Positions 1 to 45,078 of a DNA stretch of 45,078 nt are shown in pieces. Origin of the DNA: Bacillota bacterium (GTDB taxonomy: Bacteria > Bacillota > Dethiobacteria > DTU022 > UBA8154); contig JAUSPO010000185.1 of assembly GCA_030656575.1 (NCBI GenBank), forward strand, positions 1-45,078, written 5' to 3'. The position numbers were made by a program, and so were the translations under genes. Below the pieces are notes generated by a model. It ran no database searches. It was not told the DNA's origin and saw nothing but the letters and a program-made list of their open reading frames with translations. Every line of letters begins with the position of its first letter. Position 1 is the first letter of the stretch.

Positions 1-660
1 CATATTGCCCACGTTCTCAATAATTCCAATAGGCCTGTCCCTGTAATCAACGGTGGATCGGGAAAAGACCAACACCCCACCCAGGCCCTGCTTGATGTAT
101 ATACACTGATGCGTGCATTCAAGGATAGGGGTGGTGTGGACGGCAAGAAAATTGCTTTTGTGGGCGACCTTTTTAGGGGGCGGACGGTTCGCTCTCTTGC
201 CTGCCTCTTAACTAATTTTCAGGGAGTTAAGCAGTACTTTGTGGCGCCACAGGAATTGCAAATTGGAGATGATATCCTGTCTTATCTGGATAAACATGGT
301 GTTTCTTACACATTGACGAAAGATTTTAGCAATGTCTTATCCGATGCGGATGCATTCTATATGACGCGCTTGCAGGATGAATGGGACGTTAAAGATGATG
401 GGTGTAAAAAGAGTATAAATCTTCAGGATTACTCATTAACAAAGGACAATATGAACTTATTGCAGCCCCATGCCATCGTAATGCATCCATTGCCCCGCAG
501 GCAGGAAATTTCTTCTGAAGTTGACAACGATCCACGGGCAATGTACTGGCGCCAGGTAAGAAACGGGATGTTTATCAGAGCTGCATTATTAGCGATGATA
601 TTTGACGTTACGGATAATATCTATCGGATTAAAGAATCATTTAGTGAAACCGTGTATTAA
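1..660 (+). CDS. pyrB: Aspartate carbamoyltransferase, 3' part (5' end outside window)
   Basis: Transfers the carbamoyl group of carbamoyl phosphate to aspartate, the committed step of pyrimidine synthesis. The frame is open from the first base, so the gene begins before the window; 219 codons are visible. The family motifs are present: a GKDQHPTQ stretch near the visible start (substrate-binding HPTQ loop) and HPLPR at about codon 161, followed by the usual C-terminal helix with NGMF and RAALLAM. After HPLPR the sequence reads RQEIS instead of the common VDEI, a mild divergence. The first in-frame ATG (109) is internal and not the real start. No pyrI or other pyr gene follows within the window. 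Confident because both ligand motifs are in their expected order. Confidence 0.9.
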   Translation, partial: HIAHVLNNSNRPVPVINGGSGKDQHPTQALLDVYTLMRAFKDRGGVDGKKIAFVGDLFRGRTVRSLACLLTNFQGVKQYFVAPQELQIGDDILSYLDKHGVSYTLTKDFSNVLSDADAFYMTRLQDEWDVKDDGCKKSINLQDYSLTKDNMNLLQPHAIVMHPLPRRQEISSEVDNDPRAMYWRQVRNGMFIRAALLAMIFDVTDNIYRIKESFSETVY

Positions 661-681
661 AAAAGAGAAGGAGGGAAGAAG

Positions 682-1254
682 ATGAAAGTTGTCGCTTTTA
701 ATGGAAGTCCTCGGGAAAAGGGAAATACAGGGATTTTAATAAACTATGTTTTCAAGAAGTTAGGAGAGGAAGAAATTGAATGCGAGCTTGTCAGCCTGGC
801 TGGGAACAGTATCAGGGGCTGTACTGCATGTATGAAATGCAGAGAAGTTCGAAATCAAAGGTGTTCTAATAATAACGATATTGTTAATTATTGCATTGAA
901 AAAATGTTGGAAGCAGATGGGATCATAATAGGATCTCCCACATATTTTGCCAGCCTGACAGCTGAAACAAAAGCATTAATTGATCGGGCAGGCTATGTGG
1001 CAAAAGCAAATGATGGTATGCTGAAACGAAAAGCTGGCGCAGCAGTCTCGGCCGTGCGTCGTGCTGGTTCCCTGAACGTATTCCAGGCCATAAATAATTT
1101 CTTTTTGATCAATGAAATGATCATCCCCGGATCAATATACTGGAATATGGGGATCGGTAGGGAAATTGGGGAAGTAGAATCAGATAAAGAAGGCATAATA
1201 ATTATGGAAAAACTAGGGGAAAACATGGCTTGGCTGCTCAAGAGACTGCAGTAG
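682..1254 (+). CDS. NADPH-dependent FMN reductase / iron-sulfur flavoprotein
   Basis: Flavodoxin-fold protein of 190 residues. The N-terminal GSPREKGNTG is the phosphate-binding loop for FMN. A cysteine cluster C-x2-C-x2-C-x7-C at about residues 47-61 matches the compact motif of archaeal/clostridial iron-sulfur flavoproteins, which bind a [4Fe-4S] cluster next to FMN. GSPTYFASLTAETKALIDR is the conserved second flavin-contact region. It probably moves electrons between a reduced carrier and a small acceptor in the cytoplasm; the true substrate is unknown. The start is supported by the purine-rich AGGAGGG just upstream of the ATG. It lies 21 bases after pyrB and may be cotranscribed, though the functions do not obviously match. 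Confidence 0.85.
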   Translation: MKVVAFNGSPREKGNTGILINYVFKKLGEEEIECELVSLAGNSIRGCTACMKCREVRNQRCSNNNDIVNYCIEKMLEADGIIIGSPTYFASLTAETKALIDRAGYVAKANDGMLKRKAGAAVSAVRRAGSLNVFQAINNFFLINEMIIPGSIYWNMGIGREIGEVESDKEGIIIMEKLGENMAWLLKRLQ

Positions 1255-1406
1255 GCAGGTAAAAACAAATCTGGTTATGAAAAAAAAATGAGATAACGGA
1301 AATATCAGGCATTTCAGGAGTTTCCAGCTGGGCATTCCTGCATCACCTAACCAGACGATGTCAGCAATAGTATAACGTTAAAGTTGAGACTGTATGCACT
1401 AAAGAC

Positions 1407-1455
1407 CATCCCCGGTAGAGTGTGTTTATACTTTTAGCACAATCTACCGGGGATG
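1407..1455. repeat. Long stem-loop with perfect 13-bp arms
   Basis: The arms CATCCCCGGTAGA (1407-1419) and TCTACCGGGGATG (1443-1455) are perfect reverse complements. After a one-base mismatch, TGTG and CACA extend the stem inward, leaving a loop of about 13 bases. It sits between the plus-strand flavoprotein gene and the minus-strand ABC operon/IS200 element. There is no long T tract on either side, so a bidirectional terminator is possible but not proven; a small transposon-derived inverted repeat is the alternative. The rest of 1255-1495 shows nothing else recognisable. Confidence 0.6.
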
Positions 1456-1495
1456 AACTGCTTACAAGACTGTTTTATTCGGAGTAACTCCAAAT

Positions 1496-2140
1496 TAAGC
1501 CACACGCTATGCGTGGGAGAACGGAATAGGCAGAGCCAGTGCCCATGATTAAACAGCCCTCATCTGCTATACTGACTATGGTTTCGCAGGCCAAAGTCAC
1601 AAGCAGAGGAGGGCATTCATAGACAGTTCGAGTCTATCACATACGAAATGGAATTGCACGTACCATGTCGTATTCATTCCCAAATACCGAAGAAAAGTCA
1701 TGTATGGGGAGCTACGCACGGAGATCCGGGATATTATTCGCAAATTATGCGAGTATAAAGCAGTGTCCATTGTAGAAGGAAGCGTCTGTGTGGATCACGT
1801 GCATTTATGTGTTCGAATTCCGCCAAAACTAAGTGTATCCGAATTTATGGGATATTTAAAGGGGAAAAGTGCTTTGATGATATTTGATCGGCATCCCGAG
1901 TTTAGGCAGAAAGGGAACCGCCATTTCTGGGCGAAAGGGTACTACGTCAATACGGTGGGACGAAACGAAGAAGAGATCAGAAAGTATATCAAGAACCAAG
2001 TAGAAGCAGATCAGATCGAAGACAACATAAAGAAGTGATGCCCCTTTAGGGGTGTGTAAGCGGTAATGGCTTGTGAAACCACGCCTTTAGGCGTTGCCAG
2101 TATTATGCCCTTATAGGGCTAAAATCAAGCCACCCCACAG
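1496..2140 (+). mobile_element. IS200/IS605-family element, tnpA only
   Basis: A single-gene IS200-like element. On the left, a subterminal hairpin (CCACACGC, then GCGTGG, about 1500-1516) precedes the transposase gene. On the right there are three compact hairpins: CCCCTTTAGGGG near 2041, ACGCCTTTAGGCGT near 2083, and GCCCTTATAGGGC near 2107. AAGCCAC occurs at both ends, which helps set the approximate limits. No tnpB is present. Such elements move as single-stranded circles and make no target duplication, so the ends are estimates. The right end abuts, and probably supplies the stop codon of, the minus-strand permease gene, so insertion seems to have occurred at that gene's 3' end. Confidence 0.75.
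1619..2038 (+). CDS. tnpA: IS200-type Y1 (HUH) transposase TnpA, non-canonical start
   Basis: Single-strand DNA transposase. The HUH metal site is HVH in the DHVHLCVRIPPK region, and the catalytic tyrosine lies in the GYYVNTVG region with the usual FWAKG before it. Full-length relatives begin about 27 residues before the first ATG (1700). The frame is open upstream and encodes SLSHTKWNC then YHVVFIPKYRRK, exactly the conserved N-terminus. The codon where translation should begin is ATA (1619), eight bases after an AGGAGGG. Counting from there gives 139 residues, the normal family length. Either the start mutated from ATG and the copy is disabled, or a rare start is used. The product identity is certain; activity is doubtful. 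Confidence 0.82.
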   Translation: MDSSSLSHTKWNCTYHVVFIPKYRRKVMYGELRTEIRDIIRKLCEYKAVSIVEGSVCVDHVHLCVRIPPKLSVSEFMGYLKGKSALMIFDRHPEFRQKGNRHFWAKGYYVNTVGRNEEEIRKYIKNQVEADQIEDNIKK

Positions 2141-2891
2141 TAATTCAGTACACGGACTTGGACCGGCTGGAGGTGTTCTATGCTAATTATGATTACTGGC
2201 AGGAGCAGGTGAACTGCCATCCCGGCAGCCAGGTGAATGCCGTAACTGTTATTATCAGCCACGGCAAGGAAAGCCGAAGAGGCCCAGTGGGGCGGGAAAA
2301 TACCGGTAAGCAGGCTCCAGGGAAAGACCAGCAGGTACATCCCCAGGGGGGGGCTAACATGATCACGTTCACCCCCTTAGAGAGGGCTATTCCTTCCACC
2401 CGGTTGGTTGCAAAGGCGCCCAGGAAAAGGGCGGTAATGGGTGTCAGGATGGATGACATGGCCAGCACCAGGGATAATGGAAAAAGGGGCAGGGATACCG
2501 GGCTAACCAGTGGCAGGAGCAGCAGGCCGAACAGAAAACTCAGGGCGGTGGGCACGACCAGGCGGATCAGCAGGTATCCTGTTCGGGTAACGGGAGTTAC
2601 GGAGAGGTACGCCAGCAGCCCCCCTTCCCTCTCCTCCAGCAAAACCAGGCCAGCCATGGCTCCCATGATTATGGGAGTTATGATCGGGAAAAAGCTTATT
2701 ATGAAGACGTGGTGTTCCTCAAGGGCAAAGCCGAGAAACTCTTTTAAGAGAGGTGCAGCCCAGGGAAGGCCGTAGTGCAGCAACGCTGTTACCAGAAAGG
2801 GAGTCGCCAGGACCATGATTATGATTGGATCACGCGGCGCATTGCGCATATCAGCTTTTACCAGGGATGCCGCCTTATGGAGTCTCACCAC
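2125..2891 (-). pseudogene. ABC transporter permease, frameshifted near C-terminus
   Basis: Second permease of a minus-strand ABC exporter, with about six hydrophobic segments and a VLLEEREGGLLAYLSVTPV region typical of ABC-2 type permeases. The frame from 2891 runs to 2193, but its last about 54 residues are not membrane-like. The expected ending (FPWSLLTGIFPPHWASSAF and a final hydrophobic helix HLLLPVIIIS) lies in another frame that stops at 2125. The two frames meet at a run of eight G (2346-2353; C8 in the gene). Nine would restore one protein of about 255 residues. Either a sequencing error, a real mutation or a phase-variable tract. The start overlaps the preceding permease by seven bases. 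The stop codon lies in the IS200 right end. Confidence 0.75.
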
Positions 2892-3589
2892 GAAACCATC
2901 CCCCTTTCCACTACGTAGCGGTAGAAACTCTTTTTAGCCCAGAGAAATGCTAACACCACCCAAAACGCCAGCGACAACGTGCTTAAAGCTGCGTCAGTCG
3001 GGGAGATGCCCCGGAAAGATCCCACTAACAGGAGCATGCCGCCCCGTCCCGGAGCCAAATAGAGCAGGGGATGGGTGAAGAGGCCAAAGTATTCCGCCAG
3101 GGGAAAGACAAATACGGGAGTCAGCAGGAAAGAAACCAGGATGAAGCTGTTCAGGGTACGGCTGCGAACGGCCAGTGTAAATCCCACCAAGGTAAAAATG
3201 GGAGCGGTCAGGCTTACCCCGGTCAGCAGCAGGAGGGGATTAAATGGAACCCTCACGCCCAGCCAAGCTATGGCCAGGCTGGTACCCAGGGAGATGAGGG
3301 AAAGGGATAAGGCCTTGGCGAGAAGGTACTCTCCCGGACGCAAGGGGGTAACCAGGAAGCCTTCCAGCAAGTTCTGCTTTCTTTCAAAAAGAACCAGTCC
3401 CCCCACGAAGAAGAAACCTAGAACAGCAGGATCGGTAAAGAGCAGGACAGGCGCCAGAAAAGTCCCCGGCTCCGGGGGCAGGAGGCGCAGCAGCACGATG
3501 TAAAAAACTGTAATGAGAAAGTAAACGGCGTAAAACCCGTGGCGGTACTGGAAAAGCATATCTGCTTTTATGGCAGCCAAAGCCCTCAT
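2885..3589 (-). CDS. ABC transporter permease (ABC-2 type)
   Basis: Integral membrane protein of 234 residues with about six predicted hydrophobic segments. It contains LVLFERKQNLLEGFLVTPL, the cytoplasmic loop shared by ABC-2 permeases and matched by EEREGGLLAYLSVTP in the neighbouring permease. It probably forms a heterodimeric channel with that neighbour, driven by the ATPase encoded immediately upstream. The gene overlaps the ATPase gene by four bases and the next permease by seven, so the three are translationally coupled. The arrangement (ATPase plus two short permeases) resembles the drug-export ABC sets of the Rv2686c-Rv2688c type, but the substrate cannot be read from sequence. Confidence 0.85.
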   Translation of the reverse strand: MRALAAIKADMLFQYRHGFYAVYFLITVFYIVLLRLLPPEPGTFLAPVLLFTDPAVLGFFFVGGLVLFERKQNLLEGFLVTPLRPGEYLLAKALSLSLISLGTSLAIAWLGVRVPFNPLLLLTGVSLTAPIFTLVGFTLAVRSRTLNSFILVSFLLTPVFVFPLAEYFGLFTHPLLYLAPGRGGMLLLVGSFRGISPTDAALSTLSLAFWVVLAFLWAKKSFYRYVVERGMVSW

Positions 3590-4443
3590 TTTAGTTCCCT
3601 CCCCGTCAGCCGGATAAATATATCTTCAAGGGTGGCCTCCTGAGTGTGGATCGTCTCCACCGGGTTTTCCCGGATCAAGCTGAGAAAGGCCGGGTTCTCC
3701 CCGATCCCCTCCACGGGAAATTCTTGGGATAAGAGGTCTTTCTTCAGGCGGCACTCCACCCGTACCTTTTTCTCCCCCCACTCTATCTTGAGGTTGCGAG
3801 GGGAGTCGACGAGCTTAATGAAGCCGTACACCATGAAGGCCACCCGGTCGCTGATAGCCTCGGCGGCAAACATGTCGTGGGTGGAGAGGAAGATGGTTTT
3901 GCCTTTTTGCTTCTCCTCCAGGAGAATATCCTTAAGACGGCGGGTACTGGAAGGATCCAGCCCCGATGTGGGTTCGTCCAGAAACACTATCTCCGGGTCG
4001 TGTAAAATGGCCCGGATGAAGTTGAGCCTTACCTTCATCCCCTTGGAAAAAGCCCCCACCCGGGTATTGGCCGCATCTTCCAGTCCGACCCGCTCCAGGA
4101 GATCGTGGGGATCCCTGGTCAGTCCGGCATAAAGGGAAGCAAAAAAACGCAGGTTTTCCAGAGCGGTAAAACGCTCGTAGAGGTTGGGGACTTCGTAGGC
4201 GACTCCGATTTTTTCGTAAAAATCCGGCTTGCTCCTGGACATATCCCGACCCAATACACGCACTGTTCCGCTGTAACCTTTAAGTAAGCCGAACAATATT
4301 TTTTGGACGGTGCTCTTCCCCGCCCCCGAAGGACCCAGCAGGGAGAAGATCTCCCCTCGTTCCACCTCAAAGTTAATCCCTTTAACTACTTCCTGTTTCG
4401 CTCCCGGGTACGTAAAATTAAGATCTTTAACCAGTATTCCCAT
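3586..4443 (-). CDS. ABC transporter ATP-binding protein
   Basis: Cytoplasmic ATPase subunit of 285 residues. Walker A is GPSGAGKST at residues 37-45. The signature is FSKGMKVRLN, a KGM variant of LSGGQ common in ABC-2 exporters. Walker B is IVFLDEPTSGLDP, followed by the switch histidine in STHD. A C-terminal extension of about 80 residues follows the nucleotide domain, as in drug and antibiotic exporters. It is the first gene of the minus-strand operon, preceded by AAGGAG, and overlaps the first permease by four bases. It is likely to power export of a small lipophilic compound; specificity is unknown. Confidence 0.9.
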   Translation of the reverse strand: MGILVKDLNFTYPGAKQEVVKGINFEVERGEIFSLLGPSGAGKSTVQKILFGLLKGYSGTVRVLGRDMSRSKPDFYEKIGVAYEVPNLYERFTALENLRFFASLYAGLTRDPHDLLERVGLEDAANTRVGAFSKGMKVRLNFIRAILHDPEIVFLDEPTSGLDPSSTRRLKDILLEEKQKGKTIFLSTHDMFAAEAISDRVAFMVYGFIKLVDSPRNLKIEWGEKKVRVECRLKKDLLSQEFPVEGIGENPAFLSLIRENPVETIHTQEATLEDIFIRLTGRELK

Positions 4444-4689
4444 TTCTGTGTTCTCCTTCTTTCCCCATTAATCCCGTCCGTTATATTTACAGCTATTATT
4501 CAATGTAGGCAATAAAAAGCAATAACAACCCTTTTTTAAAAGGGGAATCTTAAATAACTTGAATAACTTGAATGAAAAAGCCCTTTATGATACAACAAAA
4601 GCAGACAAATGGATTTAAAACTAATGTTCAACTGCAGAATACATCTAATACTTTATTGAAAAAACTAATAATCGGGAGGAAAAAATGAA

Positions 4690-5163
4690 ATGAACATTGG
4701 AATTATTGTTTACTCTCAAACGGGTAACACTTTTGCCGTTGCCCAAAAGCTTAAAGAGAAACTTGATTCAGCAGGTCATTCAGCGAACATCGATCGGGTA
4801 ACAATCACCGGCGAAGCAACCCCGGGGAACAAAAACTTTCAGTTGATTACTCTTCCAGCGGTCGACCAATATGATGCGCTTATCTTCGGTTCTCCGGTAC
4901 AGGCTTTTTCCCTGCACCCGGCAATGATCGCTTATCCGAATCAGCTTTCATCGCTGCAAGGTAAAAAAATTGCCTGTTTTGTGACCAAACAGTTACCCTT
5001 TTACTGGACGGGGGGAAACCGGGCAATTGCTCAGATGAAAAAGATTTGTGAATCAAAAGGGGCAGCAGTTTGTGGAACAGAAATCGTTGTTTGGTCCAAA
5101 TCGCAACGTGATCATAACATCAGTAGATGTATTGAAAGCCTGAGCAGCCAAATTGCAAATTAA
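4690..5163 (+). CDS. Flavodoxin-family protein
   Basis: A 157-residue protein starting MNIGIIVYSQTGNTFAVA. SQTGNT is the FMN phosphate loop, and FGSPVQAFSLHPAM corresponds to the second flavin loop. Length fits a short-chain flavodoxin-like domain. A GGGAGG precedes two overlapping candidate starts: the first ATG (4685) opens only a two-codon frame (ATG AAA TGA), so the second ATG, inside that frame, must be used; this could cause weak coupling by reinitiation. It lies 52 bases upstream of an FMN-binding-domain gene, and both proteins appear to handle flavin, so they may act together in membrane-linked electron transfer. Confidence 0.82.
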   Translation: MNIGIIVYSQTGNTFAVAQKLKEKLDSAGHSANIDRVTITGEATPGNKNFQLITLPAVDQYDALIFGSPVQAFSLHPAMIAYPNQLSSLQGKKIACFVTKQLPFYWTGGNRAIAQMKKICESKGAAVCGTEIVVWSKSQRDHNISRCIESLSSQIAN

Positions 5164-5215
5164 TACTTGCAGTATTCAGGTAATCACCTTGTAAAATTAA
5201 GGGGAGCGATTTTCT

Positions 5216-5620
5216 TTGAAAAAGAAAACGGCAACCATTCTCGCTGTCTTGTCGGTAGTGGTCGTAGTTGGTTACTTTGTTGCAACCGGCATGATAAAAA
5301 ACATTGAATCAAATCTTGCGCAGTTGGCAGATTTACCTGTACTAAATGTTGATCTTTCTAAAATAAAAGATGGCACATATGCCGGTAATTACATGGTGTT
5401 TCCCGTTTCAGCAGAAGTTGAAGTCACCGTAGAGAACCATAAGATTACGGGAATTGAAATAATAAAACACACTCACGGCCAGGGAGCGACAGCTGAAATA
5501 ATCCCAGCAAAAGTGGTCGAAAACCAAACTTTGGAAGTTGATACGGTCTCAGGTGCCACCTATAGCAGTAAAGTAATATTGAAAGCAATAGAGAATGCCC
5601 TGCTTAGCGCCAGTGAGTAG
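5216..5620 (+). CDS. FMN-binding domain protein (membrane-anchored)
   Basis: A 134-residue protein with one N-terminal hydrophobic helix (residues about 7-25) and an extracytoplasmic FMN_bind domain of the type found in NqrC/RnfG. DTVSGAT at residues 109-115 fits the ApbE flavin-transferase site, where FMN is attached covalently through a phosphoester to the threonine (T115 here). The start is TTG at 5216, behind GGGGAG; no ATG or GTG is suitably placed. It probably acts as a one-flavin electron carrier on the outer face of the membrane. Its neighbour is a flavodoxin-like gene. No apbE gene is in the window, so the flavin transferase must be elsewhere. Confidence 0.82.
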   Translation: MKKKTATILAVLSVVVVVGYFVATGMIKNIESNLAQLADLPVLNVDLSKIKDGTYAGNYMVFPVSAEVEVTVENHKITGIEIIKHTHGQGATAEIIPAKVVENQTLEVDTVSGATYSSKVILKAIENALLSASE

Positions 5621-5927
5621 CAATACAATTTTGAACCCGGAGAACCGGCTGCGATAATGCCCATCTTCAGATGACAGCGACGCCTTTATTTTCCACGCTT
5701 ATGTTTTTACAGGTAAAATTAACTTGACTCCATGACAGTGAGAATAGAGATCAATAACCAGACGACCGTATTTAGTGATATATTAAATAGTTTACAGTAG
5801 GAATTTTGACAAGTTTTAGCGAATAGATAGTAAGTCCAGATATTTGTAAAATAATTAGTTCTTTCCAATGGCGTTTCTTTTGATCATTTACCCTTTTGTG
5901 GATAATTTAAGAATGAGGGAAAACAAC

Positions 5928-6773
5928 ATGGCAAAAAATAAATTAGTTATGCCTGTAGTAAAGTGGGTGGGTGGAAAACGGCAAATAATTAATCTAATAA
6001 CAAAATACGTCCCTAAAAAATTTTCCACATATTATGAACCTTTCGTAGGCGGTGGAGCTGTTTTATTTGAACTCCAGCCAAAAAAGGCTGTTGTAAATGA
6101 TATTAATGCCGAGTTAATAAATATTTACGAGGTTATTAGGGATCGAGTAGAAGAATTGATTGGGGATTTAAAGCAGCATCGAAACGAAGCGGATTATTTT
6201 TACGATATAAGGGAGAAAGACCGGGACAAGAACGAGTACAGTGGATGGACACCTGTCCAAAAAGCTTTGAGAATTATATATCTTAACAAAACTTGTTATA
6301 ATGGCTTGTTTAGGGTTAATAAAGCAGGAGAGTTCAATGCGCCCTTTGGTTATTACGTAAACCCTAACATCGTAAACGAAATTACTTTACGAGCAGTAAG
6401 CATATACTTCAACAAAGCCAAGATATCATTTTACTGTAAAGATTTTGAAGAAGTTTTAAAAGGAGCGAGAAAAGGGTCATTTGTTTATCTTGACCCTCCG
6501 TACGATCCAGTTTCTGCTACTTCGAGCTTCACAGGTTACGACAAGGGCGGATTTGGTAAGGACGAGCAAATAAGGCTTAAAAAAACATGTGATAAGCTAA
6601 ACAAACAGGGCATAAAATTCCTTCTTTCCAATTCAGCTACAGATTTTATACAAGACCTTTACCTCAACAAAGAATACAAAATAGAAGTAATCCAGGCTAA
6701 AAGAGTTATTAATTCTCAAGCCGACAAACGGGGCGAAATTGACGAAGTACTGGTGATGAATTATGAGCCTTGA
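5928..6773 (+). CDS. DNA adenine methyltransferase, D12 class (Dam/DpnM-like)
   Basis: N6-adenine DNA methyltransferase of about 281 residues. VKWVGGKRQI (residues 11-20) and EPFVGGGAV form the SAM-binding site, and DPPYDP (D189) is the catalytic motif. This order (SAM motif first, then DPPY) defines the alpha/D12 group that includes Dam and DpnM, which usually modify GATC; the target here is not proven. I chose ATG 5928, after GAGGG, because conserved sequence begins there; in-frame ATGs at 5868 and 5913 would add up to 20 residues not typical of the family. The stop overlaps the next frame, which looks like a restriction endonuclease remnant, suggesting a former type II system. Confidence 0.9.
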   Translation: MAKNKLVMPVVKWVGGKRQIINLITKYVPKKFSTYYEPFVGGGAVLFELQPKKAVVNDINAELINIYEVIRDRVEELIGDLKQHRNEADYFYDIREKDRDKNEYSGWTPVQKALRIIYLNKTCYNGLFRVNKAGEFNAPFGYYVNPNIVNEITLRAVSIYFNKAKISFYCKDFEEVLKGARKGSFVYLDPPYDPVSATSSFTGYDKGGFGKDEQIRLKKTCDKLNKQGIKFLLSNSATDFIQDLYLNKEYKIEVIQAKRVINSQADKRGEIDEVLVMNYEP

Positions 6774-7047
6774 CTTAACAAAAAATGATATGGCCTGGGA
6801 AAAGCTGTTTAATAAGTACAATATATTGAAGAGCATAGAAAGCTCTGGCTCTTTTTTAATTACTGCAGCCCAAATAAACGAATTTAGAGAAGCAAGATTA
6901 ATGACCAAATTCGACCAAAGAATAAACCTTCCTAAGCTTTTTTCTCAAAACCAATTAGCTATTTTACCTATTACAAGAAGCTTAACTGATATGCTAACTA
7001 AGAAAAAGAAGAAGATCAGCATACCAAAAAATTTACCTATGGACTAA
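6763..7047 (+). pseudogene. Probable type II restriction endonuclease, truncated remnant
   Basis: A 94-residue frame overlapping the methyltransferase stop by 11 bases, the arrangement expected for a cognate endonuclease. The stretches KNDMAWEKLFNKYNILKSIE, FREARLMTKFDQRINLPK and NQLAILPITR resemble, from memory, the N-terminal region of restriction endonucleases paired with D12-class methyltransferases; such proteins are usually around 300 residues. After ILPITR the sequence turns into a lysine-rich tail (KKKKKISIPKNLPMD) and stops. The likely reading is a gene that lost its middle and catalytic part by deletion. An alternative is a complete small protein of unknown role. The family assignment is not checked against a database. 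Confidence 0.5.
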
Positions 7048-7075
7048 GAGTTTGTTTTAAGGAAAGGAGGGGAAA

Positions 7076-7552
7076 ATGGTTTTTTCATCAATTATTCCGG
7101 TATTGTTTATTGTATTAGTCGTTTTGATTGTCGTAGGGATAAAAGTTGAGTCAAAAAAAGGAGGCGAAGAAGTGATAAAAAAGGTTTATATATACTTGGT
7201 ATTATTTGCAACATTAATGATGACCATTGGCGGAAGTGTGGCGGCGTTCATGGCCATTGCAGACATTATTACACCCGTGCCATCATACCATCAGTCTTTC
7301 GAGGATTTTAAGAGGGGAATGGAGCGGCCTTATAGTCCTGAAGTTACGGATACAGCAAATCTTTCTGAAGAAGAATTAAGAGCAAGATACGATACCATGA
7401 TATTAGAGCAAAGAGAAAACCAGATTGCGAGAGGAAAAAACTCTCTCGTTAAGAGTTTTGGCTGGATTGTAATTCCCCTGCCGATTTTTATATATTTTCA
7501 GCGACGGCTGGCAAGGGATGATACACGGAAAAATGACCGAGATGACGAATGA
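7076..7552 (+). CDS. Small membrane protein of unknown function (DUF5671-like?)
   Basis: A 158-residue protein with three hydrophobic segments: residues about 3-22, 36-62, and 125-140. The stretch KVYIYLVLFATLMMTIGGS at the second segment resembles the repeat unit of DUF5671-type membrane proteins, but this is a weak match. Between segments two and three is an acidic loop with SEEELRARYDTMI. The start has AAAGGAGGGG upstream. A second good ribosome site (AAAGGAGG) lies inside the gene near 7160, before a GTG at 7171, so a shorter form lacking the first helix is possible. It overlaps the following AlkD-like gene, hinting at coupled translation. Confidence 0.55.
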   Translation: MVFSSIIPVLFIVLVVLIVVGIKVESKKGGEEVIKKVYIYLVLFATLMMTIGGSVAAFMAIADIITPVPSYHQSFEDFKRGMERPYSPEVTDTANLSEEELRARYDTMILEQRENQIARGKNSLVKSFGWIVIPLPIFIYFQRRLARDDTRKNDRDDE

Positions 7553-8258
7553 TCAAAAAACAATTAAAAGTGAGCTGAATAAATACGCCGATTCTGAAAA
7601 AGCGGGATTTCTTCTCCGTTATTTCAAGGTTTTTCCCGGCGGCTATGGGGAAGGGGATCTGTTCATTGGTGTAAAAGTTCCCTATCAGAGAATAATCGCC
7701 CGGAAATACTATCTGGAAATTCCTTTACAAGAAGTGGAAAGACTGCTGCAGGATCCTGTTCACGAGTGCCGCCTCACCGCTCTGTTTATCCTTTCCCTGC
7801 GTTTCGAAAAGTCACGCACGGAAGAGGATAAAAAGGAGATAGTGGACCTCTACCTGTGGAACCTTTCTTATGTAAATAACTGGGATCTGGTGGATTCCTC
7901 GGCAGAGAAGATACTTGGCCCATATTTAATGGATAATAAGAAAGATCTGCTCTACGAATTAGCTGAATCGGGAGATCTGTGGAAACAGAGAACGGCTATG
8001 ATGACGACCTTTCATTTTATCAAGAACGGTCGCTTTACGGAGACTCTGGATCTTGCGGAGGGCTTTCTGCAGCATAAACATGATCTCATGCACAAGGCGG
8101 TGGGCTGGATGCTTCGGGAGATTGGGAAGCGGGACTTTTCTGTGGAATACGAATTTTTACAAAAGCACTACCGGAAGATGCCCCGGACAATGCTTCGATA
8201 TGCCATCGAAAAATTCGAGCCTCAACTGAGAGAGAAATTTTTAAAAGGGCTCCTGTAA
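7518..8258 (+). CDS. AlkD-like DNA alkylation repair protein (HEAT-repeat glycosylase)
   Basis: About 240 residues made largely of helical HEAT-like repeats. Signature stretches of the AlkD family are visible: VKVPYQRIIARKYY near the N-terminus, the NNWDLVDSSA segment, WKQRTAMMTTF, and MHKAVGWMLREIGKRD near the C-terminus. AlkD excises positively charged alkylated bases such as 7-methylguanine and 3-methyladenine without flipping the base. Three in-frame ATGs (7518, 7533, 7542) are possible starts, all inside the end of the previous gene; 7542 gives the shortest protein and fits family length best. Cytoplasmic repair role inferred from the family. Confidence 0.85.
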   Translation: MIHGKMTEMTNDQKTIKSELNKYADSEKAGFLLRYFKVFPGGYGEGDLFIGVKVPYQRIIARKYYLEIPLQEVERLLQDPVHECRLTALFILSLRFEKSRTEEDKKEIVDLYLWNLSYVNNWDLVDSSAEKILGPYLMDNKKDLLYELAESGDLWKQRTAMMTTFHFIKNGRFTETLDLAEGFLQHKHDLMHKAVGWMLREIGKRDFSVEYEFLQKHYRKMPRTMLRYAIEKFEPQLREKFLKGLL

Positions 8259-8290
8259 TTATAGGAAAGTCGATTCATGGAGGTAAAAAA

Positions 8291-8773
8291 ATGTCAAATT
8301 ATCTTTATAAAGAGAGCAATTTTTCCAAATTTACGGCAGGAATATTTGTTCTTGTTATTGGCGGCCTTCTTTTTACGTTCATTTACCAAATTTTAGTGGG
8401 TCCCCTGGGAACCAACCCGGCATCAAATGGTTTTTTAGTTATTATGATCCTTATCTTTTTAGCTGCTGCCGTAAATTTCAGCAGGCTGAGCATTACAATT
8501 AACCCTCGTGGAGTTCTTGTTGGTTATGGAATTATAAAACATATAATTCCCTGGGAAAGTATTGAAGGGTGCTATTTAGATAAGACTTCTGCTGTCATGT
8601 ACGGTGGATGGGGTATACGATTGGGTAGAGTAAAAGGAAAATGGAGGGTGGTCTATAATATTATAGAAGGCGACCGGGTGGTACTGATGTTAAATAGAGG
8701 TTGGTACAGGGAGTTTGTTTTTTCCACCAGGAATCCGCAGAAAGTGATCGATATTATTAAGAATCGTAAATAA
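8291..8773 (+). CDS. Membrane protein with PH-like domain, unknown role
   Basis: A 160-residue protein with two N-terminal hydrophobic segments (about residues 15-35 and 47-64) and a soluble C-terminal half beginning SRLSITINPRGVLVGYGIIK and ending with a helix KVIDIIKNRK. This layout is that of small bacterial proteins with a PH-like beta domain, but no functional residue is recognisable. The start is supported by GGAGG eight bases upstream. An intrinsic terminator follows 41 bases after the stop, so this gene probably ends a transcription unit. Confidence 0.55.
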   Translation: MSNYLYKESNFSKFTAGIFVLVIGGLLFTFIYQILVGPLGTNPASNGFLVIMILIFLAAAVNFSRLSITINPRGVLVGYGIIKHIIPWESIEGCYLDKTSAVMYGGWGIRLGRVKGKWRVVYNIIEGDRVVLMLNRGWYREFVFSTRNPQKVIDIIKNRK

Positions 8774-8814
8774 TTTTATAAACTAAAACCATATGGCAGG
8801 TTTTATCGTCTAAT

Positions 8815-8847
8815 AAAGGGAGCCTATCTCAAGCCCCCTTTTTTTTT
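8815..8847 (+). terminator. Intrinsic terminator after the PH-like gene
   Basis: AAAGGGAGC pairs with GCCCCCTTT with one mismatch around a nine-base loop, and the right arm runs into a tract of nine T. It lies 41 bases after the stop at 8773. Confidence 0.8.
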
Positions 8848-8893
8848 GTTTAATAAAAGTAAAAACCATTTCAGTCTTACGAATGGAGGATAA

Positions 8894-9163
8894 TTAAGGC
8901 CGGTTTCTTTAGAGCAGTTAAAAGTTAAAAGAGGGGCAAAAGCAGCTGCGGGGCCTTATGGTCCAGGAAGGTACAAGGCTGGGGGTATTGATATTTCCTG
9001 TTCCCACTGCAATAATAATACCTTTGACAAAGGAGAAGCACAGCTCAACACAGCCGTGGCTACTTTTTTAAATCTGGACTGGCTTAACAAGTCTGCAACA
9101 CTACTTATATGCACAAATTGTGGTATGATCATCTGGTTTGGTAAGAATGTGGAAAGATTATAG
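8894..9163 (+). CDS. Small Zn-ribbon protein, start codon not identifiable
   Basis: An open frame of about 89 codons ending at TAG 9161-9163. It encodes SLEQLKVKRGAKAAAGPYG, then CSHCNNNTF, AQLNTAVATFLNLDWLN and ICTNCGMIIWFG. The two CxxC pairs about 41 residues apart make a zinc ribbon like those of DUF2082-type nucleic-acid-associated proteins. There is no ATG, GTG or TTG in frame before the first CxxC; the first canonical codon is GTG 9056, which would remove half the zinc site. GGAGG at 8885-8889 suits a start near 8897-8903, where the frame has GTT (8903) directly before SLEQL. Either a GTG to GTT change, a small frameshift, or a sequence error. Missed by standard callers. Confidence 0.6.
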   Translation, partial: LRPVSLEQLKVKRGAKAAAGPYGPGRYKAGGIDISCSHCNNNTFDKGEAQLNTAVATFLNLDWLNKSATLLICTNCGMIIWFGKNVERL

Positions 9164-9234
9164 GCTGTTTTTTTCCGGCAAGAGAGGAAGGTGAGTATTT
9201 TATTTTTCAAAAAAAACTGGTAGTTTTTTTAATT

Positions 9235-10155
9235 GTGCTCATTGTGATTTGTTTTATGCTTGCCAGTGTAAAGGACAACATCTCTTTAATTACAATACCC
9301 GGCAATAAGGGAGTAACTATTTTCAGCGGGACAATATTAGGGTGCAATTTTTTGGGAACGGCGGAAAGCTTAAAATCAGTACGGCTTCTGGATTTTTCCC
9401 GGAAGGCTGGAGGAAGCCTGCAAACCATTTGCCAGGGGAAAGACAATTTTTATCTGTACCTGAAAGAGCAATCATTCATTCTTTTGTCCCCGGAGGGTAA
9501 TATCCTGGATAGATATTCACCATCCGGTGAAAGCAGTTCACTCCTTAGCACCTGCATCTCCGACCTGGACAATGACGGGAACGATAAACTCCTCTTTATT
9601 AGTGGTGAAAGAGGAGCTGCCTTCGGAGATTCCCTGGTGATACTTGATTTTGATGACGGGTTCCGGGAGATATATCGCCAGTCTTTCCCATTGCTCAATC
9701 CCTGGAAGGTACAGACCGCCGATGTGGATGGGGACGACAGGAAAGAGATCTCCCTTGGGGTTTATAAAGAATCCCCCTTTCACCAGGTTTTGGCTAAAAG
9801 ACCCTTTCTTTATGAATGGCACAACCATGAACTTGTGCCTAAATGGTTGGGTTCCCGGCTTTCACGTCCTTTTGAAGATTATGTATTTGCTGATCTGGAT
9901 GGTAACGGCAGGGAAGAACTGATCGCTATCGAACTGCTGGAAAGCGGGGAAAAGGTGCTGCATGTCTATTCCTGGAAAGGTTTTGGCTTTGAAGGGTTGG
10001 GGGAATCCCCTTCTTTTGCTGATATCCATTCCATTTATATAAGTTGGGATGATGATACTCCCCTTGTTCAGGCCCAGGTGAAAACAGGCCGTAAAACTAA
10101 TCAGAAGTCTTTTTACTTTGATGGAACCCAATTAACGGTTTCCCCGGGAAACTAA
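9235..10155 (+). CDS. Secreted protein with FG-GAP/VCBS-like repeats
   Basis: About 306 residues with a hydrophobic N-terminus and repeated Asp-rich calcium-loop motifs: DLDNDGNDK, DVDGDDRKE and DLDGNGREE, spaced about 55-65 residues apart. These mark a beta-propeller of the FG-GAP/VCBS kind, usually extracytoplasmic. The GTG at 9235 has no good ribosome site. The frame is open further upstream, where it adds QKKLVVFLIV, the charged start of a signal peptide; GAGAGGAAGG (9183-9190) would fit a start near 9202, which is ATT. The true start is therefore uncertain. It lies 15 bases before the lipoprotein gene and probably forms an operon with it. Confidence 0.6.
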   Translation: MLIVICFMLASVKDNISLITIPGNKGVTIFSGTILGCNFLGTAESLKSVRLLDFSRKAGGSLQTICQGKDNFYLYLKEQSFILLSPEGNILDRYSPSGESSSLLSTCISDLDNDGNDKLLFISGERGAAFGDSLVILDFDDGFREIYRQSFPLLNPWKVQTADVDGDDRKEISLGVYKESPFHQVLAKRPFLYEWHNHELVPKWLGSRLSRPFEDYVFADLDGNGREELIAIELLESGEKVLHVYSWKGFGFEGLGESPSFADIHSIYISWDDDTPLVQAQVKTGRKTNQKSFYFDGTQLTVSPGN

Positions 10156-10170
10156 GGAGGAAGAAAATGA

Positions 10171-12402
10171 GTGAACAGTAACAGGGTTTGGATGAGGTTT
10201 TTGTCAATTGCCTTCATCAGTATGCTTATATTTATTGTGATACTGTCAGGGTGTGGGAATAAAAAAACTCTGACCGGAACTGACAGTGAAAAGGAGTCAG
10301 GGGAGCAGCAACCGGTGGTAATAAAGGCGGTTTTTACCAATGAACAGGAAAGGAAGTCAATAGAGGTGCCCTATACTCCGATAAAGGTGACTCCTCAGGT
10401 TCAGCCGTACCAGGTTAAGGAAGACCTTTCCAATATCGCTAACCTCGAGCAATTCGGCAGCTTTACAGCGGAACAGAGGGAACACTTGGCCAGTAATGGT
10501 TTTGTGGTTGTTCCTTCACGGGAAGAGCAGCTTTTCTATATTTATGAAAATAACGAATATATGAAACTGCCCTCTTTTGTCACAACGGATTCTGTCCTGC
10601 AGGTCTACCATATCTTTTTCGATTACTCCCTGCGGACATTGGAAGGTGAAAAACTCCTGCCTATTCTGGAAGAGTTGACGGAAAGCATGCTGCAGAAGTC
10701 CCTGCTTCTTTATAACCACCTTACCGATGAAGAATTGAAGCGAGTTCTGGAAAAGAACATGGCTGTCCTTGCAGTGGCCCAGCAGGCCTTGGAAAAACCC
10801 CTGCCAGCCGATCTGCCTGCAGTCGCGAAACAAATGGGGCAGGATGAATATCAATTGGTCAGGGGTGAGGGTGGATTTTCTTCTTCCGCCATTTTCCCCT
10901 ATGAGCTGGATTACAGCCAGTATAAGCCCCGGGGTCATTATACCCGCAGCGAGGAACTGCAGCGCTTTTTCCGGGCAATGATGTGGTACGGTCAGGCCCC
11001 GTTCCCCTTGTACAAAGATCTTGAAGAAACGATTAGAAATGAAGAACAAACACTGCAGGCCCTCCTGATCACCTACAGCCTTTTCATGGAAAACGAGGGA
11101 CTCCCCGATATTGAACGCTGGGAAAACATTTACGACCCCACAGTTTTTTATGTGGGCAATACGGATGACCTCAATGTCTATCACTACAAAGAATTAATTG
11201 TAAACGTGTATGGCGCAGATTTTGATTTGAACACTCTTAATGATGCGGAAAAACTTGATGCCCTCTATAAAGAGGCAAAAAAGCTGCCGGAGCCGAAGAT
11301 AAAAGCGAAATACACCTCGGTGACCACTCCGGTAGGCAAGCAGTTCCGTTTGATGGGGCAGCGCTATATCCCCGATTCGGAAATCATCCAGGAACTTGTT
11401 GAACCTCTGCAGCGGCCCATCCCTTCAGGTTTGGATGTCATGGGGGTACTGGGCTCCGATAGGGCACTGGAACTAGCGCTTGAAGTTCTGAAAGCACAGG
11501 AAAAATGGCCGGGATATCTGGATGTGCATCAGAAGTATAAAGAAAAGTTTGACCAGGTGCCGGAGACCACCTGGCGTTCCAATATGTATTACGGCTGGCT
11601 GTGGACGATCAAAAGCCTGCTGCATCCTTTTGGAGAGGGATTTCCCTCTTTTATGACGAACACGGCCTGGGAGGATAAATCCCTTAGTACCGCTGCGGGA
11701 AGCTGGGCACAGCTCCGCCATGACACGATCCTCTATGGTAAGCAGAGCGGTGCCGAATGCGGCGGCGGGGAGGAGCCTCCCCAAGTGAAAGGGTATGTAG
11801 AGCCCAACATTCCTGTTTATGAAAAACTGTTGTGGCTGACCCAATACTCAAGGACAAATCTGAAGGAGCGGGAGATCATTACCGGCAGCCTGGAAAGCAA
11901 AATGCAGCATTTTGAAGACCTGCTCCAATTCCTCATCAACTGTTCGGTCAAGCAGCTGCGCAATGAAGAGCTGACCGCGGAAGAATACTACCAGTTATTA
12001 ACCTATGGGGGAATGTTGGAGTATCTGACCAGTTCATTTGCCGGGGATGGTACTCGCTGGTTTGAGATCACTTCGGAGACCGATAAAAACATGGCCGTTA
12101 TCGCTGATATTCACACTATTGCCCCCAACCCCTTCGGCGCCGGTGGATATTTTCATGTTGCCGTAGGTCCAGCTCATGAAATATATGTGGTCGTCCCCAT
12201 TGGTGGTCAGCTTCACCTGACCAGGGGTGCGGCTTTCAGCTATTATGAATTTGATGCCGCGGAACGGCTCAATGATGAGCAGTGGCAGAAGATGTTGAAA
12301 GAAAATAAGGCCCCGACCCAGCCTGAATGGGTAAAGAATTTTATCCGCGGCAAAGAGAAAGAAATACCGCTTCCGGCTAATCCTTACAGCTCGGGATGTT
12401 AA
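10171..12402 (+). CDS. DUF3160-domain lipoprotein
   Basis: A 743-residue surface lipoprotein. The N-terminal signal ends at a lipobox VILSGC with the lipidated Cys at 28. The long C-terminal region contains FVTTDSVLQVYHIFFDY, SWAQLRHDTILYGKQS and the late FHVAVGPAHEIYVVVPIGG, features of the DUF3160 family, whose function is unknown. The start is GTG at 10171 after AAGGAGG; the ATG four bases upstream opens a frame that stops after four codons. The gene follows the FG-GAP-like gene closely, and its stop overlaps the CapA-like frame, so all three may be one surface-associated unit. Export to the outer face of the membrane is inferred from the lipobox. Confidence 0.8.
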   Translation: MNSNRVWMRFLSIAFISMLIFIVILSGCGNKKTLTGTDSEKESGEQQPVVIKAVFTNEQERKSIEVPYTPIKVTPQVQPYQVKEDLSNIANLEQFGSFTAEQREHLASNGFVVVPSREEQLFYIYENNEYMKLPSFVTTDSVLQVYHIFFDYSLRTLEGEKLLPILEELTESMLQKSLLLYNHLTDEELKRVLEKNMAVLAVAQQALEKPLPADLPAVAKQMGQDEYQLVRGEGGFSSSAIFPYELDYSQYKPRGHYTRSEELQRFFRAMMWYGQAPFPLYKDLEETIRNEEQTLQALLITYSLFMENEGLPDIERWENIYDPTVFYVGNTDDLNVYHYKELIVNVYGADFDLNTLNDAEKLDALYKEAKKLPEPKIKAKYTSVTTPVGKQFRLMGQRYIPDSEIIQELVEPLQRPIPSGLDVMGVLGSDRALELALEVLKAQEKWPGYLDVHQKYKEKFDQVPETTWRSNMYYGWLWTIKSLLHPFGEGFPSFMTNTAWEDKSLSTAAGSWAQLRHDTILYGKQSGAECGGGEEPPQVKGYVEPNIPVYEKLLWLTQYSRTNLKEREIITGSLESKMQHFEDLLQFLINCSVKQLRNEELTAEEYYQLLTYGGMLEYLTSSFAGDGTRWFEITSETDKNMAVIADIHTIAPNPFGAGGYFHVAVGPAHEIYVVVPIGGQLHLTRGAAFSYYEFDAAERLNDEQWQKMLKENKAPTQPEWVKNFIRGKEKEIPLPANPYSSGC

Positions 12403-13235
12403 GGGATTATTCAAATACCATGGGTGAATGTGAAATCTCGGGCGGATATGGAATCCGCCCCTACTGTTTTGTATTTGCAGCAGTGATCTTGGTTTTGCTC
12501 GGATTGGGATTACTTTTATTTTCAGCTGCCCGCTCAAACAGTAACAACACCATTACCCTGGCTGCCGCCGGTGATATCCTCCTGGATCGGGGGGTGCGGG
12601 TACAACTTGAACAGCACGGTTATGAGTACTCCTATGCATGGGTCAAAGATATTTTACACAAAGCAGATATTGCCTTCGCCAACCTGGAGTCTCCCCTGGC
12701 GGCAGGGGGGACCGCTGTTTTCAAGGATCGAACGCTGCTTTTCAGGGGTGATTTAGAGAACGCTGCGGCTCTCAAAGATGCTGGTTTCACAATCCTAAGC
12801 CTCGCCAACAATCACACCATGGATTATGGATCGGAAGGGCTTTCCAGCACCCTGGATGTTCTGGGCAGCAGCAGCATTCTCTCCCTGGGCGGGGGAGTGA
12901 ACGCTGAGGAAGCCCGCCAGCCGGTATATATCACTTCCAATGGGGGCGTGATCGGTTTCCTGGGATATTCTGTTTTCCCCCCTGAAGGGTATGTCTCCTT
13001 TCCCCACCGCGAGGAGATTGCCCGGGTCAATATTGAATTCCTGCCGGAAGAGATTGCCAAAGCAAAAAGAAGCTGCGACTTCCTTGTTCTATCTTTCCAC
13101 TGGGGGCGGGAGTATGACTTTTTCCCCAGTGAGCAGCAAGGGGAAGAGATCCTGCTGCGGCTGCAAAAGTTTTCCCAGGGATTCGGGACTTCAATTCTGA
13201 TCCGGGAAGGCAAAGGACATTTGGAAAAGGGGTAG
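12396..13235 (+). pseudogene. CapA-family (PGA_cap) metallophosphatase-like protein, truncated
   Basis: About 279 residues: a transmembrane helix (about residues 25-45), then the CapA fold. LAAAGDILLDRGV, AFANLESPL, LSLANNHTMDYG and LSFHWGREYDFFP are the ordered motifs of the calcineurin-like family linked to poly-gamma-glutamate synthesis. In complete members the next motif is a metal-binding HHPH segment and about 100 more residues; here the sequence changes after ILLRLQK and stops, and no frame downstream restores the missing part. The N-terminus is also odd, since a REP-like palindrome encodes residues about 15-22. The first ATG overlaps the DUF3160 stop by seven bases. Probably non-functional as a CapA enzyme. 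Confidence 0.7.
12440..12460. repeat. REP-like palindrome inside the CapA-like N-terminus
   Basis: GGGCGGAT (12440-12447) and ATCCGCCC (12453-12460) flank a five-base loop, followed by CTAC. GGGCGG...CCGCCCCTAC palindromes of this type occur as dispersed repeats in many bacterial genomes. Here it lies in frame in a coding region. Confidence 0.6.
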
Positions 13236-13299
13236 AAGTCTGTTAATTCTATTCAGAGGAGAGATGCATAGCCTTCCTGCCAGGTTGATTCTTTTTTAC

Positions 13300-13357
13300 T
13301 TGACAAACGAGGTTTATTCGGATAAACTACCAACATAGAGGTTTATTGCAATAAACC
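13300..13357 (+). promoter_or_regulatory. Promoter with two palindromic operators for blaI/blaR1-like pair
   Basis: A promoter TTGACA (13300-13305), 17-base spacer, TAAACT (13323-13328). The palindrome GTTTATTC/GGATAAAC (13312-13327, one mismatch) lies over the spacer and -10. A second, perfect palindrome GGTTTATTGCAATAAACC (13340-13357) lies just after the likely transcription start. Both share the GTTTAT half-site, as expected for a dimeric BlaI/MecI-type repressor that controls its own operon. Confidence 0.8.
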
Positions 13358-13379
13358 ATGGGGAGGGATTACTTAGGGA

Positions 13380-13739
13380 ATGGAAGAATTAAAACTTTTT
13401 GATGCGGAATATAAATTTCTGGATATTATTTGGGAGCTTGAACCCGTTAACTCTACTGAGTTAACGAAAGTCTGTATGCAAAAGTTGGGTTGGAAAAAGT
13501 CCACTACTTATACAATGATAAGAAAACTATCCGAGCGCCGTATTTTGAAGAACGAAAATGCTACTGTTACAGCTCTGGTGAAACGGGAACAGGTGCAGAA
13601 ATATGAGAGTGAGGCGCTTTTAGATAAGGCCTTTGATGGCTCTCTGCCTACATTTTTGTCTGCATTCTTGCACGATAAAAAGCTGTCTAAGCAGCAGGCG
13701 GAGGAAATTCAAAAAATGATCGAGGATGCGACGAAATGA
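13380..13739 (+). CDS. BlaI/MecI/CopY-family transcriptional repressor
   Basis: A 119-residue winged-helix repressor. The N-terminal half has the family pattern LFDAEYKFLDIIWELEPVNS, then the recognition helix region KKSTTYTMIRKLSERRIL, and the C-terminal half is the dimerisation/cleavage region. In the BlaI system, signalling by the partner membrane protease leads to repressor cleavage and derepression. Two palindromes upstream are the likely binding sites. The stop overlaps the start of the M56 gene (ATGA), giving tight coupling. No beta-lactamase or mecA-like gene lies nearby, so the regulated target is probably something else, or the pair regulates only itself. Confidence 0.88.
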   Translation: MEELKLFDAEYKFLDIIWELEPVNSTELTKVCMQKLGWKKSTTYTMIRKLSERRILKNENATVTALVKREQVQKYESEALLDKAFDGSLPTFLSAFLHDKKLSKQQAEEIQKMIEDATK

Positions 13740-15934
13740 GCGACTTATTTATTACCGTATTGAATATGAGTCTCACTGCAAGCTATGTGGCTTTGGGTGT
13801 TATGATTGTTCGGCTGCTGCTCAGAAAAGCACCGAAGAGCTTCTCCTATGGTCTTTGGGGAATAGTGCTGTTTCGTCTTCTTTGCCCCTTCTCCTTTGAA
13901 AGCCCCCTAAGCCTCATACCGAGAGAAACTGCTGTTATACCCCATAACATTGTCTTTTCCCAAAATCCTGCTATCAAAATCGGAATCATAGACAGCACAG
14001 TGAATCAATCAATTTATTCCTCTTTACCAACTGTTAATTCTGCAGTAAGTGTAAATCCTATGGCTGTGGTTATGGAAATTGCGGCAGCAGTCTGGTTGTT
14101 AGGAATTGCTCTGCTTCTGTGCTATAGTGCAGTATCTTATTTTAGACTTAAAAATCGGCTTTCCACTGCAACTCTTCTCAAAGAGAAAATTTTTGAAACT
14201 GACCGGATTCAAATCCCGTTTGTCCTGGGCTTTGTCAAACCAGGAATCTATATTCCAACAGGTCTGGCCCAAAAAGAACTGGATTATATTTTAGAGCACG
14301 AGCAGATACATATCAAGCGCCGGGATTATCTCATTAAGCCTGTAGCCTTTCTGGCACTTATCCTTCATTGGTTTAATCCATTGATTTGGGTTGGTTATTT
14401 TCTGGTGGTAAAGGATATGGAAATGTCTTGCGATGAGAGCGTTATGAAGCAGTCCGACAGGGATATTAAAAAAAGCTATTCTAATTCTTTGCTTACACTA
14501 TCTGTAAAGCAGAGCGGTCTTTTAAGCCCGTTGGCTTTTGGTGAGAGAGATGTAAAATCCCGCATTAAGAATGTGCTTAATTACAAAAAGCCGGCATTTT
14601 GGGTAAGTGTTGTGGCTGTTGCCCTGGTGGTCACAGCAGCATTGGGACTTCTGGCAAACCCCATAGAGGATATTACTTATGAGAATGATAAATATGGTTT
14701 TTCTATAATCTTACCCAAAGATTTCTCGGAAAATATTGTAATTAGAGAAGAGGAAAGTGTTGTATATTTTAATAATAAAGAGATCCAGGAGATGTTTCCC
14801 GATATGAATATAGGTGTTGTTGGAAGAATAGAAATTTATGACAAAAAAGAAGCATCAAAAGAAAGTTTAAAAGAAAGAGAGGAAATATATAACCTTAAAT
14901 ATCTAGGGGAAAATGAAAATTATTATTTTGGTTGGGCTCATGCCTCAGATGTCCAAATTTCATCAAATGAACAAATAGAGAGTTACAGAGCTATGGAGGA
15001 AGAATTTGAGAGGATCATTAAGACTTTTAAAATATATAATGGTTTTAACAGTTCTGTTAGTAATGTCGGTGGGGTAGATGAACCCATTTCAGTGGCTATA
15101 GAGAAAAATTTAAGTGCAATTCTTTCTTCTCCTAAAGAATCCTCAAATCCACAGGACTATATAAATGCACATAAAAATGAATATGAAAATATTTTAAAAC
15201 TAGGTGACGAAGCTTTAAATTATCTCCTTTCACAGTTTGGAAACGGCCAAGACCCCTTTGCTGCAGGAAAAGGCAAAGGAGTAAGGGTTAATGATGATTT
15301 ACGTGGGCATATCATGATGCGATTATGTAAAGAAATTTTAGGAGATAGAAACAATGTAAGGGATGAAACGCTGTCTCCTCAAGCATGGTTTTCTCAGTTA
15401 GCAATATACGAAGAAACCCAACTTCCTAATTTTGTTTATGACGGTGATGATCCAATTGAAAAACTGGTTTATGATACAGAAATAGCAAAGTATATAAACC
15501 CTTACAGAGGTGGATTTATTGTGGTAGCTCCCAAAATCCATAGCTATTATGAGGAAGGCAGCATGCTAAAGGTATTTGTTACAACTTATTATGCAAATTA
15601 TCATTTTTATGATAAAGTTGTATCTTTAGATGGCGCTGGAATAGTACCTGCTGCAATTACTTATGTTAAAAATGAAAACGGAAATTATTTTTTAGAAGAA
15701 TATAAGCAGGCTAGGGATGGTTCGGATTTTGCTAAATCAATTGAAGATTTTTGTGTTATGCCTGTATCAGGGAAGAAAATAGCGGGGTTAGCGGATAAAA
15801 TACTGGGTCACTACGGAAATTACGGGGACATAGTGACTTTACAGAGAGAAAACCTTATTAGGCATCTAAAATTAAACCATCAAACAGGAATTAAGCTTCA
15901 ATCACCAACTGGTGAAATTATTCCGTTGACATAA
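13736..15934 (+). CDS. BlaR1-like M56 membrane metallopeptidase with novel sensor region
   Basis: A 732-residue protein. The N-terminal about 310 residues form the M56/BlaR1 membrane protease: several hydrophobic segments, the zinc motif HEQIH at 188-192, and HWFNPLIWVGYF plus MEMSCDESV downstream. A final helix near 290-305 leads to an extracellular part. In BlaR1/MecR1 this part is a penicillin-binding domain with SxxK; here no such domain is seen. Instead there is a YENDKYGFSIILPKDF domain (about 315-440), a helical segment (450-560), and a domain with FIVVAPKIHSYYEEGSMLKV and YVKNENGNYFLEEYKQA near the end. The protein presumably senses an outside signal and cleaves the repressor encoded upstream. 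Confidence 0.82.
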   Translation: MSDLFITVLNMSLTASYVALGVMIVRLLLRKAPKSFSYGLWGIVLFRLLCPFSFESPLSLIPRETAVIPHNIVFSQNPAIKIGIIDSTVNQSIYSSLPTVNSAVSVNPMAVVMEIAAAVWLLGIALLLCYSAVSYFRLKNRLSTATLLKEKIFETDRIQIPFVLGFVKPGIYIPTGLAQKELDYILEHEQIHIKRRDYLIKPVAFLALILHWFNPLIWVGYFLVVKDMEMSCDESVMKQSDRDIKKSYSNSLLTLSVKQSGLLSPLAFGERDVKSRIKNVLNYKKPAFWVSVVAVALVVTAALGLLANPIEDITYENDKYGFSIILPKDFSENIVIREEESVVYFNNKEIQEMFPDMNIGVVGRIEIYDKKEASKESLKEREEIYNLKYLGENENYYFGWAHASDVQISSNEQIESYRAMEEEFERIIKTFKIYNGFNSSVSNVGGVDEPISVAIEKNLSAILSSPKESSNPQDYINAHKNEYENILKLGDEALNYLLSQFGNGQDPFAAGKGKGVRVNDDLRGHIMMRLCKEILGDRNNVRDETLSPQAWFSQLAIYEETQLPNFVYDGDDPIEKLVYDTEIAKYINPYRGGFIVVAPKIHSYYEEGSMLKVFVTTYYANYHFYDKVVSLDGAGIVPAAITYVKNENGNYFLEEYKQARDGSDFAKSIEDFCVMPVSGKKIAGLADKILGHYGNYGDIVTLQRENLIRHLKLNHQTGIKLQSPTGEIIPLT

Positions 15935-15985
15935 ACCTAAAAAAATTTAAGAAACGTGTCTGCTCAGATTTTATTAAATATTCTC

Positions 15986-16287
15986 TCATAACAGCCATTC
16001 ATAATTGCGCTTGATGTAAATAATGCGGCGAATCTGCACGATATCGGTCTTGATAATAAAAAACACTAAATGTTTTCTACAATCAAGTATCGGTAACCTT
16101 TAGCCTTTAGAACCACATCCCTTACAAAGGGGCACCGCTCCGGCATTTCAACAAGGCTGCCGATTTTTTCTACAATCAGATCGTAGTATTTGATTGCGGT
16201 CTGTGGTGACAGTGTATTGAGGTAGCTGACAATATCTTTTAAGTCTGTTTTGGCATGGGAATATATCCTGATTTTATACTTGCCCAT
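15986..16287 (-). pseudogene. ParE/RelE-family toxin, frameshifted
   Basis: The frame from 16287 encodes KYKIRIYSHAKTDLKDIVSY, LSPQTAIKYYDLI and RCPFVRD then KGYRYLIVEN, a typical ParE/RelE start and core, but stops early after 73 residues. The missing end is present in another frame: VFFIIKTDIVQIRRIIYIKR then NYEWLL and stop at 15986. The frames join at GAAAAC-ATTTAGTG, where one extra T (giving TAT TTA, Tyr-Leu) would restore the usual VENYLVFF. Thus a one-base deletion near 16067 has cut off the C-terminal strand that carries the conserved Arg. The start overlaps the antitoxin gene by 14 bases. Toxin activity is probably lost. Confidence 0.78.
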
Positions 16288-16546
16288 GAACGCTGTTCCT
16301 CAACTGCCTTGCAACCTCAAAAAAGTCTTCTCCCTCCGCACCGCTTGCTATTTCTTCATCCGCTTCAGCAAGCTTTGAATACAGAATTATGAGTGCCTGC
16401 ATCCGTTCGTAGGTTTCAACACTCATTACAACCATATCACCTACGCCGTTTTTCGTAATAAAAACCGGCTCTCTTGATTTATGGCAGAATTCGGAAATAT
16501 CATTGGCGTTGTTTCTCAAATCAGAAATTGGTCTAATGTTCGGCAT
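16274..16546 (-). CDS. Phd/YefM-type antitoxin
   Basis: A 90-residue antitoxin. The N-terminal MPNIRPISDLRNNANDISEF and PVFITKNGVGDMVVMSVETY are the DNA-binding Phd/YefM domain; the C-terminal acidic tail (SKLAEADEEIASGAEGEDFF) would wrap the toxin. I chose the internal ATG at 16546 because GGGGAGG precedes it; a start at 16579 would add 11 residues not seen in the family. A promoter lies 37-67 bases upstream, and the protein probably represses it with its toxin as co-repressor. The cognate toxin is frameshifted, so this may be a solitary antitoxin now. Confidence 0.85.
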   Translation of the reverse strand: MPNIRPISDLRNNANDISEFCHKSREPVFITKNGVGDMVVMSVETYERMQALIILYSKLAEADEEIASGAEGEDFFEVARQLRNSVHGQV

Positions 16547-16583
16547 AATCAAGCGCCTCCCCAGTATCAATATTAGCAACCAT

Positions 16584-16613
16584 ATTATATCAAAATATTG
16601 AAAGACGCGTCAA
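16584..16613 (-). promoter_or_regulatory. Promoter of the antitoxin-toxin operon
   Basis: On the minus strand: TTGACG (16613-16608), an 18-base spacer, then TATAAT (16589-16584), about 38 bases before the antitoxin start. Confidence 0.75.
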
Positions 16614-16699
16614 CGTATGAAAACAACATTTGCAAGAACCTTCTGGGTGGAAACTTTGCTGATATTGGCACAGATAGATAAGAAGAAAGGAGAAAAACG

Positions 16700-16756
16700 A
16701 TGCCATTAATAATACTTAGCCTTAAGTCTAATGCAGAAATGAGAGATAACCACTGA
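16700..16756 (+). CDS. Very short ORF with strong ribosome site (18 residues)
   Basis: AAAGGAG six bases before ATG opens an 18-codon frame (MPLIILSLKSNAEMRDNH) that stops just before the 3' end of the convergent polymerase gene. It may be a gene remnant or a leader peptide; no family is recognised. Coding status is doubtful. Confidence 0.2.
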   Translation: MPLIILSLKSNAEMRDNH

Positions 16757-16772
16757 AGTAATACAGAATTAA

Positions 16773-18020
16773 TTACGCTTCATGCCCCCCGATCTTAGTG
16801 GCCCTATCAAACAATAACCCGCCTGGAGCAAGTGAAGACGATCTGAAGATGCTTGTTATGCCATAACGGTCCCGGATGGAATCCATCGCCTTGCTCAAGG
16901 CGATTTTTCTCTCTTTCTTATTGACCAGGGAGAGCTGTATTTCCCTGAAATCAATAAGACCCGATAGTCCGACACCAAAAGCCCTTACTGGCCGATGATC
17001 CCAATGAAGATAAAACAGCTTTAGCACGTACGAATAGACATCCATTGTCATAGCCGTCGGCTCGGACATTCTAATCTGCTTGGAAAACCCTGTTGCGGAA
17101 TCAAAGTCGGCGCTCTTGCAGTAAACATTCACAACCCAGCCTACTTTGCCAAAGGATCTCGTTCGCCGGCAGACTTCTTCGGTGATTTCTAATAAAATAA
17201 CTTGAAATTCTTCTATAGACCTGTAATCCCTGGGCAAAGTGATAGAATGACCTACACTTTTACGGGTATCTTTTACGCTATCTGAAGGTTCTATAACAGA
17301 ATAATCAATTCCATGAGCATTAAGCCATAAGACCTCTCCGTTAACGCCCCACCTGCGTTTTAAATCCTCTTTGGGAAGGGAAGCTAAATGTCCTATAGTC
17401 CTAACTCCCATATTAAAAAAATTATGCTCCATACGGGAACCCACACCGAACAGATCCCTGATCTGAAGAGGCCAGGTATACTGTGCGTAATTCTCATGGC
17501 ATAATCTAAAAAAACCATTTTTGTTTTTCTTGGCAAACCTGTCACAGGCCATCTTTGCCTGCAGCGGATTTTCCCCGATACCGACACGGCATTTAATATC
17601 TGTTTCTTCCCAGACTTTCTTAACCATGAGTCCTGCCATCTCTTCAGGAGTTCCAAATAGGTTCTCGCACCCTGTCATGTCAAGGAACTGTTCATCAATA
17701 GAGTAGGGGGAGACCCTATCAGTAAACTTTTCAAAAATCTGTGTAACCTTTAATGAAACATCTATATAATCCTGCATGTGAGGTTTTACTAAAACTATAC
17801 CAGGACACAATCTTGAGCATTCTCCTGCAAGCGCACCCGTTTTAATACCATAAGCCTTGGCTTCTTTGGTCGCAGCCAGAACGATCCCGTGTCGTTTCTC
17901 AGGATCCCCGCAGACAGCAACGGGTTTTCCGCGCAAGGAAGGGTTTTTGGCAACTTCCACGCTGGCATAAAAGGATTCCATGTCAGCAAGCATGATTATT
18001 CTATTAATTTTAAACCACAC
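16773..18020 (-). CDS. Y-family DNA polymerase (UvrX/UmuC/DinB-like)
   Basis: Translesion DNA polymerase of about 415 residues. The palm motif IIMLADMESFYASVE holds the first catalytic aspartate, and PYSIDEQFLD holds the second Asp-Glu pair. SIDEQF rather than SIDEAF and the overall layout resemble the UvrX/YqjW branch of Gram-positive bacteria. Further motifs are VGIGENPLQAKMACDRFAKK and the helix-hairpin-helix region IRDLFGVGSRMEHNF. The start is uncertain: GTG 18020 gives MWFKINRIIMLADM, ATG 17993 is shorter, and TTG 18077 would start upstream of a LexA-like box and is unlikely. Expression is probably SOS-induced. It tolerates damaged template at the cost of fidelity, from family knowledge. 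Confidence 0.87.
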   Translation of the reverse strand: MWFKINRIIMLADMESFYASVEVAKNPSLRGKPVAVCGDPEKRHGIVLAATKEAKAYGIKTGALAGECSRLCPGIVLVKPHMQDYIDVSLKVTQIFEKFTDRVSPYSIDEQFLDMTGCENLFGTPEEMAGLMVKKVWEETDIKCRVGIGENPLQAKMACDRFAKKNKNGFFRLCHENYAQYTWPLQIRDLFGVGSRMEHNFFNMGVRTIGHLASLPKEDLKRRWGVNGEVLWLNAHGIDYSVIEPSDSVKDTRKSVGHSITLPRDYRSIEEFQVILLEITEEVCRRTRSFGKVGWVVNVYCKSADFDSATGFSKQIRMSEPTAMTMDVYSYVLKLFYLHWDHRPVRAFGVGLSGLIDFREIQLSLVNKKERKIALSKAMDSIRDRYGITSIFRSSSLAPGGLLFDRATKIGGHEA

Positions 18021-18026
18021 CCCATG

Positions 18027-18040
18027 CAAACCTATGTTCG
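18027..18040 (-). promoter_or_regulatory. LexA (SOS) box candidate upstream of the Y-family polymerase
   Basis: The minus strand reads CGAACATAGGTTTG, close to the Gram-positive LexA consensus CGAACNNNNGTTCG with one changed base in the second half-site. It lies seven bases before the GTG start and 34 before the ATG start of the polymerase, with A/T-rich TATAAT-like sequence just upstream. Confidence 0.65.
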
Positions 18041-18381
18041 ATATTATTATTATATTAAGATTCTTATAATAAGGCAATAGTTTTTTGGATGTATATTTTG
18101 GAAAAACGATTGAATAGGAGGAAATACGTTAGAAGATGCTATACTATACTATTAGCAGGATGGTGATTTCTAGATTCCGCCGAGCGAAAAAAGTGAGGAC
18201 TCGGAGAGATTAAAAAGAAAAGTAGTACTTTAAGAAGTTTGATTTATTAATCCTATTTTCAATTGGGATATAACGGAAATATTGTAAGCTGTCATGGACG
18301 ATAATATCTCCGGTTGCCAATAACAAAATACTCTGTAGGACGATGTAAAGAGCAAGAGTTTTGACGGGGAAGCAATGATAG
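18041..18381. other. Non-coding stretch before the TPR remnant
   Basis: A/T-rich promoter-side DNA of the polymerase gene, an isolated AGGAGG near 18117 without a convincing frame, and a weak CCGAG/CTCGG inverted repeat near 18180-18205. No gene or RNA is recognised. Confidence 0.4.
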
Positions 18382-18960
18382 ATGGAAAATAGGAACCTGG
18401 TAAAACATAATTACGATCATTACGATGGCCACCGTTATTGTAATTTAGATAAAAGAAAATACGGAAATGAAGAAGTTGATGTCTGTATAGTGGGTATAGG
18501 GCTGCTGGAGGGGTTCTGGCATACGAACTTAGTAAAGCTCCTAAATAAAAATGAAGCTGCCATCGCTGATTGGAAAACATACCTTAAACATGTTCCCCGT
18601 GATGTTGAAACAAATTACCGTTTGGGTCTCGTCTATTTCAAGCTGGAGGATTATGCTCTTTCCATAGAATATTTAACTGAAACAGTTACCCTGGACAAAC
18701 GCTACGGCGACGCCTACTACCAGCGGGCTAACGCTTACTCATGAATCAGTATCATGAGGCTGCGGAAGACTACATCAGGGCCATCGGCCTGCTGCAAAAC
18801 AGGCTTGGACACGGCTTATTTTAATCGGGGAGTGGCCTACATCAGTCTTGAAAAGTGGCAGTTGGCCATCGAGGATTTTGAAAAGGTTCTTGCCGTCACC
18901 ACGAACGACAACCTGGCTAATGAAGCCGGAAAAATCCTGGCTCAGATCAAAAACCGGTAA
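18382..18960 (+). pseudogene. TPR-repeat protein, decayed by several frameshifts
   Basis: Tetratricopeptide-repeat sequence is split over at least three frames. The first frame gives NKNEAAIADWKTYLKHVP, NYRLGLVYFKLEDYALSIEY and DAYYQRANAY, then stops at 18742-18744. A second frame continues with MNQYHEAAEDYIRAIGLLQN, and a third ends with DTAYFNRGVAYISLEKWQLA and IEDFEKVLA. Together they make about four 34-residue repeats with the usual Gly/Ala/Tyr pattern. The 5' part before NKNEAA does not look like coding sequence in its frame, while another frame there encodes a hydrophobic stretch (ITIITMATVIVI), so an N-terminal anchor was probably lost too. Multiple lesions argue against a single sequencing error. 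Confidence 0.7.
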
Positions 18961-19099
18961 AAAAATAATCAAAAGCATGAATTATATAAAATTTGTTTTT
19001 TTTACCTTTTATAGGCATGTTCTGCCGGATATGCAGGCGGCAGTTGCGGAGTGCAACGGCACACAAATTCTTAATCCGCACTCTATACGCACACAAAGC

Positions 19100-19131
19100 A
19101 AAAAAATTTCCCGGAGCATAAACCCCGGGAA
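19100..19131 (-). terminator. Intrinsic terminator after tRNA-Arg(CCU)
   Basis: On the minus strand TTCCCGG and CCGGGAA form a seven-base stem around a ten-base loop, followed by ATTTTTTT. It lies 16 bases after the encoded CCA. Confidence 0.8.
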
Positions 19132-19146
19132 CCTCGTTATAATCAA

Positions 19147-19222
19147 TGGTGCGCCTGGCAAGGATCGAACTTGCGGCACCCGGATTAGGAATCCGGTGCT
19201 CTATCCACTGAGCTACAGGCGC
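19147..19222 (-). tRNA. tRNA-Arg (anticodon CCU)
   Basis: Full cloverleaf on the minus strand: acceptor GCGCCTG/CAGGCGC with A discriminator, D-arm GCTC/GAGC, anticodon stem CCGGA/TCCGG with loop TTCCTAA (anticodon CCT in DNA), and T-arm GCAAG-TTCGATC-CTTGC. The terminal CCA is encoded (19147-19149). It reads the rare arginine codon AGG. A promoter lies upstream and a terminator downstream, so it is a single-gene unit. Confidence 0.95.
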
Positions 19223-19232
19223 ACGTATAATT

Positions 19233-19260
19233 ATTATACCATAAAATATGCAAAAAACAA
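19233..19260 (-). promoter_or_regulatory. Promoter of tRNA-Arg(CCU)
   Basis: Minus strand: TTGTTT (19260-19255), 16-base spacer, TATAAT (19238-19233), ten bases before the mature 5' end. The -10 is perfect; the -35 is moderate. Confidence 0.6.
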
Positions 19261-19368
19261 GGGAGTTGGATGTGCAATTTATATCGGAAAAAATACAAGC
19301 TTTATTGTAAAACAGTTTACAGTTGCCCTTCAAGCTTGTTTTATAATTGGCTATAAAACAGGTGTTTT

Positions 19369-19524
19369 TTAAATAGCCATCGCCAAAAGTATTATTATTT
19401 GAACTATTGAAATACCTAAAGGAATAATTGATATTATTTTCAACAATCTTTTTTCAGTTATAAATCCTAATACAAGCAGCAGTATTCCTAATATCAATAG
19501 TATCATTATAGTTAAAGTTGTCAC
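19369..19524 (-). CDS. Small hydrophobic protein (51 residues)
   Basis: GTG-initiated frame with GGGGTG upstream, encoding two predicted membrane helices: TLTIMILLILGILLLVLGF and a second LKIISIIPLGISIVQIIILL, separated by a basic turn ITEKRLLK. This positive-inside hairpin layout is plausible for a real small membrane protein. It lies between the THUMP-methyltransferase gene and tRNA-Arg. No family is recognised. Its length is below many gene-calling cut-offs. Confidence 0.4.
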   Translation of the reverse strand: MTTLTIMILLILGILLLVLGFITEKRLLKIISIIPLGISIVQIIILLAMAI

Positions 19525-19569
19525 ATTTTCACCCCATTATTATGATTGTGGATGTGCTATTTCAAAATA

Positions 19570-20715
19570 TTAGAACGACTGCTCCTTGGGCGGTCTTTCC
19601 CCGTAGTACTGATAAAAATCAACCTTGATGTTTCCGTTATAGAGCTTTCTTTTACGGTTAGCTTTTTTCCTGTATACGTTTTCAAACTTTTCGTATGGGG
19701 TAATTACGTAAACAGACCATGTGGGTTCTTCCTTAAACGTTTTTCCCATGGTCTGGTACAGCTCGGCAATCTCTTCCTGGCTGCCCAGTCGTTCACCATA
19801 TGGTGGATTGGTGATTACGACTCCATACTTTTCCTTTATCTTAACCTGCGAAAAGGGCTTCACCGAAAATTTAATGCAGTCATCGACGCCCGCCTGTGCG
19901 GCGTTTTCTTTTGCGACTTCTATGACCTTTTCGTCCTTGTCAGATGCAAAAATTTTGATCGGTGTATCTTGGTCAATAGCATTGAAGGCTTCAATTCTTG
20001 CTTCCTTCCAGAGGTTTTTTTCAATCATGGGCCATTTTTCAGAGGCAAACTTCCGGTTTAACCCCGGGGCAATATTTCGACCGATCATGGCTGCCTCTAT
20101 AGGGATCGTCCCTGAGCCGCAGAAGGGGTCCAATAAAATCCGTTCTTTCCTCCAGTAACTTAACTGCACTAGGGCTGCAGCCAGTGTTTCCTTGAGAGGA
20201 GCCTCGCCTGCCGCCTGCCGGTAACCTCTTTTATGTAAGCCAACTCCGCTGGTATCTATCGTCAGGGTAGCAGTATTATGAAGCAGGGCGACCTGGATAG
20301 TGGATTCAGGTCCTGTCTCTTCAAACCAATCGGTCATGTACTTTTGTTTAAGTTTTTCAACGACTGCTTTTTTTACGATTGCCTGGCAGTCTGAAATGCT
20401 GAATAGCTGTGATTTTACAGATTTACCGTTTACATCAAATTTAGCGTCCCGTGTGATCCAGTTGCCCCAGGGCAGCGCTTTTGTTCTTTCGAACAGCTCA
20501 TCGAAGGTAAAGGCGTTGAATTCCCCAATTTTCAAGAGCAGCCGATCTGCTGATCTCAGCCAGAGATTGGCTCTGGCGATGGCTTTTTCATCGGCAGTAA
20601 AAGTTACTTTTCCATCGGCAACCGTAATGTCTGTATACCCAAGGTTTTGTACTTCTCTTTTCACTACGGCTTCAAGCCCAAAGGTGGTTGTTGCGATTAA
20701 TTCAATTTTTGCCAT
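19570..20715 (-). CDS. THUMP-domain 23S rRNA guanine-N2 methyltransferase (RlmL/YpsC-like)
   Basis: A 381-residue class I SAM-dependent methyltransferase. The N-terminal about 160 residues are a ferredoxin-like plus THUMP RNA-binding region (IELIATTTFGLEAVVKREVQ at the start). The methyltransferase domain has DPFCGSGTIPIEAA from D196 (SAM motif) and NPPYGERL from N303, the catalytic NPPY of guanine-N2 methyltransferases. Length matches the YpsC type of Gram-positive bacteria and the N-terminal half of enteric RlmL, which makes m2G in helix 74 of 23S rRNA. It is preceded by AGGAGA. It starts 52 bases after the nitrilase gene and is probably cotranscribed with it. Confidence 0.88.
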   Translation of the reverse strand: MAKIELIATTTFGLEAVVKREVQNLGYTDITVADGKVTFTADEKAIARANLWLRSADRLLLKIGEFNAFTFDELFERTKALPWGNWITRDAKFDVNGKSVKSQLFSISDCQAIVKKAVVEKLKQKYMTDWFEETGPESTIQVALLHNTATLTIDTSGVGLHKRGYRQAAGEAPLKETLAAALVQLSYWRKERILLDPFCGSGTIPIEAAMIGRNIAPGLNRKFASEKWPMIEKNLWKEARIEAFNAIDQDTPIKIFASDKDEKVIEVAKENAAQAGVDDCIKFSVKPFSQVKIKEKYGVVITNPPYGERLGSQEEIAELYQTMGKTFKEEPTWSVYVITPYEKFENVYRKKANRKRKLYNGNIKVDFYQYYGERPPKEQSF

Positions 20716-20767
20716 ACTTTTAGTCTCCTGTCACTGTTGTAACAATTATTATGTCACAATATATTTT

Positions 20768-21580
20768 TTACAAGTTATAGATTTCCCCGACTCGGTGCTC
20801 CAGGCTGGGCAGTTTTTGCCTTACCCTGGCCAGGTGCTTTCTATCGTACTCTCCCAGGATTATTCCTTCCCCTTCATTACCCCGGGCGATAATATTTCCC
20901 CAGGGATCGATAATCATTGAGTTCCCGTATGTGGTGAATTCGGGAAAATGATAGCCTGTCTGATTGGGTGCCACAATATATACCTGATTTTCAATGGCCC
21001 TCGCTCGTAGCAGAGGTTCCCAGTGGTCTTTTCCCGTATGCAGGGCAAATGCGGAAGTAACAAAGATAAGCTCAGCACCTTGCAGGGTCAGTTTCCGGTA
21101 AAGCTCGGGAAAGCGAAGGTCGTAGCAGATGGTCATTCCCCATTTACCGTGGGGTGTATCCACAACGACGCTCTCTTTTCCGGGTATAATTACTTTAGAT
21201 TCCTGGGAGACAACGCTGCCGGGAATATTCACGTCAAAAAGGTGTATCTTGTTGTAGTGGGCCAGGGTAGACCCATCAGGACCGAAAAGAGTCGAGGTGT
21301 TGGAGCACAAACCCTTCTTTGACGAAGACTGCAGAATGCTGCCTCCCAGAAGGTAGATCCCGTGCTCAGCGGCTTTTGCGCTGAGGGCCTTGATCAGGGG
21401 GCTATCCAAGGCATGAAAGTGATCCTGTTTTTGGTCATCTGGGCCCATAAAATGGAAGCATTCGGGCAGGGACACAAGTTTTGCCCCTGCGCCAGCCGCT
21501 TCATCAAGATATTTAAAAGATTTTTTTATGTTAGATTCTTCGTCCTGTCCGGCATTGATCTGGATTGCAGCAATAAGCAT
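20768..21580 (-). CDS. Carbon-nitrogen hydrolase (nitrilase superfamily, omega-amidase-like)
   Basis: A 270-residue enzyme with the superfamily's catalytic triad: E40 in SLPECFHF, K111 in HYNKIHLFD, and C152 in GMTICYDLRFPEL. The sequence around the triad and the length fit the branch containing omega-amidase (Nit2) and the deaminated-glutathione amidase (Nit1), which cleave amides of dicarboxylic keto acids or repair side products. The exact substrate is not proven. GGAGA precedes the ATG. On the minus strand it follows the terminator of tRNA-Arg(CCG), so it probably starts a unit with the rRNA methyltransferase gene. Confidence 0.88.
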   Translation of the reverse strand: MLIAAIQINAGQDEESNIKKSFKYLDEAAGAGAKLVSLPECFHFMGPDDQKQDHFHALDSPLIKALSAKAAEHGIYLLGGSILQSSSKKGLCSNTSTLFGPDGSTLAHYNKIHLFDVNIPGSVVSQESKVIIPGKESVVVDTPHGKWGMTICYDLRFPELYRKLTLQGAELIFVTSAFALHTGKDHWEPLLRARAIENQVYIVAPNQTGYHFPEFTTYGNSMIIDPWGNIIARGNEGEGIILGEYDRKHLARVRQKLPSLEHRVGEIYNL

Positions 21581-21629
21581 TTTTGCAGTCTCCTATATCC
21601 TTTTAATTAGAAAAAATATAATAAGTAAA

Positions 21630-21655
21630 AAGCGACCCTTTTGAAAGGGTCGCTT
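21630..21655 (-). terminator. Intrinsic terminator after tRNA-Arg(CCG)
   Basis: AAGCGACCCTTT and AAAGGGTCGCTT are perfect 12-base complementary arms with two bases between them. On the minus strand the stem is followed by TTTTACTTATT. It lies ten bases after the tRNA CCA end. Confidence 0.8.
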
Positions 21656-21665
21656 GTTGGTTTTC

Positions 21666-21740
21666 TGGTACGCCCGCAGGGATTCGAACCCCGACTTCAG
21701 GCTCCGGAGGCCTGCGTGATATCCCTTTCACCACGGGCGC
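21666..21740 (-). tRNA. tRNA-Arg (anticodon CCG)
   Basis: Minus-strand cloverleaf: acceptor GCGCCCG/CGGGCGT (first pair G-U) with A discriminator, D-arm GTGA/TCAC, anticodon stem CAGGC/GCCTG with loop CTCCGGA (anticodon CCG), and T-arm CGGGG-TTCGAAT-CCCTG. CCA is encoded (21666-21668). It reads arginine codon CGG. Confidence 0.95.
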
Positions 21741-21930
21741 GCAATTATATCCGACATTAGATACTTTTACGCTAGTTTTATGATAGCACCTTCCCGGAGA
21801 AAAGTCAAACTAATGAACCTGTTTCACCTGCATTTCTGCCCAAGTCTGAATGATTTATTTCGGCATTCATCTCGCGCGGAGAGTGGCAAGGGGAGGATAA
21901 AAATGTCTTCTTCAGGAAATTATAAATTGT

Positions 21931-23106
21931 ATGATCAGGAAAAGATTGCTTTATGTAGCAAGGCCTCAAGTCGGAGGAATGACAAAACACCTGCGTACTC
22001 TTTTAGCCCACTTTTCCGGGCAGTGGGACGTTTCTATTGCTGCGCCTTCAGCTATGTTAACCCCGGTTAATGAAAATGGTAATGCTGTGAACTATATTAA
22101 ATTACCACTACCCGGTCACGCAGCACCTTTCAGAGATATTGGCGTTTTACTGCGGCTGGCCAGGATTTGCAGGGATGAAAAAATTGACCTGCTCCATGTC
22201 CATGGATATAAAGCAGGTATTGTGACTTTACCTGCCGCAAAGGTTTGCGGATGTCCCGTAATAATGACCGTACACAATTCCCTTCTCTATCCTGCAAAAA
22301 GCATTGTGCCGGAAAGTTATTTTTACCGTGTTATCAAGGGACTGGATCCCCTTGTATCCAGATATATAGCTGTTTCAGACGCATTAAGGCGGGAACTTAT
22401 GGGGTGGGGTATTAATCCGGAAAAGATAGTAAAAATATATAACGGAATTAACTGCAGCGAATTCACAGCAAATATGCATAACAGGCAGGGTCTTGGAGAA
22501 AAGGGAAAATTTGAATGGGAAATGCTGAGGGCATATCCGGGTCTGAAGATAGGGACTACTGCAAGGCTCATCTTCCACAAGGGGGTGGATTTATTTATCA
22601 GGGCAGCGGCCAGGCTGTCGTCCCAATATCCCGATCTGCGCTTTTTCATCGCCGGGGAAGGGCCTGAAAGGGACAAACTTGAATCCCTTCGTGATCTTAT
22701 GGGTATGGAAGATAGAATTTATTTCCTGGGCGATATCAGGCAGATACCTGCTTTTCTTTCCTGTTTGGATATTTTTGTTTTAGCTTCCCGCACTGAAGGT
22801 CTTTCTATTTCCCTGCTGGAGGCCGGGTCTGTGGGCCTGCCGCGGGTAGCGAGTGCAGTTGGAGGTATTCCTGAAATTGTAGAGCATGGCAAAACGGGGA
22901 TTCTGGTTCCTGCAGAGGATGTTGTCTCACTGGCAAAAGCCATTTCCTGTCTGGTTGAAGAACCGCAGAGCAGAAAAATTCTGGGCCAGGAAGCATCCAA
23001 AGAAATACGTCTCCGTTTTTCGGAGGAGACCATGTTAAATGAAACGGAAAAGGTTTATGAAGAAATATTAAAGGGGAAAACAAAAAGTGCTGTTACCCAT
23101 AGGTAA
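21931..23106 (+). CDS. GT4-family glycosyltransferase
   Basis: A 391-residue retaining glycosyltransferase. The N-terminal LLYVARPQVGGMTKHL has the glycine-rich acceptor-side loop. IGTTARLIFHKGVDLFIRA opens the nucleotide-sugar domain, and E289-GLSISLL-E297 is the EX7E motif that binds the donor. It probably adds a sugar to a cell-envelope lipid or polymer at the cytoplasmic face. Start choice is awkward: the ATG at 21931 has only a weak AGGAAA upstream, whereas ATG 21903, behind an excellent GGGGAGG, opens a different frame of 55 codons that overlaps this one. It overlaps the membrane protein gene downstream by 20 bases. Confidence 0.87.
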   Translation: MIRKRLLYVARPQVGGMTKHLRTLLAHFSGQWDVSIAAPSAMLTPVNENGNAVNYIKLPLPGHAAPFRDIGVLLRLARICRDEKIDLLHVHGYKAGIVTLPAAKVCGCPVIMTVHNSLLYPAKSIVPESYFYRVIKGLDPLVSRYIAVSDALRRELMGWGINPEKIVKIYNGINCSEFTANMHNRQGLGEKGKFEWEMLRAYPGLKIGTTARLIFHKGVDLFIRAAARLSSQYPDLRFFIAGEGPERDKLESLRDLMGMEDRIYFLGDIRQIPAFLSCLDIFVLASRTEGLSISLLEAGSVGLPRVASAVGGIPEIVEHGKTGILVPAEDVVSLAKAISCLVEEPQSRKILGQEASKEIRLRFSEETMLNETEKVYEEILKGKTKSAVTHR

Positions 23107-25492
23107 ACAAATCAACAAGCTGGTATTGTTCATTAAAGAATACAAAACCATCGTGACATTAATAGCGTTTATGTTGCTCTTGATCCTTTTTGGATGGATA
23201 TATTTCCAGGGCGAAGGGGAGGGTATCCCTATTATCGGGCAGCAGGAGCTCGAAAATACCTTTGCAAGTGAAAGGCCAAGAGTGATCCTCATTACCCTGG
23301 ATAGAGTTACTTTTCAGGACCTGCTTTCGTTTGCGGGCCCGGGTTTATTATCTATGATGGAAGACAGCGGTGTGGCGCTTATGAATGTTAATACCGCTGG
23401 TTCTGCCGGGACTGAAAGCGGATATCCAACGATTGGTTCCGGTGCCCGCCTCCTGGGAAACTGGGCTTCCCGCAGAGCATATAACAGGGACGATGATCTG
23501 CAAAAGGAAACCGTAGAATCTCTTTACCTGCGCCATACGGGCAGGGATGAAGTGCCGCCGGGGGAAGTGCTGCATCTATATTCCGGCGTCCTGCAGCGCC
23601 TGAATGAGCAGCGTCCCTATCCTTTCATGGTTGGAACCCTTGGAGAAGCCCTCAGATTAAGCGGCTTGAGCGCTGCAGTCCTGGGCAATGCTGACGGCGA
23701 TACTCAAAACAGGCAGGTTGTTACTATTGCCATGAATAGAGAAGGGTCCGTTGCTTATGGGGATGTAAGTTCCGCTCTCATGAAGGATAGAGATGACTTC
23801 CCCTTTGGTGTTGCCGTCGACTCTCTTGCCTACCTAAAGGCATTTGAGACCTTTTTGGAAAAGGCTTCCCTTATTGTTATAGAGTGGGGCGATACCGGCC
23901 GTATCGACGATTACATGAGACATCTGCCCAATGAAAGAAGAGGTGAGCTTTTGAAAGCATCTCTGGAAGAGTTGGACATTTTTTTGCTGGGGATAAAGCC
24001 ATATCTGGTTGGGGGTACAAGACTGCTCATTCTGTCTCCTTCGCCTCCAAGCTCTCCTTTTGCCATGGGGCAGCGTCTGACACCGGTAATTGACTATTAT
24101 CCCGGATCCGCTTTTCCGCAGGGGCTGCTTCTTTCACCCACCACCAGGCGGCCGGGTGTCATTACAAATATTGATATTGTCCCCTCCATTTTAAGTTATC
24201 TGGGGATTGAAGCCCCTGTGTTTCTTTTTGGTGCACCTTTTTCGGCAGTACCTGCCGAAAACCACCTGGAGTCACTCTCCTTAATCTCCCAGCGCATTAC
24301 CCGTATTTACAGTCAGCGTCCCGGTCTTATTAAAGGATATCTTACGGTGCAGATCATTGTCATTTTTTCAGCAATAGCTGGATTGTCATACCATTTTAAA
24401 CCCACAAAAATACTAACTCCTGTACTTTATGCACTTCTCTTTTTTCCTCCGGCTGTCCTTTTGGCACCGGCTTTTCCAGGTTTTCCTTTTGAGTCTCTTC
24501 ATAGTAACACTCTATTTATCGCTGTTCTTACTGTACTGTTAACTTTCTTTGCCTTGTCTGTTTTCAAGAAACCCCTTCCCCTTTTTGCTTTTATGGGTCT
24601 TTTGATCTTCAGCCTTTTAACCATTGATCTTCTCAGGGGTGCCCACTTAAACAGCCAGTCTTTTCTGGGTTATGATCCCATCGGTGGAGCGCGTTTTTAC
24701 GGGATGGGAAATGAATATATGGGAATTCTAATCGGTTCGTTCATCCTGGGATGTGGGGCTCTTGGTTCTCTTGTTTTTAGTGAAAAAGCTGCAGCACATT
24801 CTCATCAAAGGGGTATTTTTCGTTTCAAGGCAGCTGTATTTCTGTGGTCATTTATAATCCTCTCATTTTTTCTTCTATATATGATGGCTTCTCCGGTCTA
24901 CGGGGCTAACTTTGGAGGCTCTATTGCAGCGGGAGCGGCTCTTGCTGTAACATTGGGCGGTATGCTTGCCCTCGCAGGGCAGAAGGGTTTTACACTGTAT
25001 TCGTTATTAGGGATAAGGGTGGGGGAGTCTGATTATTTTTCTTTTCGTTTTCCACAGAAGGTTTTTTTAGTAATCTTTTTTTTCTGCGTAACCGGCATGC
25101 TTCTTTATTTTTTGAATGTATCCAGGCCTGATACTGCAGTCTCGCACCTGGGAAGAACATGGGAACTGGTAGGAAGAAATGGCATACAGGAACTGTGGAA
25201 TATTGCTTTTCGTAAAATAGAAATGAATATCAAACTGCTGCGTTATTCTCTCTGGAGCCGGCTCTTATTTGTCTTTATTTTCCTCGTAACTTTTTTGTAT
25301 TTTTACCCCGTAGGACTGTCAAAGAAAATTTTCCAGGAGCAGCCCGGTTTTAAAATTGCAATTGGGGGAATTATAGCTGGGACGATTATTTCTTTTGTAG
25401 TGAATGATTCAGGTGTTGTTTCGGCAGCTACAATTATGCTATACGGTGGTTTGCCCTATCTGCTGCTTTGTTTACGGGAGGTCTATCCGTAG
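23087..25492 (+). CDS. Large membrane protein with alkaline-phosphatase-like ectodomain
   Basis: An 801-residue protein: one N-terminal helix (about residues 20-41), a large extracytoplasmic region to about 405, and around nine hydrophobic helices in the C-terminal half. The ectodomain has RVILITLDRVTFQDLL, TESGYPTIGSGAR, IEWGDTGRIDDY and VITNIDIVPSILSYLGI, the order seen in alkaline-phosphatase/sulfatase-fold enzymes. The usual DHG metal motif is replaced by SPSPPSS, so catalysis is doubtful. Overlap with a GT4 gene suggests a shared role in envelope polysaccharide or glycolipid handling. The assignment to the fold is from motif order only. Confidence 0.6.
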   Translation: MLLPIGKQINKLVLFIKEYKTIVTLIAFMLLLILFGWIYFQGEGEGIPIIGQQELENTFASERPRVILITLDRVTFQDLLSFAGPGLLSMMEDSGVALMNVNTAGSAGTESGYPTIGSGARLLGNWASRRAYNRDDDLQKETVESLYLRHTGRDEVPPGEVLHLYSGVLQRLNEQRPYPFMVGTLGEALRLSGLSAAVLGNADGDTQNRQVVTIAMNREGSVAYGDVSSALMKDRDDFPFGVAVDSLAYLKAFETFLEKASLIVIEWGDTGRIDDYMRHLPNERRGELLKASLEELDIFLLGIKPYLVGGTRLLILSPSPPSSPFAMGQRLTPVIDYYPGSAFPQGLLLSPTTRRPGVITNIDIVPSILSYLGIEAPVFLFGAPFSAVPAENHLESLSLISQRITRIYSQRPGLIKGYLTVQIIVIFSAIAGLSYHFKPTKILTPVLYALLFFPPAVLLAPAFPGFPFESLHSNTLFIAVLTVLLTFFALSVFKKPLPLFAFMGLLIFSLLTIDLLRGAHLNSQSFLGYDPIGGARFYGMGNEYMGILIGSFILGCGALGSLVFSEKAAAHSHQRGIFRFKAAVFLWSFIILSFFLLYMMASPVYGANFGGSIAAGAALAVTLGGMLALAGQKGFTLYSLLGIRVGESDYFSFRFPQKVFLVIFFFCVTGMLLYFLNVSRPDTAVSHLGRTWELVGRNGIQELWNIAFRKIEMNIKLLRYSLWSRLLFVFIFLVTFLYFYPVGLSKKIFQEQPGFKIAIGGIIAGTIISFVVNDSGVVSAATIMLYGGLPYLLLCLREVYP

Positions 25493-25535
25493 CTGCAAAG
25501 TAATTAGCGGCGCCATGGGGATGGGAAAAAGGTAA

Positions 25536-25566
25536 GGGGACACACCTCTTGCAGAGAAATGTCCCC
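25536..25566. repeat. GGGGACA/TGTCCCC inverted repeat
   Basis: Seven-base arms GGGGACA (25536-25542) and TGTCCCC (25560-25566) in the gap before the M16 genes. The same GGGGAC and GTCCCC words recur in the gap after the formate dehydrogenase gene, suggesting a dispersed repeat. The remainder of 25493-25674 shows no other feature. Confidence 0.5.
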
Positions 25567-25674
25567 GGAGAACAAAAATATTGCCTTTTGCAGGAGATCC
25601 ATGTTTTTACATGGAAATATAGTGAAATGTTATCTGAAAGTGAATAAATCGAAGAAAGAAAGGACTGTATTCCC

Positions 25675-26967
25675 TTGATAACCCTGGACAGCAAAACGTT
25701 GTTGGATAATATCAGAATTCATCTTTTTCCTACAACTAAGTTTAAGACCGTTCTTGTTTCAGTATTTATTAACCAGGTTTTAGAAAGAGAACTGGCTGCT
25801 CAGACCGCTCTGTTGCCAGCAGTTTTAGAGAGGGGGACCCGTGAATACCCTTCGTTTCGTGATTTAAAAATACGGCTGGAAGAACTCTTCGGCGCTGAAT
25901 TGGGTGCTGATGTGGTTAAAAAAGGAGAGCGGCATATTCTTTCTTTTTCCCTGGAGGTGGCCAATAATAAATTTGCCCCGGGGGAAAATTTACTGAAGCA
26001 GGGACTCACCTTATTAAAGAACCTGATCAGCGATCCGTTTCTGGAAAACGGGGTCTTTAAAAGAGATTATGTCAGGCAGGAAAAAGAGCAGCTGGCAAAG
26101 GAAATTCGTGGCCTTGTGAACGACAAAGTCAGTTACGCCATAGAACGCTGTGTTCAGGAAATGTGTCCTAATGAGAGGTACGGCGTTTTTAAATACGGGA
26201 GCGTGGATGATCTCGATATTATTTCTGAGGAGAGTCTTTATAGCTATTACCAGAGCCTTCTCAGGGAAAATCCTATCGATGTTTTTGTGGTGGGGGAAAT
26301 AGACGCCGATGAAACATTTTCTCTCCTTGAGGATACTTTTAACTTCTATAGAGAGAAAACTACTTCCAAGCTGCCCCCTGTTGAGGTTTACAATACTCCC
26401 GTGGAGGTACGTTACCGGGAGGAGGCACTGCCTATAAACCAGGGTAAGCTCACCCTTGGTTACAGGACAAATACCTCTTACCAGGATGATGATTATTTCA
26501 GCCTCTTATTATATAACGGTATTTTAGGGGCCTTTCCACATTCAAAGCTTTTTCAAAATGTAAGAGAAAAGGCCAGCCTCGCCTATTATGCTTTTTCCCG
26601 CCTGGAAAAGCATAAAGGTGTTCAGCTGATTGGCTCGGGTATTGAAATAGAAAATTACCAGCAGGCCCTGGAAATTATTCAGGAACAGGTGGAGCTCATC
26701 AAACAGGGAAACATAAGCAGCGAAGAGATGGAAAACACAAAAAGGGGTCTTATAAACCAGTATAATGTTTTGGGAGACAGCCCTTACAGCCTGGTGAATT
26801 TTTTTCTGGACGGAGTGATCGGCGGCAGAGAAGAAGGAGTTGACTATTTCATTAATAAAATTGAAGGAATAAAAAAAGATGATGTTGTGGAAGCATCCAA
26901 TAAGGTTTTCCTTGATACAATATATTTTCTCCACTCAAGAGACGGAGAAGGGGGCGAGCAGAGTTAA
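25675..26967 (+). CDS. M16 peptidase-family protein, YfmF-like, lacking zinc site
   Basis: A 430-residue pitrilysin-family protein. The two-lobed M16 layout is visible: TALLPAVLERGTREYPSFRD in the N-terminal lobe, and NVREKASLAYYAFSRLEKHKG in the C-terminal lobe. The HxxEH metal site is absent, as in YfmF of Bacillus, the non-catalytic partner of an M16 protease. It starts with TTG at 25675 after AAAGGA, and its stop directly abuts the ATG of the catalytic paralogue. The two probably form a heterodimer that degrades or processes peptides; the true substrate is unknown. Confidence 0.85.
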   Translation: MITLDSKTLLDNIRIHLFPTTKFKTVLVSVFINQVLERELAAQTALLPAVLERGTREYPSFRDLKIRLEELFGAELGADVVKKGERHILSFSLEVANNKFAPGENLLKQGLTLLKNLISDPFLENGVFKRDYVRQEKEQLAKEIRGLVNDKVSYAIERCVQEMCPNERYGVFKYGSVDDLDIISEESLYSYYQSLLRENPIDVFVVGEIDADETFSLLEDTFNFYREKTTSKLPPVEVYNTPVEVRYREEALPINQGKLTLGYRTNTSYQDDDYFSLLLYNGILGAFPHSKLFQNVREKASLAYYAFSRLEKHKGVQLIGSGIEIENYQQALEIIQEQVELIKQGNISSEEMENTKRGLINQYNVLGDSPYSLVNFFLDGVIGGREEGVDYFINKIEGIKKDDVVEASNKVFLDTIYFLHSRDGEGGEQS

Positions 26968-28266
26968 ATGCAATGGCAAATAAAAGAAAACGAGACCTTA
27001 AAGGAAAAAGTATATTTCATGCCCATAGAAGGCGGACCGGAACTCTATGTCCTGCCCAAGAAAGAATACAATAAAAAGTACGCCATATTTTCCACTCGTT
27101 TCGGCTCTATAGATAATACCTTTAGGGTTGCAGGAAACGGGGGAGAGAAAATAACGCTTCCCGATGGTGTGGCCCATTTTCTGGAACATAAGCTCTTTGA
27201 TGATGAAAAGGGGAACGTCTTTGATCGTTTTGCTGAATATGGAGCATCTCCCAATGCTTTCACCAGTTTTACCCTAACCACTTATCTTTTTTCCTGCACG
27301 GATTTTTTTGATGAAAACTTTAAACTGCTGTTAGAGTTTGTGCAAAGCCCCTATTTTACTGAAGAAAGTGTCTCCAAGGAACAGGGGATTATCCAGCAGG
27401 AAATCAATATGTACCAGGATAATCCGGACTGGCGTGTTTTCTTCAATCTTTTAGCGGCTCTTTTCAAAGATCACCCTGTACGCAATGATATTGCCGGCAC
27501 CTCCGAGAGCATCAGTATGATTACAAAGGATATCCTCTATAAATGTTATCATACTTTTTACCACCCCGGAAATATGGCTATTTTTGTGATCGGGAATGTT
27601 GAGCCATCCAACATCTATGAACAGGTAACGGAGAGCCTTTCAAATCGTACTTTCCCGCCTTTTGAAAATATGGGCCGTGTTTATCCCAGAGAAAAGGCTG
27701 CTGTAAATGAGAAAAAAGTTGTGCAGGAACTTGCTGTTTCTCAACCGATCTTTAATATGGGGTTTAAAGATACGTATTCTTTTCTGGAAGGCAGGGAGCT
27801 TCTGGCCAGAGAGCTGGCCACAGAGCTTCTTTTAGAGATGATTTTTGGCAGGAGCGAACAGCTATTTACCCACCTTTACGAGGAAGGCCTGATTGATGAA
27901 CGGTTTGATGCAGGTTATACGGCTGAAACCTCCTACGGTTATACTTTGATGGGAGGCGAGACAAATGATCCTGAAAAACTGCATCAAGAGCTGCTCTCAG
28001 GAATCAGGAACTTTAAAAAAGAAGGTCTCAGGAAGGAAAGCTTCGAAAGGCATAAGCGCAAAATGAGAGGGGAATTCCTGCGCAGTTTTAATTCTCTTGA
28101 ATTTATCGCCAACAACTATCTGGCCTATCGTTTCCGCAAAATAGAATTCTTTGATATACTGGATGTCCTTGAGAAGATAACTTTGGATGATTTACAAAAG
28201 CGCCTTTTTGAACATTTAGATGAGGATCTGTCTGCAGTTTCTATCATTAATCCCTTTAAGCAATAA
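26968..28266 (+). CDS. M16-family zinc metallopeptidase, YfmH-like
   Basis: A 432-residue peptidase with the inverted zinc motif HFLEH (H70, E73, H74), and the third ligand in the EQGIIQQEINMYQD segment about 75 residues later. The N-terminal lobe is typical: FGSIDNTFR, then LPDGVAHFLEHKLF, and ASPNAFTSFTLTTY. The C-terminal lobe ends ISIINPFKQ-like (SAVSIINPFKQ). It directly follows the catalytically empty paralogue, with no intergenic base. This is the active half of the presumed pair. A promoter for the next gene lies 15 bases after the stop, so the pair likely ends its own unit. Confidence 0.9.
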   Translation: MQWQIKENETLKEKVYFMPIEGGPELYVLPKKEYNKKYAIFSTRFGSIDNTFRVAGNGGEKITLPDGVAHFLEHKLFDDEKGNVFDRFAEYGASPNAFTSFTLTTYLFSCTDFFDENFKLLLEFVQSPYFTEESVSKEQGIIQQEINMYQDNPDWRVFFNLLAALFKDHPVRNDIAGTSESISMITKDILYKCYHTFYHPGNMAIFVIGNVEPSNIYEQVTESLSNRTFPPFENMGRVYPREKAAVNEKKVVQELAVSQPIFNMGFKDTYSFLEGRELLARELATELLLEMIFGRSEQLFTHLYEEGLIDERFDAGYTAETSYGYTLMGGETNDPEKLHQELLSGIRNFKKEGLRKESFERHKRKMRGEFLRSFNSLEFIANNYLAYRFRKIEFFDILDVLEKITLDDLQKRLFEHLDEDLSAVSIINPFKQ

Positions 28267-28280
28267 TGTCTGTGAAAGTC

Positions 28281-28309
28281 TTTACAATTTGCATTCAAGG
28301 GGCTATGAT
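28281..28309 (+). promoter_or_regulatory. Sigma-A-type promoter upstream of degV
   Basis: TTTACA (28281-28286), 17-base spacer, TATGAT (28304-28309), 40 bases before the DegV start. Confidence 0.65.
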
Positions 28310-28349
28310 ATACATGCAGAAATTGTCTGGAGTGAGGAGGTTATAGTTT

Positions 28350-29207
28350 ATGAGAAAAATCGGTATTATTACAGACAGCGTTGCTAATCTTGATTCCAAA
28401 ATTGTGGAGGAAAGAAATATTAAAGTAATTCCTTTAAAAATTTCCATAGGCCGTCAAACTTTCCGTGATGGCGTGGATCTAACGGCAGGGGATTTTTACC
28501 GTCTTTTGGAAAAAACAGAGGATATTCCAAGCGTTGAGCCCCCTGATTCGGGAGAATTTTTGGAAATCTTTGAAACTGTCAGGAATGAAGGTTATGAAGG
28601 TGCTGTTTGCATTCTTTCCAGCAGCAGTATGACCCAGTCCTATAGCGCAGCCTGTGAGGCAAGGGATCTGATTCGCCCCTTTCCAGTTGTTGTTATTGAC
28701 AGCCGTACTTCAACAATGAGCCAGGGTTTTATGGTTTTGGAAGCAGTAAAAGCTGCGGAAGAGGGACTTGTTATCACTGATGTAGTGGAAAGAGTCTGGA
28801 ATCTTAGGACCAAGGTTAATTTTTACGGGCTTGTAGGAATGCTCCATTACCTGGTTCGCTGTAAACGCCTGGGAAAATTTTCTGCTTACTTACGTGCTCT
28901 ATGTAATATAAAACCAATTATTACGATTAATAGTGAAGATGGTACAATTCATTCCATTGCAAGGGTAAAATCCCGCGAGCAGGGAATCAAATATTTTTTA
29001 AAGAAAATTGAAGGGGCAATGGCTTCAGGGCAGAAAGGACTGCATATAGCTGTTGTTCATGCTGCAGAAAGTGAAGAGGCAGAAAAATTAGTTAAGTCCA
29101 TCTCTAAATTATACAAATGCAAAGAAATTTTCATCCAGGAACTCACTCCCGCTATTGGATGCGTTACAGGCCCAGGCGTAATCGGTGTAAACTTTTACGT
29201 GGAGTAA
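28350..29207 (+). CDS. DegV-family fatty-acid-binding protein
   Basis: A 285-residue protein. The start MRKIGIITDSVANLD and PSVEPPDSGEFLEIF are typical of DegV, in which two domains hold a long-chain fatty acid. In Gram-positive bacteria such proteins (FakB) present fatty acids to the kinase FakA. VVVIDSRTSTMSQGFMVLEA is the central lipid-contact region. FakB function is not proven here because no fakA is in the window. GTG-rich AGTGAGGAGG precedes the ATG and a clear promoter lies upstream. Confidence 0.88.
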   Translation: MRKIGIITDSVANLDSKIVEERNIKVIPLKISIGRQTFRDGVDLTAGDFYRLLEKTEDIPSVEPPDSGEFLEIFETVRNEGYEGAVCILSSSSMTQSYSAACEARDLIRPFPVVVIDSRTSTMSQGFMVLEAVKAAEEGLVITDVVERVWNLRTKVNFYGLVGMLHYLVRCKRLGKFSAYLRALCNIKPIITINSEDGTIHSIARVKSREQGIKYFLKKIEGAMASGQKGLHIAVVHAAESEEAEKLVKSISKLYKCKEIFIQELTPAIGCVTGPGVIGVNFYVE

Positions 29208-29243
29208 AATTATTTTTATTATTTATCAGTGGGGGTGATTTAG

Positions 29244-30638
29244 GTGAGCGAAAAAAACAAACTATTAACAGTTGATGATGCGTTAAAGCTCAACCGTAAA
29301 GAGATCCTGGATATTTATAAAAATCATGTTAATCAGGGTAGGGCGACCCTGTCAGCCTTAGTTGGTATAGATGCCAATTTTGTTAAGGCTGAAGGATGCA
29401 AAGTCTGGGACGATGCGGGCAATGAGTATCTGGATTTTGTGGGGGGGTACGGCTCATTAAACCTTGGCCACAATCATCCTGCTGTTTTAGAAGCTCTTCG
29501 CAAGGTGGATACTGTTCCGGTGATGCTTCAGTCGGCTCTGGCCAAGTTTGCTGCTGTGCTGGCCTACAATCTTGCCCAAATTACTCCGGGAGACCTGCAA
29601 AACTGCTGGTTTGGCAGCTCCGGGACGGAAGCTGTTGAAGCTGCCCTCAAGCTGGCGCGCATCTATACCGGCAAAAAAGAATTCATCTACTGCCTGGGTG
29701 GTTTTCACGGTAAAACCATGGGTTCCCTCTCTGTAACCGGCAAGAAAAAGTACCAGGAACCTTTTGAACCACTTGTACCCGGCTGTGTGCCAATCCCGTT
29801 TGGCGATCCGGAAGCCCTGGAAAAGGCTTTGAAGGAACATGATGCAGCAGCCTTTATTGTGGAGCCAATTTTAGGAGAAGGTGGTGTTATAACGCCTCCA
29901 GAGGGGTACTTTAAAGAAGTTCGTCGCCTCTGCAGCAGCTATAATACCCTTTTAATTTTGGACGAAATTCAGACAGGATTTGGCAGAACAGGAACTCTCT
30001 TTGCCTGTGAGCAAGAGGGCATTGTGCCTGATGTAATGCTGCTTGCAAAGTCCCTTGGGGGCGGGGTTGTGCCGATTGGTGCTTATATTACGACGGCATC
30101 AATTATGAAAAAGGCTTATGGAAGCAGTATAGACAGGTCTACGATGCTTACTTCCACTTTTGGAGGCAACAACCGCAGCGCTGCTGCAGCCATTGCTGCT
30201 GTGGATACTATAGTCAGGGAAAACCTTGCCCGGCAGGCGGCTGAAAAGGGCCCCTATTTTTTAAATAAGCTTAAGGTCTTGCAGGAAAAGTATAGTATTA
30301 TCAAGGAAGTCAGGGGCAGAGGACTCTTAGTGGGCATGGAACTGGCCGAAGGAGAAGGCTTGTTGGACTTTCTATCGGCAGGGTCTTTTAAAAAGCTTTC
30401 CAATGAATTTCTCTCTTCCATGATCGGGGGAGAGTTGCAGACAAATTACGGGGTACTGACTCTCTTTACTTTGAACAACCCGAATGTGTTGAGGCTGGAA
30501 CCGCCTCTTAACGTAACCTATGAGCAGCTGGATTTTGCCGTGGATGCTTTTGACAAGCTTTTTTCAAGACATAAAAGTTTTCTCAAAATAGCTCTGCAAA
30601 GCGGCAAAAGCGCTATTTTCTCCATTTTCCGTAAGTAA
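29244..30638 (+). CDS. Class III (PLP) aminotransferase, putrescine-aminotransferase-like
   Basis: A 464-residue fold-type I aminotransferase. WFGSSGTEAVEAALKLAR is the phosphate-binding region, LLILDEIQTGFGRTG holds the PLP-ring aspartate, and LLAKSLGGGVVPIGA holds the Schiff-base lysine K269. The sequence context and TSTFGGNN resemble putrescine/ornithine-type members of the family, but the amine donor cannot be settled. Start GTG 29244 is preceded by GGGGGTG. It lies 36 bases after DegV and 38 before proS. Confidence 0.85.
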   Translation: MSEKNKLLTVDDALKLNRKEILDIYKNHVNQGRATLSALVGIDANFVKAEGCKVWDDAGNEYLDFVGGYGSLNLGHNHPAVLEALRKVDTVPVMLQSALAKFAAVLAYNLAQITPGDLQNCWFGSSGTEAVEAALKLARIYTGKKEFIYCLGGFHGKTMGSLSVTGKKKYQEPFEPLVPGCVPIPFGDPEALEKALKEHDAAAFIVEPILGEGGVITPPEGYFKEVRRLCSSYNTLLILDEIQTGFGRTGTLFACEQEGIVPDVMLLAKSLGGGVVPIGAYITTASIMKKAYGSSIDRSTMLTSTFGGNNRSAAAAIAAVDTIVRENLARQAAEKGPYFLNKLKVLQEKYSIIKEVRGRGLLVGMELAEGEGLLDFLSAGSFKKLSNEFLSSMIGGELQTNYGVLTLFTLNNPNVLRLEPPLNVTYEQLDFAVDAFDKLFSRHKSFLKIALQSGKSAIFSIFRK

Positions 30639-30676
30639 CCTATCCCCCCTGGCTCGCACTTTAAGGAAAGGAGTTC

Positions 30677-32137
30677 GTGCAAAAGTTGGGCGTAAACGAT
30701 AAAGAATTTGTAAAAGAAGTCACACCACGATCGGAAGATTTTTCCCAGTGGTATCTTGATCTGGTTTTAAAAACTGAATTGATGGATTATGCTCCGGTAA
30801 AAGGATGCATGGCTATTCGGCCTTATGGGTACGCGATCTGGGAAAATATGCAGCGGCTCCTGGATAAACGCATTAAAGCCACGGGACATAAGAATGCTTA
30901 TTTCCCGCTTTTCATACCCGAATCATTGTTGCAGAAAGAAGCCGAACATGTGGAAGGATTTGCGCCTGAGGTGGCTATGGTTACCCATGGTGGAAACGAG
31001 AAGCTTGCTGAGCGCTTAGTGGTAAGGCCAACTTCTGAAGCAATTATCTGCAGCATGTATGCTAAATGGATACAGTCATGGAGGGATCTTCCCGTCCTCA
31101 TTAATCAGTGGTGCAACGTGGTCAGATGGGAGAAAAACACCCGTCCTTTCCTGCGCACGTCTGAATTCCTCTGGCAGGAAGGCCATACTGTGCACAGCAC
31201 GGATGAAGAAGCTGAAGAAGAAACATTAAAAATGCTCGGTGTCTATAAGGATTTTGTGGAAAATGAGCTGGCAGTCCCCGTGATTAGCGGGTTAAAAACG
31301 GAGAAGGAAAAGTTCGCCGGAGCCCTGCGCACGTATTCCATTGAAGCCCTCATGGCAGACGGAAAAGCTCTGCAGGCAGGAACTTCCCATAATTTGGGAC
31401 AGCACTTTGCCAAGGTTTTTGATATACAGTTTCTGGATAAGGATAAGCAGCTCAAATTTGCCTGGCAGACATCATGGGGTGTTTCTACAAGGCTTATCGG
31501 CGCTGTCATTATGGTTCATGGTGATGACCGTGGCCTAAGACTCCCGCCGCAGATAGCACCTATTCAGGTTATGGTTGTCCCAATTATAACTAAGAAGAAA
31601 AAAGAAGAAGTATTAGATAGAGCCCGAAACCTTCTTAGCGATTTCGGAGATACTTTACGTATCGAAATGGATGATCGTGAAGAATATTCACCCGGTTGGA
31701 AGTTTAATGAATGGGAGATGAAAGGTGTTCCCCTGCGACTGGAAGTGGGACCCAGGGATCTTGAACAGGGAGGGGTATCCGCTGTGCGGCGTGATACGGG
31801 GGAAAAAATGTTTATCGCTGATGGCGAACTGCCTCTACTTTTGCCTTCACTACTTGTTGATATCCAGGAAAACCTTTTCAGGCAGGCCCGGGATTTCAGG
31901 GAAAAAAACACCAGTCGAGTGGACAGCTATGACCAGTTAAAAGAAACGATCCAGGAGAAAAGAGGTTTTGTCCGCGCTTTCTGGTGTGGAGAAGGGCGCT
32001 GTGAAGAAGAAATTAAGAATGAGACAAAAGCTACAATTCGCTGTATTCCATTTCCAGAAGGGGATCAAGAAACAGGTCTCTGCTGTTTTTGCGGCAAACA
32101 ACACAGTAAGATGGTCTACTTTGCACGGGCCTACTAA
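30677..32137 (+). CDS. proS: Prolyl-tRNA synthetase, archaeal/eukaryal type
   Basis: Charges tRNA-Pro. 486 residues, the length of the short (type 3) ProRS without the editing insertion of ordinary bacterial enzymes. Class II motif 2 is RTSEFLWQEGHTVH and motif 3 is GVSTRLIGAVIMVHGDDRG. The C-terminus has a zinc-like end with CIPFPEG, CCFCGKQH and a terminal aromatic-rich AY, typical of this type. Start GTG with AAAGGAG three bases upstream; TTG 30686 is an alternative. A bacterial-type ProRS may exist elsewhere. It lies in a plus-strand run with the aminotransferase and DUF362 genes, and no T-box leader was found. Confidence 0.93.
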   Translation: MQKLGVNDKEFVKEVTPRSEDFSQWYLDLVLKTELMDYAPVKGCMAIRPYGYAIWENMQRLLDKRIKATGHKNAYFPLFIPESLLQKEAEHVEGFAPEVAMVTHGGNEKLAERLVVRPTSEAIICSMYAKWIQSWRDLPVLINQWCNVVRWEKNTRPFLRTSEFLWQEGHTVHSTDEEAEEETLKMLGVYKDFVENELAVPVISGLKTEKEKFAGALRTYSIEALMADGKALQAGTSHNLGQHFAKVFDIQFLDKDKQLKFAWQTSWGVSTRLIGAVIMVHGDDRGLRLPPQIAPIQVMVVPIITKKKKEEVLDRARNLLSDFGDTLRIEMDDREEYSPGWKFNEWEMKGVPLRLEVGPRDLEQGGVSAVRRDTGEKMFIADGELPLLLPSLLVDIQENLFRQARDFREKNTSRVDSYDQLKETIQEKRGFVRAFWCGEGRCEEEIKNETKATIRCIPFPEGDQETGLCCFCGKQHSKMVYFARAY

Positions 32138-32154
32138 ACTTATGTGGAGGTTCT

Positions 32155-33267
32155 ATGGCTGGCAGTAAAGTGTTTTTTACAGGGAGAAGGGCAACTTCTC
32201 CGCGTAAAAGTTTGCAGGTTAAATTAGAAAAACTTATTGACGAAGTTGAACTTAACAGGATAACAAAAAAAGGAGATTTTGTCGCTGTAAAGCTCCATTT
32301 TGGGGAGAGGGGATTGACAACCTATCTTAACCCCGTTTTTGTCCGGACAGTAGTGGACAAGCTTTATGGATTGAAAGCTAAACCTTTTTTAACAGATACA
32401 AATACTCTTTATGTGGAAGCTCGTCATAACGCTGTTGACCATCTTAGAATTGCCATGCTTCATGGTTTTAGTTATGCAACTATTGGGGCGCCGATTATTA
32501 TTGCTGATGGGCTCAAAGGGCACAGTTCAAGAGAAGTGTCCGTTTCAGGAAAGCATTTCCAAAGCGTGAAGATAGCGGAGGGCATCTTAGATGCCGACAG
32601 TATGGTAGTGCTCACTCATGTGAAGGGGCACAATATAGTCGGTATGGGTGGCGCCATAAAAAATCTGAGCATGGGATGCAGCAGCAGGGCAGGGAAGCAT
32701 ATGATGCATGCTTCGATCAGTCCTGAGGTTATAATTAATAGATGCAAAGGAGATGGAGCTTGTTTAGAACACTGTCCAGTTCAGTGTATTTCTCTTCAGG
32801 AAGGTACTGCATTTATTAGAGATGACTTATGCATCGGTTGTGGAGAGTGTGTTACAGCATGCCCGCATAATGCTATCAGGATTAACGGGAGCAGCGATGG
32901 GGTGCTTCTTCAGGAAAAAATGGCTGAATTTGCTCTGGGAGCGGTCCAGGACAAAAAAGATAAGGTATGTTTTTTTAACTTTCTTATGGATATTACTCCC
33001 CACTGCGACTGCCACAGCTGGAGTGACAGTTTTATCGTTCCGGATATAGGAATACTGGCTTCTTTTGACCCTGTAGCCATCGATCAGGCATCCATTGACC
33101 TGATCAACAGGCAGCAGGGCATCTTTGATTCCAAGCTTAAAGGAAATTTTTCACCGGGTGAGGACAAGTTTCATGGTGTGTATCCAGGCCTGGATTATAC
33201 AGTACAGCTGCGCCATGCCGAAGAGATTGGACTTGGGAACCGGAGTTACGAAATATTTGAAATCTGA
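32155..33267 (+). CDS. DUF362 protein with two [4Fe-4S] ferredoxin motifs
   Basis: A 370-residue protein. The N-terminal about 180 residues are DUF362: FVAVKLHFGERGLTTYL, FLTDTNTLYVEARHNA, and HVKGHNIVGMGGAIKNLSMG. Around residues 200-245 two ferredoxin clusters follow: CKGDGACLEHCP and CIGCGECVTACP. The C-terminal part returns to DUF362 with DCHSWSDSF and SFDPVAIDQASIDLI. The family's reaction is unknown; the clusters point to an electron-transfer role in the cytoplasm. The start follows GTGGAGG and is 17 bases after proS. Confidence 0.87.
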   Translation: MAGSKVFFTGRRATSPRKSLQVKLEKLIDEVELNRITKKGDFVAVKLHFGERGLTTYLNPVFVRTVVDKLYGLKAKPFLTDTNTLYVEARHNAVDHLRIAMLHGFSYATIGAPIIIADGLKGHSSREVSVSGKHFQSVKIAEGILDADSMVVLTHVKGHNIVGMGGAIKNLSMGCSSRAGKHMMHASISPEVIINRCKGDGACLEHCPVQCISLQEGTAFIRDDLCIGCGECVTACPHNAIRINGSSDGVLLQEKMAEFALGAVQDKKDKVCFFNFLMDITPHCDCHSWSDSFIVPDIGILASFDPVAIDQASIDLINRQQGIFDSKLKGNFSPGEDKFHGVYPGLDYTVQLRHAEEIGLGNRSYEIFEI

Positions 33268-33290
33268 TGCAGACCGGGGGATAGATTAAA

Positions 33291-34202
33291 TTGAATCGGA
33301 CAGGGGCAGCGTCACAACGTTACAAGCAGGGAAAACGTGCCATTTTCTTAAGCATGTTCTTGAACTTATTACTTGCCCTTTTTAAGGGTGCGGTTGGATA
33401 CTTCAGCCGAAGCCAGGCAATGATCGCTGATGCCTTTAATTCCGCGGGCGATTTGATGGTTAATATAGTTGTTTTGCTGGGACTGAGGACCGCTTATAAA
33501 CCGGCCGATGAAGACCATCCTTACGGACATGGCAAAGCTGAAACACTGGCCCAAAATATTGTGGGCCTTTTGATTATTTTTACAGGAGCATACCTGGCTT
33601 TTTCATCCCTCTTTTCCCTAAGAACCCCGATTACAGAGCCCCCGGCAAGTTTCGCACTGACTGCCGCAGTTGTTAGCATTGCTGTTAAGGAAGGGCTTTT
33701 TCGCTACATTTTTAATCTGGGTAAGAAGGTTAATTCCCGTGCCTTAATTGCAAATGCCTGGGATTACCGGGGTGACGTCCTTTCATCGCTGGCGGCTTTT
33801 TTGGGTATAGCCGGTGCCAGGCTGGGATCCTACCTGGGTTATCCTTTTTTATACTATATGGATCCACTTGCCGGCGTCCTGGTTTCTGCTCTGATTGTCT
33901 ATATGGGCATGAATATCATGAGGGATGCGGGCAATGAATTGATGGACGGCATGTGTTCTTCCGAAATACTGGAGGAGATCACCTCTGTTGCCCTGGAGGT
34001 AACAAGTGTAAAAGAAGTCCACAATATTCGTGTCCGCAGCAGCGGACCCTGTTTGCTTGTTGATCTGGAAATCGGTGTAAAAGGTTTTTTAAGTGTGGAA
34101 GAGGGACATAATGTAGCTCATGAACTGGAGGAAAAGCTGTGTGTCAGAAGAGAGGAAATTTTGTCCGTGCATGTCCATGTGGGTCCATGTAAAGAAGAGT
34201 AA
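33291..34202 (+). CDS. Cation diffusion facilitator metal transporter
   Basis: A 303-residue CDF protein with six predicted helices. Helix II carries IADAFNSAGDL (the metal-site Asp positions), followed by DEDHPYGHGKAETLA, the histidine-containing loop. NAWDYRGDVLSSLAAF in helix V supplies the second pair of ligands. The C-terminal cytoplasmic domain (VTSVKEVHNIRVRSSG) is the metal-sensing dimer region. It exports Zn2+, Fe2+, Mn2+ or Co2+ in exchange for protons; HxxxD/DxxxD variants make the exact metal uncertain. Start is TTG 33291 behind GGGGGG. Confidence 0.9.
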   Translation: MNRTGAASQRYKQGKRAIFLSMFLNLLLALFKGAVGYFSRSQAMIADAFNSAGDLMVNIVVLLGLRTAYKPADEDHPYGHGKAETLAQNIVGLLIIFTGAYLAFSSLFSLRTPITEPPASFALTAAVVSIAVKEGLFRYIFNLGKKVNSRALIANAWDYRGDVLSSLAAFLGIAGARLGSYLGYPFLYYMDPLAGVLVSALIVYMGMNIMRDAGNELMDGMCSSEILEEITSVALEVTSVKEVHNIRVRSSGPCLLVDLEIGVKGFLSVEEGHNVAHELEEKLCVRREEILSVHVHVGPCKEE

Positions 34203-34331
34203 TAATCTGAAGGCACGATACTTTTTGTCAATTAAGGTTTGAGAAAAAGAGGATTTCGGCTTTTCAAAAGAGAATATTTAATAGGTTTTTCTATTTACAA
34301 AAAGTTAAAAAGAAAGCTTTAAAAGGAGGTT

Positions 34332-34829
34332 ATGGGTTTGTGTGAGTGTCATGAGACGGCAGCAAAGGTAGAGGAAAGTTTTGAATATGACAGGTTAGAG
34401 TCGTTGTTGCAGGGATTCCTGGGGAAAAAAGGAGCAATGGTCCCCATCCTGCAAGCAATTCAGTCTGAATTCGGATACCTGCCGCGTCCTGCAATGGAGT
34501 ATACAGCAAAAAGGCTGCGTATTCCCGTGAGCAGGATTTTTGGAGTAGCCACTTTTTATGCCCAGTTTCACCTTCACCCGCGGGGCAAATATATCGTCAG
34601 AGTTTGCCGCGGTACTGCCTGCCACGTCAGGGGGGTATCCAAAGTAGCCGATAGGATGCAGGAGCTTCTGGGTGTCGGCGTAGGACAGACAACTGAAGAT
34701 TTGAAGTTTACTTATGAAGAAGTAGCCTGCATTGGTGCCTGCGGCCTTGCCCCGGTCATGATGATCAACGACAAGACTTATGGCAAACTTACCACGGATA
34801 AAGTAAAAGGAATTTTGAAGGATTATTAA
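34332..34829 (+). CDS. NuoE-like [2Fe-2S] subunit of formate dehydrogenase complex
   Basis: A 165-residue thioredoxin-fold subunit. The cysteine pairs are VCRGTACHVRG (C-x4-C) and ACIGACGLAP (C-x3-C), which ligate one [2Fe-2S] cluster. It is the first gene of the formate dehydrogenase operon and would pass electrons to the NuoF-like subunit. AAAGGAGG lies just two bases before ATG 34332; TTG 34338 would have better spacing and lose two residues. Homologues occur in Moorella-type NADP formate dehydrogenase and in bifurcating hydrogenases. Confidence 0.9.
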   Translation: MGLCECHETAAKVEESFEYDRLESLLQGFLGKKGAMVPILQAIQSEFGYLPRPAMEYTAKRLRIPVSRIFGVATFYAQFHLHPRGKYIVRVCRGTACHVRGVSKVADRMQELLGVGVGQTTEDLKFTYEEVACIGACGLAPVMMINDKTYGKLTTDKVKGILKDY

Positions 34830-34861
34830 GTCCTGTGCTGAGGAAAGGGGAGAAGAAGCTT

Positions 34862-35041
34862 ATGAATAGATTTATTGAACCCTGCTGCAAGGATTGTTTT
34901 AACAGCAAAGAAAAGCCCTGTGAACAGTTTATAGAGTGCTGTCTTTCTGGCCCCTTGTGCCATGACAGCGAAGAATGTTCTGCCAGGCGTAAGGCAATTG
35001 TGAAGAAGCTTGCTCACAGTCCCGGTTATCTGAAACATTAA
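34862..35041 (+). CDS. Cysteine-rich small protein (59 residues) in the FDH operon
   Basis: Eight cysteines in 59 residues: C8, C9, C12, C20, C26, C27, C33 and C39, with a single histidine at 34, followed by a basic tail (SARRKAIVKKLAHSPGYLKH). Two CC pairs and CxxC spacing suggest a zinc or Fe-S site. No ferredoxin consensus (CxxCxxC) is present. AAAGGGGAG sits before ATG 34862; a GTG 27 bases upstream would give an unlikely extension. It lies between the NuoE- and NuoF-like genes, 32 bases after the former and 29 before the latter, so it is cotranscribed. No family is recognised; it may aid assembly or electron transfer. Confidence 0.7.
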   Translation: MNRFIEPCCKDCFNSKEKPCEQFIECCLSGPLCHDSEECSARRKAIVKKLAHSPGYLKH

Positions 35042-35070
35042 AAGTAAGCTAAGTGGAAGGAGGAAAAGAA

Positions 35071-36855
35071 TTGTACGAAAAACATATTCTCATCTGTGCC
35101 GGAACAGGCTGCATTTCCTCGGGAGCCCTCGATGTTGAAGAGGCACTGATCGAAGAACTAAAAAAGCACAATCTGCAGGATAAAGTGCGCATAATTATGT
35201 CGGGATGTCACGGGTTTTGTGAAAAAGGTCCTCTTTTTATAGTTTACCCTGAGGATATTTTTTATTGTGAAGTAACGGCAGAAGATATGCCGGAACTGGT
35301 AGAGGAATATCTTGTGAAGGGTAATATTGTGGAGAGGCTCCTCTACAAAGATCCCACCACTGATAAAAGGGTTATTTCCCATGAAGAGATTCCTTTCTAC
35401 AGCAAGCAAATGAGGTTGGTTTTGCGCAACTGCGGAGTAATAGACCCGGAAAATATTGATGAATATATTATTCGCGGTGGTTATTCGGGCATGAAAAAGG
35501 CTTTAGAGATGGAACCCATAGAGGTTGTCAATGCGGTAAAAAGCTCCGGTTTGCGAGGACGCGGAGGTGCAGGCTTTCCTACGGGTATGAAGTGGGAATT
35601 TGCCTACCGCAGCCAGAATGATAAAAAATATATGGTATGTAATGCTGACGAGGGAGACCCGGGGGCATTTATGGACCGTAGTGTGTTGGAAGGCGATCCT
35701 CATGCTGTGCTGGAGGGGCTCGTAATTGGCGGCAGGGCTATCGGCAGTGATGAAGCCTATATTTATGTACGGGCAGAGTATCCCCTTGCTATAAAACGCC
35801 TGAGGACAGCCATTGCCCAGGCCGAAGAATATGGACTTTTAGGCAAGAACATTTTCAATTCGGGAATTGATTTTAAGATCAATATTAAAGAAGGCGCGGG
35901 AGCCTTTGTCTGCGGTGAAGAAACCGCTCTGCTGGCTTCTATAGAGGGTGAAAGGGGCTTGCCCCGTCCCCGGCCGCCTTTTCCTGCCGTTAAAGGACTC
36001 TGGGGCAAGCCCACGTGTATTAACAACGTGGAAACCCTTGCCAATGTTCCTTTGATCCTGCGTAAGGGGGCTGACTGGTACAGTTCTATAGGTACTGAGG
36101 GCAGCAAGGGAACAAAAATATTCGCCCTTACAGGTAAAATAAACAATACGGGCCTTTGTGAAGTCCCCATGGGTATTAGCCTGAGGGAGATTGTATATGA
36201 TATCGGCGGCGGTATCAGGAACGGTAAAAAATATAAAGCAGTACAGATCGGAGGTCCTTCAGGAGGGTGTATTCCTGAAGAACTGCTGGATCTGCCAATT
36301 GATTTTGATTCCCTAACGGCCAAAGGGGCCATGATGGGTTCCGGTGGAATGGTTGTTATGGACGAAGAAACCTGTATGGTGGACCTGGCCCGCTATTTTC
36401 TTTCTTTTACTCAGAACGAATCCTGTGGTAAATGTACACCCTGCAGGGAAGGGACGAAGCGTATGCTGGAGATCCTGCTGCGCATTACCCAGGGGAAAGG
36501 TGAGCCGGAAGATATTCCCCGCCTGGAAAAACTGGCGGTATCTGTCAAGGACAGCTCACTTTGCGGCCTGGGCCAGACTGCACCTAACCCGGTACTCACT
36601 ACGCTGCGATATTTCCGGGATGAATATGAAGCTCATATCTTTGATCGCCGCTGCCCGGCCGGGCAGTGCAAGGATCTGCTCACTTATTATATCGATGCGG
36701 AACTGTGCATCGGCTGTCGTGCCTGTATCAAAGCCTGTCCTGCTGAGGCAATAACCGGCGAAAAGAAGGAACCGCATGTTATAGATGAAGCAAAATGTAT
36801 AAGTTGTGGGGCCTGTTTTGATAAGTGCAAGAAGGACGCTGTAAAAACAAAATAA
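35071..36855 (+). CDS. NuoF-like NAD(P)H/FMN subunit with C-terminal ferredoxin domain
   Basis: A 594-residue diaphorase subunit. Residues about 5-90 form a thioredoxin-like [2Fe-2S] domain (ICAGTGCISSG and MSGCHGFCEKGP). GLRGRGGAGFPTGMKW and GAGAFVCGEETALLASIEG bind NAD(P)H and FMN. S451-CGKCTPCREGT supplies the [4Fe-4S] ligands. The last 60 residues hold two further [4Fe-4S] motifs (CIGCRACIKACP and CISCGACFDKC). The layout matches HydB/HndC/HylB. I chose TTG 35071 because AAGGAGG precedes it; GTG 35053 would put the ribosome site inside the gene. It links the catalytic subunit to NAD(P)H, possibly with ferredoxin by bifurcation. Confidence 0.92.
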   Translation: MYEKHILICAGTGCISSGALDVEEALIEELKKHNLQDKVRIIMSGCHGFCEKGPLFIVYPEDIFYCEVTAEDMPELVEEYLVKGNIVERLLYKDPTTDKRVISHEEIPFYSKQMRLVLRNCGVIDPENIDEYIIRGGYSGMKKALEMEPIEVVNAVKSSGLRGRGGAGFPTGMKWEFAYRSQNDKKYMVCNADEGDPGAFMDRSVLEGDPHAVLEGLVIGGRAIGSDEAYIYVRAEYPLAIKRLRTAIAQAEEYGLLGKNIFNSGIDFKINIKEGAGAFVCGEETALLASIEGERGLPRPRPPFPAVKGLWGKPTCINNVETLANVPLILRKGADWYSSIGTEGSKGTKIFALTGKINNTGLCEVPMGISLREIVYDIGGGIRNGKKYKAVQIGGPSGGCIPEELLDLPIDFDSLTAKGAMMGSGGMVVMDEETCMVDLARYFLSFTQNESCGKCTPCREGTKRMLEILLRITQGKGEPEDIPRLEKLAVSVKDSSLCGLGQTAPNPVLTTLRYFRDEYEAHIFDRRCPAGQCKDLLTYYIDAELCIGCRACIKACPAEAITGEKKEPHVIDEAKCISCGACFDKCKKDAVKTK

Positions 36856-36878
36856 CTTAGAGTAAGGGAGGGAGAAAG

Positions 36879-39548
36879 ATGGTTTCTTTAACTATAAATG
36901 GTCAGAGTGTGGAAGTAGAACCGGAAGCTACAATCTTACAGGCGGCTGAAAAACTGGGAATTTTTATTCCTACTTTCTGCTATGACCCGGAACTTACTCT
37001 GGTGGGTGCCTGCCGGATGTGCGTGGTAGAAGTGGAAAAGGCCCGTGCCCTGATGGCTTCCTGCTGTACCCCCGTAATGGATGGTATGGTGGTGCATACT
37101 GAATCAGAACGGGTTATTGCGGCCCGCAAAGAAAATTTAAATCTTTTGATAGCCAACCACCCTCTGGATTGCCTTACCTGTGAGAAAACCGGTGCCTGCC
37201 GCTTGCAGGACTATTGTTATCAATATGGTATTTCAGAAAGTGATTATCACGGAGATAAAAAGGATTATGAGCTTGACGATACCAATCCATTCTTTATCAG
37301 GAATATGAACAAATGTATTCTCTGTGGTCTTTGTGTGCGCACGTGCCATGAGATCAATGGGGCCGGAGCCGTTGAATTTATGAACAGAGGTTTTGATTCC
37401 AAGGTCACAGCGGCGTTTGATGATCCACTGGAGAATTCATCCTGTGTATTCTGCGGTATGTGTGTTGATGCCTGCCCGGTAGGAGCTTTAACACCGAAGC
37501 ATGGTATTGGTAAAGGACGCCCCTGGGAACTGAAGCGTGTAAAAACTGTCTGTCCCTACTGTGGAACCGGCTGCGGCCTGGAGTTATATGTGAAAGGTAA
37601 TACAGTAGTGGGTGCAAAAGGAGACGTAACCAGTCCCGCCAGCCGGGGGCAGACCTGTGTGAAAGGGCGGTTCGGTTTTGATTTCCTGCAAAGTCCTGAG
37701 CGCCTGAAGTCACCCCTTATCAGGAAAAACGGTGAACTGGTGGAGTCATCCTGGGATGAGGCCCTGGACCTCATTGCTAAAAAGTTTAAGGAGGTGAAGG
37801 GCACAGAACTGGCGGGATTAGCTTCAGCCCGCGTTACGAATGAGGAGAACTATCTCTTCCAGAAGCTTTTACGCTCACTGGGATCAAATAATGTTGACCA
37901 CTGTGCCCGTCTCTGACACGCTCCAACAGTAGCCGGTCTGGCTACATCTTTTGGCAGCGGCGCGATGACCAACAGCATCGGAGAAATTGAAAATGCAAAG
38001 GCGCTGTTTGTAATGGGTTCCAATACTACAGAGACCCATCCAGTACTGGGATATAGAATGAAAATGGCGAAAAAGAAGGGTGCCTCCCTTATTGTAGCGG
38101 ATCCGAGGAAGATCGAACTGGCAGACCATGCCGATGTCTTCTTGCAGCTGCGCCCGGGGACCAACGAAGCCCTGATTAACGGGATTATTAATGTAATAAT
38201 CGAGGAAAGGCTCTCAGATGATCAGTTTATCGCGGAGAGAACTGAGGGCTATGAAGAAATGGCAGCTGCTGTTAAGAAGTATACTCCAGAGTATGTGGAA
38301 GGAATTACCGGGGTAGCGGCCGGGGATATTCGCAAAGCCGCACGACTTTATGCCGGGGCGGAAAGCGCCGGAATCTACTATACTATGGGTATAACCCAGC
38401 ACACCAATGGGACCAATACTGTTATGGCTATTGCTAACCTTGCCATGGTAACCGGTAATATGGGCAAACCTTCAAGTGGTATAAATCCTTTAAGAGGACA
38501 GAACAATGTGCAGGGAGCCTGTGACATGGGAGGCTTACCCGTGGTCTTTACAGGTTATCAGAGAGTTGATAACGAGGCTGCCTTGTCGAAATTTGAAAAG
38601 GCCTGGGGTGTAAAGCTTAATTCACGCCCGGGATTAACTGTAACAGAAATCATGGACGGTATTCTTAATGGCGAGATAAAAGCCCTGTATGTCATGGGCG
38701 AAAACCCTGCTCTAAGTGACGCTAACATTCACCATGTCATGGAAGCACTGGAAAAGGTGGAGTTTTTGGTCGTTCAGGATATTTTCCTCACTGAAACGGC
38801 AGCCAAGGCTGATGTTGTTCTCCCTGCTGCCGCATTTGCCGAAAAAGTTGGTACTTTTTCCAATACGGAGCGGCGTGTGCAAATGGTGCGCAAGGCTGTT
38901 AACGCACCCGGTGAAGCAAAAGCAGATTGGCTTATTTTACAGGAACTGGCAAATAAGCTCGGTATGGAATGGCATTATGAAGGACCGGATCATATTTTCC
39001 AGGAGATTGCTCAACTCACCCCAGCTTATGCAGGTATAAGCTATCAGCGCCTTGAGCAGGAAGGCGGTCTGCAGTGGCCATGCCCGAGTGCGGATCATCC
39101 CGGGACTTTATACCTTCACGAAGGTCAGTTCTCCAGAGGGAAAGGCCTTTTTACCCCTGTGGAATACCTGCCTCCGGCAGAAGAGACTGACCAGGAATAC
39201 CCTCTGGTGCTTACCACGGGACGTAACCTTTATCACTACCATACAGGCTCAATGACAAGGCAGAGCAAGCCTTTGAATGCCTTTAAACCCGAGGAATTTG
39301 CGCAGATTAGCAGAGAAGATGCTGACAGGCTGGGCATTAAAAACGGGGATCTGGTAAAAGTATCTTCAAGGCGTGGTGAAGTGGAAGTAAAGGCAGATGT
39401 AACGGAAGTAGTGCCTACTGGAGTAATTTTTATGACCTTCCACTACCATGAGGTCCCTGTAAACGTACTCACAAATAATCAGGTAGATCCCATAGCTAAG
39501 ATTCCCGAGTTAAAGGTCTGTGCTGTTAAGCTGGAAAAAGTAGGATAA
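36879..39548 (+). CDS. fdhA: Selenocysteine-containing formate dehydrogenase catalytic subunit
   Basis: An 889-residue molybdenum/tungsten enzyme oxidising formate to CO2 or the reverse. In order: an N-terminal [2Fe-2S] domain (CYDPELTLVGACRMC), a His-Cys cluster (HPLDCLTCEKTGAC), two [4Fe-4S] motifs (CILCGLCVRTCHE, CVFCGMCVDACP), then CPYCGTGCGLEL of the molybdopterin domain. The active site reads VDHCARL-U-HAPTVAGL, with in-frame TGA at 37914-37916 as Sec346 followed by the catalytic His. Standard gene finding wrongly ends one gene at 37916 and starts another at 37965. The C-terminal domain (TGRNLYHYHTGSMTRQS, VFMTFHYHE-like) binds the cofactor. A SECIS hairpin follows the UGA. It is downstream of NuoE/NuoF-like subunits and followed by fdhD. 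Confidence 0.95.
37914..37954 (+). promoter_or_regulatory. Selenocysteine UGA and bacterial SECIS element
   Basis: UGA at 37914-37916 is followed by a hairpin: outer CCA (37923-37925) pairs with TGG (37952-37954), apical stem GTAGCC (37929-37934) with GGCTAC (37940-37945), and loop GGTCT (37935-37939). The GGUCU apical loop is the SelB contact in the Escherichia coli fdhF SECIS; the arrangement here matches it closely. The arm begins about 12 bases after the UGA, as in bacteria. Confidence 0.9.
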
Positions 39549-39557
39549 GAACAAAAT

Positions 39558-39653
39558 GGGGACATTCCTCGAAAAGAGGACCTGGCCTAGCGGTGAGAAA
39601 GTCAACAGAACCGTCCCCGTTGCCAACAAAAATGAGCCAAGCGAAACGTCCCC
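39558..39653. repeat. GGGGAC/GTCCCC-rich repeat stretch
   Basis: The gap after fdhA has GGGGAC (39558-39563) and two GTCCCCG copies (39613-39619, 39648-39654), plus a GAGCCA/TGGCTC stem spanning the second copy. Words match those at 25536-25566. It has no credible coding frame. Confidence 0.45.
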
Positions 39654-39664
39654 GTGGCTCACTG

Positions 39665-39693
39665 AAAAATTCCCTCTTTTGGAGGGGATTTTT
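39665..39693 (+). terminator. Intrinsic terminator between fdhA and fdhD
   Basis: AAAAATTCCCTC and GAGGGGATTTTT form a 12-base stem (one T-G pair) around a five-base loop, ending in five T. The A-rich left arm makes it bidirectional. It lies 117 bases after fdhA, so fdhD may have separate or partial read-through expression. Confidence 0.75.
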
Positions 39694-39776
39694 CTATGTG
39701 GAGAGGAGTTAAACTATCTATGCAGAAATAAATTAAAGAACGAAAAGGTATACTAGGGAAACGGGGGGCAAAAAAA

Positions 39777-40589
39777 GTGGAAAGAGAAAATCTTCAGGGA
39801 CAGGACATTCCACAGGGCACTTCAGAGGTTGAAATTGTGCGTGTCAGGGATTCAGAGAGAAATAATGAAAAGGATCTTGTTGTTACGGAAACGCCTCTCA
39901 CTGTTTTCCTTAATAACAAGGAATTTGTTACTTTATTATGCTCTCCGGAGAAACTTGATTTTCTGGCCGTTGGTTTTTTAAGGTCGGAGGGCCTGATCCA
40001 GGGTTCTTCTGATCTTAGAGATCTGCATGTAGACCATCAAAAGGGCATAGTATATGTGAGGACGGCAGACCAAAGTGATCTCACCGAAAAACTTTACGGA
40101 AAAAGGACGATAACTTCCGGGTGCGGCAAGGGGACCATATTTTTTAACGTGCTTGATTCTCTGCAGAGCAGGCCTGTTGAATCAAACCTGAAAATAGAAG
40201 CTGGCAGATTGCTGAAGTTAATGTCTGAGCTGCAGAATGATTCAATACTTTTTAAAACTACGGGAGGAGTCCACAGTGCTGCTCTTGCTGACAGGGATAA
40301 AATTCTGTTTTCCAGCGAGGATATTGGGCGGCATAATGCTGTGGATAAAATCGCAGGGGAGTGCCTTCTGAAAAATATATCTTTGGATGACAAGATTCTT
40401 TTGTCAAGCGGCCGTCTTTCTTCCGAAATAGTTATTAAGGGGGCAAAGCTGCGACTGCCGTTTATCGTTTCCAGGTCAGCACCCACATCTCTGGGTGTGG
40501 AACTAGCAGAAAAATTAGGTGTTACCCTTGTCGGTTTTGCCAGGGGCAGGAGGTTAAATATTTATTCCCACGCAGATCGAATCATCTAA
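39777..40589 (+). CDS. fdhD: Formate dehydrogenase accessory sulfurtransferase FdhD
   Basis: Transfers sulfur from the cysteine desulfurase to the molybdenum cofactor of formate dehydrogenase, needed for activity. 270 residues: ETPLTVFLNNKEFVTLLCSP in the N-terminal part, TSGCGKGTIF as the active-site loop, FKTTGGVHSAAL, SSEDIGRHNAVDKIAGE and ILLSSGRLSSEIV and RSAPTSLGVELAEKLG at the end. The active loop has one Cys here, where the enteric enzyme has CxxC. It follows fdhA after a terminator. Start GTG 39777 in a purine-rich context (GGGGGGC AAAAAAA). The neighbour context supports the role fully. Confidence 0.93.
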   Translation: MERENLQGQDIPQGTSEVEIVRVRDSERNNEKDLVVTETPLTVFLNNKEFVTLLCSPEKLDFLAVGFLRSEGLIQGSSDLRDLHVDHQKGIVYVRTADQSDLTEKLYGKRTITSGCGKGTIFFNVLDSLQSRPVESNLKIEAGRLLKLMSELQNDSILFKTTGGVHSAALADRDKILFSSEDIGRHNAVDKIAGECLLKNISLDDKILLSSGRLSSEIVIKGAKLRLPFIVSRSAPTSLGVELAEKLGVTLVGFARGRRLNIYSHADRII

Positions 40590-40734
40590 GTTATCTCTTC
40601 TTAAGAGGAATTATTTTCCCGTTAATGTGTATAATAACTATGGTTTTCAAAATAAGCAGATCCATGAAGGCCAAAATCTTATATTTTTGAGGTTTTAGGC
40701 TTTTTTTTCGGCGTTGATAGCATATAACCAATAT

Positions 40735-40763
40735 TTGCAAAATAAAATATTTTAAGTTATAAT
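40735..40763 (+). promoter_or_regulatory. Promoter of the radical SAM gene
   Basis: TTGCAA (40735-40740), 17-base spacer, TATAAT (40758-40763). It predicts a start near 40770 and a leader of about 105 bases. Confidence 0.75.
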
Positions 40764-40787
40764 AAAATTATATAAAATCTGGGGTTA

Positions 40788-40840
40788 TTTAGGCGATTAA
40801 ATTTTAGTCAGGGAGATGAAGCCTATGGGAAGAACTCCAT
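40788..40840 (+). ncRNA. Possible structured leader (pseudoknot-like) of radical SAM gene
   Basis: In the leader, TAGGC (40790-40794) can pair with GCCTA (40821-40825), and GGAG (40812-40815), inside that loop, can pair with CTCC (40835-40838) outside it, making an H-type pseudoknot. It ends about 35 bases before the GGGAGGG ribosome site, which the CTCC could also pair with. No known riboswitch class is recognised. Short stems may occur by chance. Confidence 0.3.
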
Positions 40841-40876
40841 GTGGTTTAATTCTTTTTGTGGGAGGGTGATGAAGTG

Positions 40877-42241
40877 ATGGAGTTTGATTCTGTTAAGAAA
40901 ATTGCGGCTGAATTTGCGCTGGAAAGGGTTATTAATTTTATTGCCAGGGATCCCGAACACAATTTACCATTGCTATTTAATTTTATTGAGAAAGTTGCCA
41001 TAGCTCCAGGTCACAAAAGTGTTGTAAAAAAAATAAAAGCTCATATTCATGGAAACGGGCAAATCATGGAACAGACGAAACGTATTGCATGCAACCCTAA
41101 GATGCTCCATAATATTATTAACTCATGGATTATTAATGGATTTATCCTCGGCAATGAGAAACGAAAGAAGATCAGCAGTGAGATCGGGGTATCTGTACCT
41201 CAATTCTTATTAATTGATCCGACCTCTGCCTGTAACTTGCGCTGCGAAGGTTGTTGGGCAGGAGAGTACAGCAAAGTAGACCACCTTGAACCGGAATTGT
41301 TTAGCCGGATTATTATGGAAGCCAAGGAACTGGGAATCCACTGGATTGTTCTTTCAGGCGGTGAGCCTTTCTGCTATCCTCATCTCCTTGATGTGGCAGC
41401 AGAACATCCCGATATTGTTTTTATGGTCTATACTAACGGTACGCTTATTGACGAAAAAACTGCTGACCGTATGGCAGAACTGGCGAATATATCTCCCGCA
41501 TTCAGCCTGGAGGGTTGGCGGGAACAAACTGATGCTCGCAGGGGTAAAGGTACTTTTGATAAGGTCACCCATGCCATGGATCTCCTTAGGGAGAGAGGAG
41601 TATTTTTCGGTGCTTCTTTAACATCGATGCGCAATAACATCATTGAACTTTTCAGTGATGAGTTTGTTGATTTTTTGGTGGAAAAAGGTGTCATCTACAC
41701 ATGGTTTTTTCATTATATTCCAATTGGCCGCAACCCAAATATTGAATTAATGCTAACGCCTGAACAGCGTCTCTGGATGCTTGAGAGGGTCAGGGAAATA
41801 AGGATCACGAAACCGATCTTAATCGGTGATTTTTGGAATGATGGGGAATTTACCGGAGGATGTATTGCCGGAGGCAGGCTGTATTTCCATATTAATGCTG
41901 CCGGTGATGTGGAGCCGTGTGCGTTTGTTCATTTTGCCGTCGATAATATCAGGGAAAAAAGTCTTCTAGAGGTATTGCATAATCCTTTATTTAAGGCTTA
42001 CCAGAAAGAGCATCCTTTTAACAAAAACCACCTCGCTCCTTGTCCAATCATAGATTCTCCCGCGGCCTTACGCAAAATGGTGAAAGAAAGCGGTGCTCAT
42101 CCCACTCATCAGGGGGCTGAACATGTGCTGGGAGGAGAAGTGGCCAAACACCTTGACCTTATTTCGGGGCACTGGTTGAAGATGGCTGATGAATTTAAAG
42201 AAGCATCTCTTGCAGAGGAAGAAGTAATTGCAGGAAAATAG
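40877..42241 (+). CDS. Radical SAM protein (SPASM-like C-terminus)
   Basis: A 454-residue enzyme with the [4Fe-4S]-SAM motif C119-NLR-C123-EG-C126 in SACNLRCEGCW, followed by WIVLSGGEPFCYPHL (SAM-binding GGE). An N-terminal domain of about 110 residues is mostly helical. The C-terminal part has GCIAGGRLYFHINAAGDVEPC, the SPASM-like turn with extra Cys, and later CPIIDSP. The substrate is unknown; peptide or lipid modification are possibilities by family resemblance. The start is ATG 40877 (GTG 40874 overlaps) with GGGAGGG upstream; TTG 40856 would lie inside the ribosome site. It ends four bases from the convergent P-loop gene. Confidence 0.85.
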   Translation: MEFDSVKKIAAEFALERVINFIARDPEHNLPLLFNFIEKVAIAPGHKSVVKKIKAHIHGNGQIMEQTKRIACNPKMLHNIINSWIINGFILGNEKRKKISSEIGVSVPQFLLIDPTSACNLRCEGCWAGEYSKVDHLEPELFSRIIMEAKELGIHWIVLSGGEPFCYPHLLDVAAEHPDIVFMVYTNGTLIDEKTADRMAELANISPAFSLEGWREQTDARRGKGTFDKVTHAMDLLRERGVFFGASLTSMRNNIIELFSDEFVDFLVEKGVIYTWFFHYIPIGRNPNIELMLTPEQRLWMLERVREIRITKPILIGDFWNDGEFTGGCIAGGRLYFHINAAGDVEPCAFVHFAVDNIREKSLLEVLHNPLFKAYQKEHPFNKNHLAPCPIIDSPAALRKMVKESGAHPTHQGAEHVLGGEVAKHLDLISGHWLKMADEFKEASLAEEEVIAGK

Positions 42242-42244
42242 AAG

Positions 42245-43168
42245 TTAATGGTCATGCTTGTCCTGAAGGCGATGTAGGGGTTTTACAGAAGTACCATCTT
42301 TGTTGGGATTCAGTTCAATATACCTTTGTTTGACATCCTTGTTTTCCCTGTTTAAAACTACACGCCGCGCAACAACGTTAATCTGGGAGATTTGACAGCC
42401 TGTAAGTTGTTCAAGTCTCTCTTTTATTTTTTTCTGTGTATTTTCCAGGAGCTGTGGGAAATTATTCACGCCGTATTTTAAAATGACATCTAGATTAATG
42501 ATCATTCCATTTTTGCTGGAAATAATAGCTGTTTTCTTTGCTTTTACGATTCCTGCCATTTGCTCGGCAACATATACAGCGATTTGTTCAATAGCATTTT
42601 CAGAAAGAAAATAGTTCCCCAGGGTACTGTATAAAGGGCGCACGATGGAGTGTTCGATCACATGGTCGGGAAAAGGTTTGCTTTTGCCCAGGAAAAAAGC
42701 TTTCAGAGGGTCAAGGAGATATCCCGGGAAATCTTTTTCTAAAGCAAATGTAGGCAGTGGTATAACATGCCGGTTTTCCTTTACCCTCACATCCATAGCT
42801 TTGGCAATTTCCTCAGGAGTGGCAATATCCTCGATCATGATAAATTTAATTGGAGCGGGAATATCCAGTTTCCTGCAAATATATTCCACCATCCGCCGGG
42901 AAATACCAAGGAGCAAAATACTATCCGGCTGAACTTCCTTTATTTTATCTTTTACCTGCCCGGCATGCTCGGGATCAATGAAAACGGCTCTTTTAGCAGC
43001 TCCCATCCTGGTATTCTCACGCTTGGCCGAACGACCTGCAAGTACCTGGTTGCCCCGGATCAAGAGTCCATCATCGATGATGTAGTCTATGCCTTCTCTG
43101 TATGCCACTAATGCCGAACGGTGGCTTTTTCCCGTGCCGCTGGAACCAATTAATGCGTATACTTTCAT
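42245..43168 (-). CDS. P-loop NTPase fused to Asp23/Gls24 domain
   Basis: A 307-residue protein. Residues 8-15 are a Walker A (GSSGTGKS) at the extreme N-terminus, followed by an Asp-rich YIIDDGLLI and RAVFIDPEHA. Residues about 195-290 form an Asp23/Gls24 domain: SENAIEQIAVYVAEQMAG, GMIINLDVILKYGVN and IKERLEQLTG, ending with VVARRVV. Asp23 domains stand near the envelope in Gram-positive bacteria and often tether to membranes. The P-loop part resembles small nucleotide kinases but its substrate is unknown. AAAGGAGG precedes the ATG. It lies next to the radical SAM gene on the opposite strand, only three bases apart. Confidence 0.75.
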   Translation of the reverse strand: MKVYALIGSSGTGKSHRSALVAYREGIDYIIDDGLLIRGNQVLAGRSAKRENTRMGAAKRAVFIDPEHAGQVKDKIKEVQPDSILLLGISRRMVEYICRKLDIPAPIKFIMIEDIATPEEIAKAMDVRVKENRHVIPLPTFALEKDFPGYLLDPLKAFFLGKSKPFPDHVIEHSIVRPLYSTLGNYFLSENAIEQIAVYVAEQMAGIVKAKKTAIISSKNGMIINLDVILKYGVNNFPQLLENTQKKIKERLEQLTGCQISQINVVARRVVLNRENKDVKQRYIELNPNKDGTSVKPLHRLQDKHDH

Positions 43169-43342
43169 ATTGCCTCCTTTTTACCAAAATAAGCATATCA
43201 TAAATGCCAAAAAAAGTCGACAGGCACCAAAAAATCTCTGCCTCAGGCAGGATTTCATACTGTTTGTGCGAATGTTTTAAGATAAGAAAAGATACATTTC
43301 TGTTGCCTCTTGGTAAAGAACTGCTCAATTTTAATAAAAATA

Positions 43343-43371
43343 TTGAAAAAGCACTACCAAATTGATATACT
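43343..43371 (+). promoter_or_regulatory. Promoter upstream of mmdA-like gene
   Basis: TTGAAA (43343-43348), 17-base spacer, TATACT (43366-43371). It predicts a 5' leader of about 105 bases. The 314-base gap (43169-43482) shows no other clear element beyond this. Confidence 0.7.
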
Positions 43372-43482
43372 GAAAAACGTGGAGAATCTGGTTTATCCTG
43401 AAGAAAAGGGAAAGGTATTCCGCAAATTGGAGGATTAGAGAATTATAGATATAAAGGACAAAATAATAGGAGGTGCCTTATT

Positions 43483-45024
43483 ATGGAAGACAAGTTAAAT
43501 TTTATGCAGCAAAGAAGGGATATCATTATCCAGGGTGGTGGTGATCAACGTATCGAGGATCAACATCAAAAAGGCAAACAAACAGCCCGGGAGAGGTTAG
43601 AGCAGTTTTTAGACCCGGGCAGCTTTGTTGAAGTTGGTACTTTTGTTCAGGGCGGCCTTGAAGATGCCAGCACTATGGATATTCCTCTTCCCGGAGAAGG
43701 TGTGGTAACCGGTTATGGGACGGTGGACGGACGACTGATTTATTTATTTGCGCAGGATTTTACTGTTTCAGGAGGTTCCCTGGGTGAAATGCACGCTGCA
43801 AAAATTTGTCGTGTCATGGATTTAGCGGCCCAAAACGGCGCCCCTTTTATAGGCATCAATGACTCTGGAGGTGCAAGAATACAGGAAGGCGTTATGTCCC
43901 TTGACGGTTATGGAAACATTTTTTACCGCAATACTGTAAATTCAGGGGTGATTCCCCAGATTTCTGTGATCATGGGGCCCAGTGCGGGAGGGGCGGTCTA
44001 CTCCCCGGCACTGACTGATTTTATATTTATGGTTGATGATACAAGCTACATGTTCATAACAGGTCCGGCGGTTATCAAAGCAGTGACCGGCGAGGATGTA
44101 TCCGCTGGAAAGTTAGGCGGGGCTGCAATTCATAATGATACGAGCGGGGTGGCTCATTTCAGGGCAAAAGATGAGCAGGAATGCCTGACAATGCTTAAAA
44201 CTCTTTTAAGCTATCTCCCTTCCAATAACTTAGACAGCGCTCCCGCAGTTGATCCTGTGGAACCCTCAATTCCGGCTGATGACTTGGCTGATATTGTACC
44301 TGCTGATGCCAACAGGCCTTACGATGTGGTCGATGTTATTAAAAGGATTGTTGACGGCAGTGAGTTTTTCCAGGTCCAGCAGCATTTTGCTAAAAACGCA
44401 GTGGTAGGGTTTGCTCGCCTCAACGGAAAAACGGTGGGTATTATCGCCAATCAGGCAAAATTCCTGGCGGGATGCCTTGATATTAACAGCTCAGATAAAA
44501 TTGCACGTTTTGTAAGGTTCTGTGACTGTTTTAACATCCCATTGGTTACTTTTGTGGATGTTCCCGGTTACCTTCCCGGAGTTCATCAGGAATACGGAGG
44601 GATCATACGTCACGGGGCTAAAATTTTATATGCCTACTCTGAGGCTACAGTTCCTCAGATAAGCGTTATTTTACGTAAGGCCTACGGAGGCGCATATATA
44701 GCAATGAATTGCAAAAGCCTGGGAGCCGACTTTGCATTTGCCTGGCCTACTGCGGAAATCGCGGTTATGGGACCTGAGGGTGCAATCAATATTATTAACC
44801 GCAGGGAAATCGAAAAGGCTGAAAATCCTAACGAGGAAAGAAAGAAAAAAGTTGACGAATACCGTACAAAATTTGCTAATCCATATATTGCAGCAGCCCG
44901 CGGGTGGATTGACGATGTAATCGATCCCAGGGATACACGCCGGCAGCTTATTATGGCTCTTGATTCCCTAAAGAACAAGCATGAAGACCGGCCCCGGAAA
45001 AAGCATGGGAATTTCCCAGTTTAG
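43483..45024 (+). CDS. mmdA: Acyl-CoA carboxyltransferase / methylmalonyl-CoA decarboxylase alpha subunit
   Basis: A 513-residue carboxyltransferase of the biotin-dependent type. KQTARERLEQFLDPGSFVEV and the VTGYGTVDGRLIYLFAQDFT segment are the N-terminal crotonase-like half. INDSGGARIQEGVMSL and IMGPSAGGAVYSPALTDF form the acyl-CoA pocket, and TFVDVPGYLPGVHQEYGGII and RKAYGGAYIAMNCKSLGADF the biotin side. Length and pattern equal MmdA/PccB. It transfers CO2 between methylmalonyl- (or propionyl-) CoA and a biotin carrier. The carrier and membrane subunits are not visible; they may follow the next promoter. GGAGG precedes the ATG. Confidence 0.88.
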   Translation: MEDKLNFMQQRRDIIIQGGGDQRIEDQHQKGKQTARERLEQFLDPGSFVEVGTFVQGGLEDASTMDIPLPGEGVVTGYGTVDGRLIYLFAQDFTVSGGSLGEMHAAKICRVMDLAAQNGAPFIGINDSGGARIQEGVMSLDGYGNIFYRNTVNSGVIPQISVIMGPSAGGAVYSPALTDFIFMVDDTSYMFITGPAVIKAVTGEDVSAGKLGGAAIHNDTSGVAHFRAKDEQECLTMLKTLLSYLPSNNLDSAPAVDPVEPSIPADDLADIVPADANRPYDVVDVIKRIVDGSEFFQVQQHFAKNAVVGFARLNGKTVGIIANQAKFLAGCLDINSSDKIARFVRFCDCFNIPLVTFVDVPGYLPGVHQEYGGIIRHGAKILYAYSEATVPQISVILRKAYGGAYIAMNCKSLGADFAFAWPTAEIAVMGPEGAINIINRREIEKAENPNEERKKKVDEYRTKFANPYIAAARGWIDDVIDPRDTRRQLIMALDSLKNKHEDRPRKKHGNFPV

Positions 45025-45045
45025 GGAACTTTTAAATGGTTTGTA

Positions 45046-45074
45046 TTGACTTTTTTACTGCCCGGTGTTAATAT
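45046..45074 (+). promoter_or_regulatory. Strong promoter at the window end
   Basis: TTGACT (45046-45051), 17-base spacer, TAATAT (45069-45074), starting 21 bases after mmdA. Its transcript lies outside the window. Confidence 0.7.
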
Positions 45075-45078
45075 TTTT

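Follow-up and report, generated by a model that had tools for sequence, protein, structure and literature searches.

How much energy acetogens and syntrophs have at their disposal depends in part on electron-bifurcating formate dehydrogenases, in which the handling of NADH and ferredoxin by BfuB is still debated. In the portions of Schut et al. (2022, PMC9304861) considered here, extra Fe-S clusters in BfuB are the mark of a bifurcating BfuB, and complexes with a formate dehydrogenase domain within BfuA are assigned to Type 1 Fdh-Bfu. The operon described here lies in a stretch of 45,078 nucleotides from a Bacillota bacterium (the window). It shares with the Type 1 Fdh-Bfu (BfuABC) of those portions the order BfuC-BfuB-BfuA and the formate dehydrogenase domain in BfuA, and its NuoF resembles the bifurcating BfuB described there in having extra N- and C-terminal Fe-S domains. 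The operon differs in that a gene for a cysteine-rich protein of 59 residues stands between nuoE and nuoF; the same portions of the paper describe neither an extra cysteine-rich protein nor a prefix, and the terms "zinc" and "small protein" do not occur in its text.

The small protein matches NCBIfam NF040902.1 (NuoF_pre_CCxxC), a model named "CCxxC motif-containing NuoF prefix domain-containing protein" that states no function. The likeness consists in a sequence score above the cut-off, the CCxxC motif (C8 C9 x x C12) and the link to NuoF, nuoF being the next gene. The difference is that the model name speaks of a NuoF prefix, whereas in the window's class the protein is encoded by a separate gene; "prefix" in the sense of one polypeptide with NuoF does not apply to the window, where the ORF is separate and in another frame. 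The family membership stands, however, because the model itself scores separate genes over its cut-off. Below, we use prefix for the domain in either form.

Among solved structures, HydB of HydABC (PDB 7p5h, 7q4v, 8a6t) and BfuB (9mqx, 8oh5, 9bov, 9n5u) have the NuoF core in common with a fused homologue of the small protein, and their best alignments to this homologue begin past the last prefix cysteine; none of the solved HydB/BfuB chains matched here has a match to the cysteine-rich prefix. In the C-terminal part of Thermotoga maritima HydB, the portion of PMC9499530 considered here places a Zn site formed by three Cys and one His.

The formate dehydrogenase operon and its small gene

The features of the locus are collected in Table 1. 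The Pfam layout of NuoF comprises an N-terminal 2Fe-2S_thioredx domain, the FMN/NAD domain, NADH_4Fe-4S, and C-terminal Fer4 hits (2x[4Fe-4S]). The operon thus holds BfuC, a BfuB bearing additional Fe-S domains at both its N- and C-terminal ends and, by Pfam, a BfuA with a formate dehydrogenase domain, which are the features of Type 1 Fdh-Bfu. Judged from these sequences, the complex is presumably an electron-bifurcating selenocysteine formate dehydrogenase. The in-frame UGA of fdhA (37914-37916, junction DHCARL-UGA-HAPTV) is read as selenocysteine, and the presence of selB in the source genome (391 bits) fits this reading. For nuoF, the TTG at 35071 is a likelier start than the GTG at 35053 that opens the mechanical ORF, because an AGGAGG is located at 35058-35063. 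The gap between fdhA and fdhD (39549-39776) contains a mechanical ORF of 66 amino acids (39556-39756) and has no Rfam match.

Table 1. Coordinates of the features of the operon within the window.
Feature	Position	Strand	Evidence
nuoE-like gene (BfuC), thioredoxin-like [2Fe-2S] subunit	34332..34829	+	PF01257, 178 bits
Ribosome-binding site of the small gene	34840..34852	+	purine-rich GAGGAAAGGGGAG, ATG 9 nt downstream
Gene for 59-aa CCxxC NuoF-prefix protein, 7 conserved Cys and conserved His34	34862..35041	+	NF040902.1, 54.8 bits; 82-sequence alignment; AlphaFold
nuoF-like gene (BfuB)	35071..36855	+	Pfam including PF01512 and PF10589; start picked by inspection
fdhA (BfuA joined to formate dehydrogenase domain)	36879..39548	+	two same-frame ORFs, Pfam
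Selenocysteine insertion element	37911..37969	+	Rfam SECIS_3, E 8.8e-09, 47.8 bits (below the gathering score of 63)
fdhD, formate dehydrogenase accessory sulfurtransferase	39777..40589	+	TIGR00129, 215.6 bits

The small gene encodes 59 amino acids (MNRFIEPCC...YLKH) followed by TAA. A preliminary description had presented it as a gene with its own ribosome site, placed between NuoE- and NuoF-like genes and encoding eight cysteines. All of this agrees with what we find: the ribosome-binding site precedes the ATG, the Pfam matches on either side identify the neighbours (Table 1), and the cysteines are exactly those listed (C8, C9, C12, C20, C26, C27, C33, and C39). The gene is real and under strong purifying selection. 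Its dN/dS is 0.13 in the comparison with the nearest relative (JAGVAS010000151.1, 83% identity), the one relative for which dS is clearly unsaturated, all other pairs having near-saturated or saturated dS. This value and the conservation described below reject a chance ORF. An antisense gene is rejected as well, as no antisense frame is open across all homologues (the best is open in 30 of 55). That the small ORF is joined to NuoF through a frameshift or by read-through was rejected by inspection only, given the different frames and NuoF's own AGGAGG; the homologous locus L103, where the NuoF frame opens only past the end of the prefix, also counts against read-through.

Family, conserved residues and predicted fold

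The match to NF040902.1 (cut-off 45) covers positions 1-50 of the 53 in the profile. The protein had been called unrecognised; this part of the preliminary description has to be given up, since the domain already has a name in NCBIfam. By its profile match, the small protein is a fresh member of a catalogued, unstudied family. Matches to this family occur in 54 of 99 related genomes and, in a phylum-wide sample, in 37 of 398 genomes (36 over the cut-off); a search of 14 control genomes returned no match. In the open-access papers searched the term "NF040902" has no match, and among the titles and abstract openings listed from them no paper on the prefix domain was recognised.

The alignment of distinct sequences from the fetched loci (82; 55 separate proteins and 27 fused to NuoF) has ten positions that are invariant throughout: C8, C9, C12, C20, C26, G30, P31, C33, H34, and C39. 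The eight-cysteine pattern initially proposed is therefore upheld for seven cysteines, to which an invariant histidine is added, but not for C27: 30 of the 82 sequences have R, S or L in its place. Position 27 is C in 51, R in three and S in one of the separate proteins, and R in 24, L in two and C in one of the fused ones. Because it varies, C27 probably does not serve as a metal ligand. The remaining seven Cys and one His add up to the ligands that two metal sites with four ligands each would need.

Neither a ferredoxin (Fer2, Fer4, or relatives) nor another known metal fold could be assigned. The window protein matches no Pfam family at E <= 1, and ferredoxin families are absent from the nine stray Pfam families matched by its 82 relatives. 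A PDB sequence search with the protein found no match, the family profile retrieved nothing from the PDB sequences but an engineered protein at E 1.3, and Foldseek found no match in the PDB for the predicted structure. AlphaFold models the small protein alone with pLDDT 89.8 and pTM 0.70; the first third is irregular, and helices follow at residues 23-29, 37-50, and 54-58. In the model of a fused homologue (649 residues, pLDDT 89.5, pTM 0.89), which matches solved BfuB chains, the helices 23-29 and 37-50 recur, with block means of 82-91 over residues 1-50.

Linkage to NuoF and loss of the prefix

The 60 neighbourhoods that we fetched (L064-L123) contain 61 copies of the prefix, and in all 61 NuoF is adjacent to the prefix or in the same frame. 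Seven of the eight cysteines and the position in the operon, which the preliminary description had left to be traced in related operons, are conserved. nuoE is found upstream of the prefix at every one of the 60 loci except L121. In the window's class the prefix has its own gene, situated between those for NuoE and NuoF, and in other parts of the phylum it forms the N-terminal end of a fused NuoF (27 of the 82 distinct sequences); compared with the fused homologues, the standalone protein ends about where NuoF begins.

A formate dehydrogenase-type MopB frame lies downstream of 53 of the 61 copies. Among the eight copies that have none, five are in stretches that end early (L075, L067, L078, L091, and L116), and at L110 the MopB frame lies upstream. 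At L122 and L123 the prefix is carried by the NuoF of FeFe-hydrogenase operons, in which the large subunit is an FeFe-hydrogenase. Locus L121 is, from its gene layout, a rearranged complex: the prefix-bearing NuoF is fused C-terminally to a GltD/NfnB-like flavoprotein (4968-8351), and a NuoE-like sequence lies inside the FdhA frame (1704-4952).

At ten loci (L081, L084, L087, L088, L090, L094, L097, L100, L172, and L173) a divergent FdhA-like large subunit lies downstream of nuoF. In it the Sec/Cys motif HCARL(U/C)H is replaced by DS(Y/F/H)(T/S)(R/K)HCH, YLPY(G/S)ENN stands in place of the PLRGQNN stretch, and a short Cys-rich tail takes the place of the MGD-binding C-terminal domain (L084 and L172 are without PF01568). 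The subunit is possibly no longer a formate dehydrogenase. The prefix is retained at eight of the ten loci. Given these loci and the FeFe-hydrogenase partners at L122 and L123, a strict tie of the prefix to formate chemistry is rejected. That the prefix stays with NuoF while the large subunit changes counts in favor of its being a module of NuoF.

The source genome (3 Mb, G000) has nine full-length NuoF-like genes, and the prefix occurs on one only. The eight other NuoF/BfuB-like paralogs (contigs C176, C125, C13, C85, C73, C25, C122, and C6) are presumed to belong to a large set of bifurcating complexes. Two of them (L164 and L168) have MopB-type large subunits and no prefix, and the prefix therefore marks one branch and not all formate dehydrogenase-like complexes.

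In a NuoF tree of 90 rows, calculated with a quick method after rows with fewer than 380 aligned residues and duplicates had been dropped and with L122 left out, one starred group unites 18 fused sequences with one without prefix, and a second unites 40 with a standalone prefix and two without. Both groups sit within one starred group of 61 of the 90 rows; the fused L121 and L123 fall outside the latter, on poorly resolved or long branches. At L171, L172, and L173 the NuoF is nested in the prefix clade, the prefix is missing, and nuoF follows directly 3' of nuoE. On the assumption that the common ancestor of the 61-row group had the prefix, the tree implies at least two losses. Of the conserved columns, only two of 215 in NuoF and none of 44 in NuoE show a deviation at one or more of these three loci, and no compensating change in NuoF or NuoE was found in the columns compared where the prefix is lost. 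As NuoF and NuoE are otherwise unchanged, the prefix is dispensable and accessory; for the same reason no docking surface shows up on either protein. That the prefix is optional also argues against an indispensable role in electron transfer.

Role of the prefix protein

The fusion, adjacency and co-inheritance with NuoF lead us to read the 59-residue protein as a prefix domain with a gene of its own, one that belongs at the N-terminus of a NuoF/HydB/BfuB-type subunit. In a Type 1 Fdh-Bfu composed of NuoE, NuoF, and a selenocysteine FdhA, acting on formate, NAD+, and ferredoxin, it would be an accessory subunit present in stoichiometric amount. The prefix may bind NuoF beside the N-terminal thioredoxin-like [2Fe-2S] domain, which is the point of covalent attachment in other lineages. 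About two metal sites, with the seven Cys and one His as ligands, would hold its fold together, and the metal would most likely be structural and zinc-like. The prefix might stabilize or gate the NADH/ferredoxin end of the complex. It would take no part in formate chemistry, because it is kept with hydrogenase subunits and with the divergent FdhA that has no MGD-binding domain. We give even chances to this reading as a whole, that is, to an add-on of NuoF docked by the [2Fe-2S] domain, with about two metal sites and a structural or gating role.

In a rival reading, the prefix would hold a redox-active Fe-S cluster through which electrons could enter or leave the bifurcating BfuBC core at an additional point, for example to ferredoxin. 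Seven invariant cysteines in a span of 32 residues, encoded in an electron-transfer operon, an attachment next to a [2Fe-2S] domain, and the occurrence of the prefix on NuoF of both formate dehydrogenase and FeFe-hydrogenase complexes all speak for such a port. However, the Pfam and PDB fold searches described above returned nothing that resembles a ferredoxin, close relatives have lost the prefix with their conserved NuoF and NuoE columns intact, and the invariant His beside Cys33 would suit zinc at least equally well. We consider the cluster possible, although on the doubtful side. Rather improbable, in our estimate, is its more specific form, a detachable redox module in which C8, C9, C12, C20, C26, C33/H34, and C39 would constitute a new Fe-S ligand pattern and provide a ferredoxin-linked port on BfuBC in one branch, lost at least twice. 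A zinc-like structural site is favored only by analogy, namely with the site in T. maritima HydB, together with the missing ferredoxin match.

The preliminary description had suggested a subunit or an assembly factor of a formate dehydrogenase/diaphorase complex. Membership in the operon is borne out, and the fusions to NuoF speak for the subunit. As an assembly factor or metallochaperone, the protein would assist NuoF in acquiring FMN or its Fe-S clusters and, where separate, would not be a lasting subunit; it is indeed small, Cys-rich, dispensable in some lineages, and encoded immediately 5' of nuoF. A permanent fusion to NuoF in a third of the distinct sequences makes a stoichiometric module the likelier of the two, and the other NuoF paralogs of the source genome manage without such a neighbor; an assembly factor is, we think, unlikely. 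The invariant adjacent pair C8-C9 and the optional presence of the prefix would also be compatible with a redox- or metal-sensing cap that switches NuoF activity through a disulfide or metal exchange, but seven Cys and a His exceed the needs of a simple thiol switch, and we regard such a cap as very improbable.

The prefix gives one branch of BfuB a conserved N-terminal Cys/His module that the matched solved BfuB chains lack, and as such it constitutes a defined target. Its fused, separate, and lost states amount to a natural experiment, and its role is testable by swapping or deleting the module.
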